From Halorubrum sp. CBA1229 (lineage in GTDB: Archaea > Halobacteriota > Halobacteria > Halobacteriales > Haloferacaceae): a stretch of 64,000 nt of DNA. How positions within the stretch are numbered: position 1 is the stretch's first letter; every line of letters begins with the position of its first letter. The stretch is from positions 868,001 through 932,000 of the forward strand of contig NZ_CP054585.1 in assembly GCF_003721435.2 (NCBI RefSeq), written 5' to 3'. Shown here piece by piece: positions 1 through 64,000 of the stretch. The position numbers and the translations under genes are program-made. Below the pieces are notes generated by a model. The model saw only the letters and a list, made by a program, of their open reading frames with translations. It made no database searches and was not told where the DNA came from.

Positions 1-761
1 GCCGCGACCGGCTGGAGTGGGAAATCGACGAGCTGGAGTCGCAGGTGGGCGAGTACGACGCCGAGGAGATCCCGGACCTCGACGAGGTCGAGTCCCGGAT
101 CGAGGAGCTGGAGGCCGAGATGGAGGCGTTAGAGCCAGTCAATATGCTCGCGATCGACGAGTACGACGAGGTGCAGGAGGCGCTCGACCAGCTCCAAGAG
201 CGCCGGGACGTACTCGTCGAGGAGCGGGACGCGATCGAGGAGCGCATCGAGGGGTACGAGGCGGCGAAGAAGGAGACGTTCATGGCGACGTTCGAGTCGA
301 TCAACGACCACTTCGAGGACATCTTCGCGCGCCTCTCGGCCGGCAGCGGCGAGCTCCTCTTGGAGAACCCGGAGGACCCCTTCGAGGAGGGGCTGACGAT
401 GAAGGCGCAGCCCGCGGACAAGCCGGTCCAGCGGCTCGAGGCGATGAGCGGCGGTGAGAAGTCGCTGACCGCTCTCTCCTTCATCTTCGCTATCCAGCGG
501 CACAACCCCGCGCCGTTCTACGCGCTCGACGAGATCGACGCGTTCCTCGACGCGGTCAACGCCGAGCGCGTCGGCGAGATGATCGAGGAGCTGGCCGCGG
601 ACGCGCAGTTCGTGGTGGTCGGCCACCGCTCCGCGCTGCTGGAGCGCTCCGACCGCGCCATCGGCGTCACGATGCAGGGCGACAACCTCTCGGCGGTCAC
701 CGGGATGCAGTTCGGCGACGAGGGTGGCGACGGCGACGGAGAGGTGAGCGCGGATGACTGA
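1..761 (+). CDS. smc: Chromosome segregation protein SMC, C-terminal part (5' end outside window)
   Basis: C-terminal coiled coil and ATPase head of SMC, which with kleisin partners compacts and segregates the chromosome. The frame is open from the window edge. The first ~80 residues are a charged coiled coil (RLEWEIDELESQVGEY). The ABC signature follows (LEAMSGGEKSLTALSFIFAI), then Walker B and D-loop (FYALDEIDAFLDAVNAERV) and a switch histidine (VVVGHRSALL). The acidic tail GDEGGDGDGEVSADD is typical of halophiles. The stop overlaps the start of scpA by 8 bases, so the two condensin subunits are translationally coupled. The GTG at 45 is internal, not the start. Confidence 0.96.
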   Translation, partial: RDRLEWEIDELESQVGEYDAEEIPDLDEVESRIEELEAEMEALEPVNMLAIDEYDEVQEALDQLQERRDVLVEERDAIEERIEGYEAAKKETFMATFESINDHFEDIFARLSAGSGELLLENPEDPFEEGLTMKAQPADKPVQRLEAMSGGEKSLTALSFIFAIQRHNPAPFYALDEIDAFLDAVNAERVGEMIEELAADAQFVVVGHRSALLERSDRAIGVTMQGDNLSAVTGMQFGDEGGDGDGEVSADD

Positions 762-1737
762 GCCGCCGGAGTCGGTGGGCGCGCACGGGAGCGGACCGGG
801 CGACGAGTCGGCGGCCGCGGGCGACGCCGACGGCGTCCCGAGCCTCGACCTGACGAGCGAGCGCGACGGGGGACCGTCGGGGGAGCCGGAGGCGGAGGCC
901 CCGGGCGACGTCGACGGCGCCGGGGGAGACGGGGCCGAGGAGGACGGCGAGGTCGAGCCCGTCGAGCTCCTCGTCCAGCTCGCCGAGGAGGGCGAGATCG
1001 AGCCGTGGGACATCGACATCGTGCAGGTGACGGACGCCTTCTTGGAGCGGCTCGACGAGACGGACCTCCGGACGACTGGGCGGGCGCTGTTCTACGCCAG
1101 CGTCCTGTTGCGGATGAAAAGCGACGGGATGTTGGCCGACGACGATGACGACGAGGAGCCCGAGCCCGAGCCGTGGGAGGTCGCGATGGAGGGCGGCGCG
1201 CCGGACCCCGCCGACGGTGACTTCGACCCGGTCGACGAGCTGGAGGCGGAGATGGACCGTCGGCTCGACCGGAAGAGCACCCGGGGCTCGCCGGAGACGC
1301 TCGACGAGCTGGTCCGCGAGCTCCGGGAGGCCGAGCGCGGCTCGTGGTGGAAAGAGTCCCGCGAGTACGACACCTCGGAGTCGCCGCACGGGTACGACCG
1401 CGGCACGCAGACGCTCGACTACCACACCGGCGACGAGTTCCGGCGGGACGGCGAGCCGACCGCCGGCGAGGCGACCGACCGCACCCACGACGAGGACATC
1501 GAGGAGGTGATAGTGGAGATCGACAACGCCCTCCGGACCCACTTCGACCGCGGGCGTACGGAGGTGCTCTTCGCGGAGATCGAGGGCGCGGGCGGGCGCC
1601 CGTTCATGACGTACCTCGCGCTGCTGTTCATGGCCCACCGCGGCTCGGTGCGCCTCCAGCAGGACGACCTGTTCGGCGATCTGTGGGTGAAAGACCCCAC
1701 GGCGATGACCGGTGAGTCGGAAGCGATAGCGGATTAG
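754..1737 (+). CDS. scpA: Segregation and condensation protein A (ScpA kleisin)
   Basis: 327-residue kleisin that bridges SMC heads. The first ~65 residues are a low-complexity acidic leader. The ScpA N-terminal signature follows (PVELLVQLAEEGEIEPWDID, then VTDAFLERL and the helix ALFYASVLLRMKSD). The middle is acidic and probably disordered. The C-terminal winged helix binds the SMC head (FMTYLALLFMAHRGSVRLQQ, then LFGDLWVK). It starts inside the end of smc, which fixes the ATG at 754. No scpB lies downstream; the next 500 bases hold copy A of the repeated element. Confidence 0.95.
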   Translation: MTEPPESVGAHGSGPGDESAAAGDADGVPSLDLTSERDGGPSGEPEAEAPGDVDGAGGDGAEEDGEVEPVELLVQLAEEGEIEPWDIDIVQVTDAFLERLDETDLRTTGRALFYASVLLRMKSDGMLADDDDDEEPEPEPWEVAMEGGAPDPADGDFDPVDELEAEMDRRLDRKSTRGSPETLDELVRELREAERGSWWKESREYDTSESPHGYDRGTQTLDYHTGDEFRRDGEPTAGEATDRTHDEDIEEVIVEIDNALRTHFDRGRTEVLFAEIEGAGGRPFMTYLALLFMAHRGSVRLQQDDLFGDLWVKDPTAMTGESEAIAD

Positions 1738-1836
1738 TACGTTTTCGAGAGCGTAGCCGGTTCCAGCGCCGTCCGATCGCTTATAAACAAACGGCTGCGA
1801 ATCGGCGGTGAATACCGTCAAAGCCTCGGGCGATCA

Positions 1837-1843
1837 TTTATAC
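1837..1843 (+). promoter_or_regulatory. TATA-like box upstream of repeated element copy A
   Basis: TTTATAC lies 19 bases before the conserved gtggcgcg that opens copy A. A matching box stands at nearly the same distance before copies C (23076), D (32548) and E (minus strand, 50572-50566). A second AT island, TTATAAACAAACGG, lies at 1781-1794. Seen directly; promoter function is inferred from conservation and spacing. Confidence 0.45.
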
Positions 1844-1852
1844 GAAACTGAA

Positions 1853-2237
1853 GCGGTGGCGCGTGCCTCCGAGCGGTCGCCCTCGGCGACCGCGAGGAGC
1901 GCGCGCGAGGGACGCGGCGAACGCGAGCGGCGAAGCCGCGAGCCGTGAGCCGCGAGGCTGGGGAGGCGTGAGGTGCGGTCGCTGTGCGGTTGGGTGGGAC
2001 TCAAAGGGGCAGTCGCGAGGACGAAGCACGGCGACGCAAGCAGCGTGGCGCTACGCGCCACGGGCAGCCGGCGGCGGAGCCGCCGGCGACACCGCAAGGA
2101 GCGAGTGGAACGAGCGACTGAGGAGCGCAGCGAGCCGCGCGAGTCGTCGCGACTGGGGCTTTGGAGGAGTTCACCGCAGAGTTGTCGATCACGTACCGCC
2201 GAGCGGCTGGGGCTTTGGCGGTGTTCTCCGTCGATCC
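1853..2237 (+). ncRNA. Five-copy structured element, copy A (candidate non-coding RNA)
   Basis: A gene-free stretch that matches four other loci in the window. From 5' to 3' it holds: (1) hairpin P1, outer arms 1859-1865 and 1900-1906, CTCC 1867-1870 with GGAG 1896-1899, and a 9-bp inner stem 1873-1881/1885-1893; (2) box GAGGCTGGGGAGGCGTGAGG at 1954; (3) box GGGACTCAAAGGGGC at 1996-2010; (4) a stem CAGTCGCGA (2010-2018) with TCGCGACTG (2147-2155), enclosing perfect hairpins with 3-base loops such as GCCGGCGGC-gga-GCCGCCGGC; (5) box CTGGGGCTTTGG at 2153-2164. The last box plus tail is partly duplicated at 2207-2237. Short frames here are arginine-rich and not conserved as protein. The RNA call is inferred from covariation among copies; the family name, if one exists, is unknown to me. 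Confidence 0.6.
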
Positions 2238-2249
2238 GGAGTTAGCGAT

Positions 2250-3116
2250 TTATAAGTAATCGCCCAGCAGCGGCTCGACGCGCTCTTGGGTCTCCTCGGG
2301 GATCGCGTCGGTCGGCGTGTTGACGGTACCTTCGAGCGAGGTGTGCGCCTCGCACTCCAGGTCGTCGGGGAGCGTCCGGACCGCCTCCTCGACCGCGGCC
2401 TTGATCGCTTCTTGGTTCTTTTCGGCGTTCTCTAACACCTCCTCGAGCGTCACCTCGCTGTCCTCCTTCCAGACGTCGTAGTCGGTGACGCCGGCGATCG
2501 TCGCGTACGCGATCTCGGCCTCGCGGGCCAGCTTCGCCTCCGGGATCGCGGTCATGCCGACCAGGTCCCAGCCTTGGCTCTTATAAAACTCCGACTCCGC
2601 GCGCGTCGAGTACTGCGGGCCCTCGATGCAGACGTAGGTGCCGCCCTTTACGACCTTCGTGTCAGGGGACGTGGAAGCCTCCGCGGCCTCTGTCAGGTGG
2701 TCGACCAGCTCCGGACTGTACGGGTCCGCGAACGGCTGGTGGACGACGACGCCGTCGCCGAAAAAGGAGAGGTCGCGGCGCTTGGTCCGGTCGTAGATCT
2801 GGTCGGGGACGACGAGCGTGCCGGGCTCTAACTCCTCTTTTAAACTTCCCACCGCGTTCGACGCGAAGATGTGTGTGACGCCCGCCTTTTTCAAGGCGTA
2901 CATGTTGGCGCGGTACGGGAGGTCGGTGGGCGAGACGCCGTGCTCTGATCCGTGCCGCGGGAGGAAGGCGACCTCTTTGCCCGTGTCGGCGAACTCGCCG
3001 ATCGTGATCGCGTCGCTGGGCTCGCCGTAGGGGGTGTCGTACTCCACCTCGCGCACGTCGTTCAGGGGCAGCGCCTCGTAGATGCCGCTGCCGCCGATGA
3101 AGCCGATGGTGCTCAT
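2250..3116 (-). CDS. mtnP: S-methyl-5'-thioadenosine phosphorylase (purine nucleoside phosphorylase family)
   Basis: 288 residues, the usual length of archaeal MTA phosphorylases. It cleaves 5'-methylthioadenosine with phosphate to adenine and methylthioribose-1-phosphate, recycling the by-product of polyamine and SAM chemistry. The N-terminal phosphate loop is IGFIGGSGIYE. The family motifs FLPRHGSEHGVSP, NMYALKKAGVTHIFASNAVG and GGTYVCIEGPQYSTRAE are present, as is the substrate-site segment DLVGMTAIPEAKLAREAEI. A TATA-like box (3140-3148) lies about 28 bases upstream, so the gene is probably leaderless. Related salvage genes lie at 12.2-14.4 kb. Confidence 0.95.
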   Translation of the reverse strand: MSTIGFIGGSGIYEALPLNDVREVEYDTPYGEPSDAITIGEFADTGKEVAFLPRHGSEHGVSPTDLPYRANMYALKKAGVTHIFASNAVGSLKEELEPGTLVVPDQIYDRTKRRDLSFFGDGVVVHQPFADPYSPELVDHLTEAAEASTSPDTKVVKGGTYVCIEGPQYSTRAESEFYKSQGWDLVGMTAIPEAKLAREAEIAYATIAGVTDYDVWKEDSEVTLEEVLENAEKNQEAIKAAVEEAVRTLPDDLECEAHTSLEGTVNTPTDAIPEETQERVEPLLGDYL

Positions 3117-3139
3117 ACCCGGAGTGCGTCCGCCCGCTA

Positions 3140-3148
3140 CTTATACGG
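3140..3148 (-). promoter_or_regulatory. TATA box of mtnP
   Basis: Minus strand CCGTATAAG, centred about 28 bases before the mtnP ATG at 3116. This is the standard spacing for a leaderless haloarchaeal transcript. Confidence 0.6.
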
Positions 3149-3160
3149 ACTGAAGCGGGA

Positions 3161-4156
3161 CTACAGCAGCCACCGCACCGCCGCCAGCGCGAGCGCGCTC
3201 ACGACGAGCAGATGGACGAGGACGGCGCCGACGGCGGCGCCGCCGACCTCGCGCATCTCGCGGAACCGGATCGAGAACCCGAGGCCGACGAACGCCAGCG
3301 TGAACAGCGCGTCCGACACGCGCCCGATCGACTCCAGCGCGGCCGGCGAGAGCAGCCCGCTGTTCGCGACCACGGCGACAGCGAGGAAGCCGAGCAGGAA
3401 CTTCGGGAACTCCGCCCACAACCGGCGCACGCCCGGCTCGGTCGCCGACCGCGCGGTGTACGCCAGCGAGTAGACGATGGCGACGCCGCCCAGCAGGGAG
3501 TTGCGCGCGAGCTTCGTCACGGTCGCCCACTGGCCCGCCTCCGGCGAGTGGGCGAACCCCGCGGCGGCGACGGGTCCGGTCGAGAACATGCTCACGCCGG
3601 CCCAGACGCCGAACTGGCGGCCGGTGAGCCCGAGCCACTCCCCGGCGATCGGGAACGCGACGAGCGTGACGGCGTCGAACAAGAGCACGGTCGCCGCCGC
3701 GAACGTGATCGCGGCGCCGCGGGCGTCGAGCACGCGCCCGATCGCGACGACGGCGGAGACGCCGCAGATGCTCGCGCCGGCGGCCAGCAGCGAGGGCGTC
3801 GTCCCGTCTAACCGAAAGAGCACGCGCGCGATCAGTTCGGCGAGCAGCAGCCCGCCGCCGACCGCGACGACGACCAGCCCGAGGACAGTGGGCCCCGCGG
3901 CGATGAACTCCTCGACGACGACCGCGGCGCCGAGCAGGACGATCCCGGTCTCCAAGAAGAGCTTGTCGACGCCGACCCCCGGTTTCGCGGCGTCGGGCGT
4001 GCCGACCGCGTTGCCGACGAGCGCGCCGAGCCCGACTGCGACGACGAGCGGCTGGAGCCCGTCCACCGCGCCGGCGACGAGGTGCGAGAGGAGCGCCCCG
4101 GCGGCCAGCAGCGCGAGGCCGGGGAGGTACGGGCTGGCGGCGTCGACGACGCGCAT
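3161..4156 (-). CDS. YeiH/UPF0324-family putative sulfate exporter (membrane protein)
   Basis: 331 residues with about ten hydrophobic segments and a largely small-residue, membrane-embedded composition. The family signature is visible: an LVGNAVGTP loop, the segment LFLETGIVLLGAAVVVEEF, and ASICGVSAVVAIGRVLDARG. The last resembles the SICGxSA motif of YeiH proteins, which have been proposed to export sulfate-like anions; the substrate is not proven. The ATG at 4156 shares its A with the stop of the small upstream gene (TGATG), so the pair is translationally coupled. Longer frames further upstream lack hydrophobic character and were not used. Confidence 0.85.
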   Translation of the reverse strand: MRVVDAASPYLPGLALLAAGALLSHLVAGAVDGLQPLVVAVGLGALVGNAVGTPDAAKPGVGVDKLFLETGIVLLGAAVVVEEFIAAGPTVLGLVVVAVGGGLLLAELIARVLFRLDGTTPSLLAAGASICGVSAVVAIGRVLDARGAAITFAAATVLLFDAVTLVAFPIAGEWLGLTGRQFGVWAGVSMFSTGPVAAAGFAHSPEAGQWATVTKLARNSLLGGVAIVYSLAYTARSATEPGVRRLWAEFPKFLLGFLAVAVVANSGLLSPAALESIGRVSDALFTLAFVGLGFSIRFREMREVGGAAVGAVLVHLLVVSALALAAVRWLL

Positions 4157-4407
4157 CAGAGGACGCCCGCGGCCTGTCCCGCGGCGTGAGCGGCGACGAT
4201 CCCCAGCCCGAGCGCGAGCGCCTGCCAGCCGCGGTCGAGCGCGGTCCACCGGTCGACGAGCGGCGATCCGGTGCCGCGGTCGGCGCCCGTCTCGGCCGTC
4301 GTCTCGTCGGCGCCCGTCTCGGCCGTCGTCTCGTCGGCGCCCGTCTCGGCCGTCGTCCCGTCGGCGTCGTCGGCGTCCGTCGCTTCGCGGCCGGCGTCCG
4401 GTGCCAT
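4156..4407 (-). CDS. Small acidic protein with a single C-terminal membrane helix, coupled to the YeiH-type gene
   Basis: 83 residues, not recognised as a named family. An acidic, threonine-rich N-terminal half contains about three copies of a nine-residue repeat (TAETGADET), encoded by a 27-bp DNA repeat at about 4288-4365. The C-terminal half reads VDRWTALDRGWQALALGLG, then IVAAHAAGQAAGVL, and could form one membrane helix. The ATG at 4407 sits 25 bases after a TATA box. The stop overlaps the YeiH start, so the protein is probably an accessory or small subunit of that transporter. Repeat number is likely to vary between strains. Confidence 0.7.
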   Translation of the reverse strand: MAPDAGREATDADDADGTTAETGADETTAETGADETTAETGADRGTGSPLVDRWTALDRGWQALALGLGIVAAHAAGQAAGVL

Positions 4408-4430
4408 ACCCGCGGGTCGGCGCGCTCGGT

Positions 4431-4440
4431 ACTTATAAGG
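4431..4440 (-). promoter_or_regulatory. TATA box of the small-protein/YeiH operon
   Basis: ACTTATAAGG is palindromic and lies 25 bases before the minus-strand ATG at 4407. Being symmetric it could also serve the plus-strand HD gene at 4522, which would then have a leader of about 60 bases. Confidence 0.55.
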
Positions 4441-4521
4441 ACGCACTCCGGCGACCCGCGGGGGCCTCGTCGGCGCGACCGAAAGAGGCAGGTTCCGGGC
4501 GGTCGTCTGTCGGACACCCGG

Positions 4522-5973
4522 ATGCCGACCACACAGATCAAAGACCCCGTCCACGGCTACGTGGAGCTGCCGGACGCGCTCGTCGACGGCGTCGTCGACA
4601 CCCGACCGTTCCAGCGGCTGCGGTACGTCCGCCAGCTCTCGGCGACGCACCTCGTCTACCCCGGGGCGAACCACACGCGGTTCGAGCACTCGCTCGGCGT
4701 CTACCACCTCGGCCGGACCGTCTTCGAGAACCTCCGCCGGCAGTCGTACTTCACGCGGGACGCGACGACCGACGAGCTCGAGGAGATCCAGCGCACGCTG
4801 GAGTGCGCCTGCCTGCTCCACGACGTCGGCCATCCGCCCTTCTCGCACCTCTCGGAGGGGTTCCTCGACGAGGGAGTCTTACGGGAGCGGGTCGTCGACA
4901 CCGGGCTGGTCGACGCCTTCGACCGAGCGGGCGTCGGCGGGGCGCCGCTCCGGTCGGCGAGCCCGCACGAGCTGCTCGGCTGCGTCCTCATCGTCGAGGA
5001 GTACGGTGACGCGCTGCGCTCGTTCGACGTGGACCCCTTCGAGGTGTGCGCGTACGTCCTCGGCTACAGCCTCGCGTACGAGCGCGGCGACCCCTGGCAG
5101 TGCGGCGTCGGCGCGCAGCTGCTCCACTCGCCCATCGACGTCGACCGGCTCGACTACATCACCCGCGACAACCAGATGACCGGCGCGGGCGTGTTGAGCT
5201 TCGACGTCGACCGCATGGTCGACGCCTACACGGCCCACCCCGAGGCGGGGCTCGCGCTCACCGAGAAGGCGCTCTCGACCATCGGCAACTACCTCGAGGG
5301 CCGGATCGCGCTGTACATGTGGGTGACTCAGCACCACAAGGCCGTCTACGCCAACCGACTCCTCCAGGAGCTGCTCGGCGAGTACGAGGCCGTGACCGGC
5401 GAGAGCCCGGTGACCGTCGACGGCGTCCTCTCGCGGGAGCTGGACGACAACGCCGTGCTCGAACGCCTGCGGGTCGCCGCCCGCGAGCACCCCGACTCGA
5501 CGCTGGCGTCGATGTACGACCGGTTCCGCGGGCGCCGCTTCCCGGCCACCTGCTGGAAACACCGGATCGCGCTCGCCGACCGGATCGGCGGCGACCTCGC
5601 CGGCGGCGAGACCGGCGACGGCGACGAGGAGGGCCGCGACGACCGCGGCCTCGACCTCGACGACTTCACGGCGTGGCTCACCGAGGGCGACGAGCGGCTG
5701 GAGCGGCTGCTCGCCGACGCGCTCGGCGTGCCGGTCCACGAAGTGTGGATCGACCGCTCGTACGTGCCGGCCTACGACCCCGACGAGCTGGAGGACATCC
5801 CGATCGCGTACGGCGGGACGACCCGGTCGGTCGGGGACTGGGGGCTGTACGGCGACCGCGCGTTCGACGTGCCGATCCCCTTCGTCTTCGTCCCCGATGG
5901 GACGAAGCGGCGGGCGATCCGCGTGCTCCGGGCGGCGTTCGAGCGGGAGGTCGTCGAGGAGACGCGGGCGTGA
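4522..5973 (+). CDS. HD-domain phosphohydrolase (dGTPase-like)
   Basis: 483 residues. Metal-ligand motifs of an HD hydrolase appear in order: the N-terminal IKDPVHGYVELP and FQRLRYVRQLSATHLVYPGA; the first histidine in NHTRFEHSLGVYHLG; the HD pair in ACLLHDVGHPPFSHLSEG; and the distal aspartate in SPIDVDRLDYITRDN. This pattern is typical of the COG1078 family, related to SAMHD1 and bacterial dNTP triphosphohydrolases. The substrate here is not proven. An acidic linker (ETGDGDEEGRDDRG) precedes a C-terminal domain. I use the ATG at 4522 because upstream codons are not protein-like. Confidence 0.9.
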   Translation: MPTTQIKDPVHGYVELPDALVDGVVDTRPFQRLRYVRQLSATHLVYPGANHTRFEHSLGVYHLGRTVFENLRRQSYFTRDATTDELEEIQRTLECACLLHDVGHPPFSHLSEGFLDEGVLRERVVDTGLVDAFDRAGVGGAPLRSASPHELLGCVLIVEEYGDALRSFDVDPFEVCAYVLGYSLAYERGDPWQCGVGAQLLHSPIDVDRLDYITRDNQMTGAGVLSFDVDRMVDAYTAHPEAGLALTEKALSTIGNYLEGRIALYMWVTQHHKAVYANRLLQELLGEYEAVTGESPVTVDGVLSRELDDNAVLERLRVAAREHPDSTLASMYDRFRGRRFPATCWKHRIALADRIGGDLAGGETGDGDEEGRDDRGLDLDDFTAWLTEGDERLERLLADALGVPVHEVWIDRSYVPAYDPDELEDIPIAYGGTTRSVGDWGLYGDRAFDVPIPFVFVPDGTKRRAIRVLRAAFEREVVEETRA

Positions 5974-6071
5974 TCCGGCACGGACGCTCGACCGACTCTC
6001 CGGTATTTAAACAGACGCGCGAAACGGCGGAAACGAGCGTCGCGGTCTACGCGGAAAGGAGCCGGCGAGCG

Positions 6072-6176
6072 GCGAAGGGCCGAACGGTGTCAGCGAAGGG
6101 CCGAACGGTGTCAGCGAGGGGCCGAACGGTGTCGGTCGGGAGGCGACCGTTATCGGTCAGGGGACGACCGTTATCG
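6072..6176. repeat. 21-bp minisatellite, five units
   Basis: Five tandem 21-bp units begin at 6072, 6093, 6114, 6135 and 6156. The first two are identical, the third has two changes, and the last two form a diverged subfamily ending in accgttatcg. The array includes the stop codon (6171-6173) of the minus-strand gene 6171-6434. The minus strand could read DTVRPLA-like heptads, but no convincing gene covers it. Confidence 0.9.
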
Positions 6177-6434
6177 ACCGGGGGCATTCCCCGCGGCGCC
6201 GCCGGCGGCCTTACCCGCGCCCTCGGCCGCGTCACTGCCGCCGGGCGTCATGCCGCTGATCGTCTCGCCGATTCCGCCGGCCGCGTCGCCGGCGGTGGAG
6301 CCGACCTCGGCGAGGATCTCCTGGACGAACGCGGGGGCCTGCGCGGCGACATCGGCCGGCGGGCCGGCCTGCAAGGCCACCTGCGCCGCGTCGGTTGCGA
6401 GCGTTGCCGTCGTGATCGGGTCTGTTTCGAACAT
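6171..6434 (-). CDS. Small hypothetical haloarchaeal protein
   Basis: 87 residues, start chosen at MFETDPITTATLATDAAQVA; an ATG ten codons upstream is less likely. The N-terminal half is amphipathic and alanine-rich, the C-terminal half glycine/alanine-rich (GDAAGGIGETISGMTPGG) with a basic end NAPGR. No motif assigns a function. It stands alone between the HD gene and mqo, and its stop codon lies within a 21-bp minisatellite, so length may differ between strains. Confidence 0.6.
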   Translation of the reverse strand: MFETDPITTATLATDAAQVALQAGPPADVAAQAPAFVQEILAEVGSTAGDAAGGIGETISGMTPGGSDAAEGAGKAAGGAAGNAPGR

Positions 6435-6608
6435 CGCGACTCGACGTAGTGGGTGAGTAAACAAAAGGGAGGAAGGCCCTGCAGCCGATTTTGGCGGGAT
6501 TTCCGCCGATTTAAGCCGGTCGAATCCGGCTCAATTCGGATAGCGGCGCCGCGCCCCGGTATCAGACGGAGATCCGGTCGGTTCCGCGCGGCGCGCGCTG
6601 CACCCGGC

Positions 6609-8048
6609 TCAGTCGTCGGCCTCGGCGGGGACACGGTCGTCGGCGGCCTCGGCAGCGTCGGCGGCCTCGGCAGCGTCGTCGCCCTCCGCGGTCGGACTCG
6701 CCGCCGCGTCGTCACCGCGCGGGAAGTTCTCGATCGTCGCCTCGCGGAACGCCGCCTCGTCGAACTCGTGGTCGGCGTCGAAGAAGTCGAGGACGGTCCG
6801 CACGTCGGTCATCGCGTTCTTCAGCGCGGTCGAGGCGCCCGGCGAGGGCGTGATGTTGAACAGGACGCCGTCGCCCGTGATCTTCGCCTCGCCCATGTCG
6901 AGCTCCCTGTTCTTCGTGTCGACGATCTGGGGGCGCACGCCGCCGTACCCCTTCGCGCGCTCGATGTCGTCGACGTCGACGCTCGGCACGACCTTCTGGA
7001 CGTCCGGCAGGAACGCGCGCTTGCCGACCTCGGGGATGTCGTACACGAGGTTGCGCACGACGTAGGGGAAGAGGACGCGGTCCGAGAGGATGTTGACGTA
7101 GCTCAGGATCGACGCGGGCGAGAAGCCGAACACGTCGGCGAAGTCGCTCACGGTGGAGAGCTCGCCGCGTTCGAGCGCGGGGACGAGCTTCGCCGTGGGG
7201 CCGAACCGGGTGACGCCGTCGTCGTGGACGTCGGCGTCGCCGTGGACCGCCGCGAACGGGAGCTTCTTCATCTGCAGCGTGTACACCTTCCCGTTCAGCA
7301 GGTCGTCGGCGAGGAAGAAGCTCCCCGCGACCGGCAGCAGCGACATGTCCTCGCCGTACCCCATCTCCTTGGCGAACTGGAGGCTGTGGGAGCCGGCGGC
7401 GACGACGACCGCGTCGGCCGCGAAGTCGCCGTCGTCGGTCTCGACGGTGAAGCCGTCACGCCCCTCGTCGACGTTCTCGACCGCGGTGCCGAGGTGGACG
7501 GCGACGCCGTCCTCGGCGCGGGCGTCCTCCACGAACGACTCCGCGACCGCGCCGTAGTCGACGACGTAGCCGTCCGGCGTCTGAAGCGCCTTGAGCGCGG
7601 TGTCGGGGTCGCGCCCCTCGACGACCTTCGGCTCCAGCTCCGCGATCTCCTCGCGGCCGATCTCGCGGAGCTTCGGGAAGAGGTCGCCGAACCCGTTCTC
7701 GTGGTAGCGCTCCTCCAGCTTGGCGACCTCCGCCTCGCCGACGCCGAGGACCATCTTGCTCCGCTTGCTGTGCATCTCGCGGTCGGGGTCGGTCCCCTCG
7801 AGGTACCCCGCGAGCAGCTCGGCGCCCTCCTTGACCTCCTCGGCCTTCTCTAAGGTGTAGTTCGTCTCGATATCGCCGAAGTGGAGGGTCTGAGAGTTGT
7901 TCGTGCGATCGGAGTTGACCGCCGCGATCTCCCGCTCCTTCTCGATCAGCGTGACGTCGTCGACGTCGGTGAACTTCGCGACCGCGTATAAAAGCGACGC
8001 CCCGCTGATACCCCCGCCGACGATGACCAGATCAGTGTGTTTGGACAT
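6609..8048 (-). CDS. mqo: Malate:quinone oxidoreductase (FAD-dependent)
   Basis: 479 residues. It oxidises malate to oxaloacetate and passes electrons to the quinone pool at the membrane face. The N-terminal dinucleotide fold is DLVIVGGGISGASLLY with acidic strand end TLIEKE. The Mqo-type signature NNSQTLHFGDIETNYTLEKA follows. A second FAD contact (ADAVVVAAGSHSLQFAKEMGYG) and a C-terminal FAD loop (LFNITPSPGASTALKNAMTD) are present. It is shorter than bacterial Mqo (about 500-550), as expected for the archaeal form. The last ~35 residues are an alanine/aspartate-rich tail (DAAEAADAAEAADD) coded by a short DNA repeat. Confidence 0.85.
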   Translation of the reverse strand: MSKHTDLVIVGGGISGASLLYAVAKFTDVDDVTLIEKEREIAAVNSDRTNNSQTLHFGDIETNYTLEKAEEVKEGAELLAGYLEGTDPDREMHSKRSKMVLGVGEAEVAKLEERYHENGFGDLFPKLREIGREEIAELEPKVVEGRDPDTALKALQTPDGYVVDYGAVAESFVEDARAEDGVAVHLGTAVENVDEGRDGFTVETDDGDFAADAVVVAAGSHSLQFAKEMGYGEDMSLLPVAGSFFLADDLLNGKVYTLQMKKLPFAAVHGDADVHDDGVTRFGPTAKLVPALERGELSTVSDFADVFGFSPASILSYVNILSDRVLFPYVVRNLVYDIPEVGKRAFLPDVQKVVPSVDVDDIERAKGYGGVRPQIVDTKNRELDMGEAKITGDGVLFNITPSPGASTALKNAMTDVRTVLDFFDADHEFDEAAFREATIENFPRGDDAAASPTAEGDDAAEAADAAEAADDRVPAEADD

Positions 8049-8210
8049 GCGTGATGAACGCTCTCACTCCCCGAAACGAATTCACCCGTTAACGGTCTTG
8101 CTATCTCGATCGGCTAATCGGCCGACAGCGAGGCTACAGTCGTCGTTTTAGAGGTTCGACGAACGTCGATTTTTCCGTCGGTCGAGGGGGAGGGGATCGC
8201 CGCCGCTGAA

Positions 8211-9500
8211 CTAGTCCTGCGCGGTCGGTCCGGCCGGCGGTTCCGACGCGGGGGCGGGCGGCTCGTGGGTCCCGAACTCGGGGTGGGTCTCCTCCATCCA
8301 GACGTACACGACCGCGCCGGACAGGAACATCAGGACGGCGGTCAGATAGAACGCCGCCTCGGCGCCGGCGAACTCCATCGAGAGCCCGATCAGGACCGCG
8401 CCGACGGCGTAACCCGAGTCGCGCCACATCCGGTAGACCCCCATCCCGGCCGACCGCCAGGTCGGGTGGGCCGCGTCGCTCGGGACGGTCATCAGGTTCG
8501 GATACAGCAGCGCCATTCCCAAGCCGGAGACGGCGGCCAGAGCGGCCCACGGGAGGAACCCCTCGACGAGGACCATCCCGAGCACGCCCGCGCCGGCGAG
8601 GAACATCCCGGCGATCACCGGCGGCCGGCGACCGATCCGATCCGCGAGGCCGCCGGTGCCGATCTGCAGGAAGTACATCGCGCTGTGGACGCCGACGACG
8701 GCCCCGACGGCCGCGATATCGAGCCCCTGATTCAGCAGGTACAGCGGGACGGCGATCCAGAACAGCGTGTCGACGAAGTTCTCGATGTGACCCGCTTGCG
8801 CCGCCGCGAACAGCGTCCGATCACCGTAGGTCGCCCGCTTTACCACCTCCTTGAACGGGAGGTTCGCGTCGCGATCGTCGTCGTCGCCCTCGGCCTCCGC
8901 GTACTGGACGGTCTCCTTGATCAGGAAGACCGAGATGAGGAACGCCAGCGCCACGACGACCGCGAGGAAGTAGAACGGCTCCGGTCGGAGGCTCCACCGG
9001 CTGGCGATGACGCCCGTGACCCAGGCACCGACGGCCACGCCGGTGTAGCCGAACGACTCGTCGATGCCGACCGCGAGGCCGCGCTGGTCGGGGCTCGCGA
9101 GGTCGATCTTCGCGTTGATCGCCATGCTCCACGTCAGCGCTTGGTTGACGCCCAGCAGGACGTTCCCGACGGTGATCCAGCCCCAGCTCGGGGCGAAGAT
9201 GAGGATGACCGGCAGGGGGAGCGCCGTGACCCACCCGGCGATGAGCACCGGTTTGCGGCCGTACTCCTCGCCCCACTTCCCGGCGTAGAGGTTGAGGATC
9301 GACTTCACGATCCCGAAGGAGACGACGAACGAGCCGATCACGAGGAACGACTCGACGCCGAGGACGTCCTCACCAAGCGCGGGGACGACGGTGCGCTCGG
9401 ACCCGATGGTCAGCCCGGTCGCGAAGACGAGCAGGACGTGGAGGGAGAACTGACCGAGGTGTTCGCGGATTCCCTGTTTGATGTCGGTTGCCGTGCTCAT
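8211..9500 (-). CDS. Major facilitator superfamily transporter
   Basis: 429 residues with twelve predicted helices. MFS loop motifs are visible: GKWGEEYGRKPVLIAGW (loop 2-3) and GGLADRIGRRPPVIAG (loop 8-9), and an acidic central loop (AEAEGDDDDRDANL) splits two six-helix halves. The substrate is not evident. The start lies three bases after the stop of the rhodanese/metallo-hydrolase gene, so both form one transcript. That pairing suggests transport linked to sulfur or thiol metabolism (inference). Confidence 0.88.
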   Translation of the reverse strand: MSTATDIKQGIREHLGQFSLHVLLVFATGLTIGSERTVVPALGEDVLGVESFLVIGSFVVSFGIVKSILNLYAGKWGEEYGRKPVLIAGWVTALPLPVILIFAPSWGWITVGNVLLGVNQALTWSMAINAKIDLASPDQRGLAVGIDESFGYTGVAVGAWVTGVIASRWSLRPEPFYFLAVVVALAFLISVFLIKETVQYAEAEGDDDDRDANLPFKEVVKRATYGDRTLFAAAQAGHIENFVDTLFWIAVPLYLLNQGLDIAAVGAVVGVHSAMYFLQIGTGGLADRIGRRPPVIAGMFLAGAGVLGMVLVEGFLPWAALAAVSGLGMALLYPNLMTVPSDAAHPTWRSAGMGVYRMWRDSGYAVGAVLIGLSMEFAGAEAAFYLTAVLMFLSGAVVYVWMEETHPEFGTHEPPAPASEPPAGPTAQD

Positions 9501-9503
9501 GGG

Positions 9504-10616
9504 TCACTCGGCCGCGCAGTTGTTCGGCCCCAGCTCCAGCTCGGCCAGTTCGTCCGCCGGAACCGACTCCTGTCCCACGTTCGTGCGCTTGACCCGCTCG
9601 AAGTTCGGCGGGTGGTCCGGGACGTCCGACGCGAGCGCCGCGACGAACGCCTCGCGGTCGCGACCGAGGTCCGCGTTCCGCGCTTTGACTTCCGCGAGCG
9701 TCGCGGCTACCGGCGGCTCCGGCGAGCCGGGGTCGTGCGCCGGGAGCACGACCGCGTCGTCCGGTCGGTCCAGCAGCCGCCGGAGGCTCTCGTACAGCGT
9801 CGCGGCGTTCCCCTCGACATCGGAGTCCTCGATGCCGGCCTCGACGCCGAGCTCGACGCGGCCGACGCTGTCGTGGAACAGGGTGTCCCCCGTGAGCAGC
9901 GCCGCGCCGCCGACGTCGAACGAGACGCTTCCCTCGCTGTGTCCGGGCGTGTGGATGACCTCGACGGCGAGCCCGCCGACGGTCACGACCTGGCCGTCCT
10001 CGATCGGCGTCGCGTCGAGCGCGAGCGCGTCCTTCGGGTGGAGGGAGTAGGGGACGCCGTGGCGGTCGGCGAGCGCCGCGGCGCCCGAGACGTGGTCGGC
10101 GTGGGCGTGCGTGTCGAAGACGCCGACGACCTCCGCGTCGTACTCGTCGAGGACCGCGTCGTACTCGTCGAGGTAGTGCGACGGGTCGAAGACGGCGGCA
10201 TCGCCGTCCGAGACGAGGACGTGCGAGAGACAGCCCTTTCCCGGGCGCGCGATCTGAACGAGCGTCCCGTCGAGGTCGACCGGCACCTCGGCGTGTCGGT
10301 GGACGCGGCTCCACCCGCTCATCCCGTCGGCGAGCGTCACCGCGTCGTAGCCCAGTTCGCGGAGGACGTCCGTCGCGGTCTGCGAGACGACGCCCTCGGC
10401 GCAGACGGTGACGATCTCCGTGTCGTCGGGGAGCGCGGAGAGCGTCGGCTTGGCGCGGTCGGGGTCGCCGGTCAACTCGTCGTACACGTCGACGTTGACG
10501 CTGCCCGGGACGTGCCACTCCTCGAACTCCGGTTCGTGGCGGATGTCGAGGACGAGCGGGCCCTCGTCGTCGTTTCGCAGCTGTTCGCTGAGCGCGTCCG
10601 GCGATAGCTCCTGCAT
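9504..10616 (-). CDS. Rhodanese-metallo-beta-lactamase fusion (persulfide dioxygenase-like)
   Basis: About 370 residues from the ATG at 10616. The N-terminal rhodanese domain (MQELSPDALSEQL, LVLDIRHEPEFEEWHVPGSV) has its catalytic cysteine in VTVCAEGV (about residue 72). The metallo-beta-lactamase domain has the zinc motif THAHADH (about 169-175), then IHTPGHSEGSV and LTGDTLF. The order is inverted relative to the usual lactamase-then-rhodanese fusion. It probably oxidises or transfers persulfide sulfur. Starts at 10664 and 10673 would lie at or before the expected transcription start, so 10616 is preferred. It is divergent from a cysteine-rich regulator. Confidence 0.85.
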   Translation of the reverse strand: MQELSPDALSEQLRNDDEGPLVLDIRHEPEFEEWHVPGSVNVDVYDELTGDPDRAKPTLSALPDDTEIVTVCAEGVVSQTATDVLRELGYDAVTLADGMSGWSRVHRHAEVPVDLDGTLVQIARPGKGCLSHVLVSDGDAAVFDPSHYLDEYDAVLDEYDAEVVGVFDTHAHADHVSGAAALADRHGVPYSLHPKDALALDATPIEDGQVVTVGGLAVEVIHTPGHSEGSVSFDVGGAALLTGDTLFHDSVGRVELGVEAGIEDSDVEGNAATLYESLRRLLDRPDDAVVLPAHDPGSPEPPVAATLAEVKARNADLGRDREAFVAALASDVPDHPPNFERVKRTNVGQESVPADELAELELGPNNCAAE

Positions 10617-10673
10617 CGTACTCTTGAATAGCGCGGACGGGGGGATACGGTCGCTGCCGGACATGACCGGCAC

Positions 10674-10683
10674 TATTAATTAC
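10674..10683. promoter_or_regulatory. Shared AT-rich promoter between the rhodanese/MBL operon and the Bat-type regulator
   Basis: TATTAATTAC is the only AT-rich stretch in the intergenic region. It is TATA-like on both strands. On the plus strand it is about 27 bases before the ATG at 10705; on the minus strand it would start a transcript near 10650. Control of both genes from one site is likely (inference). Confidence 0.6.
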
Positions 10684-10704
10684 GGACGAGCCCAAATCCG
10701 CTCG

Positions 10705-11439
10705 ATGAGTCTGTACGAGGCCTCCGTCCGGGTCAAACACGAGTGTCCGTACCGGGAGATCTCGGAGCGGCACCCGGATCTCACGATACGAGAGTGGCCG
10801 CTGAGCGACTGCCAGGTGCTCGAGATCACGACCGAGACGACCCCGACGGACGCGCTGCTCGACGACATCGACCGACTCGGGACCGTCCTCCACCAGTCCG
10901 AGGACGGCGACGGGTACCACGTCGTCACGCAGTCCTGCCTCTGTTCGCTCGAGGAGTCCGTCATCGACCGCTTCGAGGCGCACAACTGCCTGTATCAGTC
11001 ACCGACGATCTACCGGCAGGGCTGGGAGCACTACACGGTGGTCGCGTTCGACGACGCGGACGTCCGGGATCTGCTCGACGACCTGCGGGCCGACAGGGAG
11101 ATCGAACTGCTCTCGAAGACCTCGATCTCGGAACAGCAGGTCCCGCACAGCATGCTGGCGCCGGCCAACCAGCTGTTCGAGGGTATCACCGACCGACAGC
11201 TGGCGGCGCTCCAGTTGGCGCTGGAGCGCGGCTACTACACCCAGCCGCGGAAGACCTCGCTGCGGGAGCTCGCCGACCAGACGGCCGTCGCTCGCTCGAC
11301 GTACGAGGAACACCTCCGGAAGGCGGAGAACAAGCTGCTCACGAGCGCGGGACAGTACCTGCGACTGGTCACCGCGACGTCGACGGGCGACCCGCTGGAG
11401 GTCGAGGAGACCCGTCGGGCCGATCGCGCCGCCGATTAG
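10705..11439 (+). CDS. Bat-type helix-turn-helix regulator with an N-terminal cysteine-rich sensor
   Basis: 244 residues. The C-terminal ~55 residues are a Bat/HTH_10 domain (GITDRQLAALQLALERGYY, TSLRELADQTAVARSTYEEH). The N-terminal ~100 residues hold five cysteines: C14 (KHECPYREIS), C36, C78 and C80 (QSCLCSLEE), and C95 (EAHNCLYQSP). Such a cluster could sense persulfides, oxidants or a metal. Divergence from the rhodanese/MBL-MFS operon over one AT box supports control of that operon by sulfur status. Sensor chemistry is inferred; the DNA-binding class is clear. Confidence 0.82.
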   Translation: MSLYEASVRVKHECPYREISERHPDLTIREWPLSDCQVLEITTETTPTDALLDDIDRLGTVLHQSEDGDGYHVVTQSCLCSLEESVIDRFEAHNCLYQSPTIYRQGWEHYTVVAFDDADVRDLLDDLRADREIELLSKTSISEQQVPHSMLAPANQLFEGITDRQLAALQLALERGYYTQPRKTSLRELADQTAVARSTYEEHLRKAENKLLTSAGQYLRLVTATSTGDPLEVEETRRADRAAD

Positions 11440-11577
11440 TCCGCCGTTAGCACACCGCGACCTCCGAGACACGGAACCTCAAGACACGATGGCTACGAGA
11501 ACCACACCGGAGCGCGGTCTCGCGGCCGCTCGGTGCATCGAAGGTCGACGAACGCGCGTCTTCGAGGGGCCCGCGCC

Positions 11578-12183
11578 GTGAGCGACGTCGAGAGCTTCGT
11601 CCGGTTCTGCGACAGCGAGTTCGGGAGCGCCGTCATGGACCGCGAGGCGGCGTACGTGCGCCGACACGTCGCCGCGGGCGACCGGGCGCTGGACGTCGGG
11701 TGCGGCATCGGGTCGCTCGAGGAGCGAGTCCCCGACCGCGGTATGATCGGACTCGACCGGTCGGCGGCGATGGTCCGGACGGCGCGGGACCGGGTCGACG
11801 CGCCGTTCGTCCTCGGTGACGCGACCGCGCTGCCGGTCGCGACCGGGTCGGTCGACGCCGTGGTCTTCGTCTCGACGCTCGAGTTCCTCCCCGACGCCGA
11901 AGCGGCGCTGAGCGAGGCGACCCGCGTCCTCGCGTCGGACGGGACCCTCGTCGCGCTCGTGTTGAACACGCGCTCCGAGTACGTCCGGTCGAACCTGCGG
12001 CGAGAGGGCTCGTACTTCCAGCGGATGGTCCACCGCGACTCGGCGGCCCTGACGGAGCGGATACTGGAACGCGTCGACGGCGAGCGGGAGTACTTCCTGG
12101 GGGTCTCCGGCGAAGAGGTGTTCGAGAGCAGCGACCCGGAGACCGCGGCGATCGCGGCGGTCGTCGGCGAGCCGGTCGACTGA
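11578..12183 (+). CDS. Class I SAM-dependent methyltransferase
   Basis: 201 residues from a GTG start at 11578 (VSDVESFVRFCDSEFG). The SAM-binding loop is ALDVGCGIGSLEE, the ribose-binding acidic residue is in MIGLDRSAAM, and the post-II and post-III segments are VLGDATALPVATGSVDAVVF and LSEATRVLASDGTLVALVL. It resembles UbiE/MenG-type small-molecule methyltransferases, but the substrate is not evident. A longer start at 11533 adds an arginine-rich segment unlike haloarchaeal proteins. A short gap precedes a nucleoside phosphorylase gene on the same strand. Confidence 0.85.
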   Translation: MSDVESFVRFCDSEFGSAVMDREAAYVRRHVAAGDRALDVGCGIGSLEERVPDRGMIGLDRSAAMVRTARDRVDAPFVLGDATALPVATGSVDAVVFVSTLEFLPDAEAALSEATRVLASDGTLVALVLNTRSEYVRSNLRREGSYFQRMVHRDSAALTERILERVDGEREYFLGVSGEEVFESSDPETAAIAAVVGEPVD

Positions 12184-12221
12184 CCGCAACACCCTTTCGT
12201 CGGTTCCGCGAACGCCGGCAC

Positions 12222-13031
12222 ATGACCGACCCGTCCGACTCGGACGCGTCCCCGCTCTTCGAGGCGAAGGCGTTCGACGAGCCGTCCGTCTTCGCGCCGG
12301 AGGCCCTCATGGAGAACGCCCGACGACAGAAGGATCTCCCGGAGCGGCCGGTCCCGGACGTCTGCGTGCTCGACCCGGACGGAGACGTCGTCCGCCAGTT
12401 GGCGGCCACGGGCGCGGCGCGGGAGGACGAGACGTGGCCGGGGTACCACACCGACCTCTATCGGTTCGAACGGGGCGGCGAGGAGTTCGGGATCGTGGGG
12501 CGCGCCGTCGGGGCCTCGTTCGCCGTCCTCGTCGCGGAGCAGCTGTTCGCCGCCGGCTGCGACCTCCTCGTGAGCGTCACCTCCTCGGGGCGGATCGTCC
12601 CGAGGGAGGACCCGCCCTACTTCGTGCTCATCGAGCGCGCGCTCCGGGACGAGGGGACGAGCCATCACTACCGGTCGTCGGGTCGGTACGCGCGCCTCGA
12701 TCCCGACCTCCGAGACTCGGTCGAGCGGGCGTGCGAATCGGTGTCGCGGCCGGTGTACGCGGGCGCGACGTGGACGACGGACGCCCCCTTCCGGGAGACC
12801 GAGACCGCGATCGAACGCGCCCGGTCCGAGGGGGTCCTCGCGGTGGAGATGGAGGCGGCGGCGCTGTACGCGTTCGCAGAGGCTCGGGACCGGCCGGTGG
12901 TCTGTTTCGCGCACGTGACCAACCAGATGGGGCAGACCGAGGAGGACTTCGAGAAGGGTGAGGCGGACGGCAGCCGAGACGCCCTGGAGGTGATCGACGC
13001 GGCCGCCGCGGCCTGGCGCGGGTCGGACTGA
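12222..13031 (+). CDS. Nucleoside phosphorylase (PNP/UDP family)
   Basis: 269 residues of the PNP/uridine phosphorylase fold. The conserved purine/ribose site reads VLAVEMEAAALYAFAEARDR. The catalytic region is GRAVGASFAVLVAEQLFAAG, then DLLVSVTSSGRI, and a C-terminal phosphate loop lies at CFAHVTNQMGQTEEDF. It cleaves a nucleoside with phosphate to base plus (deoxy)ribose-1-phosphate; the base preference cannot be read from sequence. The start is the ATG at 12222 after a short leader. Purine-salvage genes follow on the other strand. Confidence 0.85.
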   Translation: MTDPSDSDASPLFEAKAFDEPSVFAPEALMENARRQKDLPERPVPDVCVLDPDGDVVRQLAATGAAREDETWPGYHTDLYRFERGGEEFGIVGRAVGASFAVLVAEQLFAAGCDLLVSVTSSGRIVPREDPPYFVLIERALRDEGTSHHYRSSGRYARLDPDLRDSVERACESVSRPVYAGATWTTDAPFRETETAIERARSEGVLAVEMEAAALYAFAEARDRPVVCFAHVTNQMGQTEEDFEKGEADGSRDALEVIDAAAAAWRGSD

Positions 13032-13056
13032 GCGCCCTCGGAGCCGACCGGGGCGC

Positions 13057-13704
13057 TCACGGCCCGTCCCGCGCGGCCCGGTACCGGTCGTGGAGTCGCT
13101 CGAACAGCGCGCGACCCGTCTCGGTCCGCAGTCGGGGCCCGGTCGTCGCGAAGAACTCGTCGAGGTCGTCGTACTCGCGGAAGGCGTCGGGGTCGCCGGC
13201 GGCGGGGTCGTACCGGTCGCCGCGCTCGTAGATCACCGCCTGCAGACAGACGTCGAGCAGGTCACACTCCTTGACGAGCACGGCCTCCGGCGAGTCGCGG
13301 ACCTCGTACGCCTCCCACGCGTCGCGGACGCGGTCGGGGAGCGGTCCGGCGAGGTCGGCCATCGCCTCGCGCTCGGCGGTCTCCTTCGCGGCCGGGTCCA
13401 CCGGGTCAGCGGTCGAGTCGGCGCGCGTCGCGACGTCGCCGGTCTCCGCCTCGGCGACGTCGTGGACCACGGCGAGCCGGAGCGCGCGGTCGAGGTCGAC
13501 GTCGGGCAGGTCCGTCCGGAACCGGTCGCCGAGCGTCAAGACGAGGTACGCGACCCCCCACGCGTGCGCGGCCACCGACTCGGGGGCGTCGACGCCGCGG
13601 AGCTGCCAGCCCGTGCGCCGCTCGTCTTTGAGGGCGTAGGCGTCGAGGAGGGCGTCGATCGCGGGGTCGGGGTCAGCGTCCGATTCCGGGTCGTCTCCGG
13701 CCAT
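13057..13704 (-). CDS. HD-domain protein, YfbR-like 5'-nucleotidase family
   Basis: 215 residues. Metal ligands of the YfbR/HDDC2 type are visible: the first histidine in ESVAAHAWGVAYLVL, the HD dyad in LAVVHDVAEAETGDV, and the distal aspartate in LVKECDLLDVCLQA. Relatives dephosphorylate deoxynucleoside 5'-monophosphates. The gene begins nine bases after the end of a phosphoribosyltransferase gene on the same strand, so the pair probably balances nucleotide pools. Confidence 0.85.
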   Translation of the reverse strand: MAGDDPESDADPDPAIDALLDAYALKDERRTGWQLRGVDAPESVAAHAWGVAYLVLTLGDRFRTDLPDVDLDRALRLAVVHDVAEAETGDVATRADSTADPVDPAAKETAEREAMADLAGPLPDRVRDAWEAYEVRDSPEAVLVKECDLLDVCLQAVIYERGDRYDPAAGDPDAFREYDDLDEFFATTGPRLRTETGRALFERLHDRYRAARDGP

Positions 13705-13713
13705 CGCGAGCGG

Positions 13714-14409
13714 TCACTCGGCGAGCGTCCAGGCGTCGTCGCCGGTGCGGTCGGCCACGCCGCGGCGGACCATCTCGTCGAGCACCTCGTCGAGGCGGCC
13801 GGGCTGGGCGACCTCCATCTCGATGCGGCCGATGCTGTGGTACTCGTCGAGGTAGTGGCGGACGGCCTCCCGGTCGAAGGCGTCCTGGTCGGCGCGCTCC
13901 ATCGCGCCCTCGGTGAGGTCGATCATGTCCTCGAGGAAGTTCCACGGGTAGACGACCCACGTCCACTGTTCGAGCCGCTCGCCGACGAAGTCCGGCTGGA
14001 ACTCGGAGGTGCCGAGCAGCTGGAGCGTCGCGGTGCGGATCTCGGCGGCGTCGCGGTCGTCGACGTACTCCTCGGCGCGGCGGATCGAGCCGCCGGTGTC
14101 CGCGATGTCGTCGATGATCAGGACGTTCTTCCCCTCGACGCTGCCCTCCGGCATCGGGTAGCGGATCTGGGGCTCGTCGGTCTTCTCCGCCGCGCCGACG
14201 TAGTGCTCCATCTTGAGGCTCGTCAGGTCGTTGAGCCCGAGGAAGTCGCAGACGCATCGGCCCGCGAACCAGCCGCCGCGGGCCAGCGCGACGACCATGT
14301 CCGGCTCGAAGTCCGCGCGCTTCACTTCGTTCGAGACGTTGCGGCAGAGCCCGTAGATGTACTCCCAGTTGGTGAGGGTGCAGTCGAAGTCGTCCGGGAG
14401 GTCGCTCAT
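13714..14409 (-). CDS. Purine-type phosphoribosyltransferase
   Basis: 231 residues starting MSDLPDDFDCTLTNWEY. The PRPP loop is VLIIDDIADTGGSIRRA, and the upstream active-site region is DMVVALARGGWFAGRCVCDFL. The C-terminal ~60 residues are an extra segment with a likely winged-helix character (RHYLDEYHSIGRIEMEVAQ, LDEVLDEMVRRG). It converts a free base plus PRPP to the nucleotide; xanthine/guanine/hypoxanthine type is likely but not certain. It is divergent from gatB across copy B of the repeated element. Confidence 0.88.
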   Translation of the reverse strand: MSDLPDDFDCTLTNWEYIYGLCRNVSNEVKRADFEPDMVVALARGGWFAGRCVCDFLGLNDLTSLKMEHYVGAAEKTDEPQIRYPMPEGSVEGKNVLIIDDIADTGGSIRRAEEYVDDRDAAEIRTATLQLLGTSEFQPDFVGERLEQWTWVVYPWNFLEDMIDLTEGAMERADQDAFDREAVRHYLDEYHSIGRIEMEVAQPGRLDEVLDEMVRRGVADRTGDDAWTLAE

Positions 14410-14510
14410 ACGGCCGTTCCTCCCACCCGCGCGCTCATAAGGGTTTAGCAACGCCGCCGGGGGGAGATCGGCCGCGGCGAACACTGCGACATAGCTCAAC
14501 ACGAACACCC

Positions 14511-14830
14511 GCGGTGGCGCGTGCCTCCGAGCGCCCGCAGGGCGCGAGGAGCACGCGCGAGGGAGTCGGCGGTCCGGAGCAACGCGGAGGACCGCCGACA
14601 GGGCGAGAGCGAAGCTCTCGCTTGCAACCGGCGCTACGCGCCGGTGACGAGGCTGGGGAGGCGTGAGGTGCGGGGCGGTTGCGGGCGGGTGGGACTCAAA
14701 GGGGCAGCCGCGAGGATGGCGCAGACGACGCAAGCACCGCAACGAGAGAGCGCCAGCGACCAAGTGAGGAGCGCAGCGAGTGTGCGCCATCCTCGCGGCT
14801 GGGGCTTTGACGGTGTTCACCGTCGATCCG
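14511..14830 (+). ncRNA. Five-copy structured element, copy B (candidate non-coding RNA)
   Basis: Fills the divergent intergenic region between the phosphoribosyltransferase and gatB. P1 hairpin: GCGCGTG (14517-14523) with CACGCGC (14552-14558), CTCC with GGAG, inner stem 14531-14535/14541-14545. Internal perfect hairpins are GAGAGC-gaa-GCTCTC and ACCGGCGC-tac-GCGCCGGT. Box GAGGCTGGGGAGGCGTGAGG starts at 14649 and box GGGACTCAAAGGGGC is 14691-14705. The long stem is a perfect 19 bp: CAGCCGCGAGGATGGCGCA (14705-14723) with 14783-14801. Box GGGGCTTTG is 14801-14809 and the terminal palindrome GGTGTTCACC 14812-14821. This copy has no clear TATA box upstream. Confidence 0.6.
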
Positions 14831-14952
14831 CTGTCGAGGACGTATCGCCGAGTACCGTGAAAGCGAACATCCAGATCCACGCCGACTCGACTGTAATACA
14901 CCACGTATCGCTCCCGACACGATTTAGGTGGCCCGCCCGCAACGAGTCGGTA

Positions 14953-16443
14953 ATGAGCACTCAGGCCGCGACGGAGGAGCGGACGGTCGTGATCGGGCTG
15001 GAGGTCCACGTCCAGCTCGAGACCGACACGAAGATCTTCTGCGGCTGTTCGACGGAGCCCACCGAGGAGGACGAGGAGCCGAACACGCGCACGTGTCCCA
15101 CCTGCCTCGGGCTGCCGGGCGCGCTGCCGGTCCTCAACGAGGCCGCCGTCGAGGCCGCCGTGAAGGTGGGGAAGGCGATCGACGCCGACATCCCCGAGAC
15201 GACGACGTTCCACCGGAAGAACTACTACTACCCCGACCTGCCGAAGAACTTCCAGCTCACCCAGTACGACGCCCCGATCTGTCAGTCCGGGGAGCTGGAA
15301 GTCCGCGTCGACAGCGAGCCGCGGACCATCGGGATCACCCGAGCACACCTCGAGGAGGACCCCGGGAGCCTCCAGCACGCCGGCGGCTCCATCGAGTCGG
15401 CGACGCATACGCTCGTGAACTACAACCGCGCCGGAACGCCACTGATGGAGATCGTCACCGAGCCGGACTTCCGGTCGCCGGCGGAGACGCGCGCCTTCCT
15501 CGCGAAGTTAGAGGAGGTCCTCGAGTACCTCGGCGTCTTCGACCCGACCCGCGACGGGAGCCTGCGCGTCGACGCCAACGTCTCGCTCGTCCCGGAGGGC
15601 CAGGTCGCCGACGACGGGGCGATCACCGACGACGCCCTCGCGGAGGTGAACCGCGCGGAGGTGAAGAACATCTCCAGCCACAAGGGCGCCGAGCAGGCGC
15701 TGGCGTACGAGGTCACCAGACAGGAGAACGTGCTCCGGCGCGGCCGCGAGATCGAGCAGGAGACGCGTCACTGGGACGAGGCGCGCGGCGTCACCGTCTC
15801 GATGCGCTCGAAGGAGGCCGAGAAGGACTACCGCTACTTCCGGGAGGCCGACCTCCCCGCGCTGGAGGTGTCGGACTGGAAAGAGCAGATTCCGATCCCG
15901 GAGCTGCCGGACGCCCGGCGGGAGCGCTTCCGCGAGGAGTACGGGCTCGACCGCGAGTCGGCCTCGAAGCTCACCTCGACGAAGGCGGTCGCGGACTTCT
16001 TCGAGGACGTCGCCGAGTCGTTCGACCCCGACCTCGCCGCGACGTGGGTCGCCGACAACCTGCTCGGCGAGCTCAACTATCGGGAGATGCAGATCACGGA
16101 CGTCGAGGACCGGCTCGACGAGTTCACGCGCCTGATCGAGCTCGTCGCCGACGGGGAGCTCACCGTGAAGAACGCCGAGGAGGTCGTCCTCCGCGAGATG
16201 CTCGACGCGGGCGAGGACCCCGAGACGGTCATCGACCGCGAGGGGCTCGGCGTGGCCGACTCCGGCGAGGTCGAGACCGCCGTCGAGGCCGCCATCGACG
16301 ACAACCCCGACGCGGTCGCCGACTACCACGACGGCGACGAGGGCGCGATCAACTTCCTCGTCGGGCAGGTGATGCAGGAGACGGGCGGCAGCGCCGACCC
16401 CGGCCAGGTGAACGGGCTGCTCCGCGAACGGCTGGACGGGTAG
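14953..16443 (+). CDS. gatB: Aspartyl/glutamyl-tRNA amidotransferase subunit B
   Basis: 496 residues, full length. GatB binds misacylated tRNA and, with GatA/GatC, converts Asp-tRNA(Asn) and/or Glu-tRNA(Gln) to the amides. Signatures: VIGLEVHVQLETDTKIFCGC, the zinc cysteines in TRTCPTCLGLPGALPVLN, then HRKNYYYPDLPKNFQLTQYD and NRAGTPLMEIVTEPD. The C-terminal YqeY-like tail domain ends NFLVGQVMQETGG. gatA and gatC are not in the window. The SAMP gene begins 7 bases after the stop, so the two are probably co-transcribed. Confidence 0.97.
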   Translation: MSTQAATEERTVVIGLEVHVQLETDTKIFCGCSTEPTEEDEEPNTRTCPTCLGLPGALPVLNEAAVEAAVKVGKAIDADIPETTTFHRKNYYYPDLPKNFQLTQYDAPICQSGELEVRVDSEPRTIGITRAHLEEDPGSLQHAGGSIESATHTLVNYNRAGTPLMEIVTEPDFRSPAETRAFLAKLEEVLEYLGVFDPTRDGSLRVDANVSLVPEGQVADDGAITDDALAEVNRAEVKNISSHKGAEQALAYEVTRQENVLRRGREIEQETRHWDEARGVTVSMRSKEAEKDYRYFREADLPALEVSDWKEQIPIPELPDARRERFREEYGLDRESASKLTSTKAVADFFEDVAESFDPDLAATWVADNLLGELNYREMQITDVEDRLDEFTRLIELVADGELTVKNAEEVVLREMLDAGEDPETVIDREGLGVADSGEVETAVEAAIDDNPDAVADYHDGDEGAINFLVGQVMQETGGSADPGQVNGLLRERLDG

Positions 16444-16450
16444 GTCCCCG

Positions 16451-16699
16451 ATGAACGTCACCGTCGAGGTCGTCGGCGAGGGAGCCGCCGAGTACGACCT
16501 CGCCGACGACGCGACATACGCCGACCTCATCCGCGAAGCGGGGTACCACCCGCAGGAGGCGTCCGTCCTCGTCGACGGCTCGCCGGTTCCCGGCGACCGC
16601 GTCGTCGACGCCGACGAGGTCCGACTGCTCCGACTTATAAAGGGCGGAGCGACGGACGACGGCGCGACGGACGACGGCGCGACGGATTGCGACGCGTGA
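16451..16699 (+). CDS. samp2: SAMP2-like ubiquitin-fold modifier with a C-terminal extension after the GG motif
   Basis: 82 residues. Residues 1-66 closely match SAMP2 of Haloferax volcanii as I remember it (MNVTVEVVGE start, LRLIKGG end). SAMP2 is a beta-grasp protein that is adenylated by UbaA and either conjugated to lysines or used as sulfur carrier in tRNA thiolation. In known SAMPs the diglycine is the C-terminus. Here GG (residues 65-66, bases 16643-16648) is followed in frame by 16 residues, ATDDGATDDGATDCDA, encoded by a 15-bp repeat. Activation would therefore require proteolytic trimming, or this copy is inactive. The UbaA gene lies at 23535. The stop overlaps the next gene (GTGA). 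Confidence 0.88.
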   Translation: MNVTVEVVGEGAAEYDLADDATYADLIREAGYHPQEASVLVDGSPVPGDRVVDADEVRLLRLIKGGATDDGATDDGATDCDA

Positions 16700-17190
16700 G
16701 CCCACCGACGGAGCCGCCCGACGATATCGCGATAGCGCCCGCCGGGCCCGACGACCGGCTCGACGCCCTCCGCGTGCTCGACGCCGCCATGCTGGAGACG
16801 GACCCCGGGGTCGTCGACGCCGCGATCGACGCCGGCGACGCGCTGGTCGCCCGATTTAAAAGAACGGACGCGGTCGTCGGCGCGCTGGTCGCGACGCGCC
16901 CCGAGCCGGACCGGCTCCACGTCGACGCCGTGGCCGTCCGGCGGGCCCGTCGCGGGCGCCGCATCGGCTCCGCGCTGGTCGCCGCGGCGGTGCGGCGCGC
17001 GGAGCGCGACCCCGCGCTCGCGGTCGTCACCGCGGCGTTCGACGCCGACCTGCGGGCGTTCTACGCGGACCTCGGATTCGCGGTCCGACCGGCCGGACGC
17101 CCGAGCGAGCGAGGAGTCGCCGACGCGACCGGCGCCGACGACGAGGACCGCCTGTGGGGCCGCGTGGTGGTGGACCGCTCGTCGCCGTGA
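16696..17190 (+). CDS. GNAT-family N-acetyltransferase
   Basis: 164 residues from the GTG at 16696, which overlaps the SAMP stop. The GNAT acetyl-CoA region is RLHVDAVAVRRARRGRRIGS (R-x-x-G-x-A-like loop), followed by ALVAAAVRRAERDPALAVVT and the C-terminal strand AFYADLGFAV. The acceptor substrate is not evident. Co-translation with SAMP2 and gatB could suggest a link to protein modification, but this is only context. A TTG at 16687 is an alternative start. Confidence 0.85.
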   Translation: MSPPTEPPDDIAIAPAGPDDRLDALRVLDAAMLETDPGVVDAAIDAGDALVARFKRTDAVVGALVATRPEPDRLHVDAVAVRRARRGRRIGSALVAAAVRRAERDPALAVVTAAFDADLRAFYADLGFAVRPAGRPSERGVADATGADDEDRLWGRVVVDRSSP

Positions 17191-17267
17191 ACCGGACGTA
17201 CGCGGCGCGTCCGACTCGCGGCTGACTGAGCTTTTTCCGTGTGGTACGTGTACACATATCTCCCCTC

Positions 17268-17717
17268 ATGATGCCCTCTGCATCCGGCTCGCTCGACTCC
17301 GGTGGTATCGACGTCGAGACGGTGGACTCGATCGACGGACCGCGGCTTCAGTCGGGCGCGTCCGTGAGCGTCCGCTCGGAGAGCGACCGTCCCCCGAGCT
17401 ATCACCGTCGCGTCCGCGTCGCCGCGCTCACGGCCAAGGTGGAGGAACTGGAGGCGGAGGTGGACGCGCTCGAACGGGCCGTCGAGTCGGAGGAGCGACG
17501 GCGGCAGCAGGTGATCGACAGCTACGAGGCGATCGTCGCGGCCCGATCGGAGGCCGACCGCGCGCCCAGCGCGGAGACCGACCGCGCGCCCAGCGCGGAG
17601 GCCGCCACGGCCGCTGAGACCGCCGCGTCCGCCGAGACCGCGGGGTGGCGGCCGTTGGACGCGGTCGCCTCCGGTCTCGAACGGGTGGCGGCGTGGCTGC
17701 GGCGCTCGAACGAGTGA
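17268..17717 (+). CDS. Coiled-coil protein of unknown function
   Basis: 149 residues from the ATG at 17268 (17271 also possible). The central segment is a strong coiled coil (ALTAKVEELEAEVDALERAV, then ESEERRRQQVIDSYEAIVA). It is followed by an alanine/threonine/serine linker with a repeated SAETDRAPSAE motif and an amphipathic C-terminal helix (LDAVASGLERVAAWLRRSNE). No enzymatic motif or membrane helix. Not assigned to a known family. Confidence 0.65.
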   Translation: MMPSASGSLDSGGIDVETVDSIDGPRLQSGASVSVRSESDRPPSYHRRVRVAALTAKVEELEAEVDALERAVESEERRRQQVIDSYEAIVAARSEADRAPSAETDRAPSAEAATAAETAASAETAGWRPLDAVASGLERVAAWLRRSNE

Positions 17718-17851
17718 CGGTTCTCGCACCGTTCACCGGCGAGCCTCGCATCCGATGTCCATTTCCGGGTCGGTCCCGTCGTTCCGGGTATGAACGCCGA
17801 TTCGTCCGCGATTTCGAACGACAGTAGGCCGCGAGCCGCGGGGAGAGACAG

Positions 17852-18634
17852 ATGAGCGGAAAAGACGAGTACTACAACCGGTCGAAACAGCAGGGGTACC
17901 GGAGCCGGGCCTCCTACAAGCTGAAACAGCTCGACGAGGACGCGGACCTGTTCGAGCGCGGCGACACCGTCGTCGACCTCGGCGCCGCCCCGGGCGGGTG
18001 GCTGCAGGTCGCCGCCGAGGAGGTGGGCGAGTCGGGCACCGTCGTCGGCGTCGACCTCCAGCGCATTAACGACCTCGAGGAGCACGACGTCGAGACGATC
18101 CGCGGCGACATGACCGAGGAGCGCACCCGCCACTACCTGCGCGAGGCGGTCGGCGAGCGCGGCGCCGACGTGGTGCTCTCCGACATGGCGCCGAACATGA
18201 CCGGCGAGTACTCCCTCGACCACGCCCGGTCGATCCACCTCGCGCGGCAGGCGTTCGACGTGGCCGAGGAGCTGCTCGCGCCCGGCGGCGACTTCGTCGT
18301 GAAGGCCTTCCAGGGCGAGGACCTCGACGCCTTCCGCGAGGACGTCCGCGCGGAGTTCGAGTACCTCCGGACCGTCTCGCCGCCCGCCTCCCGAGACTCC
18401 TCCTCAGAGGTGTACCTCGTCGCGAAGGGGCTGAACACGGCTCCCGTCGCGGCGGGCGACCGACTGGAGGTGACCGTCGAGGAGCTCGGCGACGAGGGCG
18501 ACGGGATCGCCTACGTCGAGGGGTACTCCCTCTTCGTCCCGGACGCCGCGGTCGGCGAGACGCTGACGGTCGAAGTCGAGGACGCGAAGCCGCGGTTCGG
18601 CTTCGCCGAGCGCGTCGGTGGCGGCGAGGAGTAG
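17852..18634 (+). CDS. rlmE: 23S rRNA (uridine-2'-O)-methyltransferase RlmE/FtsJ with C-terminal TRAM domain
   Basis: 260 residues. The FtsJ fold runs from YNRSKQQGYRSRASYKLKQL through the SAM loop TVVDLGAAPGGWLQVAAEEV, the catalytic SDMAPNMTGEYSLDH, and VVKAFQGED (distal lysine). It methylates the 2'-OH of a peptidyl-transferase-loop uridine in large rRNA. About 55 extra residues (VAAGDRLEVTVEELGDEGDG, then IAYVEGYSLFVPDAAVGETL) form a TRAM RNA-binding domain, an archaeal arrangement. Confidence 0.95.
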   Translation: MSGKDEYYNRSKQQGYRSRASYKLKQLDEDADLFERGDTVVDLGAAPGGWLQVAAEEVGESGTVVGVDLQRINDLEEHDVETIRGDMTEERTRHYLREAVGERGADVVLSDMAPNMTGEYSLDHARSIHLARQAFDVAEELLAPGGDFVVKAFQGEDLDAFREDVRAEFEYLRTVSPPASRDSSSEVYLVAKGLNTAPVAAGDRLEVTVEELGDEGDGIAYVEGYSLFVPDAAVGETLTVEVEDAKPRFGFAERVGGGEE

Positions 18635-18695
18635 CCGGTCGCTCCCTCCCCGGCCGTCGCGCCCGTTATCAGCTCCGAGAAACCGGATCGATCCG

Positions 18696-18704
18696 TTATA
18701 TACT
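18696..18704 (+). promoter_or_regulatory. TATA box of the transducer-solute-binding fusion gene
   Basis: TTATATACT, about 26 bases before the ATG at 18726, indicates a leaderless transcript and fixes the start. Confidence 0.65.
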
Positions 18705-18725
18705 CCGGTCCGAAACCGGCGACAG

Positions 18726-21266
18726 ATGAGTCGAAACGGACACGGCGGCGGACCGGACGGAGGCGGGGCGTCCCGAGAGGGCGGCGAGCGTTCGAACGGC
18801 GCGACCCGGAGCGGTACGGCCGAGAACGGGACCGCGACGAACGCGACCCGGAGCGGCGGCGACCGGAGCGACGCGGGAGACGGGGAGGTCCCGACCGAGG
18901 CGTTCCGCGAGGTCGCGGCGCGGCTCGCCGACGGCGACCTCGGCGCGCGGTTCCCGGAGCCCGACGGGGACGGGAAGGAGACCGAGGCGGCCGCGCTCGC
19001 GAGCGACCTCAACGCCTTCGTCGCCGACGTCGCCGACACCCTCTCGGCGGCCGACGGGTTCGGCGACGAGGTCGCGGGGGCGTCCGAGCACGTCCGGTCG
19101 AACGTGGCGCGGGCGAAGGAACACAGCGAGGACGTGTACGCCGCGGTCGACGACATCGAGGCGGCCGCGACGACGCAGCGCGACGACATCGCGGAGGCGA
19201 CGCGGGAGCTCCAGAGCGTCTCCGCGGCGACCGAGGAGGTCGCCGCCTCCGCCGAGGAGGTCGCGACCACGGCGGCGAGCGTCGCCGAGCGCGCCGACGA
19301 GGGGAACGACGCGGCCACGGCCGCGATCGACGAGCTCCGGGTCGTCGACGAGCGCACCGAGACCGCCCGCGAGCGCGTCGAGTCGTTAGAGAGCGAGGTC
19401 GCCGCGATCGAGGACGTCACCGACCTCATCCGCGACATCGCCGACGAGACGAACATCCTCGCGCTGAACGCCTCGATCGAGGCCGCGCGGGCCGGCGAGG
19501 CCGGCGCCGGCTTCGAGGTCGTCGCCGAGGAGGTGAAGTCGCTCGCGGAGGAGGCGCAGGAGGCGACCGCCGAGATCGAGTCGTCGATCGACGCCGTGCG
19601 CGGGGAGACGGACGCGACCGTCGCGGAGATCGCCGACATGCGCGAGCGCGTCGGCGAGGGGATCGACACGGCCGAGACCGCGCTGGAGGCGTTCGCCGAC
19701 CTCGCCGAAGACGTCGAGGAGACGACGAGCGGGGTTGAGGAGATCAGCGAGGCGACCGACGACCAAGCGGCCTCGATCGAGGAGGCCGTCGACATGGTGG
19801 AGTCGGTGGGCGCGCTGGCCGACGACACGGCCGCCGACGCCGCCGACGTGACGACGATCGCCCACACGCAGAAGACCTCGCTGACCGAGGTGGCCGCGGG
19901 CGCGTCGACGCTCTCGGACCGGACGGGCGCGCTCGACGAGGAGCTGGGGGCGTACGCGCTCGACGGGGCCGCCGCGGACGACGACGCGACCGTCGTCGAG
20001 TTCTGGCACGCCCTCGGCGGCCGGAAGGCGCGCCTGCTCGACGAGTTCGTCGCCGAGTTCGAGGCGGCGACCGAGGGGATCGAGATCCGGCCGTCCTCGA
20101 AGGGGAGTTACCGCGGCGTGTTCGACGCGACGCTGGCGGCCGCCGAGCGCGGCGAGCCGCCGACGATCGCGCACCTCTACGAGATCGGCACGAAGCGCGC
20201 GCTCGACAGCGGCGCGTTCGCGCCGGTCGAGGGGCTGCTAGAGGAGGTCGACGGGCGCCGGTTTGGCGGCGTCGACGCCCTCGACGAGGCCACCGCCCTC
20301 GATCCGGACGACCTCCTCGATCCGGTCGCGAACTACTACCGGACGGACGGGGCGCTCCACTCGCTCCCGTTCAACGCCTCGACGCCGGTGCTGTACTACG
20401 ACCGGGCGGCCTTCGAGCGCGCCGGGCTGAACCCGGACGACCCGCCGACGACGTTCGCCGAGGTGCGCCACTGCGCCGAGCGGCTGGTCGAACGCGGCGG
20501 GGTCGAGACCGGCATCACGTTCGCGAACTACTCGTGGTTCGTCGAGCAGTGGTTCGCCGAGGCGGGGCAGCCCCTCGTCGACGCCGAGAACGGCCGGGCA
20601 GGGACCCCGACCGAGGCCTACTTCGACGCCGAGGCGGGCGAACGGGTGTACGAGTGGATCGCCGAGATGGCGGCCGACGGGCTGTACCACGACCCCGGAA
20701 TCGAGGCGCGCGGGCAGGCCAGAGAGGCGTTCCACGCGGGCCGCGCCGGCATGCTGATCGGGTCGACCTCGGCGATGGTCGGCGTCCACGAAGGGGCGTC
20801 GTTCCCCGTCGGGACGGGGTACTTCCCGGTGGCCGACGAGCGCCACGGCGTCGTCGTGGGCGGCGGGTCGCTGTGGATCGCCGACGGCGCGCCGACGGAC
20901 GCGCAGCGCGCGGCCGCCGCGTTCCTCGGGTGGCTCGCGGCCCCCGAGCGGCAGGCGCGCTGGCACCGCGAGACGGGCTACTTCCCGGTCCACGAGGGGG
21001 CGGTCGACCGGCTCTCCCGAGAGGGCTGGTTCGACGAGAACCCCGGCTACCGGACGGCGATGGACCAGCTGGCGGACGCCGAGGACCGCGTCGCCACGAC
21101 GGGGGCCCGGATGGGACCGTTCGACACGGTCCGGACGCTCGTCGCCGAGGCGTCGGTCGAGGCGCGCGAGCACGGGGTGAGCGAGGCGCTCGACAGGCTC
21201 ACCGAGAGCGCGAAGTTACAGCTCCGGTCGTACGCGGAGTCGAAAGACGACGCAGGCGGCCGCTAA
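18726..21266 (+). CDS. Soluble methyl-accepting transducer fused to a UgpB-type solute-binding domain
   Basis: 846 residues. Residues 1-55 are low complexity. A HAMP-like segment follows (FREVAARLADGDLGARF, then LASDLNAFVADVADTL). The MCP signalling coiled coil spans about 130-410, with the conserved hairpin tip LIRDIADETNILALNASIEA, then ARAGEAGAGFEVVAEEVKSL. From about 420 to 830 it is a class 1 extracellular solute-binding fold (TVVEFWHALGGRKARLLDEF, LPFNASTPVLYYDRAAFERA, TGYFPVHEGAVDRL), like glycerol-3-phosphate/sugar binders. No signal peptide or membrane helix is visible, so both domains should be cytoplasmic. The frame is continuous, so it is one gene. Confidence 0.9.
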   Translation: MSRNGHGGGPDGGGASREGGERSNGATRSGTAENGTATNATRSGGDRSDAGDGEVPTEAFREVAARLADGDLGARFPEPDGDGKETEAAALASDLNAFVADVADTLSAADGFGDEVAGASEHVRSNVARAKEHSEDVYAAVDDIEAAATTQRDDIAEATRELQSVSAATEEVAASAEEVATTAASVAERADEGNDAATAAIDELRVVDERTETARERVESLESEVAAIEDVTDLIRDIADETNILALNASIEAARAGEAGAGFEVVAEEVKSLAEEAQEATAEIESSIDAVRGETDATVAEIADMRERVGEGIDTAETALEAFADLAEDVEETTSGVEEISEATDDQAASIEEAVDMVESVGALADDTAADAADVTTIAHTQKTSLTEVAAGASTLSDRTGALDEELGAYALDGAAADDDATVVEFWHALGGRKARLLDEFVAEFEAATEGIEIRPSSKGSYRGVFDATLAAAERGEPPTIAHLYEIGTKRALDSGAFAPVEGLLEEVDGRRFGGVDALDEATALDPDDLLDPVANYYRTDGALHSLPFNASTPVLYYDRAAFERAGLNPDDPPTTFAEVRHCAERLVERGGVETGITFANYSWFVEQWFAEAGQPLVDAENGRAGTPTEAYFDAEAGERVYEWIAEMAADGLYHDPGIEARGQAREAFHAGRAGMLIGSTSAMVGVHEGASFPVGTGYFPVADERHGVVVGGGSLWIADGAPTDAQRAAAAFLGWLAAPERQARWHRETGYFPVHEGAVDRLSREGWFDENPGYRTAMDQLADAEDRVATTGARMGPFDTVRTLVAEASVEAREHGVSEALDRLTESAKLQLRSYAESKDDAGGR

Positions 21267-21838
21267 CGGCGGGTCCACTCGCGGAGCGTGAACCCCTCGT
21301 ACTCGGTCTCGTCGGCCACGCGCCACTCCGACTCGTTCCACGCCGGGAACCGGGTGTCGCCGTCGTAGGCGCCGTCGACGTGGCTGAGGACCATCCGGTC
21401 GACGCGCGGCTGGAACAGCTCGTAGATCGTGCCGCCGCCGAGGACGTAGACGGCGCCGTCCGAGGGGGCGTCGTCGGGGAGAGCGTCGACCGGTCCCGTT
21501 CCGGCGGGCGACGTCTCGCCGGCGACGCCGTCGACCGCGCCGGCGTCGGGTCGATCGCCGACGAGCTCGCGCGCGAGTTCGATCGCCGCGTCGACGCCGT
21601 CGGCGACGACTGCGGTCGGCTCGGCCACCGCGTCGACGCTGCGGCTCACGACGATCTGCCGGCGGCCGGGGAGGTTCCCCCGCATGGACTCGAACGTCCG
21701 GCGACCGAGGACGACGGGCGAGCCCGCGACGCGTGCGCGGTACTGGCGGACGTCTTCGGGGAGGTCCGGCCACGGCACGCCGCCGTCGTTCCCGATCACC
21801 CGGTTCTCCGCGAGCGCGGCGACGCTGACGAGTTGCAC
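21263..21838 (-). CDS. folA: Dihydrofolate reductase
   Basis: 191 residues. It reduces dihydrofolate to tetrahydrofolate with NADPH. N-terminal VSVAALAENRVIGNDGGVPW, then VVLGRRTFESM (NADPH loop), IVVSRS, and GAVYVLGGGTIYELFQPRVD (GG loop). It is longer than typical DHFR (about 160) because of an acidic insertion around residues 95-130 (GETSPAGTGPVDALPDDAPS). Its 3' end overlaps that of the transducer gene by 4 bases (convergent). No thymidylate synthase is adjacent. Confidence 0.95.
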   Translation of the reverse strand: MQLVSVAALAENRVIGNDGGVPWPDLPEDVRQYRARVAGSPVVLGRRTFESMRGNLPGRRQIVVSRSVDAVAEPTAVVADGVDAAIELARELVGDRPDAGAVDGVAGETSPAGTGPVDALPDDAPSDGAVYVLGGGTIYELFQPRVDRMVLSHVDGAYDGDTRFPAWNESEWRVADETEYEGFTLREWTRR

Positions 21839-21942
21839 GGGATCAGTAGGGCCGGCGGCCGTAAAAAGCGGTCGGCGGTGGATGGGTGGAGACCGCGGCC
21901 GACGAGGGCGGGGCGAGACCGCGGCCGACAGGTGAGCCCCGG

Positions 21943-23001
21943 CTACTCAGCGAGTCCGAGCAGGTCGAACGGGTAGCCGTTGTCGTTGTCGTCGGCCTGC
22001 TCGTAGACGACGCGGGCGGCCGCGACGTCCTGAATCGCGAGCCCGGTGGAGTCGAAGACGGTGACGCCGGTGACGCCCTCCGCGCCCGTGCCGGGGGCGT
22101 TGCCGCCGGCGTCGACGTCGGCCCGGCCCGGGCGGGTGCCGACGACGATCTCGCCGATCTCGCCGTAGATGTCCTCGTCGGTGAGCGTCCCCGCCGCGTA
22201 GGGGACGTTGATCTCGCCGGAGTGGGTGCACTGCTCGTGGTCGTCGATGACGACGGTCGCGTCCAGCAGGAGGTCGTCCGTCAGCTCGTGTTTGCCCTCG
22301 GCGTCGGCGCCCATCGCGTTGACGTGGGTGTGTTCGCCGACGTCGTCGGGACCGACGACGGGGTCCTCGACGGGCGTCACCGTCGAGAGCACGTCGCAGT
22401 GGCCCGCCTCGCTGATCGAACCCGCCCGGACGTCGAACCGGTCGTCGAAGGCGTCGATGAAGTCCGCGACGCGCTCCTCGTCCAAGTCGCTGATCACGAC
22501 CTCCTCGATGTCGCGGACCGCGGCGATCGCCTCCAGCTGGGTGTACGACTGGACGCCGGCGCCGACGATCCCGAGCGAGGTCGCGTCGGGGACCGCGAGG
22601 TGGTCGGTGGCGACCGCGGCGGCCGCGCCCGTGCGCTTCATCGTGAGCGTCGTGCCGTCAAGGACCGCCAGCGGGAACGCGGTCTCCGGGTCGGAGTAGA
22701 TCATCGTCCCCATCACGGTCGGGAGGTCGTGGTCGGCGGGGTTGTCGGTGTGGACGTTGACCCACTTGATCCCGGCGGCGTCCCACCCGGTCTCCTCGGC
22801 GGTGTCCTCGGTCCGGACGTCGAGGTAGGCCGGCATCGACCGGAAGTCGCCGTTGTACTCCGGGAGGTCGATGTACGACTTCGCCGGCATCTTCGCGTTC
22901 CCGCGCTCGTAGGCCGTGAACGCGCCGCGCACCGCGTCGATGACGCGGTCCATGCGGGCGTTCTCGTCGACGTCGTCGGCGTTCAAAAGCAGCGTCTGCA
23001 T
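21943..23001 (-). CDS. Ornithine cyclodeaminase / alanine dehydrogenase family (mu-crystallin fold)
   Basis: 352 residues. Substrate-side motifs are KMPAKSYIDLPEYNGDFRSM and IKWVNVHTDNP. The NAD(H) fold is SLGIVGAGVQSYTQLEAIAA, preceded by TLTMKRTGAAAAVATDHLA. The C-terminal half contains VNAMGADAEGKHEL and VFDSTGLAIQDVAAARVVYE. Family members act as ornithine cyclodeaminase, alanine dehydrogenase or imine reductase; archaeal relatives are often alanine dehydrogenases, but the substrate is not fixed by sequence. It is divergent from ubaA over copy C. Confidence 0.85.
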   Translation of the reverse strand: MQTLLLNADDVDENARMDRVIDAVRGAFTAYERGNAKMPAKSYIDLPEYNGDFRSMPAYLDVRTEDTAEETGWDAAGIKWVNVHTDNPADHDLPTVMGTMIYSDPETAFPLAVLDGTTLTMKRTGAAAAVATDHLAVPDATSLGIVGAGVQSYTQLEAIAAVRDIEEVVISDLDEERVADFIDAFDDRFDVRAGSISEAGHCDVLSTVTPVEDPVVGPDDVGEHTHVNAMGADAEGKHELTDDLLLDATVVIDDHEQCTHSGEINVPYAAGTLTDEDIYGEIGEIVVGTRPGRADVDAGGNAPGTGAEGVTGVTVFDSTGLAIQDVAAARVVYEQADDNDNGYPFDLLGLAE

Positions 23002-23075
23002 GCCGCGAGTTTTGCCGGTGGGGTACTTGAACCCTACTGGATCGACGGCGGGGACGGGGGCGACAGCAACGACTG

Positions 23076-23084
23076 TTTATAAAT
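23076..23084 (+). promoter_or_regulatory. TATA-like box upstream of repeated element copy C
   Basis: TTTATAAAT, 22 bases before the conserved gtggcgcg of copy C. A second AT island (tttataagcg, about 23420) stands just past the 3' end of the element, as also seen around copies A, D and E. Confidence 0.45.
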
Positions 23085-23094
23085 GAACGGCGGT

Positions 23095-23403
23095 GCAGTG
23101 GCGCGCCCCGGTGAGCGGCCTACTGGGCCGCTCACCGACGGTGCGAGGGAGTCGGTGGTCCGGAGCAACGCGGAGGACCGCCGACAGGGCGAGAGCGAAG
23201 CTCTCGCTTGCAACCGGCGCTACGCGCCGGTGACGAGGCTGGGGAGGCGTGAGGTGCTGTGCGGTTGCGGTCGGGGGGGACTCAAAGGGGCGGCCGCGCT
23301 CGGCGAACCCCAGCGACGCAAGGACCGCAGGGAGCGGCGCGACCGAGGACCGCAGCGAGCTGTGGGAGCCGAGCGCGGCCGGGGCTTTGCAGGCGTTCGC
23401 CGC
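23095..23403 (+). ncRNA. Five-copy structured element, copy C (candidate non-coding RNA)
   Basis: Occupies the divergent gap before ubaA. P1 has a different sequence from the other copies but pairs fully: CGCGCC (23102-23107) with GGTGCG (23140-23145), and an 11-bp stem GGTGAGCGGCC (23110-23120) with 23126-23136. Internal hairpins GAGAGC-gaa-GCTCTC and ACCGGCGC-tac-GCGCCGGT are shared with copy B. Box GAGGCTGGGGAGGCGTGAGG starts at 23235 and GGGACTCAAAGGGGC is 23277-23291. The long stem is CGGCCGCGCTCGGC (23291-23304) with GCCGAGCGCGGCCG (23368-23381). Then come GGGGCTTTG and the terminal palindrome GGCGTTCGCC (23392-23401). The last differs from GGTGTTCACC of B and D by a compensating pair. 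Confidence 0.6.
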
Positions 23404-23468
23404 TGGATCGGTGTCATTTATTTATAAGCGACCGACCGAAGCGCCCAGCTCTGGAGACGCTGAAACAT

Positions 23469-23520
23469 CGTATAGTCGGGAACACGCGTATACTCGGGAA
23501 CACGATTATACCGGCTCACG
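23469..23520 (+). promoter_or_regulatory. Tandem TATA repeats upstream of ubaA
   Basis: Two 18-bp units (23469-23486 and 23487-23504, cgtatastcgggaacacg with one difference) are followed by a third diverged 16-bp unit (attataccggctcacg, 23505-23520). Each carries a TATA-like core. The third core (about 23506-23511) has the right spacing, about 26 bases, to the ATG at 23535. The upstream cores could give extra transcription starts, or the GTCGGGAACACG parts could be a repeated regulator site (inference). Confidence 0.6.
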
Positions 23521-23534
23521 ACGCATATCGACCC

Positions 23535-24347
23535 ATGAGTCTCTCGCTCGACGCCGACCAGCTCGACCGGTACTCCAGGCACGTGATCATGGACGAGGTC
23601 GGCCCGGAGGGGCAGAAGCGCCTCCTCGACGGCCGCGCCCTCGTGGTCGGGGCGGGCGGGCTCGGCGCCCCGGTCATCCAGTACCTCGCGGCCGCGGGGG
23701 TCGGGACGCTCGGGATCGTCGACGACGACGTCGTCGAGCGCTCGAACCTCCAGCGGCAGGTGATCCACGGCGACGCCGACGTTGGCGAGCCGAAGGTCGA
23801 GTCCGCGGCGCGGTACGTCGACCGGCTCAATCCCGACACCGACGTGGAGGCCCACGAGACCCGGCTCGACGAGGGGAACGTCCGCGACCTGCTGGCCGAC
23901 TACGACGTGGTCGTCGACTGCGCGGACAACTTCCGGACGCGGTACGTCGTCAACGACGCGGCCCGGATCGAGGGCCTCCCGGTCGTGCACGGCGCGATTT
24001 ACAAGTTCGAGGGGCAGGCGACGACGCTCGTCCCGGACGGCCCCTGTTACCGATGTCTGTTCCCGGAGGCGCCCGAGCCCGGGACGGTGCCCGACTGCGC
24101 GGCGACGGGCGTGCTCGGCGTGCTTCCCGGCACAGTGGGCTGTATCCAAGCCACCGAGGCGATCAAGCTCCTGCTCGACGCCGGGGAGACGCTGGACGGC
24201 CGGCTCCTGTTTTACGACGCGATGGACCTGACGTTCGAGACGGTCCCCTACCGCCGGAATCCGGACTGCCCGGTGTGCGGCGACGACGGCATCGAGACGA
24301 TCGACGGGATCGACTACTCTGGCGGCTGTCGGGTGAACGCGGACTAG
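23535..24347 (+). CDS. ubaA: E1-like SAMP-activating enzyme UbaA (ThiF/MoeB family)
   Basis: 270 residues. Adenylates the C-terminal glycine of SAMP proteins for protein conjugation and for sulfur transfer in tRNA thiolation and molybdopterin synthesis. Motifs: RYSRHVIMDEVGPEGQKRL, nucleotide loop ALVVGAGGLGAPVIQYLAAA, IVDDDVVERSNLQRQVIH, and VDCADNFRTRYVVND. The zinc pairs are CYRCLFPE and CPVCGDD, and the catalytic-cysteine segment is PDCAATGVLGVLPGTVGCIQ. A single UbaA serves all SAMPs in H. volcanii. Its presence 7 kb from the SAMP2-like gene supports the latter's assignment. Confidence 0.93.
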   Translation: MSLSLDADQLDRYSRHVIMDEVGPEGQKRLLDGRALVVGAGGLGAPVIQYLAAAGVGTLGIVDDDVVERSNLQRQVIHGDADVGEPKVESAARYVDRLNPDTDVEAHETRLDEGNVRDLLADYDVVVDCADNFRTRYVVNDAARIEGLPVVHGAIYKFEGQATTLVPDGPCYRCLFPEAPEPGTVPDCAATGVLGVLPGTVGCIQATEAIKLLLDAGETLDGRLLFYDAMDLTFETVPYRRNPDCPVCGDDGIETIDGIDYSGGCRVNAD

Positions 24348-24385
24348 CGGCTCGGGCGAGGCTCCCGCGTCGGGCCGCCCGCCGC

Positions 24386-24802
24386 TCACAGCGAGCGCTC
24401 GGTCATCGACGAGCCGTCCCCGGCGCCCGGGCCGTCGGTCGCGAATCCCGACCGGACGCACCACCGACAGTAGCGGAAGTCGGGACGGTTTTCGGCCCCG
24501 CAGTGCCGGCAGACGACGGTCTCGCCGTCGACGTCGAGCGGGGGCGGGTCGCCGTCCGGGTCGGTCCCGGTCGCCGTCGAGTCCGCGTCGGCGGCCACGG
24601 CGAACTCGGGCCCGGCGGTCGAGACGGCCTCGGAGTCGCCCCCCGAGGCGGACTCGGTCTCCGAGGGCGACGAGTCGCCGGCGGACCCGAGGATCTCGGG
24701 CGGGCCCCAGTCCCGCTTCGCGAGGAGCCACGCGAGCGCGAGGTTGGCCGCGAGCACCCCGACGAACACGGCGGCGACCGGAAGGAGGTCACCTCCCGTC
24801 AT
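24386..24802 (-). CDS. Membrane-anchored zinc-ribbon protein
   Basis: 138 residues. One N-terminal membrane helix (LLPVAAVFVGVLAANLALAW) is followed by an acidic, serine-rich linker. A four-cysteine zinc ribbon (VVCRHCGAENRPDFRYCRWC) lies near the C-terminus. No catalytic motif; the ribbon probably mediates protein contact on the cytoplasmic side. The ATG at 24802 lies about 25 bases after a minus-strand TATA (catatatt near 24827). It is convergent with ubaA. Confidence 0.8.
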   Translation of the reverse strand: MTGGDLLPVAAVFVGVLAANLALAWLLAKRDWGPPEILGSAGDSSPSETESASGGDSEAVSTAGPEFAVAADADSTATGTDPDGDPPPLDVDGETVVCRHCGAENRPDFRYCRWCVRSGFATDGPGAGDGSSMTERSL

Positions 24803-24874
24803 GTGTGGGGTGTTAGCAGGCGAGGAATATATGACCAGCGGTGATCGAGGGCGGGATCGGCTCGATGCCCCAGC

Positions 24875-24935
24875 GGTCGGCCTCGGTTCGGCGGCGGTCG
24901 GCCTCGGTTCGGCGGCGGTCGGCCACAGTTCCCCC
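24875..24935. repeat. 21-bp minisatellite, about 2.5 units
   Basis: Units at 24875-24895 and 24896-24916 are identical (ggtcggcctcggttcggcgg plus one base). A partial unit (ggtcggccacagttcc) follows from 24917. It lies between the zinc-ribbon gene promoter and ridA. Confidence 0.85.
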
Positions 24936-24970
24936 GCACTCTTAGGGCGGCCCGTCGAACGGGGGGACGT

Positions 24971-25351
24971 ATGAAGGAGATCGTCCACACCGACGCGGCG
25001 CCCGAGGCGGTCGGGGCGTACAGCCAGGCGACGACGAACGGCGAGCTCGTGTTCACGGCCGGGCAGATCCCGCTGACGCCTGACGGCGAACTCCTCGACG
25101 ACGCGCCGGTCGCCGAGCAGACGGAGCGCGCGCTCGACAACCTCGTCGCCGTGCTCGACGAGGCGGGCGCGACGCCGACCGACGTGCTGAAGACGACCGT
25201 CTTCCTCGCCGACATCGACGACTTCGACGAGATGAACGAGGCGTACGCCGGGTACTTCGACGAGTCGCCGCCGGCGCGGTCGGCGGTCCAAGCGGGCGCG
25301 CTCCCGAAGGGCGTCGGCGTCGAGATCGAGGCGGTCGCCGTCGTCGAGTAG
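24971..25351 (+). CDS. ridA: RidA family reactive-intermediate deaminase
   Basis: 126 residues, standard length. It hydrolyses reactive enamine/imine intermediates released by PLP enzymes. Motifs: AVGAYSQATTNGELVFTAGQ, IPLTPDGELL, QTERALDNLVAVLDEAGATP, the catalytic-arginine segment PPARSAVQAGALPKGVGVEI, and EAVAVVE at the end. A two-helix membrane protein starts at the very next base after the stop, so both are on one transcript. Confidence 0.93.
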   Translation: MKEIVHTDAAPEAVGAYSQATTNGELVFTAGQIPLTPDGELLDDAPVAEQTERALDNLVAVLDEAGATPTDVLKTTVFLADIDDFDEMNEAYAGYFDESPPARSAVQAGALPKGVGVEIEAVAVVE

Positions 25352-25633
25352 ATGGGCGCCGAGCGCGACGAGACCGGGAGCGGAGCGGACGCGGCGGAGC
25401 CTCCCGCGCGGCCGACGAAACGCGCCAGGGCGAAGTCGGCGGCGCTGTGGGGGCTCGTCGGCGGGTTCGCCTTCCTCGTGGTCGCGCAGGGGTTCCTGCT
25501 CGTCGCGGGCGGCCTCCCGGTCGGATACGGCGGGCTGATCGGGCTCGCCGCGGCGATCGCCGTCGCGTCCGCCGGAATCGCCTACGCGGCCGAACACCGA
25601 CTGCGGGCGAAGCGCGTGAAAAGAAGGACTTAA
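25352..25633 (+). CDS. Small two-helix membrane protein
   Basis: 93 residues starting directly after the ridA stop. An acidic then basic N-terminus (PTKRARAKSAALWG) leads into two hydrophobic helices (LVGGFAFLVVAQGFLLVAGG and LIGLAAAIAVASAGIAYAAE). A basic tail (RLRAKRVKRRT) suggests both ends are cytoplasmic. Function unknown. Confidence 0.75.
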   Translation: MGAERDETGSGADAAEPPARPTKRARAKSAALWGLVGGFAFLVVAQGFLLVAGGLPVGYGGLIGLAAAIAVASAGIAYAAEHRLRAKRVKRRT

Positions 25634-25660
25634 CAGTCCCAGCGGATTATCTCGGAGCGA

Positions 25661-25742
25661 GCCAGGATGGCCGAGTGGTAAGGCGCACGCCTGGAAAGCG
25701 TGTTCCCTTCCGGGATCGGGGGTTCAAATCCCTCTCCTGGCG
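25661..25742 (+). tRNA. tRNA-Ser (GGA)
   Basis: Acceptor GCCAGGA (25661-25667) pairs with TCCTGGC (25735-25741), and the discriminator is G. D arm GCC-gagtggtaa-GGC. Anticodon arm CACGC-ctggaaa-GCGTG gives anticodon GGA. The long variable arm TCCC-ttcc-GGGA is class II, as expected for serine. The T arm contains ttcaaat. CCA is not encoded. The 3' end is duplicated 142 bases downstream. Confidence 0.95.
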
Positions 25743-25897
25743 TTCTTTGTCGACGCCGACCACGAGCGAGGAGCGGAGCGACGAGCGAGTCCGGCGTCGA
25801 CGAACCCGGACGAAGGGATTTGAATCAGGGAGTGAAGCGAGCGGGGCGAGCGGAACGACTGGGGCTCAAATCCCTCTCCTGGCGTTCTTTGTCGACG
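25720..25897. repeat. Direct duplication of the tRNA-Ser 3' end (attachment-site-like)
   Basis: The 36 bases 25720-25755 (last part of the tRNA plus 13 bases past it) recur at 25862-25897 with one mismatch. Between them lies a 10-bp inverted repeat, GTCGACGCCG (25749-25758) with CGGCGTCGAC (25792-25801), and an inverted fragment of the T arm (agggatttgaatc near 25813). No integrase gene is nearby. It resembles a scar left by an element that integrated at the tRNA 3' end and was lost (inference). The flanking 25743-26004 shows no gene. Confidence 0.8.
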
Positions 25898-26004
25898 AAT
25901 TCACCGCTGTTAGCCGCGGTGCCGTCTGCTTCCCGACCGTTGTCTGACTGTCTCACACACTGACACAAGACTCATGTGTATGGGTGGTGTTGACACGGGT
26001 GACG

Positions 26005-26169
26005 ATGCCAGACACGAAATCAGGTCGCGAGCGGAAAGGAAAGAACAAGCGCCGGCAGCTGGAGAGCCGTCTCAACCGACGCGAGCTCGACGCCCCCGAC
26101 GAACCACCGGAACCGTCCCTCGACGAGATCGACTCGGAATATCTCGACGAGGACGAGCTCGATCGGTGA
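26005..26169 (+). CDS. Small charged protein of unknown function
   Basis: 54 residues from MPDTKSGRERKGKNKRRQLE. A lysine/arginine-rich first half is followed by an acidic second half (PPEPSLDEIDSEYLDEDELD). The bipartite charge pattern and haloarchaeal composition argue for a real short gene. An upstream start at 25984 is less likely. Not assigned to a family. Confidence 0.55.
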   Translation: MPDTKSGRERKGKNKRRQLESRLNRRELDAPDEPPEPSLDEIDSEYLDEDELDR

Positions 26170-26507
26170 GCGCTCGCGACCGAACGCCGTCTCCGTTTTT
26201 CCGTCGGTAACCCCGCCCGAGAGCTGTTCATCCGTCCATCGTGCGCCGAGAACGACTGATCACCGGGAGCGACGCTTCGTCCGTCACCGATCCCTCACAT
26301 CCGCACCGTGGCGGGCACTGACATATATAAACGAGGCAGTACGGACGTCCGAACCCTCTCGGAGAGCCATGCTAACTATCCCCACAAACAGACGGTGAGC
26401 GTTCCGGAGTCGTGCGGTTTTCTCGGATCGGTAGCCGTCGGCCGCGGTGGCGCTCGATCGCTCCTCAACGATGGGTTTATATAGAATCACAATCAATCAA
26501 ACGCTGT
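26170..26507. other. Intergenic region upstream of the thermosome gene
   Basis: No gene is supported in these 338 bases. Two AT islands stand out: acatatataaac (26321-26332), which faces no recognised gene, and the thermosome TATA box at 26476-26484. After the first lies a 9-codon frame (ATG 26369, MLTIPTNRR) and a small hairpin ctct-cgg-agag. I regard both as possible but unproven. Confidence 0.5.
26476..26484 (+). promoter_or_regulatory. TATA box of the thermosome gene
   Basis: TTTATATAG, about 28 bases before the ATG at 26508. It lies in an AT-rich promoter (agaatcacaatcaatcaaac), typical of strong haloarchaeal heat-inducible chaperonin promoters. Confidence 0.75.
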
Positions 26508-28166
26508 ATGAGCCAGCGAATGCAGCAGGGGCAGCCGATGATCATCATGGGCGATGACGCCCAGCGCGTCAAGGACAAAGATGCGCAGGAGTACAACATC
26601 TCCGCGGCGCGCGGCGTCGCCGAGTCCGTACGGTCGACGCTCGGGCCGAAAGGGATGGACAAGATGCTCGTCGACTCGATGGGCGACGTCACCATCACGA
26701 ACGACGGCGTCACCATCCTGCAGACGATGGACATCGACAACCCGACCGCCGAGATGATCGTCGAGGTCGCCGAGACCCAAGAGGACGAGGCCGGCGACGG
26801 CACGACGAGCGCGGTCGCGATCGCGGGCGAGCTCCTCAAGAACGCCGAGGACCTCCTCGAACAGGACATCCACCCGACAGCGGTGATCAAGGGCTTCAAC
26901 CTCGCGAGCGAGTACGCCCGCGAGCAGGTCGACGAAATCGCCACCGAGGTCGAACCCGACGACACCGAGACGCTGAAGAACGTCGCCGAGACGTCGATGA
27001 CGGGTAAGGGCGCCGAGCTCGACAAGGAGACCCTCGCCGACCTCGTCGTCCGCGCGATCCAGGGCGTCACCGTCGAGGCCGACGACGGCTCCCACGTCGT
27101 CGACCTCGCGAACCTCAACATCGAGACCCGCACCGGCCGCGCGGCCGGCGAGTCCGAGCTCCTCTCGGGCGCGGTGATCGACAAGGACCCCGTCCACGAC
27201 GACATGCCGACCGACTTCGAGTCGGCCGACGTCCTCCTCCTCAACGACCCGATCGAGGTCGAGGAGGCCGACGTCGACACCTCCGTCAACGTCGACTCGC
27301 CCGACCAGCTCCAGAAGTTCCTCGACCAGGAGGAGAAGCAGCTCCGCGACAAGGTCGACACGATCGTCGAGAGCGGGGCCGACGTCGTCTTCTGTCAGAA
27401 GGGGATCGACGACCTCGCCCAGCACTACCTCGCGAAGGAGGGCGTTCTCGCGGTCCGCCGGACGAAGAAGTCCGACCTGAGCTTCCTCAAGAACGTGCTC
27501 GGCGCGCCGATCGTCACCGACCTCGACTCGCTCACCGCCGACGACCTCGCGGTCGGCTCGGTCGAGCGCGACGAGGAGGAGGGGCTGTTCTACGTCGAGG
27601 GCGAGGACGCCCACGGCGTCACCCTCCTGCTGTACGGCACGACCGACCACGTCGTCGACGAGCTCGAGCGCGGCATCGAAGACGCGATCGACGTCGTCGC
27701 GACGACCGTCTCCGACGGGCGCACGCTCCCCGGCGGCGGCGCCATCGAGGTCGAGCTCGCCCGCCGGCTCCGCGACTACGCCGACTCCGTCTCCGGCCGC
27801 GAGCAGCTCGCCGTCGAGGCGTTCGCCGACTCGCTGGAGCTCATCCCCCGCGTGCTCGCCGAGAACGCCGGGCTCGACGCGATCGACCTGCTCGTCGACC
27901 TGCGCGCGGCCCACGAGGCCGGCGACGCGCACGCCGGGCTGAACGTCTTCTCCGGCGAGGTCGTAGACACGGCCGAAGCCGGCGTCGTGGAGACGGCCCA
28001 GGCGAAGGAGCAGGCCATCTCCTCGGCCGCCGAGGCCGCGAACCTCGTGCTAAAAATCGACGACATCATCTCCGCGGGCGACCTGTCGACCGGCGGCGAC
28101 GACGACGAGGGCGGCGCCCCGGCCGGCGGCATGGGCGGCATGGGCGGTATGGGCGGTGCGATGTGA
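26508..28166 (+). CDS. thsB: Thermosome subunit (group II chaperonin)
   Basis: 552 residues, full length. An ATP-driven protein-folding ring in the cytoplasm. Equatorial ATP motifs are STLGPKGMDKMLVDSMGDVT, ITNDGVTIL and AGDGTTSAVAIAGELL. An apical domain follows, then the second equatorial part with VVATTVSDGRTLPGGGAIEV. The C-terminus is the flexible GGMGGMGGMGGAM tail. The A/B/C subunit type cannot be fixed, so the symbol is tentative. Confidence 0.96.
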   Translation: MSQRMQQGQPMIIMGDDAQRVKDKDAQEYNISAARGVAESVRSTLGPKGMDKMLVDSMGDVTITNDGVTILQTMDIDNPTAEMIVEVAETQEDEAGDGTTSAVAIAGELLKNAEDLLEQDIHPTAVIKGFNLASEYAREQVDEIATEVEPDDTETLKNVAETSMTGKGAELDKETLADLVVRAIQGVTVEADDGSHVVDLANLNIETRTGRAAGESELLSGAVIDKDPVHDDMPTDFESADVLLLNDPIEVEEADVDTSVNVDSPDQLQKFLDQEEKQLRDKVDTIVESGADVVFCQKGIDDLAQHYLAKEGVLAVRRTKKSDLSFLKNVLGAPIVTDLDSLTADDLAVGSVERDEEEGLFYVEGEDAHGVTLLLYGTTDHVVDELERGIEDAIDVVATTVSDGRTLPGGGAIEVELARRLRDYADSVSGREQLAVEAFADSLELIPRVLAENAGLDAIDLLVDLRAAHEAGDAHAGLNVFSGEVVDTAEAGVVETAQAKEQAISSAAEAANLVLKIDDIISAGDLSTGGDDDEGGAPAGGMGGMGGMGGAM

Positions 28167-28380
28167 GCTTCGAGTAGGAAACTCACAGCCCCCTGACGCG
28201 TTCCGTTTCGACCGCGCACCGCTCCTCGACCACGCACCTCGCGTTCCCCCGGTTCCGTTTTTTGGCATCCGATCCGGAGAGCCGCGGCGCTGTCGGAGCG
28301 TGACTGAGGATCGCTGCGGGTACGTCGGCCTCGCCGCTACGCGGCTGATAAACGAGAGAATCCGAGAGACCGCGGCGGGC

Positions 28381-28971
28381 TTACTTGCCCTGGCGGTCGT
28401 TGCCGGTGACGCTCGGGCGGGTCTTCTCCGTGCCCTTGCCGCGCGTGCGCTGGCCGCGGCCCTTCGTGCCGGCGGAGGTGAGCCCGCGGAAGGCGCGCCC
28501 GCGGTGGTCGTCAGAGGTGATCCAGCCGAGGTCGTCGTCGTTCTCGATCGCGGGGTGGGCGGGGTCCACGAGGATCACTTCGTGCCACTTCTGCGAGCCG
28601 TCCTCACCGACCCAGTAGGAGTTGAGCACGCGGAGGTTGCGGTACTTCCGCGAGGCGCGCTCCTCGGCGATGCGCTGGATCGACTTGCGGCGCGAGAGCC
28701 GGTTGACCCCCTGCCGCTTCGAGCGGCGGCCGGCCTTGTGGCGCTGCTTGCGCGAGCCGCCCTTCCGGACGCTCACGCGGGCGACGATGACGCCCTGCTT
28801 GGCCTTGTAGCCGAGTTCGCGGGCCTTGTCGAGGCGGGTGGGGCGCTCGATGCGCTCGATGGCGCCCTCGTCGCGCCACTCCTGTTTGCGCTGCCACTGC
28901 AGCTCCGCCAGTTTCCCCTCCTTGGGGGACCGCCATGCCTCCTTGATGTGCGAGTAGAAGCTTCGTGCCAT
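28381..28971 (-). CDS. rpl15e: Large ribosomal subunit protein eL15 (L15e)
   Basis: 196 residues, full length. Begins MARSFYSHIKEAWRSPKEGK and contains the basic rRNA-binding stretches VSVRKGGSRKQRHKAGRRSK and RGRAFRGLTSAGTKGRG. Nothing on its strand is close enough to be co-transcribed. No TATA is evident just before the ATG; two perfect hairpins lie 77-114 bases upstream. Confidence 0.96.
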   Translation of the reverse strand: MARSFYSHIKEAWRSPKEGKLAELQWQRKQEWRDEGAIERIERPTRLDKARELGYKAKQGVIVARVSVRKGGSRKQRHKAGRRSKRQGVNRLSRRKSIQRIAEERASRKYRNLRVLNSYWVGEDGSQKWHEVILVDPAHPAIENDDDLGWITSDDHRGRAFRGLTSAGTKGRGQRTRGKGTEKTRPSVTGNDRQGK

Positions 28972-29650
28972 ATTGTTGTCCGCGGACGGTTGCGATTCAG
29001 CCGCGAGGCGGCCACATGTCGTCTCGTCCCGGGGGCGTCGACGGCGTTGACGAGCTCCGCTCGTCAGCCCACCAGACGCAGTCTGATGACGTCGACGGCG
29101 CCCCGGCGGCGAGTGCCCGCTGTGTCCGCAGCAGCGAGTTGTCCGTATTTCCCGCGGTTCGCCCTTAACCGCTTCGCTACGGCGTTCGCGTGGGGAGCGG
29201 TGGCACGCGGAGACGGCGGGGGCGCGTCATCGGTACCGATCGCGTCGACGCGGCGCGGCCGACATCGCGTCCCTGTGCGCCCGGCTTGCTCCTCCCTGTG
29301 CGTCCGGCTCACCCACCCGCCGCGTTTTTACCAGCGTCGAGCCCTATGACCGAACGGGCGCGGTCGGACACGTCACCGCCTCGGGTAGGGGGTCGTGTCC
29401 GGCCGCGCCGCATTTCCCCCGGACCGACGCTCCGCGCCGTCGGGGCGTCAACCGCGCCGCGATCCGACCCCAGAGGCACACGCCGCACGCCGGCGGTCCG
29501 CGATGCGGTCGGTCGACGGCGACGACGACGGACTTGTCAGCCGGCGATGACGACGAACCGATCAGCCGGCGACGACCTCGTCGCGTGAGATATTCTCGAG
29601 AGACTCTCCGAATAAGAACGCTCTTATCGGTCCGAGGTCGACGGAGCGGT
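28972..29650. other. Gene-poor intergenic region between L15e and the RHH gene
   Basis: No convincing gene in 679 bases; frames here are arginine-rich shadows, including 29347-29588. It contains perfect short hairpins TGACGAGC-tcc-GCTCGTCA (29048-29066) and CAGAC-gca-GTCTG (29073-29085), bracketed by two copies of cgtcgacggcg (29036-29046 and 29090-29100). These could belong to the L15e leader. A palindromic operator candidate lies at 29612-29627. Confidence 0.5.
29612..29627 (+). promoter_or_regulatory. Inverted repeat upstream of the RHH-transporter operon (candidate operator)
   Basis: ATAAGA-acgc-TCTTAT, a perfect 6-bp inverted repeat centred about 31 bases before the ATG at 29651, overlapping the likely TATA position. 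A TCTCGAGA palindrome lies at 29594-29601. Autoregulation by the RHH protein is inferred. Confidence 0.5.
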
Positions 29651-29857
29651 ATGCCCAAGATAAGCGTCGAGATCCCGGGCGAACTGCTCGACGACCTCGA
29701 CGAGCACGTCGGCGACGACGGGAAGTTCGTGAATCGCAGCGACGCCGTCCGCGCGTCGATCCGCAAGACGCTCGACCTCCTCGACGAGATCGACGCGCGT
29801 CACGACCGACTCGACCCCGACGGCGACGAGGCGGAGCGCGAGGCGAGCGATGAGTAG
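29651..29857 (+). CDS. Ribbon-helix-helix (CopG-like) transcription factor
   Basis: 68 residues. The N-terminal beta strand KISVEIPGELLDDLDEHV is followed by the helix pair FVNRSDAVRASIRKTLDLLD, an RHH dimerisation and DNA-binding fold. An acidic tail follows. Its last 8 bases overlap the start of the transporter gene (ATGAGTAG), so the two are coupled and the RHH protein probably controls the transporter. Confidence 0.88.
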   Translation: MPKISVEIPGELLDDLDEHVGDDGKFVNRSDAVRASIRKTLDLLDEIDARHDRLDPDGDEAEREASDE

Positions 29858-30572
29858 CCGGACGCGGACCGCGGGGACCGACGGCCCCTTCGCGGTCGAC
29901 CCCTTCGACCGCGGCGCGGTGGCGGCGGTCGGGCTGATCACCCTGTTCGTCGTCGCGCTCGCGACCGCGCAGCTCACCGCCGCGAAGGTGATCGCCCTGC
30001 CGCTGCCGGTCGCGCTCCCCGTGGTCGGTCCCGAGATCACCCTGCCGGGCGCCGCGCTCGCGTACGCCCTGACGTTCCTCGCGTCCGACTGCTACGCCGA
30101 GCTGTACGGCCGCCGCGCGACGCAGGTGGTCGTCAACGTCGCGTTCCTCGCGAACTTCCTCGTGCTCGCCCTCGTCTGGTCGACGCTCGCCGCCCCGGGC
30201 GTGAACCCCGAGGTCTCGGCCGCGTTCGAGACCGCGCTCGCCCCGGCGACGGGGGTCGTCGCCGGCAGCCTGCTCGCGTACGTCGTGAGCCAGAACTGGG
30301 ACGTGTTCGTCTTCCACGCGATCCGCGAGCGGACCGGCGAGCGCCTGCTGTGGCTGCGCAACATCGCCTCGACCGCGACGAGTCAGCTGCTCGACACCGC
30401 GATCTTCGTCGGCGTCGCCTTCTACGCCGCCCCGGTCCTGCTCGGCACCGGCGAGCCGTTCGAGCCGTCGCTCCTCCTCGCGCTCGGGCTCGGTCAGTAC
30501 CTCCTCAAGCTCGCGATCGCCGTCCTCGACACGCCGATCGTCTACCTCGTCGTCGGCGCCGTCCGGGAGTAG
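29850..30572 (+). CDS. Queuosine-precursor transporter family (YhhQ, COG1738)
   Basis: 240 residues with about six membrane helices. The signature LTAAKVIALPLPV is followed by LAYALTFLASDCYAELYGRR and QNWDVFVFHAIRERTGERLL, then WLRNIASTATSQLLDTAIFV. Family members import 7-deazaguanine precursors used for queuosine or, in archaea, archaeosine in tRNA. It is coupled to an RHH regulator with a nearby palindrome, so uptake is probably repressed when precursor is plentiful (inference). Confidence 0.9.
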   Translation: MSSRTRTAGTDGPFAVDPFDRGAVAAVGLITLFVVALATAQLTAAKVIALPLPVALPVVGPEITLPGAALAYALTFLASDCYAELYGRRATQVVVNVAFLANFLVLALVWSTLAAPGVNPEVSAAFETALAPATGVVAGSLLAYVVSQNWDVFVFHAIRERTGERLLWLRNIASTATSQLLDTAIFVGVAFYAAPVLLGTGEPFEPSLLLALGLGQYLLKLAIAVLDTPIVYLVVGAVRE

Positions 30573-30617
30573 CGCCGCGTCCGGTCGCGGTCGACGGCCC
30601 ACACTAGTTGCGACGGA

Positions 30618-31667
30618 TCAGCAGACCGCCAGCGCTCGCGGGGGCGACGCGGGCAGGTCCGCGGGCACGCGCTCGAAGGAGTCACCCGCGTCACCCGTCC
30701 GGTAGAGCCCGCGGTCGGACGCCGCCCAGAGCTCTCCCGCCTGATCGCCGCTCGCGAGAACGGCCCGGTACGTCCCCTCACCCGTCGGCATCCCCCGGTC
30801 GACGAGCCGGTCGAACCCCGCTCCGTGCCGATAGCGGTAGAGGTACGCCTCGCCGTGGCGGTGGGCCGCGTTCGCCCCGGCGGCCGCGCTGACGAGCGCC
30901 GTCCCCGGGTCTCCGGGATCGACCGTGAGCCCCCAGAGGTACCCGTGGTCGAGTCCCGCGTCGACGATCCGCCACGACGCGCCGCGGTCGTCGCTCACGG
31001 CGAACCCGTCGTTCGACGTCGCGTAGACGCGGTCGGGCGCGTCCGGGTGCGTCGCGACCGCGTGGTTGTCCCGTCGGGAGCCCTCCGGGCGGTCGATCCA
31101 CGTCGCGCCGCCGTCGGGCGTGACGACGAGCGCGCCGGCCTCGATGGCGACGAACCACCGTTCCGGGTCCACCGGGCACGGCTCGATCCACCGGACGTGG
31201 TGAGTGTCGGGGCGGGGCGGGAACGACCACGACTCCGCCGAGGGGACGTCGACCAGTCCCTCGACGCGCTCGAAGGTCGCGCCGCCGTCGAGCGAGCGGT
31301 ACGCCTGCGAGGGCTCCGTCCCGACCCAGACGACCGAGGGGTCGTGCGGGCTCGTCGCGACCGCGGTGACCGCGTCGGGACCCGACCCGCCCGGGCCGAG
31401 GGTTTCGCGCGCGACGCGCTCGAAGGTCTCACCGCCGTCGAGCGAACGGAACAGCCCCGCATCGAAGGTGCCTGCGAGGACGCGGGCGCCGGCTTCGGAG
31501 CCCGCGGCGGCGGCACTCGCGGCGGCGCCATCCGCGTCGCCCTCCGTCCCGGCGGTGACCGAGAGGCACTCGACCGAGCGGTCCGCGAGCCGGACGGCGA
31601 CGTCGCCCGACTCGGGGTCGACGAGCCGGAGCCCGTCGTCGTAGGCCGCGTGGAGGCGTGCGCGCAT
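30618..31667 (-). CDS. BNR/YVTN-repeat beta-propeller protein
   Basis: 349 residues from the ATG at 31667. Repeated Asp-box-like motifs recur about every 45 residues: SLDGGETFERV, SLDGGATFERV, PDGGATWIDR, DDRGASWRIV and DAGDSFERV. These are typical of sialidase/photosynthesis-factor-like propellers. No signal peptide is visible. Family members in haloarchaea are usually uncharacterised; enzymatic activity is not supported. Tandem cassettes within the DNA reflect the protein repeats. Confidence 0.82.
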   Translation of the reverse strand: MRARLHAAYDDGLRLVDPESGDVAVRLADRSVECLSVTAGTEGDADGAAASAAAAGSEAGARVLAGTFDAGLFRSLDGGETFERVARETLGPGGSGPDAVTAVATSPHDPSVVWVGTEPSQAYRSLDGGATFERVEGLVDVPSAESWSFPPRPDTHHVRWIEPCPVDPERWFVAIEAGALVVTPDGGATWIDRPEGSRRDNHAVATHPDAPDRVYATSNDGFAVSDDRGASWRIVDAGLDHGYLWGLTVDPGDPGTALVSAAAGANAAHRHGEAYLYRYRHGAGFDRLVDRGMPTGEGTYRAVLASGDQAGELWAASDRGLYRTGDAGDSFERVPADLPASPPRALAVC

Positions 31668-31748
31668 GGCGGAGAGTTCGCCGCGTCGCGACAAAAGCCT
31701 TCGACGGGCGCAAGAGACTTACCCGCCGCCACCGTGGGAACAGTAAGC

Positions 31749-32480
31749 ATGGATCTCCGCGTGCAGGGTGACGTTCCCCCCGACCCGTTTCTCGGCGCCG
31801 CCGACCTCTTCGAGACCGAGTGCTCGCTCGCTGACCCGGTCCATGTGAAGGTCCGCGACGACCCCGACGAGCGGACGTGGGCCGGCCACTACGACGGCTA
31901 CCACGTCCTCAACGTCTCGAAGCGCGCCGCCACCAGCGCGATGGCGCGTGAGCTGGCCGTCCACGAGCTCTCGCACATGGCCCGGTACGAGGAGGGTCAC
32001 GCCTCCCACGTCCAATCCACCGAGGAGGCGCTGTACCTCGGGCTCTCCGGCGAGACGGTGGAGCGCCGCAAGCTCGCGCACTGCTACCAGATCGCGAATC
32101 ACATGAAGGACATCTACGCCGACGACATCACGCTCTCCGTCGCGCCCGCGGACAAACTCCTCGGCTTCTTAGAGTCCACGCTCGCGACCGCGGTCGCCGA
32201 CCGGCCGGACGTCTCGCGGGACGGGTCCCCGCCCGTGACGGCCGGCGCCGACCCGGAGATCACGGCCGTCAACGCCGCGTTCGCGCTCGCTCTCGTCGAA
32301 CGCCACGACATCGCCGGCCCGGACCACCGGATCTACGACCTCGCGCGCGCCGCCGGCAGCGACACCGACGCGGTCGACGTGAACGCATTTAAAAAGCGCT
32401 TCCTGGCGCTCGGCCCCGACCCCTCCGAGAGCGACTACCGGAAGGCGCTCGTCGGCGCCGCGCGGGCGTACGCGGTGTGA
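31749..32480 (+). CDS. Haloarchaeal zincin-like protein with HExxH motif
   Basis: 243 residues, a conserved haloarchaeal family to my recollection (DUF5781), not characterised. The sequence shows ELAVHELSHMARYEEGHASH, in which HELSH (residues 72-76) matches the HExxH zinc-protease motif. Possible third ligands follow soon after. The rest is helical, with a lysine-rich helix (AFKKRFLAL) near the C-terminus. Protease activity is plausible but unproven. It is convergent with the CorC-type gene; copy D of the repeated element lies between them. Confidence 0.8.
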   Translation: MDLRVQGDVPPDPFLGAADLFETECSLADPVHVKVRDDPDERTWAGHYDGYHVLNVSKRAATSAMARELAVHELSHMARYEEGHASHVQSTEEALYLGLSGETVERRKLAHCYQIANHMKDIYADDITLSVAPADKLLGFLESTLATAVADRPDVSRDGSPPVTAGADPEITAVNAAFALALVERHDIAGPDHRIYDLARAAGSDTDAVDVNAFKKRFLALGPDPSESDYRKALVGAARAYAV

Positions 32481-32547
32481 GAGAGAACGGTGAGAGGGAG
32501 CGGCCCTTGGCAAAATTCGGTTACCGAGCGGATGAGTGCGGCGGCTA

Positions 32548-32557
32548 TTTATAAATA
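32548..32557 (+). promoter_or_regulatory. TATA-like box upstream of repeated element copy D
   Basis: TTTATAAATA, 19 bases before the conserved gtggcgcg of copy D and the best TATA match of the family. Another AT island (atttataaactatttata, 33007-33024) stands past the 3' end. Confidence 0.5.
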
Positions 32558-32564
32558 AACGGTG

Positions 32565-32950
32565 CGGTGGCGCGCGCCTGCGAGGCCGCATCGCGGCCGA
32601 GCAGCGCGCGCGAGGGACGCCGCGAGCGATGTGGGCGACCGCAGGGAGCCCCAAGCGAGCGGCGAGGCTGGGGAGGCGTGAGGCGCGGCTGCTGTGCGGG
32701 GCGGGACTCAAAGGGGCAGCCGTGAGCGGGACGCAGGAGTTCACGAGAGCAAAGCTCTCGTGAGCCAATCAGAACGCTTTGCGTTCTGATGACGACGAAA
32801 GGACCGCAAGGAGGGAGCGATAGCGACCGACTGAGGAGCGTGGTTCGAGACGCCTTCGGCGTCTCGTCATCACGAAAGGCGCAGAGCGCCTTTCGAACGA
32901 CAGCGAGCGTGCGTCCCGCTCACGGCTGGGGCTTTGCAGGTGTTCACCGA
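32565..32950 (+). ncRNA. Five-copy structured element, copy D (candidate non-coding RNA)
   Basis: P1: GCGCGCG (32570-32576) with CGCGCGC (32605-32611), CTGC (32578-32581) with GCAG (32601-32604), inner GGCCGC/GCGGCC. Copies A and B have CTCC/GGAG at the same place, a compensating change. Box GAGGCTGGGGAGGCGTGAGG is 32664-32683 and GGGACTCAAAGGGGC 32703-32717. The long stem is a perfect 19 bp: CAGCCGTGAGCGGGACGCA (32717-32735) with 32910-32928. Inside it lie four perfect hairpins with 3-base loops: ACGAGAGC-aaa-GCTCTCGT, CAGAACGC-ttt-GCGTTCTG, CGAGACGCC-ttc-GGCGTCTCG and GAAAGGCGC-aga-GCGCCTTTC. It ends with GGGGCTTTG and the palindrome GGTGTTCACC (32939-32948). Confidence 0.62.
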
Positions 32951-33020
32951 AGACAAGTCGTCAGCAGATTGTAACCGATCAAAAACGGTCGGACCCAGCT
33001 GAGAATTATTTATAAACTAT

Positions 33021-34403
33021 TTATACCGCGTCGTCGGCCGCCGTCTCGGCCTCCCCGGCCCCGCCGTCCTCGCTCCCCTCGCCGTCGACGTCGAGCACCG
33101 TCACGCGCGCCGACATGATCCGCGTGTTATCGACGCGCTCGATGCGGATCCGGACCCCGTCGAACTCGATCTCCTCACCCTCCTCGACGAGCCGGCCGGC
33201 GCGGTTGAAGACGAAGCCGGCGAGCGTCTCGAACTCCTCGCCCTCGGGGAGGTCGATGCCGAGGATCTCGTTGACCTCGTCGATGTTCACCTCGCCCTGG
33301 ACGACGGCGACGTTCTCCTCCAAGAACTCGACGGGCGCCTCCTCGTCGCCCTCCAAGATCTCGCCGACGATCTCCTCGACCATGTCCTCCAAGGTGATGA
33401 TCCCCTCGGTGGTCCCGAACTCGTCGATGACGGTGACCATCTGGAGGCGGTTCTCCTGCATCTCCGCGAGCAGCTCGTCGGCGTTCTTCGACTCGGGGAC
33501 GTGCAGCGTCGGCTTGACGACCCGCGCCAGCGAGGGCTCGCCCTCGGAGTAGCGCAGCTCGCGGACCAGGTCCCGCACGGTCACCACGCCGATGATGTTG
33601 TCGAGGTTCCCCTCGTAGACGGGGACGCGCTCGTGGTCGGCCTGGATGCACGTCTCGATCGCCTCCTCGACCGACGACTCCTTCGCGACCGCGGTGACGT
33701 CGAGACGGGGCGTCATCACCTCCTTGGCGATGGTGTTGTTGAACCGGAAGATGCGGTCGAGCATCTCGCGCTCCTCCTCCTCGATGACGCCCTCGCGCTC
33801 GCCCGTCTCGATGATGTCCTGGATCTCGTCGCGGGTGACGTACGTCGACTCGATCGCCGCCGACCCGCCGATGATGCTGTTGACGCCCTTCACGATGTAG
33901 TCGAACAGCACCACGAGGGGGTACAGCGCGTACTCCGACGCCTTCAGCGGGCGGGCGATCCGGAGCGCCCACGACTCGGTGTTCTCGACGGCGTAGGACT
34001 TGGGCGCGCTCTCGCCGAAGATCAGCACCAGCGTCGTGATCCCGAACGTCGTCGCCAGGACCGACTCGCCCCGCGAGAGGAAGAAGCCGAACAGCGCGGT
34101 CGCGATGGAGGTCATCGCGACGTTGACGATGTTGTTGCCGACGAGGATCGTCACCAGCAGCCGGTGCGGGTTCTCCTTCATGTCCTGGATCGTCTTCGCG
34201 CCCGTGACGCCCTCGTCGACGAGGCTGTCGACGCGGTGCTGCGGGAGCGAGAACATCGCGATCTCAGAGGAGGAGAAGAACGCGGACAGACCGACCAGCA
34301 CCACGATCGCGAGGATGCCGAGGACGATCACCGTGTTGTCCCCCGGCGTCGGCAGTTGTAGCAGATCGGCCGTCAGCGTGCTCGACGACAAGCCCATGTT
34401 CAT
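33021..34403 (-). CDS. CNNM/CorC-type membrane protein (DUF21, CBS pair, CorC_HlyC)
   Basis: 460 residues. Three to four N-terminal helices form a DUF21 domain (VLVGLSAFFSSSEIAMFSLP, LLVTILVGNNIVNVAMTSIA, LIFGESAPKSYAVENTE). A CBS pair follows (VMTPRLDVTAVAKESSVEEA, VPVYEGNLDNIIGVVTVRDL, VIDEFGTTEGIITLEDMVEE), then a C-terminal CorC_HlyC domain ending ARVTVLDVDG. The family handles Mg2+/Co2+ or acts as a Na+/Mg2+ exchanger; CBS domains sense nucleotides. M3 is an alternative start. An acidic tail closes the protein. Confidence 0.92.
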   Translation of the reverse strand: MNMGLSSSTLTADLLQLPTPGDNTVIVLGILAIVVLVGLSAFFSSSEIAMFSLPQHRVDSLVDEGVTGAKTIQDMKENPHRLLVTILVGNNIVNVAMTSIATALFGFFLSRGESVLATTFGITTLVLIFGESAPKSYAVENTESWALRIARPLKASEYALYPLVVLFDYIVKGVNSIIGGSAAIESTYVTRDEIQDIIETGEREGVIEEEEREMLDRIFRFNNTIAKEVMTPRLDVTAVAKESSVEEAIETCIQADHERVPVYEGNLDNIIGVVTVRDLVRELRYSEGEPSLARVVKPTLHVPESKNADELLAEMQENRLQMVTVIDEFGTTEGIITLEDMVEEIVGEILEGDEEAPVEFLEENVAVVQGEVNIDEVNEILGIDLPEGEEFETLAGFVFNRAGRLVEEGEEIEFDGVRIRIERVDNTRIMSARVTVLDVDGEGSEDGGAGEAETAADDAV

Positions 34404-34548
34404 TCGTCTTCCGTCGGCGGATGGTTAAAGGATTACCTTCGGCGGCCCGTGTCAGCCGCCGATCGTCGGGCCGACGGCGGGATCGGGGGAATGCACGGAG
34501 CGTGCCGGGGCCGACACGATTACACGTCCCGCGGCCGAATCGACGCCC

Positions 34549-34842
34549 ATGACGGATCCACAGATCACCCTGTACAGACTGCAGGCGTGCCCGTTCTGCG
34601 AGCGCGTCGTCCGGACCCTGAACCGGTTCGGGCTGGAGTACGAGTCCCGGTACGTCGAGCCGATGCACTCGGAGCGGAACGTCGTGAAACGCGTCTCCGG
34701 CGCCCGGAGCGTCCCGGCGATCGTCGACCGCGAGACCGGCGTGACGATGTCCGAAAGCGCGAACATCGTGGAGTACCTCGAAGGGACGTACGGGGACGCG
34801 GCGACCGACGGGGGCCGCGCGGCCGACGAGGGAGGTGCCTAA
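34549..34842 (+). CDS. Glutaredoxin-like / GST N-terminal domain protein
   Basis: 97 residues. Thioredoxin-fold half with CPFC active site in ITLYRLQACPFCERVVRTLN, cis-proline region GARSVPAIVD, and ESANIVEYLEGTYG as in GST N-terminal domains. The acidic tail is DGGRAADEGGA. It probably reduces disulfides with a haloarchaeal thiol such as gamma-glutamylcysteine (inference). The stop is one base before the ATG of the redoxin gene, whose Shine-Dalgarno sequence lies within this gene's end. Confidence 0.88.
   Translation: MTDPQITLYRLQACPFCERVVRTLNRFGLEYESRYVEPMHSERNVVKRVSGARSVPAIVDRETGVTMSESANIVEYLEGTYGDAATDGGRAADEGGA
34831..34837 (+). promoter_or_regulatory. Strong Shine-Dalgarno site for the redoxin gene
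   Basis: GGAGGTG, ending 6 bases before the ATG at 34844. This favours 34844 over the GTG at 34835 and shows internal initiation in this two-gene operon, which is uncommon among the mostly leaderless genes here. Confidence 0.7.
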
Positions 34843-34843
34843 G

Positions 34844-35353
34844 ATGCCGGACTTCGACGTCGTCTCCCTGCCCGAGACGGACCACGTCGCCGAGGGCGAC
34901 ATCGCACCCGACTTCACCCGCCCCCTCGTGAACGAGGAGTACTGGGAGGACACCGCGCTCGACGACGCCGTCGACGGGCCGACGCTCCTCCTCTTCCACC
35001 CGATGGACGGCGCCTTCCAGGCGACCTACCTCTACAACACGATCGACGACCACGGCTGGGCCGACGACCTCGACGTCCTCGGCCTCTCCATCTCGTCGCC
35101 GTACGCCCACAAGCGCCTGCTGGCCGAGCGCGGCGAGGGCGTTCGCATCTTCTCGGACCCCGGCGCGGGCGTGATCGAGGAGTACGGCGTCGCTCACGAC
35201 ATCGACGGCATGACCGGGATCACGGAGTCGCGCCCGGCCGTGTTCCTCCTCGACGGCGACCGCACCGTCGAGTACGCGTGGGTCGCGAGCGAGCACCCCG
35301 AGTTCCCCGACGCCGAAGAGATCGGCGACGCGATCGGCCGGCTCGTCGACTGA
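34844..35353 (+). CDS. Redoxin (AhpC/TSA fold) lacking the peroxidatic cysteine
   Basis: 169 residues of peroxiredoxin fold: GDIAPDFTRPLVNEEYWEDT, LLLFHPMDGAFQATYLYNTI, VLGLSISSPYAHKRLLAERG, and RPAVFLLDGDRTVEYAWVAS. Where peroxiredoxins have PxxxTxxC after the FxP strand, this protein reads PMDGAFQATYLYN, with no cysteine. I see no cysteine anywhere in the protein, so peroxidase activity is unlikely. It may be a partner or regulator for the CPFC protein encoded just upstream. Confidence 0.85.
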   Translation: MPDFDVVSLPETDHVAEGDIAPDFTRPLVNEEYWEDTALDDAVDGPTLLLFHPMDGAFQATYLYNTIDDHGWADDLDVLGLSISSPYAHKRLLAERGEGVRIFSDPGAGVIEEYGVAHDIDGMTGITESRPAVFLLDGDRTVEYAWVASEHPEFPDAEEIGDAIGRLVD

Positions 35354-35452
35354 GACCGCCGTCCGCGGGAACCGCCGATCCCGCCTCGCTCGCGTGCGAC
35401 GGCGGCGTCCACACACGTCATGCTTTTTTAAACCGGGGCCGAACGAACGCCC

Positions 35453-36115
35453 GTGACGGACGACACCGACGATCGGGAGCCTCGCCCCGGATCCGAGCCG
35501 GAGCCCAGCCGCGACGCCGCGAGCCGCCGAGACGACGTCCGGCGCGCGGCCGCGGCGGTCGCCGACGGCGAGCTCGTCGTCTACCCGACGGAGACGGTGT
35601 ACGGGCTCGGCGGGGACGCGCTCGATCCCGACGCCGTCGAGCGCGTGTTCGACCTGAAGGGCCGCGACCGGTCGAACCCGCTCTCGCTGGGCGTCGCGAG
35701 CGCCGACGACGCGCTCCGCTACGCGCGCCCCACGGAGTTCGCGGTCGCGTTCGCCCGCGCGTTCCTCCCCGGCCCCGTGACCGTCGTCGTCGAGCGCGGC
35801 GACGCGGTCCCGGACGCGCTCACCGCCGGCAGCGACCGCGTCGGGCTCCGCGTCCCCGACCAACCGGTCGCCAGGGCGCTCCTCCGCGAGACCGGTCCCC
35901 TCACCGCGACGAGCGCGAACGTCTCCGGGACCGGCAGCGTCACCGACCTCGACGACCTCGACGACCGGATCCGCGAGGGCGTCGGCGCGGTGATCGACGA
36001 CGGGGAGGCGCCCGGCACGGAGAGCACCGTCGTCGACCCGGAAGCGGGGACGATCCACCGCCGCGGCGCGATGGCCGGCGCTATCGAGGCGTGGCTGGCG
36101 GACCCGCCGGTGTAG
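35453..36115 (+). CDS. tsaC: Threonylcarbamoyl-AMP synthase (Sua5/YciO/YrdC)
   Basis: 220 residues from a GTG start, about 27 bases after ctttttaaacc (TATA-like). It makes threonylcarbamoyl-AMP for the t6A modification of ANN-decoding tRNAs. Motifs: DGELVVYPTETVYGLGGDAL, VFDLKGRDRSNPLSLGVAS, RAFLPGPVTVVVERGD, DRVGLRVPDQPVA and LTATSANVSGTGSVTDLDD. The last ten codons plus stop lie in a 33-bp unit that is tandemly repeated downstream. Confidence 0.93.
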   Translation: MTDDTDDREPRPGSEPEPSRDAASRRDDVRRAAAAVADGELVVYPTETVYGLGGDALDPDAVERVFDLKGRDRSNPLSLGVASADDALRYARPTEFAVAFARAFLPGPVTVVVERGDAVPDALTAGSDRVGLRVPDQPVARALLRETGPLTATSANVSGTGSVTDLDDLDDRIREGVGAVIDDGEAPGTESTVVDPEAGTIHRRGAMAGAIEAWLADPPV

Positions 36116-36194
36116 GGCGAGGCGTGGCTGGCGGACCCGCCGGTGTAGGGCGAGGCGTGGCTGGCGGACCCGCCGGTGTAGGGCGAGGCGTGGC
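36086..36194. repeat. 33-bp tandem repeat spanning the tsaC stop codon
   Basis: Three exact 33-bp units (36086-36118, 36119-36151, 36152-36184) plus 10 bases. The first unit contains the last tsaC codons (EAWLADPPV) and its TAG. The unit is 11 codons long, so the frame is kept but each copy re-creates the stop. A recent slippage or duplication event. Confidence 0.95.
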
Positions 36195-36212
36195 GTAGAA
36201 CAGCGGGCGGCC

Positions 36213-36479
36213 TCAGACCGACAGCGGACCCTTCTCGCTCAGCACCTCGATCTCCTCGGCGTCGACCGCGTCCACGTCGAGCCAGTGGGGGACGTACTCG
36301 CGTTTGTCGTACGCCTCGCGCTCGTCCTCGCTACCGACGGTACACCAGAGCTGGGGCTCGTCCGGGCCGTGCCAGCCGCCCTGCACGTTGATGCCGAAAC
36401 AGACCAGCTCCTCGCCGTCGTACTCGATCACCGCGTCCCGCCGGATGTCGGGGTCGCCGCGAATGATGAGGTGTTGCAT
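36213..36479 (-). CDS. Small conserved haloarchaeal protein (HAH_0734 family)
   Basis: 88 residues. It begins MQHLIIRGDPDIRRDAVIEY and contains QGGWHGPDEPQLWCTVGSED, then REAYDKREYVPHWLDVDAVD. From memory this resembles the uncharacterised HAH_0734 family. Compact, acidic, with no membrane helix. Its 3' end faces the tsaC repeat array. Confidence 0.75.
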   Translation of the reverse strand: MQHLIIRGDPDIRRDAVIEYDGEELVCFGINVQGGWHGPDEPQLWCTVGSEDEREAYDKREYVPHWLDVDAVDAEEIEVLSEKGPLSV

Positions 36480-36572
36480 ACCCCGTCGTTCGGGGGTTCC
36501 GTGCTTAATCGCTTCGATACGGCGGATCGACCGACGGGGACGCTGGGGCGGCGGGCGCGGCGGCGCGTCGCC

Positions 36573-38393
36573 TCAGGCTGAGTAGTAGTACTCGCCCTCG
36601 CGCTTCTGCTTGCTGTCGAGCTGCGAGTCCGGCTTGTTGATCCGGGGGCGCCCCGTGCGCTCGTCGCGGCGGAAGGTGATGTCGAGGTCGGAGAGGAACT
36701 CGTTCATCCCGTCGCGCATGTCCTGCGGCGGCGCGGCGTGCCCGCGCTCGGCCGGCTCGCCGTCGAACACCATCAGGCGGTCGGCCAGCAGGTCGATCAT
36801 GTAGATGTCGTGGTCGATCACCATGACGGTCGCGTCGTGGTTCTCGGCGTACCGGCGGATCGCCGTCGTCGCCCGGACCCGCTGCTCGACGTCGAGGTGC
36901 GCGGAGGGCTCGTCGAGCAGGAACAGGTCGGCGTCCTCGGAGAGGCACGCCGCGATCGCGACGCGCTGGCGCTCTCCGCCGGAGAGGTCCGTGAGGTTCT
37001 GCTCCATGATCCGGTCGAGCTGGAGCGGCTGGGCGATCTCCGTGTTCCAGTAGGAGCTGCCGAACTCGTCGGTGATAGAGGAGAGGAACGCGTCGACGCG
37101 CATCGGCTGGTCGATCTCGACGTACTGCGGCTTGTACGCGATGTCGAGCGCGAAGTCGAGCGACCCCTTGTCGGGCTCCAGCGAGCCCGCGAACAGCTTC
37201 GCGAGCGTCGACTTCCCGATCCCGTTCGGGCCGACGACGCCGAGCACCTCGGAGTGGTTGATCTCGCCGCCCTCGACGTGGAGCTCGAACTCGCCATCGC
37301 CGTACGACTTCGAGAGGTCGGGGTACTCGACCAGCGTCTCACTGCGCGAGGCGACGCGGGGGGCGTGCTCCTCGAAGGTAATCGCGGAGGGCCGGATCCG
37401 CATGTTCTCGTTGTCGAGGTACCCCTTCAGGTACTCGTTGATCCCGTTGCGAACCGACTTGGGGTCGGTGATGACCCCGTACGCGCCCGGCTCCCCGTAC
37501 GCGACGTGGAGGGTGTCGGCGAGGAGGTCAAGGATGGCGAGGTCGTGCTCGACGACGAGCATCGAGCGCTCGGTGTCGTCGTCGTCGGCCAGCTCGCGGA
37601 TGAGCCGGGCGACGATCATCCGCTGGCCGATATCGAGGTACGGCGTGATCTCGTCGAGGAAGTAGAAGTCGGCGTCGCGGGCCAGACACGCCGCGATGGC
37701 GACGCGCTGGAGCTCGCCGCCGGAGATGGAGTCGATGTCTTGGTCCATCACCGGGGCGATGTTGAGCCGCTCGATCAGCTCGTCGAGCGCGCCGCGCTCG
37801 TCGGTGCGCTCCAACAGCTCGCGGGTGTTGCCGTCGAACTGCTTGGGGATCTGGTCGACGTACTGCGGCTTGCGCGCCACGCTCACGTCGCCCTCTTTCA
37901 GCGACTTCAGGTAGTTCTGGAGCCCCGTGCCGCGGAAGCGGTCGAGCACCCGGTCCCAGTCGGCCTCGCCCTCGTGGTCGCCGAGGTTCGGGACCATCTC
38001 GCCGGCGAGGCCGTGGACCGCCGTCGACTTCCCGATCCCGTTGGGACCGAGGATGCCGGTGACGTTGCCCGGCTCCGGGGTCGGGAGCCCGTACAGCGAG
38101 AAGGCGTTCTCGCCGTAGCGGTGGACCGGCTCCTCCTCGAGCTCCGAGGGGAGATTGATGATCTCGATCGCGTCGAACGGGCACTTCTCGACGCAGATAC
38201 CGCAGGTCTCGCCCAGACAGATCTCCTCGGAGATGTGGATCTGGTCCGGGTCGCCCTCGACCGCGTCCTCGCCGCGCTCGGTGATGCACTCCTTGCCCGT
38301 CCGGTTCGGCGGGCAGTAGTTCGCGCACTCGTAGTTACACCGGTCGGGCTGGCACCGATCGAGGTCGACCACGGCGATGCTGTCGTCCGCCAT
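36573..38393 (-). CDS. ABCE1/Rli1 ribosome-recycling ATPase
   Basis: 606 residues. The N-terminal iron-sulfur domain has two cysteine sets (DRCQPDRCNYECANYCPPNR and CLGETCGICVEKCPFDAIEI). Twin ABC domains each have a P-loop (GPNGIGKST), and signatures SGGELQRVAIAACLARDADF and LSGGERQRVAIAACLSEDAD. Walker B segments are FLDEITPYLD and LLDEPSAHLD. It splits ribosomes after termination. The ATG is 2 bases after the stop of the EMC6-like gene, so both share a transcript. Confidence 0.97.
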   Translation of the reverse strand: MADDSIAVVDLDRCQPDRCNYECANYCPPNRTGKECITERGEDAVEGDPDQIHISEEICLGETCGICVEKCPFDAIEIINLPSELEEEPVHRYGENAFSLYGLPTPEPGNVTGILGPNGIGKSTAVHGLAGEMVPNLGDHEGEADWDRVLDRFRGTGLQNYLKSLKEGDVSVARKPQYVDQIPKQFDGNTRELLERTDERGALDELIERLNIAPVMDQDIDSISGGELQRVAIAACLARDADFYFLDEITPYLDIGQRMIVARLIRELADDDDTERSMLVVEHDLAILDLLADTLHVAYGEPGAYGVITDPKSVRNGINEYLKGYLDNENMRIRPSAITFEEHAPRVASRSETLVEYPDLSKSYGDGEFELHVEGGEINHSEVLGVVGPNGIGKSTLAKLFAGSLEPDKGSLDFALDIAYKPQYVEIDQPMRVDAFLSSITDEFGSSYWNTEIAQPLQLDRIMEQNLTDLSGGERQRVAIAACLSEDADLFLLDEPSAHLDVEQRVRATTAIRRYAENHDATVMVIDHDIYMIDLLADRLMVFDGEPAERGHAAPPQDMRDGMNEFLSDLDITFRRDERTGRPRINKPDSQLDSKQKREGEYYYSA

Positions 38394-38394
38394 C

Positions 38395-38703
38395 TTACGC
38401 CACCAGCTGCACGCCGGACGTGGCCAGCACGGTGTAGCTGATGAACCACAGCGTGAACGTCAGGAACGCCACGTAGAGGTTGTCTTTGACGCCGAAGTCG
38501 CCGATTCCGATGACCTTGTACAGCGGGTACTGGGCGAGCACGAACGCGCCGAGGACCAGCACGACCGTGGTGCTCTGGGCGGCAGCCACGGTCGTCCCCA
38601 CGTACGCGGCCGAGACGACGCCGGCGGCGATCCCCGCCAGACAGCAGATCGTCGTGACGACCACGCCGCGCGCGTGGCCGGATATGCCCGAGTCGTCGCT
38701 CAT
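38395..38703 (-). CDS. EMC6-like (Rab5-interacting family) membrane protein
   Basis: 102 residues with three helices: GVVVTTICCLAGIAAGVVSA, VLVLGAFVLAQYPLYKVIGI and NLYVAFLTFTLWFISYTVLA. The last is preceded by GDFGVKDN. This is the pattern of archaeal EMC6 homologues, relatives of the eukaryotic membrane-protein insertase subunit. It is the first gene of a two-gene unit with ABCE1, which physically ties membrane insertion to ribosome recycling (the functional link is inference). Confidence 0.82.
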   Translation of the reverse strand: MSDDSGISGHARGVVVTTICCLAGIAAGVVSAAYVGTTVAAAQSTTVVLVLGAFVLAQYPLYKVIGIGDFGVKDNLYVAFLTFTLWFISYTVLATSGVQLVA

Positions 38704-38961
38704 ACCAACGGATCCGCGAGCGCCCGTGAAAAGCCGTTCGTTCCGCCCGCCGAGCGCGATCGAGTCGAGGGGTCGGCTCGAACCGAGACGGAAGCCGACT
38801 GGACGGGCGCCGACGGAGAGCGCGCGCGAGCCACATCGCTGACTGACTGGTCAGTCGATCCGGGGTATTCCGGATTATGTTGCTGGTTGTCAACGAATTA
38901 ACCGGCAATATAAGCCGTCTTTTGCGACAAAATCGCCGAATCGGGGGCGTGGGCCATCAAC

Positions 38962-38969
38962 ATTTATGA
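38962..38969 (+). promoter_or_regulatory. TATA box of the small winged-helix gene
   Basis: ATTTATGA, about 29 bases before the ATG at 38995. Confidence 0.55.
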
Positions 38970-38994
38970 CGATGTGCGGTTTCGAATCGTAACG

Positions 38995-39276
38995 ATGGAA
39001 GGAACCCAAACGGAGGGGCTCGACGACCTCCCACCGAGCGCCAAACTCGTCTTCAAGGTGCTCGAGTACAACGGCCCGCTGACACAGAAAGGCATCGTCG
39101 AGGAGTCGATGCTGTCTGCACGGACCGTTCGGTACGCCCTCGAGCGACTCGAGGGGATCGGGGTCGTCGACGAGGACGTCTACTTCGCGGACGCGAGACA
39201 GAACCTCTACAAGCTCACCGAGCCCGCACAGGAGTTCACCGGCGAGGAGAGCGACGCCTCCTGTACCGCCGACTGA
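38995..39276 (+). CDS. Small winged-helix (MarR-like) regulator
   Basis: 93 residues, essentially one wHTH domain: LPPSAKLVFKVLEYNGPLTQ, KGIVEESMLSARTVRYALER (recognition helix), then LEGIGVVDEDVYFADARQNL (wing). A cysteine sits near the C-terminus (SDASCTAD). The family is common in haloarchaea, often as several paralogues. The target is unknown. An AT-rich region precedes it (gaattaaccggcaatataag), different from the GC-rich surroundings. Confidence 0.85.
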   Translation: MEGTQTEGLDDLPPSAKLVFKVLEYNGPLTQKGIVEESMLSARTVRYALERLEGIGVVDEDVYFADARQNLYKLTEPAQEFTGEESDASCTAD

Positions 39277-39370
39277 GCCCGCACCCACCGGTCCGCACTC
39301 GACCGACTCGCCGATATCCCGGTCGTTCGCGCCGCCGAGCGATGCGTCGGTCTCCGGGTCATTCTGACCG

Positions 39371-39510
39371 CTCTATCCTCGCTCGACCCGCTCTATCCTC
39401 GCTCGACCCGCTCTATCCTCGCTCGACCCGCTCTATCCTCGCTCGACCCGCTCTATCCTCGCTCGACCCGCTCTATCCTCGCTCGACCCGCTCTATCCTC
39501 GCTCGACCCG
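39371..39510. repeat. 20-bp minisatellite, seven perfect units
   Basis: Seven identical head-to-tail copies of ctctatcctcgctcgacccg start at 39371, 39391 and so on to 39491, with degenerate flanks (39361-39370 and 39511-39530). The unit is not a multiple of three and crosses no supported gene. There are no spacers, so it is not a CRISPR. It lies between the winged-helix gene and a membrane-protein gene. Confidence 0.97.
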
Positions 39511-39544
39511 CTCCGTCCTTATCCGAGCCACGCCGCTCTGTTCC

Positions 39545-39853
39545 TCACTCCGGCCGATCCGTCGACGCCTCGCCGGCTCCCCGCACCGCCTCGGCGATCG
39601 TGAGCGCGACGGCGACCAACAGCGCGAACGTCGCGGCCAAGACGAACGCCAGGAACAGGTACCAGACGTCCGGGCCGAACAGCGGGTACTCCCGGGTGTC
39701 GATCACGGGACCGAGCAGTTCCAGCATCCGGACGAGGTACAACAGGAGCGCGAGACCCGCGCCCGCGACGAGACCGATCCGGACGTTCCGGTAGAACGCC
39801 AGCGACTCGAGGAGGACGAGCATCGGGGGCTTGGTCGAACTGTCGTCGGTCAC
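39545..39853 (-). CDS. Small two-helix membrane protein
   Basis: 102 residues from a GTG at 39853 (VTDDSSTKPPMLVLLESLAF). Helices: VRIGLVAGAGLALLLYLVRM and FLAFVLAATFALLVAVALTI, joined by a loop with REYPLFGPDVWY. The C-terminus is acidic. A conserved haloarchaeal type, function unknown. An upstream ATG at 39880 is possible. Confidence 0.75.
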   Translation of the reverse strand: MTDDSSTKPPMLVLLESLAFYRNVRIGLVAGAGLALLLYLVRMLELLGPVIDTREYPLFGPDVWYLFLAFVLAATFALLVAVALTIAEAVRGAGEASTDRPE

Positions 39854-40004
39854 GGGGGCACGTAGCCGCCCGGCGCGCAAAGAGCCTCCGGAACGGCGCG
39901 GCGCCCGATCGCCGCCGCCGGAACATCACGATCGAAAATAGACGTTTCAGGGGCCTAACTACGTCAATAACAGAGATAAAGTGAGAGGGGAGAAAAGCGG
40001 GGGC

Positions 40005-40979
40005 ATGGCGAAAGTCGTCCTGTCGTCGTTCGCGATGATCGACCCGGAGACGTACCGCGAGGTCCTCGACGAGCGCGTCGACGAGCCCGTCGAGATCGAG
40101 GTCGCCGACCTGGGGTCGGCCGAGCGGGTGACCGAGGCGGCCGCAGGCGCCGACGCGGTCGTCACAGACATCAACACGCCCGTCACCGCCGAGGCGCTCG
40201 CGGCGCTCGATCTGCGGGTGGTCGTCAGGTCGGCGGTCGGCGTCGACAACATCGACGTCGGCGCCGCGGCCGACGAGGGCGTCACCGTCACTCGCGTCCC
40301 CGACTACTGCACCGACGAGGTGGCGACCCACTCCGTCTCGCTGCTGTTCGCCTGCCTGCGGTCGCTGAAGGCGTACGACGACGACGTCGCCGCCGGCAGC
40401 TGGAACTGGGAGGCCGGGCGGCCGATCCGCCGCGTGAGCGCGTCGACGATCGGGCTGCTCTCGTTCGGCCCGATCGCGCAGCGCGCCGCCGAGCAGCTCT
40501 CCGGCTTCGACGCGGAGCTGATCGCCCACGACCCGTTCGTCGACGCCGAGGAGATGGGGGAGTACGGCGTCGAGAAGGTCGATTTCGAGGGGCTGTTCGA
40601 CCGCGCCGACCACGTCGGCGTCTACGCGCCCCTGACCGACGCGACGCGCGAGATGGTCGACGCCGACGCGCTCGCGCGGCTCAGCGAGAACTCGGTCCTC
40701 GTCAACGTGAGTCGGGGGCCCGTCGTCGACGGCGACGCCCTGCTCGACGCGCTGGAATCCGGGGCGATCAAGGGCGCGGGCCTCGACGTGCTCGCCGCGG
40801 AGCCGCCGCAGGACGACCCGCTCGTCGGCCGCGACGACACGGTCGTCACGCCCCACGCGGCGTGGTACAGCGAGGAGGCCAGAGACGACCTGAACCGGAG
40901 CGGCGCGGCCGACGTCGCCGCCGTCCTCAACGGCGAGACCCCGGACGGGCGGGTCGACCCGGACGCCGACTGGTTGTAA
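40005..40979 (+). CDS. D-isomer-specific 2-hydroxyacid dehydrogenase (SerA/CtBP-like)
   Basis: 324 residues. Rossmann loop STIGLLSFGPIAQRAAEQLS; here GLLSFGPIA replaces the canonical GxGxxG, as in CtBP-type members with altered loops. Catalytic arginine in LVNVSRGPVVDGDALLDALE, glutamate in AEPPQDDPLVGRDD, histidine in VVTPHAAWYSEEARDDLNRS. The N-terminal part has DLRVVVRSAVGVDNIDVGAA. It reduces a 2-keto acid or oxidises a 2-hydroxy acid with NAD(P); the ACT domain of true SerA is absent. Confidence 0.88.
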   Translation: MAKVVLSSFAMIDPETYREVLDERVDEPVEIEVADLGSAERVTEAAAGADAVVTDINTPVTAEALAALDLRVVVRSAVGVDNIDVGAAADEGVTVTRVPDYCTDEVATHSVSLLFACLRSLKAYDDDVAAGSWNWEAGRPIRRVSASTIGLLSFGPIAQRAAEQLSGFDAELIAHDPFVDAEEMGEYGVEKVDFEGLFDRADHVGVYAPLTDATREMVDADALARLSENSVLVNVSRGPVVDGDALLDALESGAIKGAGLDVLAAEPPQDDPLVGRDDTVVTPHAAWYSEEARDDLNRSGAADVAAVLNGETPDGRVDPDADWL

Positions 40980-41004
40980 CGGCCGAGGAAAGCGACGAGA
41001 CGGT

Positions 41005-41859
41005 TTATAAGCGATCGAGCGCGTCGAAGTCGTCGGAGTCGTTGGAGTCATCAGAGTCGTCGGAGGCGTCGCCGCCCTCCGATACGCCGCCATCGAGCGT
41101 TCCGCCGTCGTCCGCCTTCGCCGCCTCGAACTCGCCCGCTTCCAGCCCCGCCGCCAGCCCGGGGCCGAGGTCGTACGTGTCCCGGACCGTCTGCGCGAGC
41201 ACGCCGTCGCGGTCGAAGACGACGTAGACGGCGACGAACTCGTGGGCGGCGGGCCGCAGCACGAACACCTCCCGCGGGTCGTCGTCCTCGCGGGACTCGT
41301 TGACGCGTGCGATGAGGGGCTCGACAGGGAGCCGCCCCGCCCGGAGGTCTGCGAAGGCGTCGCCGCCGGGCGCGTCGGCGAACAGGTACAGCGCCCCGTT
41401 CGGTTCGCCGTCGTTCGACCGGGTCGTGATCGAGCCGACGGCCTCGCCCGCGGCGCGAATCTGCTCCCACGTCTCGACCGCCGCCTCGAACATCCCCTCG
41501 ACGCCGTCGGCGAACCGGAACCGGCTCTCGCGGACGACCTCGACCTCGTCGAACCGCGCCGAGCCGTCCGTCCACGCCAGTGTCGCGTCGACGACGTAGC
41601 CGGGCTTTAGCGACGCCACGCGCTCGGCGAGCTCGTCCTCGTACCCCTCAGCGGTCGCGTAGAGGGGGTCGAACTGCTCCTCGGCGTCGGGCGCCGTCGG
41701 GTCGACCGGTCCCTCCGGGAGCTCGACGAGGACGAACTCCTCCGAGGCGTCGGCGGTGTCGGTATCGAGATCAGCGACATCGGCGTCGGGGTCGTCTTCG
41801 ATGTCCGGGCGCGGCCGCCGGTCGTGCACGCGGAACCGGCCGCTCGTCGTCGGGTCCAT
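41005..41859 (-). CDS. Conserved haloarchaeal protein of unknown function (DUF6663-like)
   Basis: 284 residues from MDPTTSGRFRVHDRRPRPDI. An N-terminal beta-rich segment is followed by YATAEGYEDELAERVASLKP, then a domain with FADGVEGMFEAAVETWEQIR and a C-terminal strand region (FVLRPAAHEFVAVYVVFDRD). The last ~30 residues are a Ser/Asp repeat (DASDDSDDSNDSDD). No enzyme motif recognised. The DUF number is from memory. Confidence 0.72.
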   Translation of the reverse strand: MDPTTSGRFRVHDRRPRPDIEDDPDADVADLDTDTADASEEFVLVELPEGPVDPTAPDAEEQFDPLYATAEGYEDELAERVASLKPGYVVDATLAWTDGSARFDEVEVVRESRFRFADGVEGMFEAAVETWEQIRAAGEAVGSITTRSNDGEPNGALYLFADAPGGDAFADLRAGRLPVEPLIARVNESREDDDPREVFVLRPAAHEFVAVYVVFDRDGVLAQTVRDTYDLGPGLAAGLEAGEFEAAKADDGGTLDGGVSEGGDASDDSDDSNDSDDFDALDRL

Positions 41860-41945
41860 ACGCGGGGATCGGTCGGCGGGCGGATAAGCGGGTCGGACCG
41901 GGTCACGACCGCGCCGGTGCCCGCGCCGACCCCACCCTCGTCGAT

Positions 41946-42023
41946 CTCGCGTCAATCCAGTCCTCGCCGGCCTCGCGTCAACCCAGTCCTCGTCGGTCTC
42001 GCGTCAACCCAGTCCTCGTCGGT
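41946..42023. repeat. 26-bp minisatellite, three units
   Basis: Three tandem 26-bp units (41946-41971, 41972-41997, 41998-42023). The last two are identical and the first has three differences. It lies between the 5' end of the DUF6663-like gene and the methyltransferase gene. Confidence 0.93.
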
Positions 42024-42091
42024 CTCGTGCCGACCCCGACGCGGTGGCGGATCCGTGTCGTTATGGGGCGGGCGGCCCAACGGAACGGTAA

Positions 42092-42715
42092 ATGGGGATC
42101 CTCGAGGACAAGTCGAACGCCCGCCTGTTCTACAAGTACCTCTCGAAGGTGTACGACCAGGTCAACCGGTTCAACTGGAACGAAGAGATGCGCGCGGAGG
42201 CGCTCTCCTGGCTGGAGTTCGGCGATGACCCGAAGGTGCTCGACGTGGGGTGCGGGACCGGGTTCGGCACCGAGGGGCTGCTCGAACACGCCGACGACGT
42301 CCACGGGCTCGACCAGAGCGTCCACCAGATGGAGAAGGCGTTCGAGAAGTTCGGCAAACACGACCGGGTGAACTTCTACCGCGGCGACGCGGAGCGGCTC
42401 CCCTTCCGCGACGACACGTTCGACGTCGTCTGGTCGTCGGGCTCGATCGAGTACTGGCCGAACCCCGTCGAGGGGCTCCGGGAGCTGCGCCGCGTCGCGA
42501 AGCCGGGCGGACAGGTGCTCGTCGTCGGTCCCGACTACCCGCACAACCGCGTCCTCCAGCGGGTCGCCGACGCGATCATGCTCTTCTACGACGAGGAGGA
42601 GGCCGACCGCATGTTCGAGGCGGCGGGCTACGACGCGTTCGAACACCACATCCAGCGGGCGACCCCGCGGAGCCCGCGAGCGATCACGACGGTGGCGCAG
42701 GTCCCCGAGGAGTAG
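42092..42715 (+). CDS. MenG/UbiE-like methyltransferase
   Basis: 207 residues. SAM loop PKVLDVGCGTGFGTEGLLEH, acidic residue in VHGLDQSVHQME, and FYRGDAERLPFRDDTFDVVW, then SIEYWPNPVEGLRELRRVAK. The C-terminus HHIQRATPRSPRAITTVAQV resembles tocopherol/menaquinone ring methyltransferases. A role in menaquinone synthesis (demethylmenaquinone C-methylation) is likely but not proven. The start codon is preceded by a weak TATA (gttatgg near 42060). Confidence 0.85.
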   Translation: MGILEDKSNARLFYKYLSKVYDQVNRFNWNEEMRAEALSWLEFGDDPKVLDVGCGTGFGTEGLLEHADDVHGLDQSVHQMEKAFEKFGKHDRVNFYRGDAERLPFRDDTFDVVWSSGSIEYWPNPVEGLRELRRVAKPGGQVLVVGPDYPHNRVLQRVADAIMLFYDEEEADRMFEAAGYDAFEHHIQRATPRSPRAITTVAQVPEE

Positions 42716-42744
42716 CGCGCGGAGCGGGAGACGCCAGCGCTCTT

Positions 42745-43281
42745 CTACCCCGGCTCGACGACCGTCTCCAGCGTCGCGACCGGCCGCCCGTCGACCGAGA
42801 TCTCGACGGCGACCGTGCGGCCCGGCTCGAGGACCGGATCGTTCGTCCCGGCGACTCGGAACGACGCCGACCCGCCGACCCGCCAGTCCCCGTCGCTAGC
42901 GGCGTTGAACGCGCCGGTCGGCCCCGGCCGGAACCCCGCCGCAGAGAAGAACGGCACCGGCGGTTGGCGGGCGAGCGGCTCGCCGTCGACGGTGACGCGC
43001 ACGTCCAGTTCGCTCGCGTCGAGGGCGTCGCCGCCGCGGTGCGTGACGGTGACCCGATCGTCGGTCGCCGACAGCGACAGCGACGCCGTCGGGGCGGGCT
43101 GGACAGGCTCGGCGGGGGAGCCGAGGGCGACGGTGACGACGCCGCCCGCGAGGACGACGGTGATCGCGAGCAGGAGAACGCCGGCGACCGGGGCGATCGC
43201 ACGGTCGGAGCGGCGGGCGGCGCTCGGGGCGTCGCGAAGCGACGAGAGACATGGGAGCGGCGGTGAGCGGTCGAGCGGCAC
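42745..43281 (-). CDS. Type IV pilin-like secreted protein
   Basis: 178 residues. After a basic leader (AARRSDR) comes an N-terminal hydrophobic helix AIAPVAGVLLLAITVVLAGG, matching the haloarchaeal pilin/archaellin-like signal cut by PibD. The rest is a beta-rich extracellular domain (ASLSLSATDDRVTVTHRGGD, VEISVDGRPVATLETVVEPG). It is a probable minor pilin or surface adhesin. No other pilus genes are adjacent. Confidence 0.82.
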   Translation of the reverse strand: MPLDRSPPLPCLSSLRDAPSAARRSDRAIAPVAGVLLLAITVVLAGGVVTVALGSPAEPVQPAPTASLSLSATDDRVTVTHRGGDALDASELDVRVTVDGEPLARQPPVPFFSAAGFRPGPTGAFNAASDGDWRVGGSASFRVAGTNDPVLEPGRTVAVEISVDGRPVATLETVVEPG

Positions 43282-43347
43282 GGGGCGGCTGGCCGCGGTA
43301 TCGGATAAAAACGTCGGGGAGATCGAGCGAGTCGGCTCCGAACGGCG

Positions 43348-44682
43348 CTACTCGTCGTCGACGAGCCGCGGCGTCGGGATCGGCCGGAGGCCGTCGACGA
43401 CGACGACGCGCGGCTCGTCGACGACGGTGATGCGGTACGACTCCGCGGGCGAGAGCGTGCGGACGACGCCGTCGTCGTTCGTGTTCCCGATCGCCCTGCT
43501 GTCGCCGCCGCCGACGCTCTTCGTGACGGTGACGTCGGGGGCCGGCTCGCCCGTCTCCTCGTCGAGGACGGTCACGGTCACCGGCCCGCCGACGTAGCTC
43601 CGCTCGACGGTGACGTTGAACCCGTCGCCGGTCGCGGCGACGCGTTCGGTATCGGGGAAGTCGTCGAGGTCGATCCGCTGGTGTTCGACGAACACCCGCT
43701 CCGTCCCGCCGCTGACGAAGGTGCGGAGGAGGCCGTATTCGTGCGGGATGGTGATCCGCTGGACCGCGCCGGCCCCGAACGCGTCGGGCTGCCGGAGCGC
43801 CGCCGTTTCGGGGTACGACTCGGTCGTCACCTCGATCGCCCGGTCGTTGCTGATCGGGCCGCCGCCGCGGTCCCAGCGGTCGTACCGGAACGTCTCGCGG
43901 ACGTACTCGCCGTCGACGATCGCCGCCAGCGTGACCGAGCTCGCGGTCGACTCGACGTGAATCTCCGTGGCCGAGCGCTCGCCGCGGGCGGTCGAGAGCG
44001 CGAGGTCGCGGACGGGGCCCTCGTACACTTGGAGCGCGACCTGGAGCTCGTCGAGCCGGGTCGGCGAGCTGAAGCCGTCGGTCTCCTCTGAGAGCGCGTC
44101 GATCTCTTCGAGCCGGTGGTCGTACTCCCGGGCGGTGGCGGAGATGCGGACGAGCTCGTTGAGGAGCTCTCGGTCGGAGAGGTTGCCGGACGCGTGCGCG
44201 CTGAACACGTCCGACTGACGGCTGCTGAGGCTCACCTCGTCGCGCTCGACCTGACTGAGCGCCGCGAGGATCAGGCGCTGTCGCTCCGTGTTCGTCTCGG
44301 CGTTCTCGATCCGGTCGACGACCGCCGCGGTCTCCGCGGCGGCGTCGGCGTCGTCGACCGAGAAGGAGAGCGCCGGGCCGAGGTTCGCGCCGCGGAGGGC
44401 GCTGCTGACCCGCGGATCGGCGTCGGCCGGTGCGGAGAGCGTCCGGAAGGTGAGGTTCGCTCGGTCGATCTGCGACGGGCCGGTCTGCGGCCGGGACGGA
44501 GCGATCGGGTCGGCCGAACCGACCGCGACCGGGTCGACCACGACCGGATCGGCGGAGTCGACCGCAACTGGTCCGGAAGCCTGGACGACCGCCGGAGACT
44601 CGGACCCGGCGGCGGGGGATATCGCCCCCGCGACCGGAACGACGAGCAGGAGGACCGCGACGACGACCGGGAGGGCTCTCAT
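43348..44682 (-). CDS. Secreted/lipid-face haloarchaeal protein with signal peptide
   Basis: 444 residues from the ATG at 44682. A Sec-type signal (MRALPVVVAVLLLVVPVAGA) leads into a proline/valine-rich spacer with direct repeats (VAVDSADPVVVDPVAVGSAD). A helical region follows (VVDRIENAETNTERQRLILA), then a long beta-rich domain ending RVVVVDGLRPIPTPRLVDDE. A C-terminal Big-like segment is suggested by VTVLDEETGEPAPDVTVTKS. It is divergent from the membrane-bound winged-helix regulator at 44818, which may control it. Confidence 0.75.
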   Translation of the reverse strand: MRALPVVVAVLLLVVPVAGAISPAAGSESPAVVQASGPVAVDSADPVVVDPVAVGSADPIAPSRPQTGPSQIDRANLTFRTLSAPADADPRVSSALRGANLGPALSFSVDDADAAAETAAVVDRIENAETNTERQRLILAALSQVERDEVSLSSRQSDVFSAHASGNLSDRELLNELVRISATAREYDHRLEEIDALSEETDGFSSPTRLDELQVALQVYEGPVRDLALSTARGERSATEIHVESTASSVTLAAIVDGEYVRETFRYDRWDRGGGPISNDRAIEVTTESYPETAALRQPDAFGAGAVQRITIPHEYGLLRTFVSGGTERVFVEHQRIDLDDFPDTERVAATGDGFNVTVERSYVGGPVTVTVLDEETGEPAPDVTVTKSVGGGDSRAIGNTNDDGVVRTLSPAESYRITVVDEPRVVVVDGLRPIPTPRLVDDE

Positions 44683-44702
44683 CACGTATGGGTTCTCTTC
44701 CC

Positions 44703-44710
44703 GATATAAA
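44703..44710 (-). promoter_or_regulatory. TATA box of the secreted-protein gene
   Basis: Minus strand TTTATATC, about 25 bases before the ATG at 44682, in an A/T run (tataaaaaatcc on the plus strand). Confidence 0.65.
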
Positions 44711-44817
44711 AAATCCACCTCAACGGACGCGCGGCACGGAGCGACGAGGCGTCGGTGGCCGCCGGGGACGGCGAAACCGGCTATGGAAAGCGTTTTGCCC
44801 GGTCCACGAGAGAACCG

Positions 44818-46194
44818 ATGTGCATGCGGAACCCCCCGTCTCGCGTCCTCCTCGTCTCGCTGTTCGCCTTCCTCCTCGTCGGCGGCGGCGTGGCGCCCGT
44901 CGCAGGGGCCGCGGTGACGACGCCGCCGGCGCCCGCGTCAGACGCCGCGCTTTCACACGGACAGCCGACGGACGCGCCGCTCGCGGTGACGCCTCCCGAA
45001 CCGACCGCGACCCCCGTCGGACAGATCGACTCCGATTTCGACCCGAACACGGCGACGCGGATCCGGATCGAACCGACGCCGGACCGCGACGCGCGGTGGG
45101 AGGTGTCCGTCAGGTACGCCCTCGCCGACGAGACGGAGGTCGGCGCCTTCGAGACCGCCGGCGAGCGGTTCCTCAACGGCGAGGTCGGCCCCGATCCGGC
45201 GCTGTTCGAGGGGTTCGCGCGGGAGGCCAGTCGGAACGTGGACCGGACGATGCGGATCCGGGACGTCGACCGCGAGGTGATCGTCCACGAAGACCCGTCA
45301 GAGTTCGACATCGCGGAGGACGAGACCGCCGCCGTGGGCGAGCTCCGGCTGACGTTCGTCTGGACGGAGTTCCTCGGGACCGACGGCGAGAACCTCGTGT
45401 TGGGCGACGCGCTGACCACGCCGGAGGGGACGTGGCTCCGGTCGCTCGGCGAGGGACAGACGCTGGAGGTGGCGACGCCGGAGGGGTACACCGTCACCGG
45501 GACGCCCGGAGCCACCGTCCCGCTCCGCGATAACGCCGTGATCGTCGAGGGGCCGCGGACGTTCGGCGAGGACGAGCAGGTCGCCGTCGTGTACGCGCCG
45601 ACCGGTGCGGTGGGCCCCCCGTGGGAGATGCTCACCGCCGCGATCGTCGTCGCAGCGCTACTCATCGCTGGGAGCATCGTCGGCTATCGACGGAGGGGCG
45701 GTGACACCGGCGGCGCGGCGGGAGCGAACGGCGCGAACGGCGCGACGAGCACGGACGGCGACACACAGGGGACGGACGCCGGCGCCGACGCGGCGCCGGG
45801 CGCGGCCGCGACCGCCGGCTCCGGCCCTGACGGAGGGAGCGACGCGGACGGGGAGACGGAGCCCGCGGACGACCCCTCGCTGCTCTCGGACGAGGAGCGC
45901 GTCGAGCGGCTCCTGGCGGAGAACGGCGGGCGGATGCGGCAGGCCGACATCGTCACGGAGACCGGCTGGTCCGACGCGAAGGTCTCGCAGCTCCTGTCGG
46001 CGATGGCCGACGAGGGGCGCGTCGAGAAGCTCCGCCTGGGTCGGGAGAATCTGATCTCGCTTCCCGACGGGAACGACGATGACGGGAGAAACGGCGACAG
46101 GGGCGGCGGCACCGACGACACGGGCGGCAGCACCGGCGATACGGGCGGCAGCGATGCAGACGACGGCGGCCGCATCGGCCGCAGCGACCGGTAG
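44818..46194 (+). CDS. Membrane-anchored winged-helix regulator with an extracellular domain
   Basis: 458 residues. A signal peptide or anchor (VLLVSLFAFLLVGGGVAPVA) is followed by an extracellular beta-rich domain of about 230 residues (IRIEPTPDRDARWEVSVRYA, VVGVLRLTF-like strand near GELRLTFVWTEFLGTDGENL). One transmembrane helix (LTAAIVVAALLIAGSIVGY) precedes an acidic linker. The cytoplasmic winged helix is RVERLLAENGGRMRQADIVT, ETGWSDAKVSQLLSAMADEG, and RVEKLRLGRENLISLP. It looks like a one-component signal transducer that reads a surface signal and binds DNA from the membrane. ATG 44824 is an alternative start. Confidence 0.85.
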   Translation: MCMRNPPSRVLLVSLFAFLLVGGGVAPVAGAAVTTPPAPASDAALSHGQPTDAPLAVTPPEPTATPVGQIDSDFDPNTATRIRIEPTPDRDARWEVSVRYALADETEVGAFETAGERFLNGEVGPDPALFEGFAREASRNVDRTMRIRDVDREVIVHEDPSEFDIAEDETAAVGELRLTFVWTEFLGTDGENLVLGDALTTPEGTWLRSLGEGQTLEVATPEGYTVTGTPGATVPLRDNAVIVEGPRTFGEDEQVAVVYAPTGAVGPPWEMLTAAIVVAALLIAGSIVGYRRRGGDTGGAAGANGANGATSTDGDTQGTDAGADAAPGAAATAGSGPDGGSDADGETEPADDPSLLSDEERVERLLAENGGRMRQADIVTETGWSDAKVSQLLSAMADEGRVEKLRLGRENLISLPDGNDDDGRNGDRGGGTDDTGGSTGDTGGSDADDGGRIGRSDR

Positions 46195-46300
46195 CGAGGC
46201 CGTCGTCCGGACACCGATATCGGCCCCGACCGACGCCAACTCTTCGCGGCGGGTGAGGCGTTCCGAAAACCCTTACAGGGCGAACGACCGAGTATCGATC

Positions 46301-47089
46301 ATGAAAGTTCTGGTGACCGTTAAGGAGGTCGCGGAGGCGGACGACGACTTCGCGATCGAGGGGACCAACATCGCGGCGTCGGACCTCGAGTACGACCTCA
46401 ACGAGTGGGACGACTACGCGGTCGAGGCCGCGGTCCAGCTGGCGGAGGCCGGGATCGCCGACGAGGTCGTCACCGTCACGATCGGCCCGGAGCGCGCCGA
46501 GGAGACGATCCGGATGGCGCTCGCGAAGGGCGCCGACCGCGCGGTCCGCGTCTGGGACGACGCCTTCGAGGAGGGGTTCGCCGACGTGGCCGCGAAGGTC
46601 TCGACCCTCGAGGCCGTCGTCGAGGCCGAGGATCCCGACCTCGTGCTCGGCGGCGTGCAGGCCGCCGACACCGGGTTCGGCGCGACTGGCGTCGCGCTCG
46701 CGGAACGGATCGGCTTCGAACACGCCGCGGTCGTCAACGACCTCGACGTCGACGCGGACGCGGGCGTCGCCCACGTCCACCGCGAGCTTGAGGGCGGCGT
46801 CGAGGAGCTGACCGACGTCGACCTCCCCGCGGTGTTGACCGTTCAGACCGGGCTCAACGAGCCGCGCTACGCGAGCCTGCGCGGCATCCGACAGGCCCAG
46901 CGCAAGGAGATCGACGCGAAGGACCTCGGCGATCTGGGGCTGACCGCCGAGGACGTGGAGAGCGCGCTCGCGATCACCTCGATGTACGAGCCCGAGAGCG
47001 AGTCGGACGCCGAGATCATCGAGGGCGACGCCGGCGAGGCCGCGGGACGCCTCGCTGAGGTCCTCCGCGATAAGGGGGTGAGCGCGTGA
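46301..47089 (+). CDS. etfB: Electron transfer flavoprotein, beta subunit
   Basis: 262 residues. MKVLVTVKEVAEADDDFAIE, NEWDDYAVEAAVQLAEAG, VTIGPERAEETIRMALAKGA and VQAADTGFGATGVALAERIG (AMP/FAD contact) are family signatures, with LPAVLTVQTGLNEPRYASLR near the C-terminus. It passes electrons from acyl-CoA-type dehydrogenases toward quinone. The stop overlaps the etfA start (TGATG). Confidence 0.95.
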   Translation: MKVLVTVKEVAEADDDFAIEGTNIAASDLEYDLNEWDDYAVEAAVQLAEAGIADEVVTVTIGPERAEETIRMALAKGADRAVRVWDDAFEEGFADVAAKVSTLEAVVEAEDPDLVLGGVQAADTGFGATGVALAERIGFEHAAVVNDLDVDADAGVAHVHRELEGGVEELTDVDLPAVLTVQTGLNEPRYASLRGIRQAQRKEIDAKDLGDLGLTAEDVESALAITSMYEPESESDAEIIEGDAGEAAGRLAEVLRDKGVSA

Positions 47090-48036
47090 TGGCGGACGTG
47101 CTCGTCGTCGCCGAACACCGCCGCGGGGAGCTCCGCGACGTCTCCTACGAGGCGATCACGGCAGGCCGCGAACTCGCCGACGCGCGCGGCGGAGAGCTCC
47201 ACGTCGCCGTCATCGCCGGCGACGTCGACGCCTTCGCCGAGGACCTGAACCGCGAGGGCGTGGACGCGATCCACACCGTTGGGAACGGCGAGGAGTTCGA
47301 CCACAACGTCTACCAGGCGGCGATCGCGGCGCTGCTCGACCGGACGGACGCCGCCACGGTCGTGGCGCCGAACTCGGTCAACGGCCTCGACTACGCTCCC
47401 GCGGTGGCCGAGGACCGCGGCCTGCCGCTGGTGACCGACGCGACCGGGTTCGAGTACGACGGCGGCCTCACCGTCGTCCGCGAGATGTACGGCTCGAAGG
47501 TGGAGACGACCGTCGACGTCGACGGCGACCGCCACGTCCTCACGGTCCGCGGCGGCGAGTGGGCGCCCGCCGAGGGCGTCGGCGACGCGACGGTCGAGTC
47601 GGTCGAGGTCGACCTGCCCGAGTCCGGCGCGCGCGTCACCGGCTTCGAGGAGGTCGGGGGCGGCGACGTCGACATCGCCGACGCCGACGTGCTCGTCTCG
47701 GTCGGCCGCGGCATCGAGGAGGAGGAGAATCTAGAGCTCGTCGAGGGGCTCGCCGACGCGCTCGGCGCGACGCTCTCCGCCTCCCGACCGATCGTCGACA
47801 ACGGCTGGCTCCCGAAGAACCGGCAGGTCGGGCAGTCGGGCAAAGTCGTCACGCCGGACGTGTACATCGCGGTCGGCATCTCCGGCGCGGTCCAGCACGT
47901 CGCCGGCATGAAAGGGTCGGACACGATCGTCGCGATCAACACCGACCCGAACGCGCCCATCTTCGACATCGCCGACTACGGCATCGTCGGCGACCTGTTC
48001 GAGGTCGTCCCCGAGCTCACCGACGAGTTCGCGTAG
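47089..48036 (+). CDS. etfA: Electron transfer flavoprotein, alpha subunit
   Basis: 315 residues. The C-terminal FAD-binding signature is complete: VSVGRGIEEEENLELVEGLA, ALGATLSASRPIVDNGWLPK, NRQVGQSGKVVTPDVYIAVG, ISGAVQHVAGMKGSDTIVAI, and NTDPNAPIFDIADYGIVGDL. It is coupled to etfB. A GTG three bases earlier is possible. No ETF-quinone reductase gene is adjacent. Confidence 0.97.
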   Translation: MADVLVVAEHRRGELRDVSYEAITAGRELADARGGELHVAVIAGDVDAFAEDLNREGVDAIHTVGNGEEFDHNVYQAAIAALLDRTDAATVVAPNSVNGLDYAPAVAEDRGLPLVTDATGFEYDGGLTVVREMYGSKVETTVDVDGDRHVLTVRGGEWAPAEGVGDATVESVEVDLPESGARVTGFEEVGGGDVDIADADVLVSVGRGIEEEENLELVEGLADALGATLSASRPIVDNGWLPKNRQVGQSGKVVTPDVYIAVGISGAVQHVAGMKGSDTIVAINTDPNAPIFDIADYGIVGDLFEVVPELTDEFA

Positions 48037-48160
48037 GCGGCGTCGGCTCTCGGTCCGGCAGCACCCTTCCGGTCCGGCAGCAACCGCCTGATCCGGTAGC
48101 AACGTTCTTTTAATTCGGCGGAGTATCGGCCGGTCAGACGGCGCCCGCCGTCGACGCACG

Positions 48161-49114
48161 ATGATCCCGATCCGCGCCACCGTCCCGACCACCGAGGAAG
48201 CGAGAGCGCTGCTCACCGGGATCCGGCGGACGGTCGACGTCGACGCCGAGGCGATCGCCGCGGAGCTGGCCGACGACGAGCCGGATCCCGCGCTGCTCGA
48301 TCTCGTTTCGACCCCGTTCGCGTCCGTCGCCGACGTCGACGAGCGACTGGCGCGGACCGAGTCGTACCTCCGCGAGCGCGGCGACCGGCGCGCGGTGTTC
48401 CTCACGGTGTACAGCCGGATGACGGCGACCGTTCGGGACGCGATCGACGACGGCGCGTTCATCGATTCCGAGTGGGCCGCGTCGTACCTCGTCGCCTTCG
48501 CGGAGCGCTACCGCCGGGCGCTGGTCGCGTTCGAGCGCCGGGCGTTCGAGTCGCTGCCGCGCCCGTGGGTGATCGCCTTCGCCGCCGCGGCGCGGGGCGA
48601 GACGCTCGTCGCGCAGGACGCCCTGCTGGGCATCAACGCGCACATCACCTACGACCTCACCTACACCCTCGGCGACGTGGGTATCGACCCCGACCGCGAC
48701 GCCAAGCGCGCCGACCACGACCGGATAAACGCGGTCCTCGCCCGGCTCGTCCAGACCGCGCAGGACGCGCTCGTCGAGGCGTACGCCGCGATCGGGATCG
48801 CGGGGATCGACCGGCTGCTCGATCCCCTCGACGACCGCCTGGCCCTGCTCGGACTGAAGGGGGTCCGGGAGTTCGCCTGGCGGAACGCCGTGTTGCGCGC
48901 CGACCTGCCGGCGTGGATCGGCGAGCGCTACGTCGACTGGCGGACAGAGACCGTCGCGACGGGCGCCGCGGCGGTCGTGCTCGCGCCCGAGGCCGACATC
49001 GACGTCGACGCTGACGTCGACGCCGAGCGCGACGCGACCGCTCGCCTGCGGGAGGCGGAGGCCGACGCCGACGCGGCGGGAGCGTTCCGCGAGACGATCC
49101 GGCGACGGATGTAG
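48161..49114 (+). CDS. Conserved protein of unknown function (DUF5995-like)
   Basis: 317 residues, mainly helical. A conserved core: RAVFLTVYSRMTATVRDAID, LVAFAERYRRALVAFERRAF, LLGINAHITYDLTYTLGDVG, and VREFAWRNAVLRADLPAWIG. The GINAHI-YDL motif matches the DUF5995 family (from memory), found in bacteria and haloarchaea, function unknown. An acidic Asp/Val repeat (DIDVDADVDAERDA) lies near the C-terminus. Confidence 0.8.
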   Translation: MIPIRATVPTTEEARALLTGIRRTVDVDAEAIAAELADDEPDPALLDLVSTPFASVADVDERLARTESYLRERGDRRAVFLTVYSRMTATVRDAIDDGAFIDSEWAASYLVAFAERYRRALVAFERRAFESLPRPWVIAFAAAARGETLVAQDALLGINAHITYDLTYTLGDVGIDPDRDAKRADHDRINAVLARLVQTAQDALVEAYAAIGIAGIDRLLDPLDDRLALLGLKGVREFAWRNAVLRADLPAWIGERYVDWRTETVATGAAAVVLAPEADIDVDADVDAERDATARLREAEADADAAGAFRETIRRRM

Positions 49115-49192
49115 GCCGCGTGGGGGAAGAGATCGGCCCGAGCGCGGTCCGTTCTCGGTTCGTTTATCACCCCGCCGGCCCTCCGATCCGGC

Positions 49193-50176
49193 ATGAGCGA
49201 GGCCGACGAGCAGACGGCTGCGACCGCGACCGGCCGGGAGATCTGGATCGAGAAGTACCGGCCGCAGTCGCTCGACGACATCCACGGGCAGGAGGAGATC
49301 GTCGAGCGGCTCCAGAGCTACATCGAGCAGGACGACATCCCGCACCTTCTTTTCAGTGGTCCTGCCGGCGTAGGAAAGACCACCGCGGCAACCGCCATCG
49401 CCCGCCAGGTGTACGGTGAGGACAACTGGCGCGGCAACTTCCTCGAGCTTAACGCCTCCGACCAGCGCGGCATCGACGTGGTGCGCGACCGGATCAAGGG
49501 GTTCGCGCGCTCCTCGTTCGGCGGCGACTTCCGGATCGTGTTCCTTGATGAGGCAGACAGCCTCACGGATGACGCTCAGTCAGCACTTCGCCGCACGATG
49601 GAGCAGTTCTCCGACAACACCCGCTTCATCCTCTCGTGTAACTACTCGTCGAAGATCATCGACCCGATCCAGTCGCGCTGCGCCGTCTTCCGCTTCTCGC
49701 CGCTCTCGGACGCGGCCGTCGCCGCGCAGACCCGCGAGATCGCCGCGGCGGAGGGGATCGAGGTGACCGACGCGGGCGTCGACGCGCTCGTGTACGCGGC
49801 CGACGGCGACATGCGCCGCGCGATCAACTCGCTGCAGGCGGCGGCGACGACCGGCGACGTCGTCGACGAGGAGGCGGTGTACGCGATCACGGCCACCGCG
49901 CGGCCCGAGGAGATCGAGTCGATGGTGACGAACGCGCTGGAGGGGGACTTCTCGCGGGCGCGGGCGACCCTCGACACCCTCCTCACGGAGACCGGGATGG
50001 CCGGCGGCGACGTGATCGACCAGCTCCACCGCTCCGTCTGGGAGTTCGACCTGAGCGAGCGCGAGGCGGTCGCGCTGATGGAGCGGATCGGCGAGGCCGA
50101 CTACCGCATCGCCGAGGGCGCCAACGAGCAGGTCCAGCTGGAGTCGCTGCTCGCGTCGCTCTCGTTAGAGGAATAG
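49193..50176 (+). CDS. rfcS: Replication factor C small subunit
   Basis: 327 residues, full length. Clamp-loader AAA+ ATPase that opens PCNA. Walker [21 protein letters not shown] (residues 53-72), Walker [21 protein letters not shown] (116-135), sensor 1 [16 protein letters not shown] and SRC motif (161-163), C-terminal collar. Codon use is almost entirely G/C-ending except in two tracts, 49343-49395 (P-loop) and 49541-49591 (Walker B), which use codons such as AGT, GGT, CCT, GTA, GGA, CTT, GAT, GCA and TCA. These are positions where RFC inteins occur in archaea, so the tracts may be scars of intein homing. No intein is present. Confidence 0.97.
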
Positions 50177-50307
50177 GTCGGTTCTGTCGGAGTCGTCGTT
50201 TCGATTACGGCGTGTGATCTCGGTTATTTATAAGCGATTGGCGCTAGCAGTGGCGGACGAACCGCCTCCGAGACCTCAACCGCTCAGTTATACGTGAGCG
50301 ATACTGG

Positions 50308-50553
50308 ATCGACGGTGACCACCTCTAAAGCCCCAGTCACGAGGACGGCGCACGCTCGCTGTGCGCTTCGGTCGCTCACTTCGTTCGCTCCCTGCAGTGC
50401 GTGCGTCGCCTCCGCCGTCCTCGTGACTGCCCCTTTGAGTCCCACCCGACCGCAGCCTCACGCCTCCCCAGCCTCGCGGCTCCCTACGGTCGCCGCGTCC
50501 CTCGCGCGGCGCTCCTCGTGGCCTGTCGGCCACTCGGAGGCGCGCGCCACCGC
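50308..50553 (-). ncRNA. Five-copy structured element, copy E (candidate non-coding RNA, minus strand)
   Basis: Shortest copy and the only one on the minus strand. Reading on its strand: a TATA-like TTTATAA (50572-50566) 22 bases before gtggcgcg; a P1 hairpin with inner GTGGCC/GGCCAC; box GAGGCTGGGGAGGCGTGAGG (50475-50456); GGGACTCAAAGGGGC (50443-50429). The long stem is a perfect 17 bp, 50429-50413 with 50350-50334, core CAGTCACGAGGACGGCG. Then GGGGCTTTA (50334-50326) and the palindrome GGTGGTCACC (50323-50314). It lies between rfcS and the phosphoesterase gene. Confidence 0.6.
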
Positions 50554-50633
50554 AGCCGCCTTCAGTTATAAATCGACATCGCCGTCCCGGGGCGCTCTTT
50601 TTAAACCGAGCGCGCACTGACGAAGGGTACAGA

Positions 50634-51179
50634 ATGCTCGTCGTCGTCTCCGACACCCACTCGCACGAGGAGTCGAAGCTGCAGGGGCGCACCGCGGCGG
50701 CGGTACGCGAGGCCGACCTCGTCGTCCACGTCGGCGACTTCTACCGCGAGCCGGTGCTCGACGCCTTCGAGTCAGCGGCCCGGAGCCTCCGCGGCGTGTA
50801 CGGGAACAACGACGACGCCGCGATCCGCGACCGGCTCCCCGAGGTCCGCACGGTCGAGTACGCGGGCGTCCGGTTCGCGGTCACCCACCGCCACCGCAGC
50901 GGGGACACGGGGCTGGTCATGCTCGGACGCGGGCGCGACGCGGACGCCGTGGTCTGCGGCCACAGCCACCGGCCGCGGTTCGACGACTCGGGCGGCCTCC
51001 CCATCTTGAATCCCGGGAGCCACGCGCAGCCGCGGGGGAATCGCCCGGCCCACGCCGAGCTGGAACCGGCCGCCGAAGGGAGTGGCGCAGAGCACGACCC
51101 GGACGCGGCGACCGCGCTCGACGGGCGACTCGTCACGCCCGAGGGCGAGGTCTTCGAGACGTTCCGGATCGAGCCGTGA
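50634..51179 (+). CDS. YfcE/MJ0936-type metallophosphoesterase
   Basis: 181 residues. Calcineurin-like metal motifs in order: MLVVVSDTHSH (D-x-H), VVHVGDFYREP (GD), GVYGNNDDAAIRD (GNND), VTHRHRSGD, and VCGHSHRP (GHxH), then ILNPGSHAQPRGN. Such enzymes are two-metal phosphodiesterases with broad in vitro substrates. An extra acidic loop (AEGSGAEHDPDAATA) lies near the C-terminus. A TATA-like ctttttaaacc lies about 34 bases upstream. Confidence 0.92.
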   Translation: MLVVVSDTHSHEESKLQGRTAAAVREADLVVHVGDFYREPVLDAFESAARSLRGVYGNNDDAAIRDRLPEVRTVEYAGVRFAVTHRHRSGDTGLVMLGRGRDADAVVCGHSHRPRFDDSGGLPILNPGSHAQPRGNRPAHAELEPAAEGSGAEHDPDAATALDGRLVTPEGEVFETFRIEP

Positions 51180-51483
51180 GAAAACGCCGCCCGCGGGGGG
51201 AGAGCGGGCGGGACGCGACGCCCCGCGGGCCGACCCGCGTCGGCGATCCGGGACGTCCGGTGGAGGGGGCAGGGGGGAGTGGAAGCGGTCGTCGACGCAC
51301 CGGATCCGACCGACGCGGGCGATCGCGGGGGGAGAGGGCCGAAGCGGGGGGTCGCGTCTCCACGTTACGGCGGTGACATCTTATACCTAGCTTAGGGACA
51401 AAAACGCGTTTTAGTCACCGCCGAGCCCCGGCGACGGACGCGGCTGCCGAAACGCATAACACCGTTCCGACGGATTCGACTGT
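51180..51483. other. Intergenic region upstream of the phosphate-transport operon
   Basis: No gene is supported. The first ~190 bases are plain GC-rich sequence. From 51372 to 51419 the composition changes and the region carries a TATA-like box and symmetric elements described separately. Confidence 0.6.
51372..51419. promoter_or_regulatory. AT-rich palindromic regulatory region upstream of the Pit operon
   Basis: GGTGAC (51372-51377) and GTCACC (51414-51419) form outer inverted arms. Inside lie TTATACC (51381-51387), the inverted repeat CCTA-gct-TAGG (51386-51396) and a perfect 12-bp palindrome AAAACGCGTTTT (51401-51412). The next gene starts at 51484. Function as a phosphate-responsive operator is inferred only from position. 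Confidence 0.5.
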
Positions 51484-51612
51484 ATGCTCTCGGTAGAACC
51501 GATGTTCGTCATTATTCTCGTCGCCCTGCTCGGGCTCTTCTTCTTCGGGTTTCTGCTCGTCCGGCGCACCCTGACCGGGCTCCGCGAGGGGTACGAGGAC
51601 GGCCAGCGGTAA
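51484..51612 (+). CDS. Single-helix small membrane protein coupled to the phosphate transporter
   Basis: 42 residues: MLSVEPMFVIILVALLGLFF, then FGFLLVRRTLTGLREGYEDG, QR. One membrane helix with a basic cytoplasmic face and an acidic tail. Its TAA overlaps the ATG of the transporter (TAATG), strong evidence for translation. Its role as an accessory subunit is inferred. Confidence 0.8.
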   Translation: MLSVEPMFVIILVALLGLFFFGFLLVRRTLTGLREGYEDGQR

Positions 51613-52790
51613 TGGTCGTCGCTACCGTCCTCACCCTCGGCGTCGCCGGCGCGGCGAGCCTCTTCATGGCGTGGTCGATCGGCGCCGGTTCGTCGGGATC
51701 GACTCCGTTCGCACCGGCGGTCGGGGCGAACGCGATCTCCGTGATGCGAGCCGGGCTGATCGTCGGCGTCCTCGGGCTGCTCGGCGCGGTGTTACAGGGC
51801 GCGAACGTGACCGAGGCGGTCGGCACCGAGCTGATCGGCGGCGTCACGCTCACCGCCGGCGCGGCCATTATCGCGCTGGTCACCGCCGCCGGGCTGGTCG
51901 CGCTCGGCGTGTTCGCTGGGTATCCGATCGCGACCGCATTCACCGTGACGGGCGCGGTCGTCGGCGTCGGCCTCGCGATGGGCGGGGACCCCGCGTGGCC
52001 GAAGTACAGGGAGATACTCACGCTGTGGGTGCTCACCCCGTTCGTCGGCGGCGGGATCGCCTACGCCGTCGCGCGGTCGCTGACCGGAGAGCTGTTCCCC
52101 GAGCGGGGGCTCACCGCGGCGCTCGCGGGGATCGTCGGCGCGCTCGTCGCGAACGTCGGGTTCGCGCTCCTCGGCCCGCCGGGCGAGCAGGCGTCGCTCT
52201 CGCAGGCGCTCGGCCCCGTGCTCGGGGTCGGGTCGATCGGCACGCCGATCGTCACGGCCGCGGTGGCGGCCGGCGTCGCCGCAGCGGTGTACCTCGACCT
52301 CGGCCGCGACCGCGCGGGCGCCCAGCGGCGGTTCCTGTTGGCGATGGGAGGGCTCGTCGCGTTCTCCGCCGGCGGGTCGCAGGTCGGACTGGCGATCGGA
52401 CCGCTCGTCCCCCTGTTCGTCGGCGAGGCGGGCATCCCGCTGTGGGCGCTGCTCGTCGGCGGCGGCGTCGGCCTGCTGGCCGGCTCCTGGACCGGCGCGC
52501 CGCGGATGATCAAGGCGATCTCGCAGGACTACGCCTCGATGGGGCCGCGGCGGTCGATCTCGGCGCTCATCCCCTCGTTCGCGATCGCGCAGACCGCGGT
52601 CGCGTTCGGGATCCCCGTCTCGTTCAACGAGATCATCGTCTCCGCGATCGTCGGCGCCGGCTACGCCGCCGGCGACGCGGGCGTGAGCCGGGCGAAGATG
52701 GGGTACACGGTGCTTGCGTGGATCGGCTCGCTCGTTGGGGCGCTCGCGCTCGGCTACGGGATCTACTCGGCAGTGCAGTTCGCCTTATAA
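51612..52790 (+). CDS. pit: Inorganic phosphate transporter, PiT family
   Basis: 392 residues with about ten helices. The PiT repeats are GANAISVMRAGLIVGVLGLL near the N-terminus and FSAGGSQVGLAIGPLVPLFV in the second half, each preceded by small-residue helices. The end has VSFNEIIVSAIVGAGYAAGD, then VSRAKMGYTVLAWIGS. Imports phosphate driven by Na+ or H+. It is translationally coupled to a 42-residue membrane protein upstream. Confidence 0.9.
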   Translation: MVVATVLTLGVAGAASLFMAWSIGAGSSGSTPFAPAVGANAISVMRAGLIVGVLGLLGAVLQGANVTEAVGTELIGGVTLTAGAAIIALVTAAGLVALGVFAGYPIATAFTVTGAVVGVGLAMGGDPAWPKYREILTLWVLTPFVGGGIAYAVARSLTGELFPERGLTAALAGIVGALVANVGFALLGPPGEQASLSQALGPVLGVGSIGTPIVTAAVAAGVAAAVYLDLGRDRAGAQRRFLLAMGGLVAFSAGGSQVGLAIGPLVPLFVGEAGIPLWALLVGGGVGLLAGSWTGAPRMIKAISQDYASMGPRRSISALIPSFAIAQTAVAFGIPVSFNEIIVSAIVGAGYAAGDAGVSRAKMGYTVLAWIGSLVGALALGYGIYSAVQFAL

Positions 52791-52807
52791 GAGAACGCGC
52801 TCGTCCG

Positions 52808-53965
52808 CTACGCGTCCGGGTACGTCGGCGCCCGGGCGGACCGCGCGCTCCCGTCCGCGGACGGGAACGGGAGGTCGGAACGGGTCGCCGCGACCTCGTC
52901 GCCGTCGACGCGGACGGTGACCGCGTCGAGGTCGGCGTCGTACCGGACCAGCGCCAGCGCGATCGGATCGCCCGAGGCGGGACCGACCGCGGCGCGGGTC
53001 ACCTCGCCGACCGCCTCGTCGCCGGCGAAGACGGCCGCGCCGGGCGTCGGCAGGACCGCGTCGTACCCCTCGGGATCGGCGTCGCCGTCGATCTCGGCGG
53101 TCGCGTCGGCGAGCCCGTCGAGCGCGAGGCCGACGAGTCGCCGGCTCGGACGACCCTGGTTCTCGACGCGAGAGACGACCTCCTGGCCGACGTAACACCC
53201 CTTCTCGAAGTCTAAGGCGTTGCGGAGCCCGAGGACGTTCGGCACGGTTCCCTCCAGCTCGTACTCGAAGAGCGGCGTGCCGGCCTCAGCGGAGAGCGCG
53301 TCCCACGTCCGGTAGCCGAACGGGGCCGCGTTGAGCCCGCGGTTGATCAGCGTGTCGAACACCTCCTCGGCGTGCTCGGCCGCGCAGACGACCTCGTACC
53401 CCTCCTCGCCGAGGGGGGCGTCGGTCGCGATCACGGTGACGCCGGCGTCGACCATCGAGCCGCGGACGAACGAGAGGGGCTTCTCGGGAGCGCCCGGGCC
53501 GCCGAGCACCGAGGCGATCTTCTCGGTCGATTTGGGGCCGTGGACGCCGAACACGCCGAACTCGTCGGAGGCGTCCGCGACCGTCACGTCTTGGATGAAC
53601 ACCTTCTCCGACCAGTCCTCGGCGACGGCCTCGGCGCGCTCGGGCGGGAGGAACACGAGCAGTCGCTCGTCGGCGTTGTACACGTACATGTCCGTCTCGA
53701 TGCCGCCCTGCGGGTCGAGCAGGAGCGCGTACACCCCCTGCCCGTCCTCGGCCGGGACCCGGTTGGAGACGGCGTTGTCGACGAACTCGACGCGGTCGTC
53801 GCCGGTGATCGCGAGCACGCCGTACCCCATCTCGATCGCGCCGACGACGTTGCGGACCGCCTTGCCGACGCGCTCTGGCTTCCCGTAGTGGTCGACCACC
53901 CGACGGCCGCCGCGGTCGCGGTACGTCGCGCCGTGGGCGCCGTGGGTGCCGGAGACGAGAGTCAT
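52808..53965 (-). CDS. YgfZ/GcvT-like folate-binding protein
   Basis: 385 residues of GcvT fold. The YgfZ signature is ALDFEKGCYVGQEVVSRVEN (K-G-C-Y-x-G-Q-E), with the catalytic-type cysteine. N-terminal YGKPERVGKAVRNVVGAIEM, VFGVHGPKSTEKIASVLGG, and C-terminal LVRYDADLDAVTVRVDGDEV. YgfZ/IBA57 proteins use folate to support Fe-S cluster assembly, and this is more likely than a glycine-cleavage role because of the KGCY motif and lack of gcv neighbours. Confidence 0.9.
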   Translation of the reverse strand: MTLVSGTHGAHGATYRDRGGRRVVDHYGKPERVGKAVRNVVGAIEMGYGVLAITGDDRVEFVDNAVSNRVPAEDGQGVYALLLDPQGGIETDMYVYNADERLLVFLPPERAEAVAEDWSEKVFIQDVTVADASDEFGVFGVHGPKSTEKIASVLGGPGAPEKPLSFVRGSMVDAGVTVIATDAPLGEEGYEVVCAAEHAEEVFDTLINRGLNAAPFGYRTWDALSAEAGTPLFEYELEGTVPNVLGLRNALDFEKGCYVGQEVVSRVENQGRPSRRLVGLALDGLADATAEIDGDADPEGYDAVLPTPGAAVFAGDEAVGEVTRAAVGPASGDPIALALVRYDADLDAVTVRVDGDEVAATRSDLPFPSADGSARSARAPTYPDA

Positions 53966-54064
53966 ACCCCAACGAAGCCGGGGAGCGGCAAAAGGTCGCT
54001 GGCTCGTAGTCGGTCGCGAGCGCGTCGATCGCGACGCGACCGCGGCGGCGCGAAGGCGGACGGA

Positions 54065-54364
54065 CTACAGCCCGAGCCGGTCGCGGATGGTGTCGACGAG
54101 TCCGCCGTGGCGCTCCTCGCCCGGCGCGTCGGGGTCGGGGATCACGCGGTCGTGCGCGTAGACGCGAACGTGCTCCTCGCTCTCGACGGTGATGAGCGAG
54201 TCCTCCTTCAGCGCCGAGAGCGCTTCCTCGACGGCGTCGATGTCGGCGTCGACAGCCGCGCGGAGCTCCAACACCGTCATCCCCTCGTCGCCGCGGTCGA
54301 CGAGCGCGTCCAACAGCGCGACCTCGACGTCGGGCCGGTCGCGGTATTCCGGCTTTGCGGCCAT
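54065..54364 (-). CDS. Small winged-helix protein (DUF6432-like)
   Basis: 99 residues. VEVALLDALVDRGDEGMTVL, ELRAAVDADIDAVEEALSAL (recognition helix) and KEDSLITVESEEHVRVYAHD (wing) form a wHTH. The C-terminal segment is HGGLVDTIRDRLGL. Uncharacterised; the DUF number is from memory. It is separated from amzA by 45 bases. Confidence 0.78.
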   Translation of the reverse strand: MAAKPEYRDRPDVEVALLDALVDRGDEGMTVLELRAAVDADIDAVEEALSALKEDSLITVESEEHVRVYAHDRVIPDPDAPGEERHGGLVDTIRDRLGL

Positions 54365-54409
54365 GGCCGTCAGTTGGACAGGACGGGGTTTACCTTTACC
54401 GGCGAGGGG

Positions 54410-54931
54410 TCACCGGACCAGCCGAGAACAGGAGCCGCAGAGGTTCTCCTCTTTCACGTCGACCTCGCGGACGGTGGGGGAGAAGGACATGACGCACTTG
54501 CTGTTGTCGCAGTGTTCCAGCCCGAGCGTGTGACCGATCTCGTGGACCACTTCCTTGCGGACCCGGTCGGAGAACACGTCGACCGCGGGCTTCGTGGACA
54601 CGCCGCCGTCGGAGGAGGTGCGGAGCCGATGCGTCGAGATCACGGAGCCGTTGCCGTTGAGGTACGCTAGTCCGAACACGTAGTTCCGGCGGCGGTAGTA
54701 GAGGTCACGCGGGGTGATGCCGATGTTCTTCTCGCCGCCGCCGACGCGGCTGACGGTCTCGATCAGGTCCTCGGCGCGGTACTGGTCGCGACCCTCGTCG
54801 TAGGCGGTCTCGGGGATCGGCTGATCGTCGTGGACCGTGACGTCACAGTCGTACACCGATCGGAGCGCGCCGGAGGCCTCCCGTTTCACGCGGGGGGTGA
54901 CCTCCCCGACGGGAACGATGTCCACGAGCAT
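54410..54931 (-). CDS. amzA: Archaemetzincin (zinc metalloprotease)
   Basis: 173 residues from MLVDIVPVGEVTPRVKREAS. The zinc site is VVHEIGHTLGLEHCDNSKCV, followed by MSFSPTVREVD with the Met-turn methionine. A second cysteine pair follows (ENLCGSCSRLV), completing the archaemetzincin pattern HExxHxxGxxHC-x4-CxM-x17-CxxC. These are soluble metalloproteases of the metzincin clan; substrates are not established. It is divergent from the UPF0146 gene over 39 bases. Confidence 0.95.
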   Translation of the reverse strand: MLVDIVPVGEVTPRVKREASGALRSVYDCDVTVHDDQPIPETAYDEGRDQYRAEDLIETVSRVGGGEKNIGITPRDLYYRRRNYVFGLAYLNGNGSVISTHRLRTSSDGGVSTKPAVDVFSDRVRKEVVHEIGHTLGLEHCDNSKCVMSFSPTVREVDVKEENLCGSCSRLVR

Positions 54932-54970
54932 GGAACCGCTTTTGACCGCCGCAATCATAAAGCCCGCGCC

Positions 54971-55465
54971 GTGGTCTCACCGCCCCGTCGGGCGCTCGTC
55001 GAGGAGCTCGCCCGCCACGATCGGCTGCTCGAGGTCGGCGTCGGCGATCGCCCCGGCGTCGCGCGATCGCTCGCCGAGCGCGGCCGCGACGTCGTCGCGG
55101 TCGACGTCGCCGTCGGCGAGCGCACGCTGGCGGCCGCTCGCGAGACCGAAGGACCGACCATCACGGGATCGCTCCGCGCCGTCGAGGCCGACGTGTTGGA
55201 TCTGGCGGGCGGGGAGAGCGGCTCCGGACCGGGCGGAATAGCGGGCGAGTTCGACGCGGTGTACGCCTGTAACCTCCCGGCTGAGCTCCAGCGTCCGACG
55301 GTCGCGCTCGCCGAGCGGTTGGACGCCGCATGCCTGTTTACCACGCTCGGCTTCGAAGAACCGACGATCCCGGTTCGGCGCCGGTCCCTCCCGGAGACGA
55401 CCGTGTACGTCGCCCGGGACGGCACCGCGGGAAGCGACTCCCCCGGTGCCGCCGGCAGGCGCTGA
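54971..55465 (+). CDS. UPF0146-family protein
   Basis: 164 residues from a GTG start. A methyltransferase-like N-terminal fold, [20 protein letters not shown], then [18 protein letters not shown] (G-x-G loop), [19 protein letters not shown] and [20 protein letters not shown]. Archaeal family with unknown function, possibly a degenerate Rossmann methyltransferase. The AT stretch aatcataaagcc just upstream gives a promoter shared with amzA. Confidence 0.8.
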
Positions 55466-55529
55466 GGACCTTCCGGCCGAATCGGCCGCGAACCCGAACG
55501 TTCTTTCCCTCACCTGCCGGCGTACGGGT

Positions 55530-56393
55530 ATGCAGGTCGACGCAGTCGTTCTCGACATCGACGGCGTCCTCGTCGACGTGGGCGACTCGTATCGACGGGC
55601 GATAATCGAGTCCGTCGACAGGGTGTGCGGCAAGACGATCGACCGCGACACGGTGCAGGCGTTCAAAGACGCCGGCGGGTTCAACAACGACTGGGAGCTG
55701 ACGGACGCGGCCGCGCTGTACGTGCTGGCCCGCCGCGAGGGGCTCGGGATGGACCCCGACGCCTTCACCGACCGAGTCGCCGAGGCCGGCGGCGGGCTCT
55801 CGGCGGCGAAGGCGGTCGTCGGCGACCTCCCGCGGGTCGCGCAGGCGCGGGTCCGCGACCAGTGGGACACCGAGCGCCTCCGCGAGACGTTTCAGGCGCT
55901 GTACCTCGGCGAGGAGCTGTACCGCGAACTGGAGGGCGGAGAGCCGCCGCTGTCGGCGCCGGGGTACATCCACGACGAGCCGACGCTCGTCGAGCGAGAG
56001 ACGATCGCCGACCTGACCGAGCGGTTCGACGTTGGCGTGCTGACGGGGCGTCCCGCGGCCGAGGCGGAGATCGCCTTGGAGCGCGTCGGCCTCGACGTCC
56101 CCGAGGACCGCCGGTTCACGATGGACGACTGGGAGGAGGGGAAGCCGCACCCGCGGGCGCTCGTCGAGCTCGCGGAGCGGTTCGACGCCGAGCGCGTCGC
56201 CTTCGCCGGCGACACCCTCGACGACGTCCGGACCGCGCGCAACGCCGACGACGAGGACGCGAGCCGGGTCTACTACGGGGTCGGCGTGTTGACGGGTGGA
56301 CTCACCGGCGAGGAGGGACGCCGGAAGTACGCCGAGAACGGGGCCGACGCCGTCGTCGACGACGTGAACGAGCTGGTCGGACTGCTGGAGTAG
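55530..56393 (+). CDS. HAD-superfamily phosphatase (TIGR01548-like)
   Basis: 287 residues. HAD motif [21 protein letters not shown], motif II around [20 protein letters not shown], motif III with [15 protein letters not shown], and motif [19 protein letters not shown]. The cap is helical (LADDA-type; [20 protein letters not shown]). TIGR01548 proteins are found in haloarchaea and cyanobacteria; the substrate is unknown. The start is the ATG at 55530. Confidence 0.88.
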
Positions 56394-56440
56394 GGCTCTC
56401 GGGTATGCGTGGCTCGCGGAAAATGATCGGCGTGAGAGAA

Positions 56441-56516
56441 TGGGCCTTGCCGGATTTGAACCGGCGATCACTCCGTTATGAGCGGAGGGCTTTGAGCCAG
56501 ACTAAGCTAAAGGCCC
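56441..56516 (-). tRNA. tRNA with CAU anticodon (tRNA-Ile2 or elongator tRNA-Met)
   Basis: Read on the minus strand: acceptor GGGCCTT (56516-56510) with AAGGCCC (56448-56442), discriminator A. D arm GCTT...AAGC. Anticodon arm CTCCG-ctcataa-CGGAG, anticodon CAT. T arm GCCGG-ttcaaat-CCGGC. No intron. CAU is shared by Met and agmatidine-modified Ile tRNAs. The absence of an intron weakly favours Ile2, because the H. volcanii elongator Met tRNA has one (from memory). Confidence 0.9.
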
Positions 56517-56560
56517 GCGTCGATCCGTGTTATACGAGGGGTACTCTTTAGATTACCGCA

Positions 56561-57025
56561 TTATCCCGATTGGAGACGACTGAGGACAGTATCGATCCGG
56601 TACTCTTCGTGCCAATTGATATTCGTTCGATTGTTGTTCGCGGCGGGTTCGTATCGGATCGTGGTCGCCGCCGCTCCGGCGTCTTCGATGGGGACGAGGT
56701 ACACGTCCTCTGTTCGGACGTTGAGGACGGCGAAGTAATCGATTTTTCCGTCGTAGCCCGCCCGTTCGTAGCCTTCGCTTTTCGTCCAAACGCTTCGAGT
56801 CCGGAACTCCACCGCGCCGTCGTTTTTGCCGTCGTACGCCGTCTTGACCTGTAACCGATAGAATTCACCGTCGATTCTGGCGACGAGGTCGTATGGATCG
56901 TTGTCGTACGCCGGTGTGAGCACGGAGACGTCGCGAGCGAGCAACTCCGCCGTGACGATCGCTTCCGTGGCCTGTCCGCGCTTCTGTGGTTCTCCGAGAC
57001 TGTCGTACTGCTCAAAGCGCGACAT
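56561..57025 (-). CDS. PD-(D/E)XK nuclease-like protein between two tRNA genes
   Basis: 154 residues. KRGQATEAIVTAELLARDVS carries a candidate catalytic Glu, DNDPYDLVARIDGEFYRLQV the Asp, and QVKTAYDGKND the Q-x-K, in the spacing of small PD-(D/E)XK nucleases such as those linked to group I introns. Base composition is visibly lower in GC than the neighbours, suggesting recent acquisition. The minus-strand TATA CTTTATACG (57055-57047) is about 26 bases before the ATG. It is sandwiched between a CAU tRNA and an intron-containing tRNA-Asn, all on the same strand. Confidence 0.78.
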   Translation of the reverse strand: MSRFEQYDSLGEPQKRGQATEAIVTAELLARDVSVLTPAYDNDPYDLVARIDGEFYRLQVKTAYDGKNDGAVEFRTRSVWTKSEGYERAGYDGKIDYFAVLNVRTEDVYLVPIEDAGAAATTIRYEPAANNNRTNINWHEEYRIDTVLSRLQSG

Positions 57026-57086
57026 ACGACCGTCTGAGTCGTTATCGTATAAAGACAGATCCGCGAGGGAAACCGGGAGAAAGGGA

Positions 57087-57194
57087 CGCCGAAGCCAGGA
57101 CTCGAACCTGGGACCGCCTCGTGACTGTGACGTTCGGGGGAGTTCCGCCGAGCGTCGTAACAGCGAGGCGCTCTACCAACTGAGCTACTTCGGC
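57087..57194 (-). tRNA. tRNA-Asn (GTT) with a 35-nt bulge-helix-bulge intron
   Basis: Read on the minus strand: acceptor GCCGAAG (57194-57188) with CTTCGGC (57094-57088), discriminator G. D arm TAGCTCAGTTGGTAGAGC. Anticodon stem CCTCG/CGAGG with anticodon GTT. The intron is 57157-57123. Bulge-helix-bulge: the anticodon stem; 3-base bulge TCA; 4-bp helix CTGT/ACAG; 3-base bulge TAC; inner stem GACG/CGTC. Cleavage after the second base of each bulge joins ...CTGTTA to ACGAGG, the canonical 37/38 site. Mature length 73. Confidence 0.92.
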
Positions 57195-57358
57195 TCATCT
57201 TCGGATACTCGCGTTCTTTTGATATGGCTTTCGTTTCCGCCCGACTCGGGGGAGACGAGTTGGCACGGCGTCGGCGACGCGGTCGCCGTCGGCGTCGCGG
57301 ACCGCCCCGCCGCCCCCGCGACCGACACGTTTTCGGCCGGACCGCGAGAGGGACGAGT

Positions 57359-58777
57359 ATGAGCGATCCCGAGTCGGACGGTGCCGGGTCCGACGAACTC
57401 GAAGCTGTCCTCGCGCGCGTCCGCGACCGGGCCGTTCCGGAGCCCGAGGAGCGCGAGCGCCTGCGGACGGTCGCCGGCGAACTCGCGGAGCGGGCCCGCG
57501 AGGCGATCGCCGACCTCCCCGTCGACGCCGACGTGGTGCAGGTGGGGTCGACGGCGCGCGGGACGTGGGTCTCGGGCGATCGCGACATCGACCTGTTCGT
57601 CCGGTTCGACGCCGACCTCGACCGCGCCCAGCTGGAGGAGTACGGGCTCGCGGTCGGCCACGCCGTCCTCCCCGACGGCCACGAGGAGTACGCCGAGCAC
57701 CCGTACGTGAAGGGGACCTACGAGGGGTTCGACGTCGACCTCGTCCCCTGTCACGACGTGGAGACGGCGGCGGAGCTCGTCTCCGCTGTCGACCGAACAC
57801 CGTTCCACGACGCGTACCTCTCCGCGCGGCTCGACGAGGAGCTCGCCGCCGATGTGGTTCTTGCGAAGGCATTTTTAAAAGGGATCGGCGCCTATGGGAG
57901 CGACCTCCGCACGGAGGGGTTCTCCGGCTACCTGACGGAGCTGCTCGTGTTGGAGCTCGGCGGGTTCGTCCCGCTCGTCGAGTCCGCCCGGAGCTGGCAT
58001 CCGCCGGTGGAGTTCGACCCGGAGGGCCACGCCGAGGCGACGTTCGACGACCCCCTCGTCGTCGTCGACCCCACGGACCCGACTCGGAACGTCGCGGCGG
58101 TCCTCTCGGCCGCGAACGCCGCGCGGTTCCAGCACTACGCCCGCGAGCTGCTCGCGGCGCCACGCGAGGCGCTGTTCGAGCCGGACGACCCGGAGCCGCT
58201 CGACGCCGCGGGCGTTCGGGACCACCTCGACCGGCGGGAGACGACGCCCGTCGCCGTCGTCTTCGACGCTCCCGACATAGTGGACGACCAGCTGTGGCCC
58301 CAGCTCCGGCGCTCGCTCGACGGGATCGTCCGCGGGCTGAACGCGCACGGGTTCGACGTGTTGCGCTCGCAGGCGATGGTCGGCGACGATCGAGCCGAAG
58401 AGGAGTCGGGCGGGGGCGTCCGCGCCGCGCTGTACGCTGAACTGGAGGTCGCGGAGCGGCCGGCGGTCCAGCGTCACGAGGGGCCGCCGGTCGCAGTACG
58501 GAAACACGCCGCGAGCTTCTACGAGTCGTACGCCGACGACGTCGACCCGGAGACGTACGGCCCGTTCATCGACGGGAACCGGTACGTCGTCGAGCGGGAG
58601 CGGGAGTTCACGACGGTGCGGGCGTACCTCGAGAGCGAGGCCGCGGGCGACGTGGCGCTGGGCGCGCAGGTGGAGCGGGCGTTCGCGGAGCGCGACGTGT
58701 TGGTCGGCGACGCCGTCGCGACGCTGGCGCCGACGTTCGGAACGACGCTCCGCGAGTTCTACGAGCCGCACCCGTGA
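57359..58777 (+). CDS. cca: CCA-adding enzyme (archaeal class I tRNA nucleotidyltransferase)
   Basis: 472 residues from the ATG at 57359. The nucleotidyltransferase motif VVQVGSTARGTWVSGDRDID contains the G-S and D-x-D residues, followed by LFVRFDADLDRAQLEEYGLA. The archaeal central and tail domains include YVKGTYEGFDVDLVPCHDV, KAFLKGIGAYGSDLRTEGFS, GYLTELLVLELGGFVPLVES, and FIDGNRYVVEREREFTTVRA. It adds CCA to tRNAs, which here lack encoded CCA. It lies just beside two tRNA genes. Confidence 0.95.
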   Translation: MSDPESDGAGSDELEAVLARVRDRAVPEPEERERLRTVAGELAERAREAIADLPVDADVVQVGSTARGTWVSGDRDIDLFVRFDADLDRAQLEEYGLAVGHAVLPDGHEEYAEHPYVKGTYEGFDVDLVPCHDVETAAELVSAVDRTPFHDAYLSARLDEELAADVVLAKAFLKGIGAYGSDLRTEGFSGYLTELLVLELGGFVPLVESARSWHPPVEFDPEGHAEATFDDPLVVVDPTDPTRNVAAVLSAANAARFQHYARELLAAPREALFEPDDPEPLDAAGVRDHLDRRETTPVAVVFDAPDIVDDQLWPQLRRSLDGIVRGLNAHGFDVLRSQAMVGDDRAEEESGGGVRAALYAELEVAERPAVQRHEGPPVAVRKHAASFYESYADDVDPETYGPFIDGNRYVVEREREFTTVRAYLESEAAGDVALGAQVERAFAERDVLVGDAVATLAPTFGTTLREFYEPHP

Positions 58778-58814
58778 GCGCCTCTCGAGGCGGACGGCGT
58801 CCCGGACCGCGACC

Positions 58815-59174
58815 TCACCCCGAGACGCGGTCCGAGATCAGGTACACGAGGGCGACGATCGCGACCAGCACCGCCCCGATAGCGGACATGAAGGCGGCGA
58901 CGCGCGGGAAGACGAGCCAGAAGGCGACGTAAAACGAGAAGCCGAACGCGAGGAGTCCGACGATCACGACGCCGCGAGTCGGGTTCTGGACGGCGGCGAC
59001 GAACACGCGCTGCGGGAGTGAGAGGTCCTCGAACGACGGCGCATCGTCGCCGAACGCTCCGCCGGCATCACCCGAGGGCGCGGCCTCCGCGTCGGAGTCG
59101 ACGGGACCCGGACCGCCCGCTGCGCGCTCGGCGTCGGCGCCCCCGTCCACCCGGCTCTCGGCGTCGTCAGTCAC
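58815..59174 (-). CDS. Small membrane protein with an acidic N-terminus
   Basis: 119 residues from a GTG at 59174 (VTDDAESRVDGGADAERAAG). Two helices: GVVIVGLLAFGFSFYVAFWL and AAFMSAIGAVLVAIVALVYL, preceded by LSLPQRVFVAAVQNPTRG. Uncharacterised haloarchaeal type. It is downstream of crcB on the same strand; a start at 59255 would add an arginine-rich segment and is not preferred. Confidence 0.72.
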   Translation of the reverse strand: MTDDAESRVDGGADAERAAGGPGPVDSDAEAAPSGDAGGAFGDDAPSFEDLSLPQRVFVAAVQNPTRGVVIVGLLAFGFSFYVAFWLVFPRVAAFMSAIGAVLVAIVALVYLISDRVSG

Positions 59175-59251
59175 GCGAGACGGTACGTCCCGGAGGCGCC
59201 TGTACCTGTCGCTCCCGGGCGTCGCGTCCGGAGGACGGCCGGGTCGCGCGC

Positions 59252-59608
59252 TCACGCGAGCGCGGCGACGAGCGCCGACCCGGTGAGGAACGCCGCCAGC
59301 GCGGCGAGCAGGTTCGCGGCGGCGAATCCGACGGCGACGTCGCCCTCCCCGGCGGCCGCGGTCGACACCGTCTCGACGGCGAACGAGGAGAACGTGGTGA
59401 ACGCGCCGCAGAATCCCACCGCGAGGAGCGCGGTCGCCACGGCCCCGACCGGCGCGGCGAGAACGGCGCCGAGCGCGAGGCTCCCGAGCGCGTTGACGAC
59501 GACGACCGATCGTCGTCCCTCGATCCGAAGGGCGACGACGTGTCTGGCGGTCGCGCCGAGCGACCCGCCGACCCCGACGAGAGCGGCCGCGAGGAGCGGG
59601 TCGGTCAC
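59252..59608 (-). CDS. crcB: Fluoride channel subunit CrcB (Fluc), second gene of pair
   Basis: 118 residues with four helices. GGSLGATARHVVALRI, VNALGSLALGAVLA (pore asparagine), and VGFCGAFTTFSSFAVETVS are CrcB signatures. Fluc channels are antiparallel dimers; paired genes usually encode a heterodimer with opposite topologies. It overlaps the upstream crcB by 4 bases (ATGA). Confidence 0.93.
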   Translation of the reverse strand: MTDPLLAAALVGVGGSLGATARHVVALRIEGRRSVVVVNALGSLALGAVLAAPVGAVATALLAVGFCGAFTTFSSFAVETVSTAAAGEGDVAVGFAAANLLAALAAFLTGSALVAALA

Positions 59609-59952
59609 GACCGTCCCCCGATCAGGAGTCCGCCGAGCGCGGCCGCGAACCCGAGCGTGTAGCTCGCGGCGACGTACGCGGCGCCGAGCGGTCCGCCGAG
59701 CGCGACGGCGTCTCCGACGAACGTGCTGTAAGTGGTGAACGACGAGAGCACCCCGGTGCCGACGAACAGTTGTGTCCGGGTCGTCGTCGCGCGGGAGACC
59801 AGCAGTCCGAGCGCGAACGAGCCGACAACGTTGACGACGAGCGTGCCGGCGCCGGTGGATACACCGACGGCGACATCGACCCCGTGTCTGGCGACGGCGC
59901 CGAGGAAGCCGCCGGCGGCGACGAAGAGGAGACCGAGCGGCGTCCGTTCCAT
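59605..59952 (-). CDS. crcB: Fluoride channel subunit CrcB (Fluc), first gene of pair
   Basis: 115 residues from MERTPLGLLFVAAGGFLGAV. GAVARHGVDVAVGV, VVNVVGSFALGLLVSRA and VGTGVLSSFTTYSTFVGDAV are the matching signatures. The start is placed at 59952, after which the longer upstream frame is arginine-rich. No fluoride riboswitch is seen upstream. A HerA-like ATPase gene ends 19 bases before this start on the same strand. Confidence 0.93.
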   Translation of the reverse strand: MERTPLGLLFVAAGGFLGAVARHGVDVAVGVSTGAGTLVVNVVGSFALGLLVSRATTTRTQLFVGTGVLSSFTTYSTFVGDAVALGGPLGAAYVAASYTLGFAAALGGLLIGGRS

Positions 59953-59971
59953 GCGAACGCGTCGGCAGGGG

Positions 59972-61054
59972 TCACCTTGGGCCTTCGGACTCGGCCGCGG
60001 CCACGTCGCTCGCACGAGGGCTCGCGCCGCCGTGCGGCGTCCGCCGCTCGCGGACCCGGACGGTGTGGGCCGTCTCGGTCGCGTCGTCGACGACGAGCGC
60101 CTCGCCGGTCCCGGTCGGGAGCCGCGAGGCGAGGTCGCCGGCGAGGTACGTCGCGTCCGCCTCCGCGAGCCGCGCGACGTCGCGCTCGGCGGTGAGCCGG
60201 TGACAGACCAGCAGGTCGGACTGCGAGACGGCGACGCTCGGCAGGGCGCCGGGGCGCTGCGTCGCGCAGACGAGTGAGACGCCCGGCGCGCGACCGCGTG
60301 TCAGGAGAGTCCTGAGCGCGGGGTCGGCGATGCCGTCGAAGAAGGCGTGCGCCTCGTCGACGAGCAGCCACGGGAGCCGGCCGAGGTCGCCGTCGATACG
60401 GGCGTCGTAGAGCCCGCGGGCGACCGCCCTGACGACGGCGGCCGCGGCGGCCTCCGGGACGCCGGCGAGGTCGAGCACCGTCGGCGAGCCGTCGGCGGCG
60501 AGCGACGAGACCGGCGGCGCGTCGGCGTCGAACACGCCCCAAGACGCCGCGAGCCGGAGGTGGTTCGCGGCGGCGCGGCGTGCAGTGTCGGGCGCGTCGG
60601 CCTCGACGACGCGGTCGCGCAGGTCGGCAACCGAGGCCGCCTCCGCGCCCTCCGCCGCGTCCGCGACGGCGCGCCACACCACCCCGCCCGGACCGCTCGT
60701 CGGGTCGAGCCCGAGCAGGTCCGGCCACGCGGACGCCGGGATCGCGTCCGGGCGGATCGCCGGCTCGACCGCGCGGCCGCCCGCGGCGCGGAGCCCGTCG
60801 AAGACACCCATCGGATCGACGATGACCGGCGAGACGCCCGGCGCGTCCGCGAGCCCCTCGGCGAGGACGCCGAGCGTGTACGACTTCCCGGTGCCGCGCT
60901 TGCCGAAGACGACGCCGGCGTGCGGTCGGTCCGCGTCGACGCCGACGGCGGCCCCGGCGCTACCGTCGCGAGCGAGAAAGGAGCCGAGGCGGACCGTCGG
61001 GAGCGGGGTTCCGGTCGCGCGACGCTCGTCCTCCTCGCGTCCGAGCACGTGCAT
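59972..61054 (-). CDS. HerA/DUF87-like ATPase
   Basis: 360 residues from MHVLGREEDERRATG at 61054; an ATG at 61075 lies before the transcription start expected from the TATA-like cttttga near 61083. Walker A is HAGVVFGKRGTGKSYTLGVL and Walker B is RLPWLLVDEAHAFFDGIADP. LLTRGRAPGVSLVCATQRPG holds an arginine-finger-like and sensor segment. Related to the HerA DNA-translocase family, but the usual HerA barrel and NurA partner are absent. Role unknown. It precedes crcB with a 19-base gap. Confidence 0.85.
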   Translation of the reverse strand: MHVLGREEDERRATGTPLPTVRLGSFLARDGSAGAAVGVDADRPHAGVVFGKRGTGKSYTLGVLAEGLADAPGVSPVIVDPMGVFDGLRAAGGRAVEPAIRPDAIPASAWPDLLGLDPTSGPGGVVWRAVADAAEGAEAASVADLRDRVVEADAPDTARRAAANHLRLAASWGVFDADAPPVSSLAADGSPTVLDLAGVPEAAAAAVVRAVARGLYDARIDGDLGRLPWLLVDEAHAFFDGIADPALRTLLTRGRAPGVSLVCATQRPGALPSVAVSQSDLLVCHRLTAERDVARLAEADATYLAGDLASRLPTGTGEALVVDDATETAHTVRVRERRTPHGGASPRASDVAAAESEGPR

Positions 61055-61171
61055 GCCCGGCGGTGGTCGCGGCATCGCTCAAAAGGGTCGGGGAGGCGGG
61101 ACGGACGGAGCCGCCGGCCCCACACTTCCGCGTCCGACGGTTTATGAGTGATGCCGCGGCCAGCGGGCCGT

Positions 61172-61648
61172 ATGTCCGATTCGAAACGCGACGGACGCAC
61201 CGCGAACCGCCGATCGTTCCGCACGGACAGGCGCGCCATCGAGGGGCTGCCGGTCAGGCTGGTGATCGCCCTCGTCGTCGGCGTCGCCAGCCTCAGCGTG
61301 ATGATGGGGATGATCGGGGACATCGAGGGGCTCGCCGCGACAGAGGTCGACGCCCAGCCGCAGCCGGAGGTGACGACGCCGGGCGAGCAGTCCATCGACG
61401 TCGCCGTCCTCGACCCAGACGGGTCGCGGGTCGCCGACGCCACGGTGATCGTCCGCAGCGGGTCGGCGCAGATCGACGGGGTCACGACGGCGGAGACGAA
61501 CGAGGAGGGCGTCGCGACCGTGGACGTCGCGCCCGAGTTGGGACCGAACCAGCCGGACGGGACGCTCACGGTCGAGGTCAAGCCGCCCGCCGAGGGCGAC
61601 TACGTCGACGAGCGGGAGAACACGGCGGTGCTCGTCGTCGAGGAGTGA
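61172..61648 (+). CDS. Membrane-anchored protein with Ig-like extracellular domain (DUF7382-like)
   Basis: 158 residues from MSDSKRDGRTANRRSFRTDR. A basic leader precedes one helix (LVIALVVGVASLSVMMGM). The extracellular part IDVAVLDPDGSRVADATVIV, VTTAETNEEGVATVDVAPEL, VEVKPPAEGDYVDERENTAV is a beta-sandwich (carboxypeptidase-regulatory/Big type). It may be a surface or pilin-like protein. A TATA-like tttatgag lies about 28 bases upstream. The DUF number is from memory. Confidence 0.75.
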   Translation: MSDSKRDGRTANRRSFRTDRRAIEGLPVRLVIALVVGVASLSVMMGMIGDIEGLAATEVDAQPQPEVTTPGEQSIDVAVLDPDGSRVADATVIVRSGSAQIDGVTTAETNEEGVATVDVAPELGPNQPDGTLTVEVKPPAEGDYVDERENTAVLVVEE

Positions 61649-61712
61649 GGCGGGCTCGGCGGAGGAGTGAGGCGGGCGCGGCGGGTCGGTCGCCGCGGGG
61701 GTGGCCGCTCGC

Positions 61713-62486
61713 TCAGAGCCGGTCGTCCCAGTCGATCCACTCCTGCTCCCAGCCGGCTCGCGCGAAGTGGCCCTGCTCCGCCCGTTCGGCGTCCTCGCGG
61801 CGCGTGCGGTTCCGCTCCACGCCGCGCTGCTCCCCGTCGACGAGCATCGGCCGGAGCCGGGCCGGGCCGGCGGTCTCGACGGTGCGGAACCCCGCCGGCG
61901 CGTCGTCGTCCGGCTCCGCCGTTCCGTCGGGCGCCGGCTCGACGGCTGCCACGGTCTGGACCGCGTTGCCGCGCGGGTAGACGAGCCGTCCCCCGTCGGC
62001 GAGCTGGTCCCTGAGCGCGCGCGGCAGTTCGAGGACGGCCGCTTCGAGGAGGATCCGGTCGTAGGGCGCGTACTCCGGCAGCCCGTTGGCGCCGTCGCGA
62101 CGGTCCACGAGGACGGCGTCGTAGCCCGCCGCGGAGAGGTTCGAGCGGGCGAGCGAGACCGCCTCCCGGTCGATGTCGATCGCGTGGACGTGTCTCGCGC
62201 CGGCGATCTCGGCGAGCATCGCCACCGAGTAGCCGACGCCGGCGCCGACCACGAGGACGTCATCGCCCTCGTCGGCGTCCAGCGCGGTGATCAGCCGGAC
62301 CGCCGTCGCCGGGGCGAGGACCCGCGTACCGGCCTCGTCGCTCGCGGAGTTCGCGTACGGCGAGTCGTCCACGAACGTCTCGCGCGGGACCCGCTGGAGG
62401 GCGGTCAGCACGGCGGCGCCGAGCGGCTCGCCGAGCTCGTGTTCGAGCCCCTCGATCATGTCGGCCCGCAGCGATGCCTCGTCCAT
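61713..62486 (-). CDS. Protein-L-isoaspartate O-methyltransferase family, diverged paralogue
   Basis: 257 residues. VPRETFVDDSPYANSASDEA, LITALDADEGDDVLVVGAGV, GYSVAMLAEIAGARHVHAID and DRILLEAAVLELPRALRDQL follow the PIMT layout. The usual SAM motif EIGTGSGY is replaced by VVGAGVGY and the C-terminus is an unusual basic/aromatic tail (ERAEQGHFARAGWEQEWIDW). It may methylate another substrate. It is 79 bases from a more typical PIMT on the same strand. Confidence 0.85.
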   Translation of the reverse strand: MDEASLRADMIEGLEHELGEPLGAAVLTALQRVPRETFVDDSPYANSASDEAGTRVLAPATAVRLITALDADEGDDVLVVGAGVGYSVAMLAEIAGARHVHAIDIDREAVSLARSNLSAAGYDAVLVDRRDGANGLPEYAPYDRILLEAAVLELPRALRDQLADGGRLVYPRGNAVQTVAAVEPAPDGTAEPDDDAPAGFRTVETAGPARLRPMLVDGEQRGVERNRTRREDAERAEQGHFARAGWEQEWIDWDDRL

Positions 62487-62565
62487 GGTCGGGCTCGGTG
62501 CTCGGTCGCCTAAAACCGCTCGTTCGCCGCGGCCTCGAGAGCGCGCTCGGCGCGGCCGCCGGCCG

Positions 62566-63276
62566 TCACTGCATCGGCACGAAGCGGACGCCCCCGTGGT
62601 CCTCGCGGTCGACGCCGTCCTCGCGGACCGTCAGGCGCACGAGCCGCTGGCCGCCGCGATCGAGGATCCCTCCGCCGCCGACCGGCGCGACGACGCGACC
62701 GCCGGTCCGGACCTGGTCGACGATCGGATCCGGGACCTCACCGGTCGGCGCGCACGTCAGGGACGCCGCGTCGAACGGCGCCTCGTCGCGGAACACCTCG
62801 CGGCCGTCACCGGCTCTGACTGTCACGTCGTACCCGAGCCGGTCGAGCCGCTCGCGGGCCTCCGCGGCGAGTTCGGGGACGTACTCGGCGCTGTACACGT
62901 TGCCCGGCCCGACGACCTCGGCGAGGACGGCGGCGTGGTAGCCGCAGCCCGTGCCGACTTCGAGGACGCGGTCGCCGCGGTCCAGATCGAGGAGGTCCGT
63001 CATCACCGCGACCATGTGCGGCGCGCTGATCGTCTGGTCGTGGCCGATCGGAAGCGGTCGGTCGGCGTAGGCGCGCGATCGGTCACCCCCGGGGACGAAC
63101 TCGTGCCGCGGGACGGCCTCGATCGCCGACAGCGTACGCTCGCTCGCGTCGAGCCGCTCTCGGAGCCCATTCACGAGCTCGCGGCGGGCGGCGGCGAGGT
63201 CCGGACCGTCCCCGCGGTTCGGATCGGTCTCGCGTCCCGGATCGTCGTCGGATTCCGGTCCGTTCGCGTCCACCAT
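62566..63276 (-). CDS. pcm: Protein-L-isoaspartate O-methyltransferase
   Basis: 236 residues from MVDANGPESDDDPGRETDPN. Family motifs: AIEAVPRHEFVPGGDRSRAY, LPIGHDQTISAPHMVAVMTD (substrate motif), VLEVGTGCGYHAAVLAEVVG (SAM loop), APFDAASLTCAPTGEVPDPI, and GGRVVAPVGGGG. It repairs isoaspartyl residues with SAM. The PIMT pair is a tandem duplication followed by divergence. Confidence 0.93.
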   Translation of the reverse strand: MVDANGPESDDDPGRETDPNRGDGPDLAAARRELVNGLRERLDASERTLSAIEAVPRHEFVPGGDRSRAYADRPLPIGHDQTISAPHMVAVMTDLLDLDRGDRVLEVGTGCGYHAAVLAEVVGPGNVYSAEYVPELAAEARERLDRLGYDVTVRAGDGREVFRDEAPFDAASLTCAPTGEVPDPIVDQVRTGGRVVAPVGGGGILDRGGQRLVRLTVREDGVDREDHGGVRFVPMQ

Positions 63277-63318
63277 GCGGGCCACTAGCACGACGAAGGT
63301 GGAGAAACTATCGGCGCC

Positions 63319-63792
63319 TCAGCTCACGTCGATGCTGTGACCGCCGCCACCCCCCGACCGCTTCGGCAGCGTGACGGTGAGGACCCCGTTTTCGTACGAG
63401 GCGGTCGCGCCGTCGGCCTCGACGGGCTCGGCGAGCGGGATCCGACGCGAGACGGACCGAGATCGGCGCTCGCGACGGTGATACCGGACGTCAGAATCGG
63501 TCGCCTCGCCCTCCTCGCCCGCGACCTCGACGTCGCGCTCCTCCTCGCGGGTCGCCGCGATCGACAGCGACTCCTCGCGCAGTTCGACGTCGATGTCGTC
63601 GTCTTCGAAGCCCGGGAGGTCGGCGAGGACCGTGATCGACTCGTCGTCCTCGATCACGTCGACGGCGACGTCGCGCGCGCCGGGGAGTTCGGGACCGCCG
63701 GGCGTGTCGAGCGTGCCGCCGAGCTCCTCGAACTCCCGGCCCATCCGTTCGAGCAGTTCCTCAATCTCGCCGAAGGGATCGCGTCGCGTCAT
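63319..63792 (-). CDS. Hsp20/alpha-crystallin small heat-shock protein
   Basis: 157 residues from MTRRDPFGEIEELLERMGRE. The alpha-crystallin domain runs from DVAVDVIEDDESITVLADLP, GFEDDDIDVELREESLSIAA, through VRYHRRERRSRSVSRRIPLA to ASYENGVLTVTLPKRS (the G-V-L motif). An acidic loop (DVEVAGEEGEATDSD) and a glycine-rich C-terminus (GGGGGHSIDVS) are present; the canonical I-x-I/V tail is weak. A holdase for unfolding proteins. Confidence 0.92.
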   Translation of the reverse strand: MTRRDPFGEIEELLERMGREFEELGGTLDTPGGPELPGARDVAVDVIEDDESITVLADLPGFEDDDIDVELREESLSIAATREEERDVEVAGEEGEATDSDVRYHRRERRSRSVSRRIPLAEPVEADGATASYENGVLTVTLPKRSGGGGGHSIDVS

Positions 63793-63894
63793 ACAGGTCA
63801 GGATTCGTGGCGGAGCGACTTGAACGTACGGCCGGGAACGGACAGTCAATCAACGGACGGACGAGAGCGAGTTCCGAGCGGCCGGCGCCGGGAC

Positions 63895-64000
63895 CTAGAG
63901 GAACGGGCGCCAGTAGTACGGGCTCACGAACCCCTCGATGAACGCGGCGACGGCGATCAACACCCCGACGCCGACCAGCACCCAGAACGCGTCCTCCAGC
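63895..64000 (-). CDS. SpoIIM-family membrane protein, C-terminal end (5' end outside window)
   Basis: Thirty-four codons at the window edge read LEDAFWVLVGVGVLIAVAAF, then IEGFVSPYYWRPFL and stop. The AAFIEGFVSP ending after a hydrophobic helix is characteristic of stage-II-sporulation-M-like proteins (COG1300), which are widespread in archaea without sporulation. Only the last helix is visible, so the call is tentative. Confidence 0.7.
   Translation of the reverse strand, partial: LEDAFWVLVGVGVLIAVAAFIEGFVSPYYWRPFL

Follow-up and report, generated by a model that had tools for sequence, protein, structure and literature searches.

A modular, multi-copy family of putative structured non-coding RNAs in Halorubrum and other Halobacteria

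Five copies of one element lie within the 64-kb stretch of Halorubrum sp. CBA1229 DNA analysed here (G000:C1:868001-932000, henceforth referred to as 'the window'), and a sequence-only reading of it had noticed that the hairpins of these copies tend to differ in both arms at once, as expected if evolution preserves base pairing rather than sequence. Does this pattern hold among the many copies of the element and, if so, which strand folds and what kind of element is it? The element is ~240-390 bp long and contains several helices; its copies in the window, and the anatomy of copy D, are as follows:

1855-2175, + strand: copy A, whole element; cassette within P3
14513-14821, + strand: copy B, whole element; cassette 3' of P2, upstream TATA-like motif not found
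23097-23401, + strand: copy C, whole element; cassette 3' of P2
32566-32948, + strand: copy D, whole element; two optional cassettes
50551-50314, - strand: copy E, whole element; 3' core ending in CTTTA
32548-32554, + strand: copy D, candidate TATA box TTTATAA, 18 nt upstream of the GGTGGCG start
32566-32609, + strand: P1 hairpin of copy D, compared across copies in the arm test
32570-32577 with 32604-32611, plus 32579-32581 with 32601-32603, + strand: P1 outer arm
32582-32583/32599-32600, + strand: G.A steps of P1
32584-32589 with 32593-32598, + strand: P1 inner stem
32610-32617, + strand: conserved linker GCGAGGGA, its CGAGGG kept class-wide
32618-32663, + strand: P2 hairpin, its letters varying from copy to copy
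32664-32683, + strand: conserved G-rich joiner GAGGCTGGGGAGGCGTGAGG, with TGGGG in 77 of 78 copies
32705-32717, + strand: core GACTCAAAGGGGC, its CAAAG (32709-32713) paired to CTTTG (32932-32936)
32718-32927, + strand: P3 long stem, including both optional cassettes
32739-32796, + strand: optional double-hairpin cassette T1, at a constant scaffold site
32842-32901, + strand: optional double-hairpin cassette T2, at a constant scaffold site
32926-32936, + strand: 3' core CTGGGGCTTTG, closing P3
32939-32948, + strand: terminal GGTGTTCACC, a sequence motif whose hairpin is unsupported by the arm test

Within the core of copy D, GGG faces GGG and C32717 pairs with G32928. Many copies are followed on their 3' side by tandem units of ~57 bp (GAGCGGCTGGGGCTTTGGAGGTGTTCACCG-N-TTTATAA; window 2153-2229 and L335, L336, L037 and L134), the number of which varies among copies. 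Directly 5' of copy A, a fragment that resembles the terminal unit but lies on the reverse strand (window 1807-1829, - strand) gives the appearance of two units having met head to head.

Pairing was assessed by an arm test, in which the 5' arm of each helix was matched both to the 3' arm of the same copy and to those of other copies, the sample being all 78 copies with an exact core, extracted from this one genome. The proportion of standard pairs was 0.943 with own versus 0.718 with swapped arms in outer P1 (sd 0.021), 0.843 versus 0.529 in P2 (sd 0.023; register fixed on pairs 1-3, test run on pairs 4-9) and 0.962 versus 0.846 in P3 (sd 0.006), figures that are not formal probabilities because the copies share kinship. 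The inner P1 stem was picked because it pairs and is therefore excluded as independent evidence; as had been read, its sequence differs in all five copies of the window and is self-complementary in each. The sequence of the window also bears out the CTCC/GGAG of P1 in A and B against CTGC/GCAG in D, and the outer-arm pair that is T-G in A (1864/1901), T-A in B and C-G in D (32575/32606), although the T of B lies at 14523 rather than at 14522. RNAfold, run on three copies, gave P1, P2 and P3 with their G.A steps. It also suggested a closing stem between 5' GCGGTG and 3' CACCGC, which we rejected after the arm test (0.721 own versus 0.711 swapped).

The terminal palindrome behaved differently from P1-P3. 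B and D indeed carry GGTGTTCACC and C carries GGCGTTCGCC, the change of both bases of a pair from which conserved pairing had been proposed; A has GGAGTTCACC, with an A.A mismatch, and E has GGTGGTCACC. However, over 75 copies its pairs vary independently (0.822 own versus 0.831 swapped, sd 0.011), and a conserved terminal hairpin was rejected on this ground. Independent variation of paired positions, which the sequence-only reading had named as the outcome that would count against it, was thus found at the terminal palindrome and not in P1-P3, and the proposal that pairing is kept over sequence stands for these three helices. The two null results also serve as negative controls, indicating that the arm test creates no pairing by itself. 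Overall, it is well supported by these comparisons that the evolution of P1-P3 preserves structure.

Mispairs report on the strand that folds, since decay of a G-C pair gives either G.U or A.C and the two exchange roles on the opposite strand. Counted on the strand of the element, G.U exceeded A.C in P3 (86 versus 18, with one position giving 41 of the 86), in P2 (29 versus 5) and in inner P1 (11 versus 0), in 237 Halorubrum copies; in outer P1 the excess was weak (39:25) and partly due to register shifts. P2 further contained 145 G.A but only 4 C.T mispairs, and P3 of other genera 20 G.U against 6 A.C. An excess of G.U over A.C on the element strand favours this strand as the one that folds, most simply as RNA, and the mispairs thus point to an RNA fold of the element's own strand. 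Helices that covary on one strand, a feature of structured non-coding RNA genes, are seen in the element.

How the helices came to differ is, in part, another matter than had been proposed, as single compensatory substitutions give an incomplete account: copies and species also differ by the exchange, inversion or insertion of entire hairpins. At the locus of copy D, many Halorubrum species carry an element at the corresponding position, oriented alike but differing in its helices and optional parts, and in other Halorubrum species it is absent or reduced to remnants. Compared with a second genome (G292), the whole element is kept at 10 of 14 loci, with differences arranged domain by domain; one copy (L015) and its G292 counterpart, for example, share P3 and differ in P1 and P2. 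The alleles of the helices were also compared: none of 34 comparisons of copies with a common P1 allele also shared the P2 allele, none of 37 shared P2 and P3 alleles, and some linkage was seen between P1 and P3 (8 shared versus 2.4 expected). The optional double-hairpin cassettes are confined to fixed scaffold sites, and in several of them (L014, L021, L026, L035, L071 and L075) the loops, three bases long, come in reverse-complement pairs (AAA/TTT, GAA/TTC, GGA/TCC), as if the hairpins flipped in place. The interior of P3 is inverted in two copies found by script and in L124, found by eye; in L333 one arm has been altered so as to complement the other exactly; and deletions between short direct repeats are seen in L359 and L363 and, in G292, at the counterpart of L022. 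Module exchange, not stepwise compensation, accounts for much of the divergence among copies.

With hairpin exchange and mutation within palindromes both active, not all double changes are stepwise compensation, and arm correction as in L333, together with hairpin exchange, makes some of them possible without selection; among related copies, the two processes can mimic covariation. We therefore considered whether the coordinated changes are mainly mutational, with template switching in palindromes and gene conversion rewriting both arms under little structural selection. The rewritten arm of L333, the two inverted P3 interiors, the reverse-complement cassette loops and the exchange of modules would all fit such an origin. 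Strand-blind correction is, however, not expected to leave more G.U than A.C, the internal loop of GGG against GGG persists, as do the G.A and A.A steps, rather than having been corrected, and the single-stranded motifs are conserved class-wide, which makes a mainly mutational origin improbable. We favour a reading in which copies would diverge through the swapping of entire hairpins between them and through local mutation of hairpins, and selection for the fold of the element strand would act as the filter.

The surroundings of the copies were also compared. TTTATAA, a TATA-like motif, lies upstream of 66 of the 78 copies versus 2 of 312 control windows, at a spacing that varies from 13 to 49 nt. 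Core genes adjoin the copies (ScpA, phosphorylase, phosphoribosyltransferase, GatB, DUF5781, CNNM/CorC, RfcC and metallophosphoesterase) in an unremarkable arrangement, with 24 of the 78 copies between convergent genes and no striking preference, and the replication-strand bias is weak (p about 0.05, for the most favourable of many cut points). At L010/L268 a TnpB gene lies ~1.2 kb from the element copy, whose 5' end adjoins sequence common to other TnpB loci. The conserved neighbours of low-copy genomes were sought by tblastx, the output of which was too noisy.

On the 3.2-Mb replicon the core GACTCAAAGGGGC is found 78 times, and the second replicon has none, against an expectation of 7.9; further copies with a mutated core exist in the genome, the pattern of the 5' module counting 84. 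The exact core is present in 43 of 46 Halorubrum genomes, at 2-148 copies each, and outside the genus is found at no more than chance level. Plasmid matches in Halobaculum and Natrinema exposed a diverged form of the core, GGACTGAAAGGGGC, which is found in 214 of 391 Halobacteria genomes and 61 of 86 genera and is partnered by GGGGCTTTC in other genera and by GGGGCTTTG in Halorubrum. The pair closing P3 is C-G in 206 of 211 Halorubrum copies and G-C in 53 of 54 others, and the P3 arms of other genera again pair with their own partners (0.929 own versus 0.552 swapped, 54 sequences). The 5' module, CGAGGG-P2-GGYTGGGGAGG, occurs in 238 of the 391 genomes (56 of 86 sampled genera), at up to 189 copies, and its P2 frequently contains GAG-xAy-CGCAG, a motif of twofold symmetry present on both strands. 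Each of 35 sequences has standard pairing at x and y (four Watson-Crick types and one G.U), against a proportion of 0.428 after swapping, and an A.A lies between these pairs in 34 of them. Copy number ranges from 0 to 189 per genome and some genera are without the family, which is therefore not essential. Four IMG/VR matches, all in unrelated coding-like sequence, look like chance and no phage match was found, so that we rejected viral spread.

The modules also occur alone, as 3'-only forms, as inverted pairs ~47 bp apart in other genera (Halorubrum having mostly single copies) and as 5'-only forms at conserved loci. The latter were seen in one other genus (L384, L389, L394, L397, L399 and L401-L403; L387, L393, L395 and L396), some directly 3' of a radB-like gene, a putative radB judging by its translation, and others next to a gene whose C-terminal part is OB-fold-like; the TATA-like motif is absent at these loci. 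In several genomes of one genus (L294, L298, L304, L307 and L312), a long conserved stretch beginning with GGATGGGTGAAAGCCCGGCAGCGCAAC lies 5' of the 3' module and is possibly a second, larger RNA sharing that module.

The main rival to an RNA gene is a non-autonomous repeat of the REP/BIME or PATE kind, whose hairpins would serve propagation or recombination of DNA, the RNA fold being incidental. The element shares with REP, BIME and REPIN sequences an intergenic location, palindromes repeated tens to hundreds of times and a constant structure with variable sequence, and its copy number is high and variable. Back-to-back inverted pairs, seen in some genera whereas Halorubrum has mostly single copies, are a less clear-cut point of likeness. 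REPs, however, are short palindromes of 20-40 bp with a GTAG/GGAG-type foot (PMC3733652), ten times shorter than the element and lacking its multi-helix, two-module scaffold with strand-asymmetric mispairs. Moreover, no Y1_Tnp, the RAYT-type transposase, was detected in element-rich G006, G009, G011 and G292, which hold tens of copies each; CBA1229 itself has one Y1 transposase, adjoining a TnpB. PATEs are likewise non-coding, haloarchaeal and heterogeneous, with near-terminal palindromes resembling the ends of IS605-type transposons and with core deletions between direct repeats (PMC3119063), and the deletions in L359, L363 and at the L022 site of G292 are of this type. Going by that description of PATEs, the element differs in being stable at its loci, in a terminal palindrome without covariation and in its ends; IS605 ends, considered as a candidate, were not common to the elements and the TnpB loci of this genome. 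It also speaks against such a repeat that orthologous loci mostly hold the element in the same place and orientation, that the second replicon is free of copies and that the mispairs are strand-asymmetric. The hallmarks tested point mostly away from a repeat of this kind, to which we grant a real, if minor, chance of being the right explanation.

Haloarchaeal structured RNAs of another kind are the omegaRNAs or sotRNAs (RF02656 and RF02657; PMC12558985), and the 16 TnpB genes of this genome raised the question of whether the elements are solo omegaRNAs guiding TnpB proteins encoded elsewhere. Known omegaRNAs are associated with the 3' end of tnpB, whereas the elements stand alone, with neither a match to RF02656 or RF02657 nor an overlap with tnpB; their ends are absent from TnpB loci and their 3' flank consists of repeated tandem units instead of a unique guide, so that we regard this identity as very improbable. 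Against Rfam 15 the element matched no family, whether at the gathering score or with E-values as high as 5, the only matches in the window being tRNAs and the eL15-Euryarchaeota ribosomal protein leader (28989-29054, - strand; 36.8 bits versus a gathering score of 33.7). The words of the core returned nothing relevant from the open-access literature, although an earlier description in a subscription journal is possible; the element is thus absent from catalogued RNA families, its novelty being judged against Rfam 15 and open-access literature only. Conserved haloarchaeal intergenic RNAs with unassigned function have been reported from a halite metatranscriptome (PMC7002113).

Taken together, the comparative evidence makes it reasonably probable that the elements are a modular, multi-copy family of structured non-coding RNAs in which each copy is a small RNA gene with a putative transcript; the elements are probably RNA genes, and their function is likely exerted at the RNA level. 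The transcript would fold into a fixed scaffold of P1, CGAGGG linker, P2, G-rich joiner and G-rich core closing P3, built from a 5' and a 3' module that are each also found separately in other haloarchaea. In the helices pairing alone would be required, and linker, joiner and core, kept letter by letter, would be the likely contact surface for a common partner. The comparisons themselves show the fold, the strand asymmetry, the breadth of the family, the stability of its loci and the swapping of hairpins. Transcripts may start from the TTTATAA on the 5' side, and a protein partner and a regulatory role are likewise putative. Against an RNA gene weigh the variable spacing of the TATA-like motif and its absence at copy B, the variable copy number and the genera that are without the family, the kinship of the copies and the weak G.U excess of outer P1. 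More tentatively, we can imagine a Halobacteria-wide RNA family in which the G-rich core, which may form a G-quadruplex in molar KCl, combines with symmetric arrays of purine mismatches into a common protein-binding scaffold, the surrounding helices being freely exchanged between copies by cassette shuffling.

If the family is transcribed, few large structured RNA families of an archaeal class would be as numerous, and it is missing from Rfam 15. Its members are present in culturable genera, and with dozens to hundreds of natural variants in each genome the fold could be read directly. Its hairpins evolve by exchange of whole modules and by correction beside compensatory substitution, which bears on how covariation is to be read in repeat families.
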